From IMG/VR virus record IMGVR_UViG_3300032322_001467, positions 1-23,107 of that record: a DNA stretch of 23,107 bases; one strand, 5' to 3'. A program made the translations under genes and the position numbers. Below, piece after piece: positions 1-23,107 of the stretch (the first letter of the stretch is position 1; each line of letters starts with the position of its first letter). A model generated the notes under the pieces. It was not told where the DNA came from. It made no database searches and saw nothing but the letters and a program-made list of their open reading frames with translations. The DNA is from a virus.

Positions 1-39
1 AGCCTCAGCCAGCTTGATTCGTTTTTCTTCTTGTGTCAT
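1..39 (-). CDS. Partial phage protein (N-terminal 13 residues only)
   Basis: Reading leftward from position 39, an ATG opens a frame reading MTQEEKRIKLAEA that runs off the left edge of the window. The ATG overlaps the TGA of the preceding minus-strand gene (ATGA), as in other gene pairs here. A GGGAGG sequence lies 7 bases upstream, a reasonable ribosome binding site. The opening residues resemble small phage proteins of the ABA-sandwich type, which often begin MTxEEKxxKIAEACG. That assignment rests on a few residues and is tentative. Confidence 0.6.
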   Translation of the reverse strand, partial: MTQEEKRIKLAEA

Positions 40-398
40 TTCGATGCCTCCCAGATGGTGAGGATTTGAGTTTCGAGAGCATCCGCTAAATCAAACGGCA
101 TATCGTTTAACCTTTCGATTGCCACTAACAAACACTCCGCCATCGCTGGCGAAATGTTGCGGGAGTGAGCGATGAAGGTGGCGTCAAAGGCACATAATGT
201 AATGGCTTTATCCCATTGCGGATCACAGTCGCAAACATGTGTTCCAGCAGCACCTTCTCTGGCTTCAATGGAATTAACAAACACATCCGCTGTGTTAACT
301 TTTATCCACTTCCCCGGCGTGATCTTCTTCGACAGTTCAATGAACTCGCGGAGTTCGGTTTTGAGTTGTTCTAGTTTCATATTATTTGGTTCATTCAT
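36..398 (-). CDS. Hypothetical phage protein, early accessory type
   Basis: A frame of 120 residues if started at MNEPNN (398). An internal ATG at 380 (MKLEQL) is equally plausible, and its context AATAATATGAAACTA matches starts elsewhere in the window. The longer reading from a TTG at 470 overlaps the upstream gene's end and is unlikely. The body has a TPGKW motif, a CDCD stretch, then FDATFIAHSRN and a LLVAIERL segment. This combination (KW..., CDC, DAxFIAxSR, LLxAIExL) recurs in small phage proteins of unknown function. It is soluble with no membrane segment. It lies downstream of the zinc-domain gene and overlaps the next gene by four bases, so it is probably co-transcribed. Function unknown. 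Confidence 0.75.
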   Translation of the reverse strand: MNEPNNMKLEQLKTELREFIELSKKITPGKWIKVNTADVFVNSIEAREGAAGTHVCDCDPQWDKAITLCAFDATFIAHSRNISPAMAECLLVAIERLNDMPFDLADALETQILTIWEASK

Positions 399-454
399 AT
401 CGTCACCAACCATCGCACACCGATTCTGTCGATGCAACAAATACAATAAGATAT

Positions 455-931
455 TTATCCTCTCAGCCAAAGCGCAAGCTCATCCTTCATCGCTAGCTTG
501 ACGTAGAAATCCGTTGGCTTCTGACCCTTGTAGGTGAGTCCCTTGACCCTGCAACGAGCAATGCAGCGCCAGAGACGTTGATCGTTAAGGATGAGTTTTT
601 TAGCCTCAGATACCACAGGCTTCTTGGAATCAGCTAGCATCGCCTCAAGCTCAGCCAAATCTCCAATAGGCTCTTCAGCAGCAGTTGGGCTTTCTGGCTT
701 CACATCCACTGCTTTACCGCGCAGTAGATCAGTTCTAAGGCATCCACAGGAAAGCGACTTGCCCGTTGTTAAAGCGGTGTAGAACACGTTCTGCTTGATG
801 CGCCCACAGTCGCACTGGCACCTCCAGGTTGAAGATCCTTTCCTGCCCGTAGGAACATGGGAGAGAACCGTCCAGCGACCAAAGCGTTTACCCGTGAGGT
901 TTTTGAAGTTGGGATGGAATGATGAAATCAT
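455..931 (-). CDS. Zinc-binding-domain phage protein (Cys4, HNH/AP2-associated type)
   Basis: A 158-residue protein. Residues about 11-67 form a domain with LTGKRFGRWTVLS, a WRCQCDCG knuckle and a SCGCL knuckle. This Cys4 arrangement is seen at the N-terminus of many phage HNH/AP2-type endonucleases and as a stand-alone module. The remaining residues hold an acidic linker (about 75-110) and a basic C-terminus with WRCIARCRVKG. No HNH catalytic histidines are visible, so nuclease activity is not supported. A DNA-binding or adaptor role is an inference. Its ATG overlaps the TGA of the methyltransferase gene (ATGA), so translation is probably coupled. A shorter paralogue of the same zinc domain lies on the other side of the methyltransferase, at 2101-2328. 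Confidence 0.8.
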   Translation of the reverse strand: MISSFHPNFKNLTGKRFGRWTVLSHVPTGRKGSSTWRCQCDCGRIKQNVFYTALTTGKSLSCGCLRTDLLRGKAVDVKPESPTAAEEPIGDLAELEAMLADSKKPVVSEAKKLILNDQRLWRCIARCRVKGLTYKGQKPTDFYVKLAMKDELALWLRG

Positions 932-2007
932 CGGGAAATTTCTAAATATGCTTTGACGAACTCCGCCGCAACTTGGGGAACGATTGCATTGCCGTAACCG
1001 CGCAGTCGCACCACTCTGGCGGGAACCCCATAAGATAACGGGAAAAATGCGGGTTCAGTTGGAACGCGCCGGGTTTTTCCGTCTCGGCAGTGGACGAGTT
1101 GGAAGTCAGACCAGACACTGCTGCAATGTTTGGTAATTGCTTCTGGCCCCTGTCCTTCCTCTCTGTTGATGCCATCCAATGATCTAATGCCATTGGTGTT
1201 GACCAACCCACTAGCTTCGCATGACCCGGCAGCTTGTAGAATATCTCCCGTGTCCCGTCTTGGTTCTTCTTTCCATAGCAGTGAGTGCTGCCCGTTGTGT
1301 CGTTCACTACTGGAGTCGCCCATCCCGCCATCTGCGCCGTCCTTGTCAAACTCTGGAACGCTCCCGATTCCCTCGTCACATTGCTGGAATCGTCCACTGT
1401 TGGAGTTGGCCACCCTGACAGATGACACACTCGACCCAGTAGCGCATTGGCTGGAACTCCCGTCACATTGCTGCCGTCCTTGTGGTCCCGTGTCGTTGGA
1501 GTCGGCCACCCAGTACAATCTTTGTCTGATATGCGGACTGCCGACGCTGTGTGCGCCCAATACGGCAGACCCGCAGGCGTAACCTTCTTCGCCCAAGTCT
1601 GCCGATATTCCATCGAGCCAACCTTTGCCAATCGCGCTTGCAACTTGCTCCCCAAAGACATGTTCAGGTCGGCATTCCTTGATGAGATTAAAGAACGCAG
1701 GCCAGAGATGTCGTTCATCGGCTTGAGCGAGTCCTTTTCCTGCGGTTGAGAATGGCTGACAGGGGCAGCTTCCGGTCCACACAGGACGATCTGAGGGCCA
1801 TCCTGCAAGTTGCAAAGCAAGGCTCCATCCTCCGATTCCGGCGAAGAAATGGCACTGCGTGTATCCGGCGAGATCGCTTGAACGCACATCTGTAATTGAT
1901 CGCTCGTCCACAACTCCATCTGGAATAAGTCCAGCCTTGATGAGTTCTCGCAGCCATGCGGCGGTCTTTTTGTCATATTCATTGTAGTAGTTCACTGCGG
2001 TAAACAT
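928..2007 (-). CDS. Phage DNA (cytosine-5) methyltransferase
   Basis: A 359-residue C5-methyltransferase that would transfer a methyl group from S-adenosylmethionine to cytosine in DNA. Numbered from the ATG at 2007, motif I is FAGIGG (55-60). The catalytic PCQ loop is GSCPCQPFS, with Cys83. The usual ENV of motif VI reads EQV (120-122). Motif VIII is RQRLYW (161-166). The C-terminus carries a motif-X-like GYGNAIVPQVAAEF. The middle (about 170-300), rich in Asn, Ser and Gly, is the expected target-recognition region. The start at 2007 (MFTAVNYYNEYD) matches the family's usual opening; a TTG at 2016 is less likely. It probably protects phage DNA from host restriction. No cognate nuclease is adjacent. 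A second long frame overlaps almost the whole gene. Confidence 0.93.
   Translation of the reverse strand: MFTAVNYYNEYDKKTAAWLRELIKAGLIPDGVVDERSITDVRSSDLAGYTQCHFFAGIGGWSLALQLAGWPSDRPVWTGSCPCQPFSTAGKGLAQADERHLWPAFFNLIKECRPEHVFGEQVASAIGKGWLDGISADLGEEGYACGSAVLGAHSVGSPHIRQRLYWVADSNDTGPQGRQQCDGSSSQCATGSSVSSVRVANSNSGRFQQCDEGIGSVPEFDKDGADGGMGDSSSERHNGQHSLLWKEEPRRDTGDILQAAGSCEASGLVNTNGIRSLDGINREEGQGPEAITKHCSSVWSDFQLVHCRDGKTRRVPTEPAFFPLSYGVPARVVRLRGYGNAIVPQVAAEFVKAYLEISR
942..1982 (-). other. Long overlapping reading frame inside the methyltransferase gene
   Basis: On the same strand but another frame, 346 codons stay open from an ATG at 1982 almost to the end of the methyltransferase gene. The translation is patterned: repeated G-W-[PAS]-T-P blocks (GWPTPTTRD, GWPTPTVDD, GWATPVVND, GWSTPMALD), a SMEYRQTW...VTPAG block and a C-terminal LNPHFSRYLMGFPPEW. 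From memory, these blocks match a large family of phage and prophage 'hypothetical' proteins along the whole length. WPTPT and the methyltransferase's VADSN are the same DNA read in two frames. It may be a genuinely overprinted gene, or the database family may consist of wrong-frame predictions of methyltransferase genes. The sequence alone does not decide. Confidence 0.4.
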
Positions 2008-2015
2008 CACACACA

Positions 2016-2023
2016 AACGGACG
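2016..2023 (+). promoter_or_regulatory. AAACGGAC element upstream of the methyltransferase
   Basis: An AAACGGAC octamer lies 9 bases upstream of the methyltransferase ATG, in inverse orientation to that gene. It belongs to a small set of AAARCGGAC-like sites found near starts at 3307-3338, 7062-7070, 7518-7526 and 14446-14454. It is a weak member because only eight positions match. Confidence 0.25.
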
Positions 2024-2086
2024 GAATCAAATGGTATAAGAAATAATTTAGAGAGAAAAATTGTTGAGGATGATTTTACAGAAAAG

Positions 2087-2097
2087 ACCCCTGGGGT
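2087..2097. promoter_or_regulatory. Perfect palindrome ACCCCTGGGGT
   Basis: An 11-base perfect inverted repeat centred on a T sits between the end of the 75-residue zinc-domain gene and the AT-rich leader of the methyltransferase. It is too tight to form a good RNA hairpin, so an operator-like protein site is more likely. On the minus strand it is followed by TCTTTTC, so a weak terminator is also possible. Confidence 0.3.
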
Positions 2098-2100
2098 AGG

Positions 2101-2328
2101 CTAGTTTTCAGGAGAAGATGGGGTGGCCTTCGGCTTCCTGCCCCTAGCGATGCAGCCACAGGAGTTGATCTTCAGCAGCTTGAGGTTCTGATACATCGCC
2201 TCAACAGATCCGCCACAATCGCATTTACATAGCCATCGGCTATTTCCGTGCTGATTACGGGAAACGATTGAGGTGACGACTAGCTTACCGTAGCGGTTTC
2301 CGAGAAGAGAAATGGGTGATCTTGGCAT
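2101..2328 (-). CDS. Small zinc-domain protein, paralogue of 455-931
   Basis: A 75-residue protein made almost entirely of one Cys4 zinc domain: LLGNRYGKLVVTS, then a WLCKCDCGG knuckle and an NSCGC knuckle, ending in a basic RGRKPKA tail. It aligns by eye with the N-terminal domain of the 158-residue protein at 455-931 (RFGRWTVLS / WRCQCDCG / SCGCL), so the two are probably duplicates. The ATG at 2328 is preceded by ACAAT with no Shine-Dalgarno sequence, matching the A/T-rich start context seen elsewhere. There is no catalytic motif. DNA binding is plausible from the zinc domain and basic tail but not shown. It is the first gene after the 383-base gap and is transcribed toward the methyltransferase. 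Confidence 0.75.
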   Translation of the reverse strand: MPRSPISLLGNRYGKLVVTSIVSRNQHGNSRWLCKCDCGGSVEAMYQNLKLLKINSCGCIARGRKPKATPSSPEN

Positions 2329-2711
2329 ATTGTAGAAGTATTGTTTGACTGATATTGCTAACCGAGGCGCTAAATATCAACCCTGAGCTTGTGAGGATGG
2401 TTAAAGACATTGGAGTGAGGCTTTGGTAGAAGAATCAATCTTGGGTATGCCTGTAAGGGGCTTGAATCTACGCTATGAATGGGCCGCCTGCCCCGCCCTA
2501 CCCACTGCCACCCGACCCGTGGCCTGCGCTCTACGCTGCCACCCCCCTCGCTCGCTCGCTGCGCTGCTACTGCCTACCGCTACCAGCTAGCGCAATCCAG
2601 CGCCATACCTCGCCGGGATCGAGGGAAAAACAGGCCGGATATGGCAGGGTAAAGTTATAGATACTTACAACACCGAGCACACCAAATTGAACCTTGTTGA
2701 TACTCAACACT
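2329..2711. other. 383-base gap with no convincing gene
   Basis: No frame here looks protein-like on either strand. The central part (about 2475-2640) is strongly C-rich on the plus strand (purine-rich on the minus strand). It contains a G-quadruplex motif, CGCTCGCTCGCT short tandem repeats at about 2549, and a CCTCG/CGAGG hairpin at 2608-2624. The flanks are AT-richer and unremarkable. Its position next to a possible small terminase gene makes a packaging or replication site conceivable, but nothing diagnostic is present. Confidence 0.5.
2491..2518 (-). other. G-quadruplex motif
   Basis: Read on the minus strand, five runs of three or four G occur in 28 bases, with loops of 2, 7, 2 and 1 bases. 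This satisfies the standard four-tract quadruplex pattern. It lies in untranslated sequence downstream of the helix-turn-helix gene at 2712-3233 and would be present in that gene's transcript if transcription continues leftward. Confidence 0.6.
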
Positions 2712-3233
2712 TTACACCTCAACAACCCTATCAGTCTCAACAAGCGGATCGAAATGCGGTGAAAATTCCATGGGTTGACTCGATAGCACATTAACCTGGA
2801 CGGCTTGCGCCTGGTCCATGCCGCTGGCTTTTGCGACAATGTCCATCAGGGCTTTGACATCTTGCCAACTCTGAACATCAGGTGGAGCAGCATTGGCCTG
2901 TTTTAGCCCTTTCCCTGCGATTTGAAGGGCTAGGAGACGATTCTGCTCTCCTAGCTTGGAGATGTTCTCCGACACCGTGAGGGCTACTTTCTGCGCAATC
3001 TGTGAGGTGTTCTCTACGGTTTTTACAGGATTTTGACCCTGGGTTACATCTTGCGTTACAACGGGTTTTAATTGCCCCCTTGCTGCTTTCCATACCTCAT
3101 CGCGAAAACGTCTTTGTCTGATCGAATTGGATTCGATTCCAAAGACCTTGGCTAGCTCATCATCACCAATGCCTTTGATACTCGCGGCCTTTAGTGCATC
3201 CCATTGTTCATCTGACAAAATAGCGTCTGGCAT
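2712..3233 (-). CDS. Helix-turn-helix protein, possible terminase small subunit
   Basis: A 173-residue soluble protein. Residues 5-50 (SDEQWDALKAASIKGIGDDELAKVFGI followed by ESNSIRQRRFRDEVW) look like a helix-turn-helix. Residues about 70-115 are helical. The C-terminal part reads WQDVKALMDIVAKASGMDQ then VQVNV. A DNA-binding N-terminus, helical core and C-terminal LxxxAxKAxGMDxxxxVQVNV-like segment is common in phage small terminase subunits, which recognise DNA for packaging. The large subunit is not in the window, so the call is tentative; a transcription regulator is the main alternative. The start at 3233 is preceded by the purine-rich AGAGAAGAAATAAGAAC. It is the first gene of the leftward unit, divergent from 3385. 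Confidence 0.5.
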   Translation of the reverse strand: MPDAILSDEQWDALKAASIKGIGDDELAKVFGIESNSIRQRRFRDEVWKAARGQLKPVVTQDVTQGQNPVKTVENTSQIAQKVALTVSENISKLGEQNRLLALQIAGKGLKQANAAPPDVQSWQDVKALMDIVAKASGMDQAQAVQVNVLSSQPMEFSPHFDPLVETDRVVEV

Positions 3234-3384
3234 GTTCTTATTTCTTCTCTGTGTTGCACAAAGCCTTCCCCCTTTTCCCCTCTTTCCGCAAGTATTTCTT
3301 CAAAGTGTCCGTTTTTCTGCTTGCTAACTGTCCGCTTTATGTTATCTTCTTGTCGTTAGGATAACCCAACGAAATCAAAACAAT
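3234..3384. promoter_or_regulatory. Divergent intergenic region with paired AAARCGGAC sites
   Basis: This 151-base stretch separates the leftward and rightward units, so it should hold promoters for both. On the minus strand, AAAGCGGAC (3330-3338) and AAAAACGGAC (3307-3316) form direct repeats 23 bases apart, about two helical turns. On the plus strand, TTGCTA (3321-3326), 16 bases and TATCTT (3343-3348) make a modest sigma-70-like candidate for the gene at 3385. The same AAARCGGAC core recurs before other genes in the window, suggesting a shared operator or activator site. Confidence 0.45.
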
Positions 3385-3543
3385 ATGACACAGCTACTCG
3401 CATTCTACGCCGCCGGAAAAAACCCAGTCGTGTATATCACTCCCACATTTCGCCCGATTGATGGCACATCTTATCCTGTAAAGGGCAAGCGGGAGGCTAA
3501 CGCAATCGCCAAAGCTCACGGCGCAAAGCCTTGGAATTTCTAA
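3385..3543 (+). CDS. Small hypothetical protein, 52 residues
   Basis: A short frame beginning MTQLLAFYAAGKNPVVYITP and ending GAKPWNF. Its start context (AAATCAAAACAATATGACA) has the A-rich leader and TATG seen before many genes here, and there is no Shine-Dalgarno sequence. It is the first rightward gene after the divergent promoter region. The composition is mixed, basic and without a membrane segment. Not recognised. The clean start context and regular placement support it as real. Confidence 0.6.
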   Translation: MTQLLAFYAAGKNPVVYITPTFRPIDGTSYPVKGKREANAIAKAHGAKPWNF

Positions 3544-3559
3544 CCAACAAAAAAAGGGG

Positions 3560-3578
3560 TCGCGCATCTCACACGCGA
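3560..3578 (+). other. Leader hairpin before the Gp88-like gene
   Basis: TCGCG pairs with CGCGA around a 9-base loop. It is followed by an unstructured A/C-rich leader (AACAAAACAAAACACGG) and then the ATG at 3603. It is one of several early-gene leaders with a 5' hairpin followed by an A-rich run. Confidence 0.4.
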
Positions 3579-3602
3579 AACAAAACAAAACACGGAAAAC
3601 AT

Positions 3603-4316
3603 ATGAAACTACTTAGCACATCAAACGCCAAAACATCAAAAGGCGAGAAACTTGGATACCTCACCGGGGTTCTTTATTTGTCACCAGCAAAAGAAGCAGG
3701 CGGCCGCAATCTATGCCCGAATGCATCGCCGGGCTGTATTTCATCCTGTCTTTATACTGCAGGGCGCGGTTTCTTCGACAGCGTTAAAAATGCCCGACTT
3801 GCTAAGACTAGGCTGTTCCTTCAATCTCCCAAGTCCTTCGTTGAAACGCTGGCGACTGATATCGAATCGTTTGCCAAGAAAGCTTCAAAGCTTGGATTGA
3901 TTCCAGCTGTCCGATTGAACGGTACTTCTGATATCGCGTGGGAAGTGCTGGGTGGCGAGATTGGAATCAATTTGATGGAACGTTTCCCGCAGATTCAGTT
4001 TTATGATTATACTAAAAATGCTGCCCGCGCCATCAAGTACGCGACTGGAAAGCTTCCATCTAACTACTTCATTGCCTTTTCACGATCTGAGTGCAATGCG
4101 AAAGGAGTCTCTGAAGTGATGGAATCCGGTGGCACCGTTGCTGCAGTTTTCGCGACTAAAAAGGGTGACGAATTGCCATCAACTTGGGGCGGGCGTACCG
4201 TAGTCGACGGTGATGATCATGATGCAATCTTTGAGCACGGTGCCGGTGTCATTATCGGACTCAGGGCAAAAGGTCAGGCTAAAAAGGACGAAAGCGGATT
4301 CGTTATCCATGCTTAA
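3603..4316 (+). CDS. Gp88-like phage protein (mycobacteriophage gp88 / DUF7227-type)
   Basis: A 237-residue protein when started at MKLLSTSNAK (3603). That start follows the hairpin plus A-rich leader and ACATATGAAAC context; the longer frame from 3531 reads through the leader and is not credible. Landmarks are GYLTGVLYLSPAK, the cysteine cluster CPNASPGCISSC (Cys38, 45, 49) followed by TAGRG, then VRLNGTSDIAWE, FYDYTKN, AFSRSE, VVDGDDHDAIF and a closing GLRAKGQAKKDESGF. This order of motifs is that of a widespread phage family named after mycobacteriophage gp88, whose biochemical function is unknown to me. The three cysteines could bind metal or an iron-sulfur cluster, which is inference. 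It is intact and full length. Confidence 0.85.
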   Translation: MKLLSTSNAKTSKGEKLGYLTGVLYLSPAKEAGGRNLCPNASPGCISSCLYTAGRGFFDSVKNARLAKTRLFLQSPKSFVETLATDIESFAKKASKLGLIPAVRLNGTSDIAWEVLGGEIGINLMERFPQIQFYDYTKNAARAIKYATGKLPSNYFIAFSRSECNAKGVSEVMESGGTVAAVFATKKGDELPSTWGGRTVVDGDDHDAIFEHGAGVIIGLRAKGQAKKDESGFVIHA

Positions 4317-4334
4317 TTCAGAAACTTCATTCCC

Positions 4335-4436
4335 ATGAATCCCCACGAAACACCAGACGCAATGATCGCCATGCTCCTAGCTTGGATACTCGGCACAATC
4401 TCCTTGATCTCTATCGCCATCATCCTTTGGCACTAA
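4335..4436 (+). CDS. Tiny single-pass membrane peptide, 33 residues
   Basis: ATG at 4335 opens MNPHETPDAMIAMLLAWILG, followed by a hydrophobic run to WH and a TAA. Residues about 10-31 form one likely transmembrane helix (MIAMLLAWILG then TISLISIAIILW). It lies 18 bases after the Gp88-like gene, in line with the other small genes. Such peptides are common in phage early regions and have varied, usually unknown roles. Not recognised. It is supported mainly by the coherent hydrophobic pattern and position. Confidence 0.5.
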   Translation: MNPHETPDAMIAMLLAWILGTISLISIAIILWH

Positions 4437-4450
4437 CTAGCCCTCGCTTT

Positions 4451-4473
4451 GGCGCATCCTTCATGGGTGCGTC
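4451..4473 (+). other. Leader hairpin before 4514
   Basis: GGCGCATCC pairs with GGGTGCGTC (nine pairs, two of them G-T) around the loop TTCAT. There is no T-run, so it is not an intrinsic terminator. It is followed about 30 bases later by AACGAACCAAATACACATG, again a hairpin and then an A/C-rich leader before a start. Confidence 0.45.
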
Positions 4474-4513
4474 AATGCGTGAGCTACAAAGCCCACGAAC
4501 GAACCAAATACAC

Positions 4514-4666
4514 ATGAATACCACAGAACCGAATAACCTTCGCCTCCATTATTTAGCAGCCTCGCGACATCGCCAGCGCCAGCAGTTTCACCGCCAATGC
4601 CTTCTCTGGCTCTGGCTCTTTGCCGTCGCGGGAATCATCGCCGGATGCGTCGCCTCCGTACTTTAA
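4514..4666 (+). CDS. Small membrane-anchored hypothetical protein, 50 residues
   Basis: Starts MNTTEPNNLRLHYLAASRHR with the A-rich leader AACCAAATACACATG. The N-terminal half is basic and Gln/His-rich. The C-terminal third (CLLWLWLFAVAGIIAGCVAS) is a single hydrophobic helix, so the protein should sit in the inner membrane with the N-terminus in the cytoplasm by charge. The longer frame from 4382 includes the leader and hairpin and is not preferred. Not recognised. Confidence 0.6.
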   Translation: MNTTEPNNLRLHYLAASRHRQRQQFHRQCLLWLWLFAVAGIIAGCVASVL

Positions 4667-4700
4667 CAAAACTAAAACCAAAAACGAAAGACAAAAACTT

Positions 4701-5072
4701 ATGAATACTGACAACGACGAAAAGAAACTGGCACTGGCGAAACACCTTGAATGCGAACCGGACGAATTGACGGAAGAAAGTCACGACCATTACGGTATGG
4801 CGATCTACTCCCTAGGCTCGCAAGAGTACAGCGTCGGAACGGATGAAGAAGCTGACTCCGCATGGGATCAGGAACTAGACAATTATATCAAGGAATGTAT
4901 CGAGCCAGAAATGGAAAAGGTAGCTATAGGTAACCTGTCAGCCTATATCAAATTCGATTCCGAAATGTGGAAGAGCGACGCTCGCTATGATGGACGCGGC
5001 CATGCTTTGAGCCGCTACGATGGCGATGAAATCGAGCTAGATGGCGATTTGTACGCCTATCGGCTCAATTGA
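4701..5072 (+). CDS. Hypothetical acidic phage protein, 123 residues
   Basis: Start chosen at MNTDNDEKK (4701), right after the long G-depleted leader ACTAAAACCAAAAACGAAAG; upstream codons in the longer frame overlap the preceding gene. The protein is acidic. It contains YSLGSQEYSVGTDEEADSAW, a helical segment LDNYIKECIEPEMEKV, and a C-terminal block with SDARYDGRGHALSRYDGDEIEL then YAYRLN. The ARYDGRGHxLSxYDGxEIEL pattern is familiar from small phage proteins of unknown function. There are no enzyme motifs or membrane segments. Confidence 0.8.
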   Translation: MNTDNDEKKLALAKHLECEPDELTEESHDHYGMAIYSLGSQEYSVGTDEEADSAWDQELDNYIKECIEPEMEKVAIGNLSAYIKFDSEMWKSDARYDGRGHALSRYDGDEIELDGDLYAYRLN

Positions 5073-5114
5073 TTTGCTTCCTTGTCTTCCCTTTCCACGC
5101 GAGAGGGAAGCAAA
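5073..5114 (+). other. Leader hairpin with two alternative pairings
   Basis: TTTGCTTCC (5073-5081) is perfectly complementary to GGAAGCAAA (5106-5114). An inner CTTCCCT can instead pair with the overlapping AGGGAAG. The two helices share bases and exclude each other. The A-rich leader AAACCAAAACAAAAAGAT and the ATG at 5152 follow. There is no T-run. It begins directly after the upstream stop codon. Confidence 0.45.
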
Positions 5115-5151
5115 GGGCGCAAACCCTAGCAAGAAACCAAAACAAAAAGAT

Positions 5152-5604
5152 ATGAAACTAACTCTAAAACCAGTAAACAGCGGAGCTTTCAATTTCCTTC
5201 CATCGCGAGAAGTTGAACTAAAAGAAGAAGAAGTTCTGTGCAACCACGTGATCCTTCCTTGGGAATTTAATCCGCACAAAGTCACCTTGTACGTTATCGG
5301 CCACGAATTCGGCGCATTAGGCGCTGTCTGGGCATCGCACGAGCAAGAGGCGTTAGATGAATTGATTGATTCTGGCCTGGGTAAATCCTTCCTTGTATCG
5401 GAAGAAGATCAATCAAGCGCCAGCGAAGACGAGCGCGAAGATTGGACGCACCTTGGAAATGCAAGCGAGCCATGCGACTTGACTAACGCTTGGATTCAAG
5501 AGGTGCGTCTTGAGCCGTCGCAAGATTTCAGGCTGCTATGCGCTTTTGCCGAGGCTCGTGGCGCTGGTCAAGATAACGCTCGGGATCTGGCCCCGCCGCC
5601 CTAG
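5152..5604 (+). CDS. Hypothetical phage protein, 150 residues
   Basis: Start chosen at MKLTLKPVNSG (5152), in the context AAAAAGATATGAAACTA; the longer frame from 5041 reads through a hairpin and leader. The protein has FNPHKVTLYVIGHEFGALGA, VWASHEQEALDELIDSGLG, an acidic Ser/Glu linker, DWTHLGNASEPCDLTN, and a helical C-terminus ending in a Pro run. No catalytic motif is evident. The pattern IGHEFGA...VWA.HEQEALDEL.D looks like a conserved phage early protein, but I cannot assign a function. Confidence 0.8.
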   Translation: MKLTLKPVNSGAFNFLPSREVELKEEEVLCNHVILPWEFNPHKVTLYVIGHEFGALGAVWASHEQEALDELIDSGLGKSFLVSEEDQSSASEDEREDWTHLGNASEPCDLTNAWIQEVRLEPSQDFRLLCAFAEARGAGQDNARDLAPPP

Positions 5605-5729
5605 ATGCCGACTTCAAGAGGGACGTTCCGGCGGTTGCCAGCATCCCATTGTTCTGCCTCTTTTGCCCGTGGAAAATAAAGTGAAAATAAATTGAAATAG
5701 TGCTTGCGGGAAATCAAACCGCGCGCAAA

Positions 5730-5762
5730 GGTCTTCTTGTCAGCAGGAAACCAACCAAGACC
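5730..5762 (+). other. Hairpin abutting the start codon at 5763
   Basis: GGTCTT (5730-5735) pairs with AAGACC (5757-5762), enclosing a 21-base loop and ending exactly at the ATG at 5763. If formed, it would occlude the start region, so it could modulate initiation. The preceding stretch 5605-5729 holds only a 24-codon frame directly after the upstream TAG and AT-rich sequence. I see no convincing gene there. Confidence 0.35.
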
Positions 5763-5918
5763 ATGAAAACAAAACCAATCAGCAAAAAAGAATACGCCGA
5801 ATATATCGCCGCCCGCAAAACCACCGAAGACATGCTTCACGCCAGCAAGGTTCGTGTGGAATATGTCGAAATGGAAAAGGAACTTTACCGCCGGGATCGT
5901 GCAAGGCGTGGCGTATGA
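5763..5918 (+). CDS. Small basic helical protein, 51 residues
   Basis: Starts MKTKPISKKEYAEYIAARKT, then a predicted helix with METEE-like charge alternation ending in YRRDRARRGV. It is highly charged with no hydrophobic segment, probably all helical. The frame can be extended upstream to 5700, but the ATG at 5763 sits after the leader hairpin and matches the ATGAAAAC start context of other genes. Its last codon overlaps the start of the next gene (ATGA). Not recognised. Confidence 0.6.
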   Translation: MKTKPISKKEYAEYIAARKTTEDMLHASKVRVEYVEMEKELYRRDRARRGV

Positions 5919-6097
5919 AACTAACCAGAGGCGGAAAACGCGAAGGGGCGGGGCGCAAGCCCCGCGACACTCCCCGCGAGGCAATCACCGTGCGGCTCGA
6001 ACCGCAGGACGCGGCCAAGCTGCGGGATCTGTGCGCGGTGCGGGAAGTCTCCCAAGCGGATTGGATAACCGACAAGATCAGGAGGTCACGCGCATGA
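5915..6097 (+). CDS. Small ribbon-helix-helix-like DNA-binding protein
   Basis: A 60-residue basic protein starting MKLTRGGKREGAGRKPRD. It continues into EAITVRLEPQDAAKLRDLC and VREVSQADWITDKIRR. A GGKREGAGRKP leader followed by a beta strand (ITVRLEP) and two helices fits the ribbon-helix-helix repressor fold used by small phage and plasmid regulators. DNA binding is inferred from that resemblance. It overlaps the previous stop by ATGA. Base composition is unusual: a hand count of 5941-6060 gives about 72 percent G+C, far above the flanking genes. This suggests recent acquisition. It is followed at once by a 9-codon frame and the hammerhead ribozyme. Confidence 0.7.
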   Translation: MKLTRGGKREGAGRKPRDTPREAITVRLEPQDAAKLRDLCAVREVSQADWITDKIRRSRA

Positions 6098-6123
6098 TTT
6101 CTTGGCAGAACCTCTGGAAATAA
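6094..6123 (+). CDS. Nine-codon mini-frame (MISWQNLWK) with a strong ribosome binding site
   Basis: AGGAGGT at 6080-6086, seven bases before the ATG at 6094, is the best Shine-Dalgarno sequence in the window. The frame it serves encodes only MISWQNLWK. The ATG overlaps the TGA of the previous gene, and the TAA ends exactly where the ribozyme's stem II begins. Two of nine codons are TGG. It may be a leader peptide whose translation affects ribozyme folding, or the SD may be coincidental coding sequence of the upstream gene. Confidence 0.3.
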   Translation: MISWQNLWK

Positions 6124-6183
6124 GTCGAAACGCCTTCGGGCGTCTTTTCGGGCTAGCCTCCCGAAAACTGATGAGACAGGCTA
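6124..6183 (+). ncRNA. Hammerhead ribozyme, permuted type II
   Basis: All hammerhead core elements occur in the right order. Stem II 5' strand is GTC (6124-6126), followed by GAA (6127-6129). Stem III is ACGCC-TTCG-GGCGT (6130-6143). The cleavage triplet is GTC, with C at 6144. Stem I is TTTTCGGG (6145-6152) paired with CCCGAAAA (6160-6167), loop CTAGCCT. The core CTGATGA is 6168-6174, and stem II 3' strand is GAC (6175-6177). Loop I bases TAGCCT (6154-6159) are perfectly complementary to AGGCTA (6178-6183), giving the loop-I pseudoknot expected to stabilise the active fold. Predicted self-cleavage is between 6144 and 6145. The downstream product would begin with the stem I hairpin, then the A-rich leader of the gene at 6212. 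Confidence 0.88.
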
Positions 6184-6211
6184 AAACCAAAACCAAAAAC
6201 AGAAAACGAAT

Positions 6212-6547
6212 ATGATCCTAAATCACAACGCACAAGAATTCTGTGCAATCAACAACATCGTGGGACTCGCAATAGACCGCTTGCCATCTGGCCAAGTAAT
6301 CGCATGCGAGGTTCGCAAAGATGAAGCTGGCGAGCTTCGCGTCCCCATCGCTCAAATGTCGCTCGAAGACCTTTACGCCCTCGCCGCCCGCTTGCACTTG
6401 GAAATCTTGCCTTCCAAATTCGCGAGCCGTCAAGAGATGGACAGTCACCGCGCCCACGTTCGACGCCTAGCAGAACGCTCAAACGAGGCGAGAGAAATGC
6501 GAGGCGCTCGCGAAACGCCAGCATGGGCCGTTCCCGATAAAGCCTAA
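6212..6547 (+). CDS. Hypothetical protein, 111 residues, downstream of the hammerhead
   Basis: Starts MILNHNAQEFCAINNIVGLA at 6212, in the A-rich leader context AAAACAGAAAACGAATATG. The first half looks folded, with beta strands around GLAIDRLPSGQVIACEV and ELRVPIAQM, then helix LEDLYALAARLHLEIL. The second half is a charged helix rich in Arg and Glu (HRAHVRRLAERSNEAREM), possibly a coiled coil. Its mRNA is predicted to have a 5' end made by ribozyme cleavage at 6144/6145. No family is recognised and there are no catalytic or metal motifs. Confidence 0.75.
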   Translation: MILNHNAQEFCAINNIVGLAIDRLPSGQVIACEVRKDEAGELRVPIAQMSLEDLYALAARLHLEILPSKFASRQEMDSHRAHVRRLAERSNEAREMRGARETPAWAVPDKA

Positions 6548-6557
6548 ATCCCGCCCG

Positions 6558-6616
6558 CTTGCTATCTCTGCGGCATCGCCAGCTGCCCAGATGGCAAGAG
6601 GGCGCGATTATGCGCC
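6558..6616 (+). other. Structured leader with two hairpins
   Basis: CTTGCTATCT (6558-6567) pairs with AGATGGCAAG (6589-6598), ten pairs with one T-G, enclosing a small GGC-ATC-GCC hairpin. A second hairpin, GGCGC-GATTAT-GCGCC (6601-6616), follows directly. Then comes AATAAACCAAAATATATG, the A-rich start context of the next gene. No hammerhead core is present here. Confidence 0.5.
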
Positions 6617-6632
6617 GAATAAACCAAAATAT

Positions 6633-6878
6633 ATGATGTCAGAAACCACCTCGAAACTTATTTTCCTAGCCCTGCAAACACGCCGCTTCGGTCACTGTTA
6701 TGTGCCAGTTGCTATTCGGCAAAAGCTGCACGGATGGCAGGGGGAAACGCACGAAAATATCAAGCTGACCTTTTGCGGCTGGGGGCGCTCACTAAATACG
6801 GGAGGCCACAAATACAAGGTTCACGCTCGATACCTAGACGATACGCCGGTGCCGACAAAAGTGCTTAAAACGCTATGA
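6633..6878 (+). CDS. Hypothetical protein, 81 residues
   Basis: Start taken at MMSETTSKLIFLAL (6633), or the next codon ATG at 6636. The frame can be extended to 6591, but that would translate the leader hairpin. The protein reads LALQTRRFGHCYVPVAIRQ, LHGWQGETHENIKLTFCGWG, KYKVHARYLDDTPVP. It is basic, rich in beta-strand-like segments and has no membrane helix. Not recognised. Its TGA overlaps the start of the next gene (ATGA). Confidence 0.65.
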   Translation: MMSETTSKLIFLALQTRRFGHCYVPVAIRQKLHGWQGETHENIKLTFCGWGRSLNTGGHKYKVHARYLDDTPVPTKVLKTL

Positions 6879-7027
6879 GCGCAGATCAGCAACCCGACAA
6901 ACTCGCCGCCTTCTTCGCTCTCCTGGCACAACGCCAGCGAGAGCACGAAGCGCGGCAAGCGCAAGAGAGACGCGAAGCCGAAGATCGCAAACTCGCCCGG
7001 CTAAAACCCTGGTGGCAGGAGCCGTGA
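6875..7027 (+). CDS. Small highly charged helical protein, 50 residues
   Basis: Begins MSADQQPDKLAAFFALLAQR and continues as an almost pure Arg/Glu/Gln helix, ending RLKPWWQEP. It is probably a single coiled-coil helix. Its ATG overlaps the previous stop (ATGA), consistent with translational coupling. There is no recognisable family. G+C content is higher than in the neighbours, mainly from CGC and GCC codons. Confidence 0.6.
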   Translation: MSADQQPDKLAAFFALLAQRQREHEARQAQERREAEDRKLARLKPWWQEP

Positions 7028-7055
7028 AAATCATCTACTAGGGCCGAAAAACCAT

Positions 7056-7096
7056 TTGCAAAAAACGGACGATTAAACCAAAGTTAATAACCAAAT
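7056..7096 (+). promoter_or_regulatory. AAAACGGAC/AAAGTTA regulatory element before 7097
   Basis: AAAAACGGAC (7061-7070) is followed nine bases later by AAAGTTA and AACC before the start at 7097. TTGCAA at 7056 could act as a -35 element, but no good -10 is seen. The same core recurs at 7518-7526 (followed by AAAGTTA) and at 14446-14454 (followed by AGTTA), each upstream of a start. Confidence 0.4.
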
Positions 7097-7318
7097 ATGA
7101 CAACTGAAGCAGACCCAGAACTGGTGACTACATTCACCCAACGATACGAAAGAGCCGAAAAACTGCTCGAAACCATTCTTGAAAGTGCCGCAAAACAATA
7201 TAAGGACGGCGCTTCCCGAAGGGTCGCCAAAATAGGCACCATGAAAGCCATCATTATGCGCTGGGCTGCTCGTGAGCCTGAGTGCATGGAATCCCTCGAA
7301 TACCTTTCAGTCCACTAA
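7097..7318 (+). CDS. Small helical hypothetical protein, 73 residues
   Basis: Starts MTTEADPELVTTFTQRYERA with the leader AATAACCAAATATG. It is mostly helical (KLLETILESAAKQ, GTMKAIIMRWAAREPE) and ends SLEYLSVH. There are no metal or catalytic motifs. It lies directly upstream of the Cro-like regulator, separated by one base after its TAA, so the two are likely co-transcribed from the element at about 7056. Not recognised. Confidence 0.65.
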   Translation: MTTEADPELVTTFTQRYERAEKLLETILESAAKQYKDGASRRVAKIGTMKAIIMRWAAREPECMESLEYLSVH

Positions 7319-7319
7319 T

Positions 7320-7538
7320 ATGAACCTCGCAGCACTACTCAAAAAACATCTCGATGAAGGTCCGCACGGATCTGCAACTAAAATGGCTCGACTGATCGGC
7401 ACTGATCGCCAGCGTCTTTACGAATGGGCCAGCGGAAAAGTGAAGCCACGCAAAGAAACGGTGCCAACGATTGTGGAATACTTGCAATCTTTGAAAGCGC
7501 CGAAAAAGCAACTGGACAAAGCGGACAAATCAGCATAA
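7320..7538 (+). CDS. Cro/CI-type helix-turn-helix regulator
   Basis: A 72-residue protein from MNLAALLKKHL (7320). The helix-turn-helix is GSATKMARLIGTDRQRLYEW followed by ASGKVKP and VPTIVEYL, the layout of XRE/Cro-family DNA-binding domains: a recognition helix with RQRLYEW, a Gly-Lys turn, then a closing helix. The C-terminus is Lys-rich (KAPKKQLDKADKSA). At this size it would be a stand-alone Cro-like dimer without a CI oligomerisation domain. An extended frame from 7272 overlaps the upstream gene and is rejected. The repeated AAARCGGAC sites are candidate operators for it, which is inference. Confidence 0.78.
   Translation: MNLAALLKKHLDEGPHGSATKMARLIGTDRQRLYEWASGKVKPRKETVPTIVEYLQSLKAPKKQLDKADKSA
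7518..7526 (+). promoter_or_regulatory. AAAGCGGAC site before the MazG-like gene
   Basis: AAAGCGGAC is followed ten bases later by AAAGTTA and CAAC, closely parallel to the element before 7097. It overlaps the last codons of the regulator gene (DKADKS) and lies 37 bases upstream of the ATG at 7563. The coding overlap lowers confidence. Confidence 0.3.
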
Positions 7539-7562
7539 AGTTACAACTCATCCCGATAAAAT

Positions 7563-7913
7563 ATGAATACAAGAGAAACACTAAATAAACTGGCCGATGC
7601 AGCCTATAAAAACGCATCCGACAAAGGGTTCCACGACGCGGATTACGAATACTCATCCGTCGAACTCTACTCCAAATGGACAGCAAATCTGCATGGAGAA
7701 GTGAGCGAACTCTGGGAGGCAGCACGCAAAGGCCACCTTGAAAGCCAATGCGATAAAGATTGCCCGCTTACCTGCGAAGAAGAGGAATTCGCAGACATCA
7801 TCATTCGTGTTTTGGATTCGTCTAAAGCTCGTGGCATCGACATCGGAAGAGCCGTCGAAGTGAAGATGGCTTACAACGCAGGTCGCGAATATATGCACGG
7901 TAAACTGGCATGA
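7563..7913 (+). CDS. MazG-like nucleotide pyrophosphohydrolase
   Basis: A 116-residue all-helical protein of the MazG/all-alpha NTP pyrophosphatase superfamily, which hydrolyses (d)NTPs to monophosphates. The metal-binding signatures are visible: HGEVSELWEAARKG (E..E..E pattern, about residues 44-57) and CEEEEFADIIIRVLDSS (about 71-87), with the EExxxxxD arrangement that holds Mg2+. The C-terminal helix GRAVEVKMAYNAGREYMHG completes the single MazG-type domain. Phages use such enzymes to adjust nucleotide pools or degrade alarmone-like nucleotides; the substrate is not predictable. The start MNTRETLNKLAD follows the AAAATATG context. It overlaps the next gene by ATGA. Confidence 0.85.
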   Translation: MNTRETLNKLADAAYKNASDKGFHDADYEYSSVELYSKWTANLHGEVSELWEAARKGHLESQCDKDCPLTCEEEEFADIIIRVLDSSKARGIDIGRAVEVKMAYNAGREYMHGKLA

Positions 7914-8071
7914 ATGTAGATCGCACTCCTGGCGTCATCGCCGCACTTGATTACCTCGGCATTGATGTTGGCACCATGCCAGTCATCGGACGCACCAACC
8001 ATACTTTTCCAAAGCTCAAACCGGATAACTGGAAAAGCATTATCGCAGCATTCAAACTTAGGTTCAGTTAA
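7910..8071 (+). CDS. Small hypothetical protein, 53 residues
   Basis: Starts MNVDRTPGVIAALDYLGIDV at the ATGA overlap with the MazG-like gene, and ends WKSIIAAFKLRFS. It is probably a small alpha/beta or helical protein, soluble and slightly basic. Its position between the MazG-like gene and recT, with coupled translation from the former, supports it as real. Not recognised. Confidence 0.6.
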   Translation: MNVDRTPGVIAALDYLGIDVGTMPVIGRTNHTFPKLKPDNWKSIIAAFKLRFS

Positions 8072-8092
8072 TTTCTCACCCACATACAAAAC

Positions 8093-8830
8093 ATGAGCGA
8101 CAACAATACAGAAACAAAACCAACGATTAAGCAGCCGACCCTCAAAGAGATGATCGGTGGAGAAAAGTTCCGTGAGCAAGTAGCATTGGCATTGCCGAAG
8201 CACATGACTCCTGAGCGGTTCTCACGCATTGCTCTAACGGCATTGCAGCGCACACCAAAGTTGCAGGATTGCACGCAAACGAGCCTTTTTAAGTGCTTGC
8301 TTGATTTATCTTCGATGGGGCTTGAGCCAGATGGCCGCAACGCTCACCTGATTCCATACGGTAGCGAATGCACTTTAGTGATAGATTATAAGGGCTTGAT
8401 CAAGTTGGTGCGAAACTCTGGCGATGTTGTCAGTATTCGAGCCGAGAACGTCTGTGAAAGCGATGAGTTTTCTTGGGAGAACGGTATTATCATCCATAAG
8501 GTTGACTGGCTTAAACCGCGTGGCGCTTTTTTGGCTGTGTATGCTGAGGCAAAACTCAAGTCTGGCGAAGTTCAGACAGCAGTGCTAACCAACGAAGAAG
8601 TTGATAGCATTCGTAAACGCTCACGCTCTGGCAATAACGGTCCATGGGTTACGGATACTGGGGAAATGCGGAAAAAAAGTGCCTTGCGTCGTTTGTGCAA
8701 ACTGCTGCCTCTTTCCGCAGAGGCAGAAGAGCACATTGATCGCGATGTGGATATTATTACCGAGCGCGACATAACTCCAAAACAAAACGCAAGCCTTGCG
8801 CTTCCTTCAATGCAGGAGGTTGCAGCATGA
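8093..8830 (+). CDS. recT: RecT-family single-strand annealing protein
   Basis: A 245-residue RecT homologue. RecT-type proteins coat single-stranded DNA and anneal it to complementary strands during phage recombination, working with a 5'-3' exonuclease. Diagnostic parts are the N-terminal helix TLKEMIGGEKFREQVALALP, the HMTPERFSRIALTAL block, CTQTSLFKCLLDLSSMGLEP, the core strand ECTLVIDYKGLIKLVRNSG and the C-terminal MRKKSALRRLCKLLPLS helix. Length is typical of the family. It is preceded by a small gap with the A-rich CACATACAAAACATG start and overlaps the RecE-like nuclease by four bases (ATGA), the classic RecE/RecT-type pairing. Confidence 0.96.
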   Translation: MSDNNTETKPTIKQPTLKEMIGGEKFREQVALALPKHMTPERFSRIALTALQRTPKLQDCTQTSLFKCLLDLSSMGLEPDGRNAHLIPYGSECTLVIDYKGLIKLVRNSGDVVSIRAENVCESDEFSWENGIIIHKVDWLKPRGAFLAVYAEAKLKSGEVQTAVLTNEEVDSIRKRSRSGNNGPWVTDTGEMRKKSALRRLCKLLPLSAEAEEHIDRDVDIITERDITPKQNASLALPSMQEVAA

Positions 8831-9627
8831 TTATCAAAAACGACACAGAATATCGACAATTCAACGCTCTCAACTTTTCCTCCATAAAGGGAATTTTGAA
8901 TTCACCGCTGCATTACCAAACTGCTTTGAAAGCTCCCAAAAAAGAGCCATCAAAGTCTATGTTTCTAGGAACGATGGTACATTCAAAAGTGCTTGAAAAG
9001 CGCGAAGAAAATTATGCAGTGATGCCACTTGATTTGGATGGCAGAACCACTGCTGGTAAGGCGTGGAAAGCAGCCAACGATAACAAAACTTGCATCACTC
9101 AAGACGATTACGCGCAATACAAGCGCATGGTTGGTGCCATTGAATCCAATGCTGACGTGCAATACCTGCTTTCAAAAGCTGTTGATTGTGAAATTGGAAT
9201 CGTCCAGAAGTATCGAGATGCTTCAATCAAAGGTAAGATTGACTGTCTAATCAAAGATGAGTCTGGTAAATACTGCATCCTCGACCTTAAAACTACACAG
9301 AGTTGCGATCCTAACGAGTTCTCTCGTAGCGCATGCAGCTACAAGTATTTTATGCAGACAGTCTGGTATCAGTCGCTTGTGGCGCTAGAATACGAACTCG
9401 ATTATCAGGTGCCGTATTATTGGGTGTGCGTTGAGTCAACAGAGGCAGCTGATGTTTGCATCTTCCAACCTCCTGCTGACGGTCTTGAGCTTGGTCAAAA
9501 GCAGATGGAAAAAGCGTTAGAAATTCACGCTGAATGCACAAAAACTGGCAAGTGGCCTGGATTTGGCGGCGGGATTATAGAGTTAGACATACCCATTTGG
9601 GAAAAACGGAAATACGGATTGATTTAA
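8827..9627 (+). CDS. RecE-like PD-(D/E)XK exonuclease (DUF3799-type)
   Basis: A 266-residue nuclease that should resect double-stranded DNA ends 5'-3' to feed RecT. Features are an N-terminal FSSIKGILNSPLHYQ and a MFLGTMVHSKVLE helix (phage exonuclease VIII type). The catalytic core is IKGKIDCLIKDESGKYCILD followed by LKTTQ, giving the D...(D/E)xK arrangement (IDCLI, ILDLKT). A SYKYFMQTVWYQSL helix with the family's Gln-Tyr pattern comes next. It is coupled to recT by ATGA and preceded by AGGAGG (about 8815), one of the few strong Shine-Dalgarno sequences here. It is intact and of normal length for stand-alone RecE C-terminal-type nucleases. Confidence 0.9.
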   Translation: MIIKNDTEYRQFNALNFSSIKGILNSPLHYQTALKAPKKEPSKSMFLGTMVHSKVLEKREENYAVMPLDLDGRTTAGKAWKAANDNKTCITQDDYAQYKRMVGAIESNADVQYLLSKAVDCEIGIVQKYRDASIKGKIDCLIKDESGKYCILDLKTTQSCDPNEFSRSACSYKYFMQTVWYQSLVALEYELDYQVPYYWVCVESTEAADVCIFQPPADGLELGQKQMEKALEIHAECTKTGKWPGFGGGIIELDIPIWEKRKYGLI

Positions 9628-9654
9628 CAACAGGAAATTACTACACTTACTTTT

Positions 9655-9969
9655 ATGCCGACACCAATCATCGCAAAAATCGACGTTAAAAAAATCAACA
9701 AGGAGTGGCTGTTTGCTGGAGCAAAAGGAACCTACCTTGACACAGTGATCTACGAAAATGACAACGTGGATCAATATGGAAACAGTCATGTAATTAAACA
9801 GAACCCGCCACAAGAAGCTCGTGCGCAAGGGGCAAAACCTGTCATCATTGGCAATTGCAAATGGATGCCGCAAAAAGGTGGTTCTCAGTCCGCACCAAGA
9901 ACTGCTGTCCCAGCTAAGCAGCACCCACTGATGCAGGATAACGAACCCGACGAAACTATTCCCTGGTAA
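9655..9969 (+). CDS. Probable single-stranded DNA-binding-like protein
   Basis: A 104-residue protein beginning MPTPIIAKIDVKKINKEWLF. It has a compact N-terminal domain (GAKGTYLDTVIYENDNVD, YGNSHVIKQ, RAQGAKPVIIGNCKW), a Gln/Pro/Ser-rich linker and an acidic tail ending NEPDETIPW. The acidic tip with a terminal aromatic mimics the DDDIPF tail by which SSB recruits partner proteins. A similar domain plus tail occurs in small phage proteins beside RecT/RecE pairs, as here. The N-terminal part is not a classic full OB fold by eye, so the DNA-binding assignment is inferred from tail, size and neighbours. Confidence 0.65.
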   Translation: MPTPIIAKIDVKKINKEWLFAGAKGTYLDTVIYENDNVDQYGNSHVIKQNPPQEARAQGAKPVIIGNCKWMPQKGGSQSAPRTAVPAKQHPLMQDNEPDETIPW

Positions 9970-9988
9970 TCTAAATCAACAAGCCCGT

Positions 9989-10021
9989 TGGCCGAGGGTT
10001 AAAATATCGGCCACACTTTTT
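9989..10021 (+). terminator. Terminator-like hairpin directly before 10024
   Basis: TGGCCGA (9989-9995) pairs with TCGGCCA (10007-10013), enclosing GGGTTAAAATA, followed by CAC and five Ts (10017-10021). It would act as a Rho-independent terminator or attenuator after the SSB-like gene. It sits only two bases before the next start codon, so it may also modulate that gene. The loop sequence GGGTTAAAAT recurs in the structured RNA at 11417-11491. Confidence 0.6.
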
Positions 10022-10023
10022 AT

Positions 10024-10218
10024 ATGAAACTTACTCTTGAGCCTACAATCAATCCTCCGCGAGAAGGAATACCATCGCCAACGATCTCAATCGAGATTCC
10101 AGATGATGACATGACATGCCGAGCCACAATTATGGACTTGGTGTTTCCGCTTCTAAGTGCTGCATATCCTAGCTCCAACGTGCGTAATTATTTCAATACA
10201 GACGAGATCGACGTATGA
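10024..10218 (+). CDS. Small hypothetical protein, 64 residues
   Basis: Starts MKLTLEPTINPPREGIPSPT just after the hairpin T-run (TTTTTATATGAAAC). It has strands ISIEIPDDD and TCRATIMDLVFPLLSA, and ends YFNTDEIDV. It is acidic and soluble. It overlaps the next gene by ATGA. Not recognised; a role in the replication/recombination block is only suggested by position. Confidence 0.6.
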   Translation: MKLTLEPTINPPREGIPSPTISIEIPDDDMTCRATIMDLVFPLLSAAYPSSNVRNYFNTDEIDV

Positions 10219-10355
10219 CTCCCAATAAAGAAAAGATCGCAATGTTTGACGACGCAATCGTCTATCACTCGTGCAAAGAGGAAATCAGCAAGGCTGAATC
10301 CGAGTGGATTGAGTGGGCTAGGATTCGCGTGATGGAATTAGAAATGGAGGGATAA
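10215..10355 (+). CDS. Small hypothetical protein, 46 residues
   Basis: Starts MTPNKEKIAMFDDAIVYHSC at an ATGA overlap and continues as a charged helix (EEISKAESEWIEWARIRVME) to TAA at 10353. The start is supported by coupling to the upstream gene. The end carries GGAGGG (10346-10351), which could serve as a ribosome binding site for the following gene. Not recognised. Confidence 0.55.
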   Translation: MTPNKEKIAMFDDAIVYHSCKEEISKAESEWIEWARIRVMELEMEG

Positions 10356-10372
10356 TGTGACTCTAAATTACC

Positions 10373-10704
10373 ATGGAATCTTGCGACATTTCCCAAATGC
10401 CAGTCCCGATCTGCTCGCTTACAATTCCAAGCAAGTTACCATCATGGAACGAGATTCTAGGGATGCACCATTGGGCAAGAAAAAAGTTCAAGGATCAACT
10501 AGCCAAAGAATTCTTGTCCGTGTTACGAGCGTCCGCAAACGACTTATCGACGAAGACAATTTGTGCGAAAAATACCATGTCGATTTATGCAGATACGCTG
10601 GAATCATATCTGGCGACGAAGCAAGCAAAACAAAAATTGAGACAATCCAACGCAAGGCAGAAAAAGGCGAAGAAGAGCAAGTGATCATCGAGGTTTACCA
10701 ATAA
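10373..10704 (+). CDS. RusA-like Holliday junction resolvase, split by a -1 frameshift
   Basis: The N-terminal part is in one frame from ATG 10373: LTIPSKLPSWNEILGMHHWA followed by RKK, the usual opening of small RusA-like phage proteins. The C-terminal part lies in the -1 frame: RVTSVRKRLIDEDNLCEKY then HVDLCRYAGIISGDE, matching RusA's D-x-D-N...K...D...D active-site pattern. The two join at A AAA AAG (10480-10486), giving about 110 residues. The C-terminal frame alone could start at GTG 10357, but its first 40 residues look random. Unshifted translation ends at 10684 as a 103-residue protein. This is programmed frameshifting, a real mutation, or a homopolymer sequencing error. RusA-type enzymes cut branched DNA after recombination, fitting the nearby RecT/RecE-like genes. 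Confidence 0.7.
10480..10486 (+). promoter_or_regulatory. Slippery heptamer A AAA AAG
   Basis: In the frame of the RusA-like N-terminus the codons read AGA AAA AAG, so the heptamer is in the exact phase used by bacterial -1 programmed frameshifting, as in dnaX. After a -1 slip the next codon is GTT at 10486, entering the frame with the catalytic motifs. I see no strong stimulatory stem-loop downstream and no clear Shine-Dalgarno-like stimulator upstream. Confidence 0.5.
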
Positions 10705-10946
10705 TGCCAAACTCAAAACAACCATCCGCAGAATGCCGCCTTCACAATCAGTTGGCTCGCACACTTAATGGAACGAAGGCATCAAAAGATGAGACTACCC
10801 AAGTCCTCATACACCTGCTAGCCATTCAGATCGCCAGCTACGACCCATTGATGCGCGATGCAGTCTGGGAATGTGCTGTCGATACTTTGGACGACATGGT
10901 TGAGGACATCGCAGCAGAGATCGACGCACACTTTATCAATAACTGA
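10704..10946 (+). CDS. Small hypothetical protein, 80 residues
   Basis: Starts MPNSKQPSAECRLHNQLART at a TAATG junction with the RusA-like gene. It is helical and acidic toward the end (VDTLDDMVEDIAAEIDAHF). The middle reads ETTQVLIHLLAIQIASYDPL. There are no motifs or membrane segments. The tight spacing indicates the same transcript as the resolvase. Not recognised. Confidence 0.65.
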   Translation: MPNSKQPSAECRLHNQLARTLNGTKASKDETTQVLIHLLAIQIASYDPLMRDAVWECAVDTLDDMVEDIAAEIDAHFINN

Positions 10947-10948
10947 AT

Positions 10949-11320
10949 ATGAATACACCAGAGACAGATGCGGCATTGTATCCAATGAACCAAGTCGATA
11001 TTGTTTGGCCTGAGTTTGCCCGCAAACTTGAGCTAGAACGGAACAGTCTTATCACGAAATCTGCCGAATTGGAGCTTAAATGCCTCAAAATAGGTGAGGT
11101 GATCACCGAGTTAAACCAGCGCCTTCAAGAACGCCAGGAGAGCTTCCAGGCTCAACTGATCCGCATCGAGGATATATGGCGTGGGAAGCTTGCGGAATCG
11201 CGCAAGGATGCAGATAGGCTTTACAATTGCCTGCTCGAAGCTCAATTTGGCGAATCCTTGGACATTGCCTATGTGCAGAATGTGCTGGCACAGCACGAAG
11301 AACTGGCAGCGATTGGGTAG
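10949..11320 (+). CDS. Coiled-coil phage protein, 123 residues
   Basis: Starts MNTPETDAALYPMNQVDIVW in the AACTGAATATG context. The opening TPETDAA...VWPEFARKLELER resembles a common type of small phage protein that begins with TDAA and then forms a coiled coil. Residues about 25-80 have regular Leu/Ile spacing (LERNSLITKSAELELKCLKI, ITELNQRLQERQ), and helices continue to the end. It is probably a dimeric coiled coil. Function unknown. It is followed by about 95 bases of apparently untranslated DNA and then the structured RNA at 11417. Confidence 0.7.
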   Translation: MNTPETDAALYPMNQVDIVWPEFARKLELERNSLITKSAELELKCLKIGEVITELNQRLQERQESFQAQLIRIEDIWRGKLAESRKDADRLYNCLLEAQFGESLDIAYVQNVLAQHEELAAIG

Positions 11321-11416
11321 TTTTTGTTGACTGGGTATTTTGATGCAGTAGCGTTGGTTTGTCGAAGTTCTTGGGAGTAGTGTCCATCGTGAATTAGACG
11401 CCTTTAGAAAATCATT

Positions 11417-11491
11417 GGCCGCTCAGGCCGCTTCCTCGCCGGGTTAAAATCCGGGTCACTACCGGGGAGGCAACCTGAGCGGCCTTTTTTT
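11417..11491 (+). ncRNA. Strongly structured RNA element ending in a T-run
   Basis: GGCCGCTCAGG (11417-11427) is a perfect complement of CCTGAGCGGCC (11474-11484). Inside, after a 2x2 internal loop, GCTTCCTCG (11430-11438) pairs with CGGGGAGGC (11463-11471), nine pairs including two G-T. The apex is CCGGG-TTAAAA-TCCGG (11439-11454) plus a single-stranded GTCACTAC. Seven Ts follow (11485-11491). It could be an elaborate Rho-independent terminator or attenuator, or the 3' part of a small RNA. It ends nine bases before the HNH gene. The GGGTTAAAAT in the apex also occurs in the hairpin at 9989-10021. Confidence 0.65.
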
Positions 11492-11500
11492 GTTTGTAGA

Positions 11501-11869
11501 ATGCACAACTGGTACGCAAATCTCCTCCTTGATCACCGATGGCTAGCGAAACGCAAAGAAGCACTTCATTATGATCACTATACCTGCCAGAACTGTGGCA
11601 GGAAAAACCCAGAAGTAACGCTTTGCGTCCACCATCTTGGATACGTTACTGGTTGGATGCCATGGGATTACCCATTGACGCTTCTTCAAACACTGTGCCT
11701 CGGTTGTCATAAAAAAGTTCATGCAGGACAGAAGCCGCATTATGTCATTTGCACCACTTGTGAAGGTCTAACTCCAGATTCAAAAGCCAACGGAAGAAAT
11801 GACAAGCACGAGTGGATTTGCGAGGATTGCATTTTGAAATCAATACAACTAGAAAATAAAGATCAATGA
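11501..11869 (+). CDS. HNH endonuclease
   Basis: A 122-residue HNH nuclease. A CQNCG knuckle (about residues 29-33) is followed by CVHHLGYVTG, with the His-His of the HNH active site. Then come WDYPLTLLQTLCLGCHKKVH, carrying the catalytic Asn/Leu-equivalent region, the CxxCH zinc ligands and a terminal His. A second Cys pair (CTTC ... CEDC) near the C-terminus suggests an added zinc ribbon. Such nucleases nick or cut DNA and act in packaging, homing or replication. Here it lies in the replication block, nine bases after the structured RNA, and overlaps the replication initiator gene by four bases (ATGA). It could be a free-standing homing nuclease. Confidence 0.88.
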   Translation: MHNWYANLLLDHRWLAKRKEALHYDHYTCQNCGRKNPEVTLCVHHLGYVTGWMPWDYPLTLLQTLCLGCHKKVHAGQKPHYVICTTCEGLTPDSKANGRNDKHEWICEDCILKSIQLENKDQ

Positions 11870-12675
11870 AGCGTTTTACATCAACACTGAAATGGACAGA
11901 TCCATGGTTTCGCCGTCTTTCGGCAAGCGCAAAGATGCTTTGGTATTATGCCCTGGATCACTGCGATCACATTGGAATCGTTGAGCTTGATCTCGACTTG
12001 GTTTCTCATGATTGCGGAATCAAATGTAACGATAAAAGTGTTTCAGAATTGGGAGACAGGTTACAGGCCATTGGTGGCAATCGTTACTTCATTCCCAAGT
12101 TCATCGGCTTCCAATATGGCAAGCTGAGCACTGCATGCAGACCCCATGAAAAGGTGATTGAGGCCATCAATACCCATGGATTGGTGCTCACACCGAGCGG
12201 TTATCGGTATCCTGTTGCCCAAGAAGTGAAGGGTATTGATAGGGTATCTGAACTTTCAGAAGGGGTATCTGGGGTTTTTAATACCCCTCATGTACAAGAT
12301 AAGGATAATACAGGACAAGAAGAAGATAAGAACAAGAAGAAGGGAACCCTTTCCGATCTTCAAGATTTCTGTCGCAACAACGGCTTATTTCCACGGGATG
12401 CCGATTACCTCTGGAATCGCTGGGAATCCAACGGTTGGCAAAATGCCAACAAGCCAATCAAGGACTGGCGTGCGACGGTCAGGGCATGGAAGGCTCAGGG
12501 ATACCTGCCAAGCCAAAAACAATCGCTTCCAACGGATGTTTGGGATGAGCCAAGATCACAAGAGCCAGACATCGACCTTATGGCCCTTATGCTTGAGAAT
12601 CGAGCCAAAGCTATCGCCAAGGAAGCCGAGGCATCAGAAGATCCATCTCTCACCGAGGAGTCCACATGGAGCTAA
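11866..12675 (+). CDS. Phage replication initiator (winged-helix, DnaD/O-like)
   Basis: A 269-residue protein. The N-terminus (KWTDPWFRRLSASAKMLWYY, then HCDHIGIVELDLDLVSHDCG) is the winged-helix DNA-binding domain typical of phage replisome organisers. The middle (about 125-165) is a variable polar linker with a charged KDNTGQEEDKNKKKG run. The C-terminal module LWNRWESNGWQNANKPIKDW followed by RATVRAWKAQGYLP is the helicase-loading tail seen in phage DnaD/O-type proteins. It should bind the phage origin and recruit the helicase encoded immediately downstream, with which it overlaps by ten bases. No iteron array is visible inside the gene, so the origin is not located. Confidence 0.82.
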   Translation: MKRFTSTLKWTDPWFRRLSASAKMLWYYALDHCDHIGIVELDLDLVSHDCGIKCNDKSVSELGDRLQAIGGNRYFIPKFIGFQYGKLSTACRPHEKVIEAINTHGLVLTPSGYRYPVAQEVKGIDRVSELSEGVSGVFNTPHVQDKDNTGQEEDKNKKKGTLSDLQDFCRNNGLFPRDADYLWNRWESNGWQNANKPIKDWRATVRAWKAQGYLPSQKQSLPTDVWDEPRSQEPDIDLMALMLENRAKAIAKEAEASEDPSLTEESTWS

Positions 12676-14423
12676 GCGTTGCTCAAATCAGCGAGCGATT
12701 AGCCGCTCAAACACTTACGGTATGCTCAATGCTGCTTCCTGGTGGCAAACTGGTGCATGGCAAGGAATGGGTCTGCGGAGACATCAGTGGCAAGCCGGGA
12801 GAAAGCCTCAAGGTTTGCGTTTACGGGCAGTTTATGGGTCAGTGGCAGGATTGGAGCAACGACACCGATAAGGGCGATCTAATCGACCTGTGGCGCTGCG
12901 TGAAGGGTTGCACGCAGGCTGAAGCCATCAAGCAGGCCAAGCAGTGGCTTGGAATCGTTGATGCAGTAAAAATCCAGGAGCAGAAGAGCTACGCAAAACC
13001 TCCAATTATCAAATCTGAGATTCTCCATAACGATGGAGGAGCGATGAAGTATCTGCGAGAGAAGAGAGGTCTTAGTACAGAAATTATAAAGGCGCTCAAA
13101 ATAGAAGGTAGCCGGGAAAAGCAGGCGATTGTTTTTCCGTCATATTCCCCCGGTGGCGAATTGATCAATCGTTCATACCGAACGCTTGGTGCCGATAAGA
13201 AGGTTTGGCAGGACAAAGAATGCGCCCCATCGTTATTTGGCTGGCAATGCCTCTCACAAGCGTCCTACACGAATCGGGTAGTCTTACTCTCAGAGGGGCA
13301 GATAGACTGCGCTACATGGCTGCAATGGGGCATTCCAGCCCTTTCTATACCAAATGGCACTGGATGCTCATGGATTGACTACGAATGGGATAATCTCGCC
13401 CCATTTGACACGTTTTATCTGGCTTTTGATCAAGATGAAGCTGGAATGAAAATAACCGAGACTGTGATGGGCAGGTTGGGCAAGCACCGTTGTCTGATTG
13501 TGGCAATGCCCAAAAAAGACGCCAACGATTGCCTTCAAGCTGGATACACATCGGAGGATGCTCAGTCTTGGATCAAAGCTGCAAAAGCTCCCAAAATCAA
13601 AAGGTTGGTAACCGCCGCTGAGATGGAGACGCGGCTTCTTGCGGAAATCCAATACAAGGATGAAGCGTTCACGCTGCCGATGTTTGCTGGAAACTGGCCT
13701 CACACTGGCTTCTATTTCCGTCCAGGAGAGGTAACTCTTTGGGGCGGATTCTCGCATGCTGGTAAATCCACGATGCTAAACTTTGTCAAATCATCGCTGC
13801 TTGCCAACCAGACGAGAATTTTTGAAGCTTCCATGGAAATGAAGGTTGAAACGATGCTTAGAAAGCTGGCTAAAATCTTCCTGAATGAACGGCTGACAGA
13901 CGAGACGGCCAAGCAGTTTGTGCGAGGCGTTGGTGAAAACCTTGTCTATGCAGATGTGGTTGGCTCCATGAAACAGGCTGAGTTGATGGAAATGATGTGG
14001 TTCTCATTTCGGCGCTATGGATGCACGCATTTCCTTATCGACTCGCTGATGCGAATCCAAGACCTTGAGGAAGATTATCCAGCGCAGGGTGAGTTCTGTA
14101 ATCGTCTGCAAGACTTTGCCAAAGAAACTGGCGGGCATGTGCATTTGGTGGCTCACCTTGGCAAGCCGTCACAGGCTATAGATCGACCATCCATGTATTC
14201 CATCAAAGGCTCAAGCCTATTGGTCAACAATGCAGACAATGTTTTGCTCGTATGCAGAAATCCTGACAAAGAGAAGCTGCGAAAAGCAAACAAGCTGTCT
14301 GAAGAGCAAGATAAAAACATGCACGACACAGAAATCATCGTGGAGAAGCAGCGAGAAACTGGATGGCTAAACACATTCAAACTCAAGTTTGATCCGATTA
14401 GATTCACATATAGGAAGTTTTGA
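12666..14423 (+). CDS. Primase-helicase (TOPRIM + RecA-like DnaB-type helicase)
   Basis: A 585-residue protein of the T7 gp4/Twinkle type that primes and unwinds DNA at the fork. The N-terminus (about 1-100) is a primase-like region without the usual zinc-binding cysteine pairs. The TOPRIM domain spans about 200-295, with LLSEGQIDCATW (Glu210) and the acidic pair in AFDQDEAG (Asp255, Asp257). The helicase domain has Walker A GGFSHAGKST (360-369), an EASMEM segment, Walker B HFLIDSL (455-461) and HVHLVAHLGK (491-500). GAGGAG five bases before the ATG is a good ribosome binding site, and the start overlaps the initiator gene. Loss of the zinc motif suggests altered or absent priming. Confidence 0.92.
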   Translation: MELSVAQISERLAAQTLTVCSMLLPGGKLVHGKEWVCGDISGKPGESLKVCVYGQFMGQWQDWSNDTDKGDLIDLWRCVKGCTQAEAIKQAKQWLGIVDAVKIQEQKSYAKPPIIKSEILHNDGGAMKYLREKRGLSTEIIKALKIEGSREKQAIVFPSYSPGGELINRSYRTLGADKKVWQDKECAPSLFGWQCLSQASYTNRVVLLSEGQIDCATWLQWGIPALSIPNGTGCSWIDYEWDNLAPFDTFYLAFDQDEAGMKITETVMGRLGKHRCLIVAMPKKDANDCLQAGYTSEDAQSWIKAAKAPKIKRLVTAAEMETRLLAEIQYKDEAFTLPMFAGNWPHTGFYFRPGEVTLWGGFSHAGKSTMLNFVKSSLLANQTRIFEASMEMKVETMLRKLAKIFLNERLTDETAKQFVRGVGENLVYADVVGSMKQAELMEMMWFSFRRYGCTHFLIDSLMRIQDLEEDYPAQGEFCNRLQDFAKETGGHVHLVAHLGKPSQAIDRPSMYSIKGSSLLVNNADNVLLVCRNPDKEKLRKANKLSEEQDKNMHDTEIIVEKQRETGWLNTFKLKFDPIRFTYRKF

Positions 14424-14431
14424 AATCCCCC

Positions 14432-14461
14432 TTGCATCTCAACCAAAAACGGACGTATAGT
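14432..14461 (+). promoter_or_regulatory. Sigma-70-like promoter with AAAACGGAC in the spacer
   Basis: TTGCAT (14432-14437), an 18-base spacer and TATAGT (14456-14461) give a fair -35/-10 pair. The spacer contains AAAAACGGAC (14445-14454), the element repeated before other genes, so a regulator could bind between the boxes. The start codon at 14474 is only 12 bases past the -10, so the transcript would have a very short leader or none. Confidence 0.5.
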
Positions 14462-14473
14462 TAGACACCGAAT

Positions 14474-14695
14474 ATGAAAACCATTGATGAACTGCAAAAG
14501 ATGTTGATCGAACTCTCATGGGTTCTAATTGATGATCGCCTGCCAACCAAAGAAGACGCCAACAAATACGGCGACGTAGATTGGTCCGATGGCGATGACA
14601 TCTGGGAGGGTGCATTTGATCGTGGATATGATCACGCGACGCATTGGAGGAAGATTGTGCTGCCGAATGCTAAAGTAGAAGCCCACCGCGAATGA
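14474..14695 (+). CDS. Hypothetical phage protein, 73 residues
   Basis: Starts MKTIDELQKMLIELSWVLID in the ACCGAATATGAAAACC context, after its own promoter-like sequence. The core is DVDWSDGDDIWEGAFDRGYD followed by HATHWRKIVLP. It is acidic and probably alpha/beta, with two Trp-Asp-rich loops, and resembles small phage proteins of unknown role. It overlaps the next gene by ATGA. Confidence 0.65.
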   Translation: MKTIDELQKMLIELSWVLIDDRLPTKEDANKYGDVDWSDGDDIWEGAFDRGYDHATHWRKIVLPNAKVEAHRE

Positions 14696-14961
14696 ATACC
14701 AAATCCAAGAACGATGTTGTCAGTGTTTCATCAGAAGTTTTGTTAGGCCGTATGCTTTTTGTCTATGCGCTTAACGGATTGATTAAATGCTTATCCGCTG
14801 ACGAAATCGGCCAGTTTGAATCTGCGATGTTGGATATTGGATGGAAGCATACAGCAACCATTGACCCTGCACGCTGGATTGAAGCGATGGCAAACGGGAG
14901 GGCCGAACCTTCTGATATGCTGGATATACTACAATTTTGTCCGCCTGACAATCAAGCGTAA
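14692..14961 (+). CDS. Hypothetical protein, 89 residues
   Basis: Starts MNTKSKNDVVSVSSEVLLGR at the ATGA overlap. It is helical with a hydrophobic first half (MLFVYALNGLIKCLSADEIG) and continues QFESAMLDIGWKHTATIDPARW. The C-terminus ends in PPDNQA. It is the last gene of the rightward unit; its stop lies 18 bases from the stop of the converging minus-strand gene, and no terminator hairpin is visible between them. Not recognised. Confidence 0.65.
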   Translation: MNTKSKNDVVSVSSEVLLGRMLFVYALNGLIKCLSADEIGQFESAMLDIGWKHTATIDPARWIEAMANGRAEPSDMLDILQFCPPDNQA

Positions 14962-14979
14962 GCTCAAGCAGAAGTTATG

Positions 14980-15627
14980 TTACTTCATCCAACAGGGATG
15001 ATCTGTCGGCCACTTTTCACGAAGCTCAGGCTCGTCCATAGCATCCTTTGGACACCAGCACTTCATGCGAAGATCGCAACTGCAAATCTGGCACGTATTC
15101 AACAGCGGATCGCTAGGCGTATGCCGACTCGTCAAGAACTGATTGATATGCCCAACAAGGCTACGAGTTGAGCAGCTAACGCAGAACTCCACAATCTTAT
15201 CCGTGTTCTTTGGGCAAGTCGCACAAATAGCCGCTCTTCGATTCGCCTCCTCTTGATCTACAAGCTCGCCAGCTAAGTACGGCTTCACGGCGGAGTTGTA
15301 GAACCGCTTCATCATCTGAAACGCTCCAATTTTAGCTTCGCTGTCAGGATCACGATCAACGCATAAATCAGGACGATGCTGGCAAAATGCCTCCTGCATG
15401 ATGAGTCCAAGATTCACTGGAATCTCGATGCCATTTCCTTCCAGGTGCTCTTGAACGGATTTCGCTAGATCACGCCATCCGTATCTGATGAATACCGTGT
15501 TTGTAGCTTCAACGTGGTAGAAGAAGCCATAAGTATCGCCAGTGATGACAGCCGTTGGAAATAGCTCACGCAGCTTCGCGTGGTTGAATTCCTTCGGGAT
15601 GGTATTTTTGCGGATGAGTTCTTGCAT
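14980..15627 (-). CDS. Cysteine-rich phage protein with C-terminal zinc-ribbon clusters
   Basis: A 215-residue protein from the ATG at 15627 (MQELIRKNTIPKEF); a GTG one codon upstream is the alternative. The N-terminal half has GDTYGFFYHVEATNTVFIRY and a helical region. The C-terminal third is full of cysteine pairs: AAICATCPKN, EFCVSCSTR, CQICSCDLRMKCWCP. This RAxICxxCP ... CxxC ... CxxCxCxLxxKxWxP layout is common in phage proteins encoded near structural genes and probably binds two zinc ions. Function unknown. Its start overlaps the stop of the giant gene upstream (TGATG), so it is translated from the same late transcript. Confidence 0.75.
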   Translation of the reverse strand: MQELIRKNTIPKEFNHAKLRELFPTAVITGDTYGFFYHVEATNTVFIRYGWRDLAKSVQEHLEGNGIEIPVNLGLIMQEAFCQHRPDLCVDRDPDSEAKIGAFQMMKRFYNSAVKPYLAGELVDQEEANRRAAICATCPKNTDKIVEFCVSCSTRSLVGHINQFLTSRHTPSDPLLNTCQICSCDLRMKCWCPKDAMDEPELREKWPTDHPCWMK

Positions 15628-18600
15628 CACGTTGCTGGTTGATAGCCCCTATAGACCTTCTTGAGCGCCCTATCGCGCACTTCGTCAGCTTTGTCCAACA
15701 GGAATGCTTTGGCGCGTTCTGTGGGCATCTGGAGCGCACGCTGGCCGTATCGCAGAAGCATCTGCTTGTAGCCTTTGCCGGTTTCAAGGCTGTAGTTGTC
15801 GGCTTCTTCCTGCGTGAGAGAGCGACGACGAGCGCCCTTGCCAACCATGCGGTGTTCGGCATTAGCTGGAGTCAGCCAGATTCCACGAGAATTGAGAGCG
15901 CCAAGAACCCTGTAAGCTGGATCAGTTGGCTTCACCATGAACTCGCGGCTTCCAGGATACACATTGCGTTGGATTTGCTGCCCAAGGATGTCGTAGTACT
16001 CCTTGCCTTCGTAGCGACGGTAAACAGGGATGTGCGAGGCTGTCTTCTCCCACAGTGTTTCGTATTTACGCAGATTTGGATCTTGCGCGTAGTCGATGTC
16101 CTTCAAGAACCGAGGAACAAAGCCGCCAGCATAGCTTGACATCACCTTGGCAAAACGCTCCATGCGCTTCTCGTTGGGGTCTTTGCTGGACAAGCTGTTG
16201 CCGAATAGCTCTTGGAACTGGGAAAGAGCAGGAATGTCAGCAGCAGCAGCAGCGCCAGACATTGCAGCACTTGCCATAATTTGAGCCACGTTTTTGTCGT
16301 TCCATTGGTCTGGCGAGAAGCGGATCAAGTCAGAAAGACTTCCGATAGCTGCGAGCGCAGATGAGATAGGCCAGTTGGCGTAATTGAACACCTTGCCATT
16401 GATGCCGATGGTGTACTCCTTCTCGCCAGCGGCCAGCTTCTGCTGCTTCTTCTCAGGTGTTAGGTTACCCCATCCGCCGTTGATGAACCAACCGCGCTTC
16501 TCGTCATCCGGCTCGTCTGCGATGGCCTTGAGGATTTGGTAGCCAGCAACGGATAGCATCACTCCAATAAGCTGATTGCGCCGAATTGAGTCGATGAATG
16601 CTTCTTTTCCACTGATGCGATTAGGATCAAATTCAGCCTCAAATGCGCGAGCGAAACCAATGCCTGGAATGAAGCTCAGACCTTGGTTGAATTTGTTGCC
16701 AGCGAAACGTGCGAAGCGAACACCGCCAAAGTTAGCTGCATTATATGCCAAGAACTGCATGAAGTAAGCGAATGCCAACTCAAGTCCAGAAAGAATCCTA
16801 TCGCCATTCTGCGCTGAGTCATTCCATCCGCGTTGAGCTTGTTTCAGGAATCTATCAGCACCTGCTTCAGCATTGGTCACAAGCGATCTGATCGCACGAT
16901 AGCCGACACCACCAAGTCCAGATGGATCAAGTGTCATGGCACCTTGTTGACCGAAGAAGTTGGCGTTCTCGGACACGTTGCCTAGCTTATCCAGTTCTGC
17001 CATCATGTCGGCCAGAGCGTAGGAATCAAGAATAGCCTTGTCGCGTGCAGACTTGGGAGGTGTTCCGCCGAAGTCTTTCTGAATAATGGCGTCCTTGTAA
17101 GGCTTCAAATCAGACTTCTTCTCCATTTCAGCAATCTTAGCTGGATCGAGTCCAATCTGGCGGAATACGATGGAAAGCGAACCTTCCTTGGTGAGTCCAC
17201 TATTGAATACGTCGAGAGCAGTCAGCAATCGGCTAACTGTCCGCATAAACAAGCCTGCGCTCTTGACGAGAATCTTGTCAGACTTCGCCATTTGTTCTGC
17301 CAGCTTGTTGCTCTTGCCGATATTGCCCCATTGCATGTTCTCGGTCACATCATTCATAGATGGATCAAGAAAAACTGGATCACCACTAACAAGGTATTGC
17401 CACGCGATACGGGCTTGGCGTCCATAGGCACTCAGCAATCGAGCGAGTGTTTTGTATGCACCAGCAAGCTCAGATGGAAGCTGCTTTGGATTGGTGAATC
17501 CAGCGATGAACACGCGAGACAATGCCGTGGAAAGCTCGAATGCACCGCTGGCAACAGCAAGACCGATTGAGACGATAGTATTTGGACCAGAGAGCACACT
17601 GGAAACCCAGAAGTCAGCGAGCATCTTTACTACTGGAATCTTGAGTTCGCCTTGCAGCACCTCAAGCAGCTTGTAGGCAGCAACTTGGCGCTTCACAGCG
17701 TTCAATCCTTCGTCTTGAAGCACCTCGATAAGCGAATTGATCTTCTCGCGCTCTGTCTCAGTGAACTCGGATTTAATACCGAATTTCTCTGCCATGCGCT
17801 TTGCCAGTTCATCGTTATCGAAGATGCCAAGATTGATGTCTTCAACGATACGCATCCGTTGCGCTTGAAGAGCTTTAGCGCCTTCTTTGCTGAGATTCTT
17901 CTTGGCCTCTTCTGCGCGAATCATGCGCTCAAGCATACCATCCAGGATACGAGTGCGATTGGATTCCCATGCTTCAGCGAACAGGTCTGCAAGACGTGCC
18001 TTTTGCTCTGGCGTTGCGTTCTTGAGTTCTTCGTTTGCAGAGATGGCGTCAAAGATGCGCTGGCGGTATTCTTCGACTGTCTTTGCGCTTTGGGAGAGAA
18101 GCTGACGCCAAGGGATAGGTGTCCTGAGGGGAATTTCCTCTCCACGGCGCATGTTGTTGATCTCGTTGATCATTCGTTGCAGGGCTTTTGGGCCTTGCGT
18201 TTTATCGAAAACAGCCATCGCAGCAAGATCGGTCTTTTCGCGTTCTGCCGCTCTAAATAGACGTTCTGCAACCTGCCTACTAACCTTGAGTGGAATAAGG
18301 CGCTGAACGAAGGCATCAAGCGCAACAGGTGATTCAACCTGCTCACGGAACGCTTTGATAATCGTATCTTTGTTCTGATTGGTATCTATGTCAGCAAATC
18401 CGCTTTGGCGTTTCAAACGCTCCTTGGCAAATATGATTCGATGAGCCTGTGCATCAGCGCGTTCTACTGCTGCTGCATTGCGTTGACGGATCTTATCCTG
18501 CCGCATTGCCTCACGGGCATCTATTTCTAGTTCTGCCGCACTCCAAAGAATGCCAGCGGTCTTTTCATCAGCGCCAAGTTCAATCGCTTTATTCACGAAT

Positions 18601-21600
18601 GAATCTTCCGTCATTTGCGATGCGCCATTGCCTTGCTTTACGCGCTCTTTGTAGAGTTCGCGCATTTCGTTGATGTTCAGCTTCTTTTCTTTGAAGATGA
18701 GAGGATCAGAATAACGCTCTGACAAATCCTTTAGGATGGCTTGAGCGGTGGCTTCAGCCTTTGTGACTTCTTCCTCGCTAGTTTCTGTTTCTTCGGTTGG
18801 CTCAATAGCTTCGCCAGCCTTCACTCGCTTATCCACCGTGTCGATGATCTCCTTGCGCTTCTTGCGCTTGGTCTTTTCGGCAGGTGTATCGGTTGGTGAC
18901 TCATCGCCAACCAGTTTAGCCATGAGAGAATCCAGTTCTGCCAATACTTTCGCCTCTGCTTTAGCCGCTTCATCATCCGACATTTGCAGGATGGCGTTTA
19001 GCTCGCTCATTTGAGCATCTGTGAATGAAGCCTTGGCATTAGAAGCTTTAATTGACTTTCTGCGAGCAAATATGGCTAACTGAGCAACTAAAAATTTAAC
19101 TCGTTCCCACATGGTTTTACGAGCGCCTTCAAATACCTGTTCACCTTCTTTGATCAAGGCCCATTCTTCGTTGTTGACGACATCCTGAGCTATCTCATCC
19201 ACCGCCTGCTGATTGGCCTTATCAGAATTCTCATACGAGTTCTGCGTGAAGCTAGTCGCATTCTCACTTCCGAAGTTGGAAATGAGGATGTTAGTTCTAG
19301 CCTCCTTCATCGCTTTCTCTGCGATTTCACGAATGAACATCCAGCTATAACGAGCTTTGTTCACAAGATAGCGTCGTTGTCCAAGGTGTTGACCTTTCTT
19401 GCTACCAACACCTTGCCAGAATGCAGACAGGCGCTCGCTAAGTTTAGATAGTTGCTTCTTTCTTCCTGGAGACTTTTCCTCGCGTGCAGCGTTGTCCACA
19501 CGTTGACGGACTTCGATAGTGAGAGCGTCTTGGGCCATCAAGTCTTGCTCAATGCCGATGCTTTCAAGGAAAGCTGGAGAGATGACTGAGTTCGCAATAT
19601 CATCAAGTGAAACGCCTTCCTTCTCAAGGTTGTTGACGTATTTGATGGCAGCGTCGCTGTATTCTTCAGCAGATTTGACCGCTCGGTCAATTGGCATGAA
19701 GTTTGTGAACTGAACACCTCCAAACGGAGCCTTAGCTTTTCCGTTGTTCGCGGCATCAACTTCCTTCCTGTAATCTTCCGTGGCTGGACTATCCACAATA
19801 GACGCCATCGCTCTTGTCTGGAATCCAGAAGGTGGCATAACGATGACAGAACCAGCGCGTTCGCCTTCGGTGGTGAAGGTGGCAAATGGAGATTCACCTT
19901 CAATCAACAGCGCCCCACTGTCTTCATACAGCCCTTGCAAAATGCGGCTGAACTCTGTTTCCGTCAGATCAGGCATCGACTGCTGCACGATGCTGAAAAG
20001 CTCGTCTAGCGGCACCGATGGGCCATTTGTCTTCGGAGCAATATCGTATGCTGCACGAATGGTAGAACGCACTTCCTTGTCGCGTTCGTCGTAGTCAGTA
20101 TTTCGAGCTACTTCAGCGCCACTGTTGAATGCAGCATCGTTGGGGGAGTCGTATTCGACTTTGGATGCCATTGGCTGTGAGGCAGATTCCAACTCGTTCA
20201 TTAGCGCGTTAACTTCGCTAATCTCGTCCTGTAAACGCTTGCCAACTTGGCCGTTTTTAGCCATTGCCAAAGCGGTTTTAAGAGCATTCGTAATATCATT
20301 CAACAATGCTTTCATTGCTTCCACAAAACGCATCCATCCAGTCTCGCTAGTGAAATCTTGGCGCTGCATTTGAAGCATCATGCGTGATAGCTCCATTGCG
20401 AACGCTGCCGCTTCTGGCGCTGTCTTGATCTTGCTGATTGCATTATTTACATCTGATGCTTGGTCATTTGGATTGTATAGATTCCAAGCGTTTGTGAAGA
20501 CGTTTGCTACCGCAGAATTGCCATTACGAAGCTCATCGCCAGCAATTTGAGCCACCTCATTAATCATTGAAGTGTAGTACTTCAACTCATACAGACCAAC
20601 GCTATCGGTGGAATTTGATGATTTCCACCGATTGTAAATGTTGAGATGTTGAGCGGCATGAATCACCTCCTCTTGCGCCATATCAAAGATATTGGCAAAA
20701 GCTATTACTGCATCTCCATTGAGCAAGTCGGCCAACCCGGAAGTGTCGAATTGGATGGTAATTGTTGGAGTAGCGCCAGAAGAGAGAAAACTAGCCGGTC
20801 TATTTTTTGGCGTTCTTTCGTTGGTGACTCGTACAGGAAGTATCGCGGTATCGAAGGAATAACGCGATTGAATAGATTGAAGTCCAAACTCTTCCAGAGC
20901 TTTCGCCCTCTGAGTTGGTGAAAGTTCATTCCAGTTCGACTCTGAAACAGCTTTTCGTATTGCCTGCGCTCTTGGAGAGTTGTCCCCAGTCGAAACACCT
21001 TCCATGCGCTGGCTACCATATCCCTCGGATGCGTAAGGACGAACGGATGTATCATAAGTTTCATATTTGGTTTTTCCACCATTCACCAGCATGTCAGCAT
21101 TAGCCTTCTCCGAGTTCTTCAAGCTATTGCGAATCAGGCGGAAAACGTCCTTGTAGTCCTTCAGCGTAGGCTCGCTGGTCTTGCCAGTGATCTTCTGCCA
21201 GATGCCACGCAGGAATTGCATGAACTCTGCCCAAATGCCATCACGCGGGATTTCAACCATTGAGTCGAAGTCGCGAGTCATCGCTTCTTCTAATAAGCTA
21301 AAATAGTTATCCTGATTCGTGCGCCAGTCTGCATACTCGCTGTAGGACTTAGCAAGCGAATCAAGCTCATCTGGAGAGTATATCCGGCGCAGGAAAGCTA
21401 AGATCTGCATCTTCTCCTTCTTCGACAAGAAGAACATGCCCTTGTGGATGTTCTCGTGAAGAATAACGCGACGAACCGCCGCTACTTCTGGTGTAGTTCC
21501 TTGGAGATTGGCTAGCTTGCGATCAAGATCAGATACGCCTACGTTGTCTGTAAATACAATCGGCTGTCCATTTTCAGACCATCCTTCAGCATTGTTGTTG

Positions 21601-23107
21601 TTACTAACAGCCACCCAAGTCTCAGGATAGCGAACGCGATTCGCAGGATCAGCAAGGAAGTCCTTGGATGTGCCAATCCAGGTGAAGAGCACATTTGGAA
21701 TCTCGCCAGAACGATTGAGAATCGCAACAGCTTGATTGGCATCGGTTGGCTTAACGGTGCCTTGAACGACATTCGTCCGCGTTTTCTGAATGAGCGAGTT
21801 GAGCGTTTTGAGGTTTAGCTCTTCGCGCTTCTTTTTTGCGGCTTCTAGCTTTTTATCCTCTTTTCTATTCAAATCATCGCGAAGATCTACATTTGAATTT
21901 TTAGCTAGCTGCTTAGATGATTCTATATTCGCTGCATTAAGTGGAGCGAACACCGACCTTCCCTTGGCTGTTTCTGGAAGAATGTAAATAAGACCTCCCA
22001 ATGGATAATTATTGAAGGCCCAATCCATGACCTTATTATCAAGGTTCATGCACCCCCATGAAATTCGATTATCAAGAGGTGTTGCTGTGGCAATTCTCTG
22101 AGGTCTTTTTTCGGAAGGATCGTGTAGGGCTAAGCGATGAATCGCCACTTCTACTAATTCTCCAGTCTCGGAGTCAACCATATCTGTCCCCATTACAGAA
22201 AATACATTACCGTATGTAGCGTCTGTTTCTGGAGCTATCTCAAATCTGCCAGATGGTGTAATTCTTCCCGCATCTGTATTTCCAATAAAATCACCGACAT
22301 TTTTACCAACCAAAACTGGAGACTTCTTTAGCAATACTCCTTTTTCGTCAAAGAAATACATGGTTGCTCCAATCTTATCTGTGACGATAAATGGATAGCC
22401 CTCAGAGTCTGCTGTATCTAAAACCCACTGAGCAGTTTTGGCAGCATCTGACGAAATCTTCTTTCCTCGCGTATCAATTTTGGGACGTTTATTTAGCTCA
22501 ACATTGCTTAATCCAAGTGGTATTTTTTGCTCTGGAATACCAATGCTCATATCTGGAAGACTGCCAAATTGAGGTCTGGCAGGCTTGCTATTAAGTATGC
22601 TTGATACTGGTATCTTGAAAGCCCTGAACTGATCACTCGTTGCTAGATTAACATCCGATGTGCTATTTGCCATTGATAGACCAATGCTAGCAGCGAGTAA
22701 AAGCCTCGCCTTGTTAGCAACAGTCTTGAAAAACTTGATGAGTTTTTTAGATGTCTCATTGGCTCCAGCCATCCAGTCAGCCATTCGCTGCTTGAATAAA
22801 GCCTTGCTATCAGCCCATGTTTTCTTTCCAAGGATGATGGCTGCTTCCCTTTTCTCCACTGGAGATAGAGATGAATCGACCATTTCATCCGTAATTGGAT
22901 TTAGGTCGGTGCTTTCATCGACCACTTCCTGTATAACTACATCTGCAATGTCCGCTTTTTCGTTTGACTCTATGGCAGTTATAGCAGATTCTTGCTCAAC
23001 AGCAGGGATCGACCCCTCTGCTGGTTGTTGAACAACACTGGCTACCGCCGCTTCCTTAGCCAAGGGAGCGGCGGTTTCTGTTGGTGTGGCTACCGTTGTG
23101 GTTTGGG
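15627..23107 (-). CDS. Giant polyvalent phage protein (L,D-transpeptidase, metallopeptidase and LPD-type domains), 5' end outside window
   Basis: At least 2,492 residues. The frame stays open through the right edge, so the TTG at 23063 is not its true start. Numbered from 23063: a hydrophobic segment (RLLLAASIGLSMA, near 120), then an L,D-transpeptidase (YkuD-like) domain with RITPSGRFEI and catalytic-type ISWGCMNL, Cys338. A zincin motif HENIH (536-540, bases 21444-21458) has a following EEAM. A second peptidase-like EEVIHAAQH lies at 798-806. Long charged coiled coils span roughly 1100-1800. A C-terminal region opens with SSVLSGPNTIVS and has hydrophobic helices, like a large-polyvalent-protein associated domain (LPD38-type, from memory). 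Such proteins are thought to be packaged in the virion and ejected with the DNA, so wall and protein cleavage at entry is the likely role. Confidence 0.85.
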   Translation of the reverse strand, partial: QTTTVATPTETAAPLAKEAAVASVVQQPAEGSIPAVEQESAITAIESNEKADIADVVIQEVVDESTDLNPITDEMVDSSLSPVEKREAAIILGKKTWADSKALFKQRMADWMAGANETSKKLIKFFKTVANKARLLLAASIGLSMANSTSDVNLATSDQFRAFKIPVSSILNSKPARPQFGSLPDMSIGIPEQKIPLGLSNVELNKRPKIDTRGKKISSDAAKTAQWVLDTADSEGYPFIVTDKIGATMYFFDEKGVLLKKSPVLVGKNVGDFIGNTDAGRITPSGRFEIAPETDATYGNVFSVMGTDMVDSETGELVEVAIHRLALHDPSEKRPQRIATATPLDNRISWGCMNLDNKVMDWAFNNYPLGGLIYILPETAKGRSVFAPLNAANIESSKQLAKNSNVDLRDDLNRKEDKKLEAAKKKREELNLKTLNSLIQKTRTNVVQGTVKPTDANQAVAILNRSGEIPNVLFTWIGTSKDFLADPANRVRYPETWVAVSNNNNAEGWSENGQPIVFTDNVGVSDLDRKLANLQGTTPEVAAVRRVILHENIHKGMFFLSKKEKMQILAFLRRIYSPDELDSLAKSYSEYADWRTNQDNYFSLLEEAMTRDFDSMVEIPRDGIWAEFMQFLRGIWQKITGKTSEPTLKDYKDVFRLIRNSLKNSEKANADMLVNGGKTKYETYDTSVRPYASEGYGSQRMEGVSTGDNSPRAQAIRKAVSESNWNELSPTQRAKALEEFGLQSIQSRYSFDTAILPVRVTNERTPKNRPASFLSSGATPTITIQFDTSGLADLLNGDAVIAFANIFDMAQEEVIHAAQHLNIYNRWKSSNSTDSVGLYELKYYTSMINEVAQIAGDELRNGNSAVANVFTNAWNLYNPNDQASDVNNAISKIKTAPEAAAFAMELSRMMLQMQRQDFTSETGWMRFVEAMKALLNDITNALKTALAMAKNGQVGKRLQDEISEVNALMNELESASQPMASKVEYDSPNDAAFNSGAEVARNTDYDERDKEVRSTIRAAYDIAPKTNGPSVPLDELFSIVQQSMPDLTETEFSRILQGLYEDSGALLIEGESPFATFTTEGERAGSVIVMPPSGFQTRAMASIVDSPATEDYRKEVDAANNGKAKAPFGGVQFTNFMPIDRAVKSAEEYSDAAIKYVNNLEKEGVSLDDIANSVISPAFLESIGIEQDLMAQDALTIEVRQRVDNAAREEKSPGRKKQLSKLSERLSAFWQGVGSKKGQHLGQRRYLVNKARYSWMFIREIAEKAMKEARTNILISNFGSENATSFTQNSYENSDKANQQAVDEIAQDVVNNEEWALIKEGEQVFEGARKTMWERVKFLVAQLAIFARRKSIKASNAKASFTDAQMSELNAILQMSDDEAAKAEAKVLAELDSLMAKLVGDESPTDTPAEKTKRKKRKEIIDTVDKRVKAGEAIEPTEETETSEEEVTKAEATAQAILKDLSERYSDPLIFKEKKLNINEMRELYKERVKQGNGASQMTEDSFVNKAIELGADEKTAGILWSAAELEIDAREAMRQDKIRQRNAAAVERADAQAHRIIFAKERLKRQSGFADIDTNQNKDTIIKAFREQVESPVALDAFVQRLIPLKVSRQVAERLFRAAEREKTDLAAMAVFDKTQGPKALQRMINEINNMRRGEEIPLRTPIPWRQLLSQSAKTVEEYRQRIFDAISANEELKNATPEQKARLADLFAEAWESNRTRILDGMLERMIRAEEAKKNLSKEGAKALQAQRMRIVEDINLGIFDNDELAKRMAEKFGIKSEFTETEREKINSLIEVLQDEGLNAVKRQVAAYKLLEVLQGELKIPVVKMLADFWVSSVLSGPNTIVSIGLAVASGAFELSTALSRVFIAGFTNPKQLPSELAGAYKTLARLLSAYGRQARIAWQYLVSGDPVFLDPSMNDVTENMQWGNIGKSNKLAEQMAKSDKILVKSAGLFMRTVSRLLTALDVFNSGLTKEGSLSIVFRQIGLDPAKIAEMEKKSDLKPYKDAIIQKDFGGTPPKSARDKAILDSYALADMMAELDKLGNVSENANFFGQQGAMTLDPSGLGGVGYRAIRSLVTNAEAGADRFLKQAQRGWNDSAQNGDRILSGLELAFAYFMQFLAYNAANFGGVRFARFAGNKFNQGLSFIPGIGFARAFEAEFDPNRISGKEAFIDSIRRNQLIGVMLSVAGYQILKAIADEPDDEKRGWFINGGWGNLTPEKKQQKLAAGEKEYTIGINGKVFNYANWPISSALAAIGSLSDLIRFSPDQWNDKNVAQIMASAAMSGAAAAADIPALSQFQELFGNSLSSKDPNEKRMERFAKVMSSYAGGFVPRFLKDIDYAQDPNLRKYETLWEKTASHIPVYRRYEGKEYYDILGQQIQRNVYPGSREFMVKPTDPAYRVLGALNSRGIWLTPANAEHRMVGKGARRRSLTQEEADNYSLETGKGYKQMLLRYGQRALQMPTERAKAFLLDKADEVRDRALKKVYRGYQPAT

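Follow-up and report, generated by a model that had tools for sequence, protein, structure and literature searches.

A type II hammerhead ribozyme, predicted to cut mRNA, between two genes of an IMG/VR phage record

The window analysed here is a stretch of 23,107 nucleotides, positions 1 to 23,107 of the IMG/VR virus record IMGVR_UViG_3300032322_001467 from an uncultivated phage, and the element we describe lies on its + strand upstream of a gene for a protein of 111 aa. Positions 6124-6177 read as a complete permuted (type II) hammerhead with the order II-III-I-II, and the tail that follows can pair with one of its loops. Where an initial annotation had spoken of an early leader, we observe an element that lies among a series of small genes, between two of them. 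The features of the locus are the following.

5578-6111, + strand: segment of 534 bp with AAC-repeat flanks, absent from the relatives L122-L124; it holds the ribbon-helix-helix-like ORF and a 51-aa ORF
5915-6097, + strand: upstream ORF coding for 60 aa, with a weak ribbon-helix-helix likeness (Pfam RHH_1 at 14.8 bits, under the cut-off of 20.5)
6121-6123, + strand: TAA adjoining the ribozyme; at this place an intact gene of 145/146 aa ends in L122-L124
6124-6126, + strand: 5' strand of stem II, GTC, pairing with 6175-6177 (sequence, Rfam alignment)
6127-6129, + strand: conserved GAA (G12 A13 A14), invariant among orthologues
6130-6143, + strand: stem III of 5 bp, ACGCC (6130-6134) with GGCGT (6139-6143), loop TTCG (sequence, orthologues)
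6130/6143, + strand: closing pair of stem III, A6130-U6143 (A15.1-U16.1; sequence, orthologues)
6142-6144, + strand: GTC cleavage triplet, with a cut predicted at C6144/U6145 from its place in the hammerhead consensus
6145-6152, + strand: 5' strand of stem I, TTTTCGGG, partner 6160-6167 (sequence, folding); predicted 5'-OH end of the downstream mRNA
6153-6159, + strand: loop I, 7 nt, CTAGCCT, of which 6154-6159 form the 5' half of the pseudoknot (sequence, orthologues)
6160-6167, + strand: 3' strand of stem I, CCCGAAAA (sequence, folding)
6168-6174, + strand: catalytic core CTGATGA (C3-A9), varying among relatives at position 7 only (T/C/A)
6175-6177, + strand: 3' strand of stem II, GAC (sequence, orthologues)
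6178-6183, + strand: 3' tail AGGCTA, the 3' half of the pseudoknot, partner of loop I (sequence, orthologues)
6184-6211, + strand: A-rich leader, AAACCAAAACCAAAAACAGAAAACGAAT, with no clear Shine-Dalgarno motif
6212-6547, + strand: downstream gene, 111 aa, with no Pfam or PHROG match and with 20 IMG/VR relatives

Stems I and III are closed by loops and stem II is open, and stem I forms an uninterrupted helix of 8 bp. Together with CUGANGA, GAA and the A15.1-U16.1 pair, a UH cleavage site can be read at 6143-6144. The pseudoknot consists of 6 bp, in which the last six bases of loop I (TAGCCT) are perfectly complementary to AGGCTA. The initial annotation had described a complete type II hammerhead at 6124-6183 as well as this complementarity, and both descriptions hold, the first on our reading of the sequence, the Rfam family RF02276 and 11 orthologues, the second on rereading and on its invariance in the orthologues. 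Its predicted cut between 6144 and 6145 likewise agrees with the hammerhead consensus, and Rfam and the orthologues lend it support.

RF02276 (Hammerhead_II) matches 6123-6185 on the + strand end to end with 38.7 bits, a small margin of 1.7 bits over the curated cut-off of 37. The E-value is 9e-5 over 4227 Rfam families, and 2.1e-8 for RF02276 alone on the record. This is the covariance search which had been proposed in the initial annotation, and its E-value over all families, together with the 11 relatives that conserve the element, bears out the view that a chance occurrence is unlikely. No match to RF02276 was found in 14 control genomes, and the window contains no second hammerhead or other ribozyme class at E <= 5. 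The plain folding energy of the element is unremarkable (z = -0.61), and folding without tertiary contacts does not yield the 3-bp stem II, so the case rests on motif and conservation and not on stability. In some relatives the flanking sequences compete with stem I or stem III in the predicted folding.

As relatives we considered the 20 IMG/VR records that have a homologue of the downstream 111-aa gene (77-99% identity). Eleven of them (L122-L124 and L131-L138) carry a hammerhead upstream of this gene, 79-88 nt before its start codon; the ribozyme begins at most about 3 nt away from the stop codon of the preceding gene. There is at most one hammerhead in each relative's record, and in IMG/VR the subtype of the window was seen in these carrier records only. 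An Rfam search of the 11 carriers detected 10 at E <= 0.01, six over the cut-off and four under it; the one missed is L131, in which core position 7 is an A. The alignment used for counting pairs holds ten sequences, eight of them distinct. All 22 pairs of the three stems and the pseudoknot can form in each of these eight (176/176 pair cells), and pairing falls to 31-50% when the partners are slid by 1-3 columns as a control. Two of the five stem III pairs change on both sides, between C-G and G-C, and the outer stem II pair changes on one side from G-C to G-U in two of the eight distinct sequences. Non-compensatory changes in the relatives, which the initial annotation had named as evidence against a ribozyme, were looked for and none was found. 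None of the ten aligned sequences shows a change in stem I or in the pseudoknot, which are thus conserved yet have no covariation support of their own.

The same invariance could be expected if the element were a decayed, inactive relic whose sequence is kept only through the close kinship of the phages, and the ribozyme is moreover absent from nine of the 20 relatives, which indicates that it is dispensable. But the downstream genes of the carriers have diverged, with 90-99% protein identity to the query and about 81-90% DNA identity, and the changes in stem III are paired. The core occurs as CTGATGA, CTGACGA and CTGAAGA, so that position 7 is the sole core position to vary. Position 7 of CUGANGA is also the one position of the hammerhead core which tolerates change. 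We therefore regard a relic as improbable.

The genes upstream of the ribozyme are exchanged among the carriers. In eight of the 11 (L131-L138), homology to the window sets in precisely where the ribozyme does, at 6122-6123. Three kinds of upstream gene are found in these eight and a fourth in L122-L124, all joined to the same unit of ribozyme and 111-aa gene. In L122-L124 the stop codon of the 145-aa gene directly adjoins the ribozyme. The window has this fourth kind too, starting at 5152, where it is interrupted by the 534-bp segment, and its last codons and TAA remain beside the ribozyme. The segment has apparently been inserted in the gene that is intact in L122-L124, and the TAA at 6121-6123 now ends a remnant frame of 9 codons. 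Parts of the segment are found in other viral contigs (L142-L150). The upstream gene had been called a ribbon-helix-helix gene; a weak likeness to this fold stands, with the RHH_1 score staying under its cut-off. Similarly, the element does lie between two genes, whose messages it had been proposed to separate, but the ribbon-helix-helix-like partner is particular to the window, carried there on the 534-bp segment, and the nearest relatives have the 145-aa gene in its place. Among ten loci with relatives of the ribbon-helix-helix-like ORF, none has a ribozyme above the Rfam cut-offs.

The 111-aa gene has no relative among named phages or GTDB genomes, and the stretch of ribozyme and gene has no DNA match to named phages. 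Matches of RecT and of the primase-helicase stay under 60% identity and come from a wide range of hosts. At 4681-4700, 5131-5151, 6184-6211 and 7075-7096, the ATG of a gene is preceded by an A-rich leader that has ACCAAA-like motifs but lacks a clear Shine-Dalgarno sequence, which may reflect the host's way of starting translation. On the - strand, one open frame of about 2,490 aa occupies 15627-23105 and continues past the end of the window; no confident Pfam match was found in the 1,457-aa part scanned.

In the nine relatives without the ribozyme (L125-L130 and L139-L141), homology to the window resumes at 6184-6219, and a long hairpin and an apparent H-type pseudoknot, a TGCCC loop with GGGCA, precede the 111-aa gene. 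The long leader hairpin has z of about -3.7 and shows compensatory changes. A hairpin of this type with a conserved GT/CA internal loop is also seen in the window itself at 5073-5124, and in relatives, for example at L125:2880-2985 and L140:2886-2985. With a strict pattern the hairpin was found in 15 IMG/VR contigs only; it has no Rfam family, and for the alternative leader nothing in Rfam comes near a gathering score. An RNase III site and a leader RNA not described before are both candidates for its identity. Three or four changes between the two leader types are needed to fit them to a tree of the 111-aa gene, as where L123 with the ribozyme stands beside L130 with the pseudoknot, though most forks of this tree are weakly supported and a single origin is still compatible with it. 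It thus appears that the leader has been exchanged independently of the gene behind it. The relatives without a ribozyme may obtain a constant and protected 5' end from the structured leader that they have instead. One could go further and propose that the pseudoknotted leader without hammerhead is itself self-cleaving or otherwise processed, with unrelated cutting RNAs swapped at one gene boundary. We think this is a long shot; if true, the swapped RNAs would give the 111-aa gene a private mRNA.

Such plain hairpin and pseudoknot leaders at the same place also raise the question whether there is a ribozyme in the window at all, or whether its hairpins are a transcription terminator or a simple 5' hairpin that stabilises the mRNA. 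In favour of a terminator, CTTTT follows the GC-rich hairpin of stem III. Our scan shows no terminator-like site on the + strand here, for which reason a terminator was rejected, and neither a terminator nor a hairpin needs the unpaired catalytic core and the GAA, which are conserved. This explanation is in our view very improbable compared with a hammerhead.

Natural type II hammerheads, including examples from prophages, were described by Perreault et al. in 2011 (PMC3088659). In most of them loop I can pair over at least 4 bp with the nucleotides directly after stem II; breaking this pseudoknot lowers the rate by orders of magnitude, compensation restores the rate, and the same pseudoknotted architecture was demonstrated to cleave fast (PMC3088659). 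As far as can be read from sequence, the window element fits this description in every respect tested. The kind is not new, since that work already reported and tested prophage hammerheads of type II that have the very same pseudoknot. The pseudoknot had been counted as a second independent constraint, but it belongs to the type II consensus as published (PMC3088659) and loses that independence. With the members of RF02276 and of PMC3088659 the element shares the open stem II, the core, the GUC cut site, the short stem II, the pseudoknot of loop I with the bases after stem II, and the setting at prophage or phage gene boundaries. It differs from the Rfam consensus in its 3-bp stem II and its uninterrupted 8-bp stem I, and the gene neighbours are unrelated.

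Prophage hammerheads were found clustered between genes, leading to the proposal that they cut phage transcripts into operon- or gene-length mRNAs (PMC3088659). In the Agrobacterium prophages the clusters around ardA likewise lie between genes of a phage operon, with the same proposed cutting into gene-length mRNAs (PMC3088659), whereas the window record has a single ribozyme and a downstream gene with no assigned function. HHphage of the haloviruses HF1/HF2 is also located close upstream of the start codon of a phage gene, but it is of a variant type and precedes a helicase gene by 13 nt (PMC3088659), while the window element has a canonical core and a distance of 34 nt from stem II to the ATG.

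For a wider view we surveyed IMG/VR with two strict patterns, each of which matches at least 120 loci (samples L002-L121 and L173-L292). In the first sample 138 of the 149 pattern matches listed have both stems, and in 86 of these 138 listed hammerheads loop I and the tail match over 4 nt or more, compared with about 21 expected with swapped tails. Among the matches listed, the pseudoknot geometry of the window belongs to a minority class, and some contigs have up to seven ribozymes. The distance from the stop of the upstream ORF on the same strand to the start of the listed hammerhead is -2 to +8 nt in 91 of 115 cases in the first sample and 77 of 120 in the second, against 4 and 17 in the opposite-strand control. 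Uniform placement in the gap gives, again for the matches listed, means of 55 of 106 and 41 of 91, where 86 and 63 are observed. The next ATG follows stem II after a median of 26-27 nt in the listed matches of both samples. Part of the stop codon proximity can be explained by the compactness of phage genomes, where the gap is taken up by an element of 55 nt. It is useful context that, among the matches listed, most type II hammerheads of IMG/VR begin at the stop codon of the preceding gene. Stop codons go unmentioned in the main text of PMC3088659, and a literature search on hammerheads, phages and stop codons, from which subscription papers were mostly absent, gave no title or abstract on point.

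Taken together, we assign a probability of about 0.9 to the reading that 6124-6183 is a natural hammerhead of type II, lying between two genes of the phage and on their coding strand, and that it would cut their mRNA. On transcription of the polycistronic phage mRNA, the hairpins of stems III and I and the 3-bp stem II would fold, and the 6-bp pseudoknot between loop I and the 3' tail would hold stems I and II side by side. The RNA would then cut itself co-transcriptionally after C6144. The upstream message would keep its stop codon and some 21 nt more, with the small stem III hairpin and a 2',3'-cyclic phosphate at its end. U6145 would be the first nucleotide of the downstream message and bear a 5'-OH; it would be paired in a blunt hairpin of 8 bp, where the pseudoknot can persist, followed by the A-rich leader and the 111-aa gene.

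A 5'-OH within a helix is a poor entry point for the 5'-end-dependent decay of bacterial mRNA. A constant and protected 5' end would therefore be the most likely benefit. We give about even odds to such insulation and stability, that is a fixed, structured and decay-resistant 5' end for the downstream gene whichever gene lies upstream, and the benefit would arise in a genome region with frequent exchange of small genes. By analogy, synthetic insulators of the RiboJ type also have a self-cutting leader that gives the same 5' end whatever is upstream, as would the window element if it cleaves as predicted, although they were engineered from another hammerhead. Hammerheads in viroids and retrozymes, on the other hand, make circular RNAs, and cleavage in the phage could in principle serve circularisation or ligation instead of mRNA processing. 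Since there is only one hammerhead in the window and at most one in each relative, there is no pair to release a unit, and Perreault et al. sought spliced or circular products and detected none (PMC3088659). We give this use hardly any credence, and mRNA processing remains our preferred role.

With this ribozyme, a class that phages were already known to carry gains one clean, conserved family. Since related phages either have it or lack it before the same gene, they offer natural alleles for comparison. Such a comparison makes the role of phage hammerheads testable, be it the segmentation of mRNA, the protection of 5' ends or the insulation of exchanged genes.
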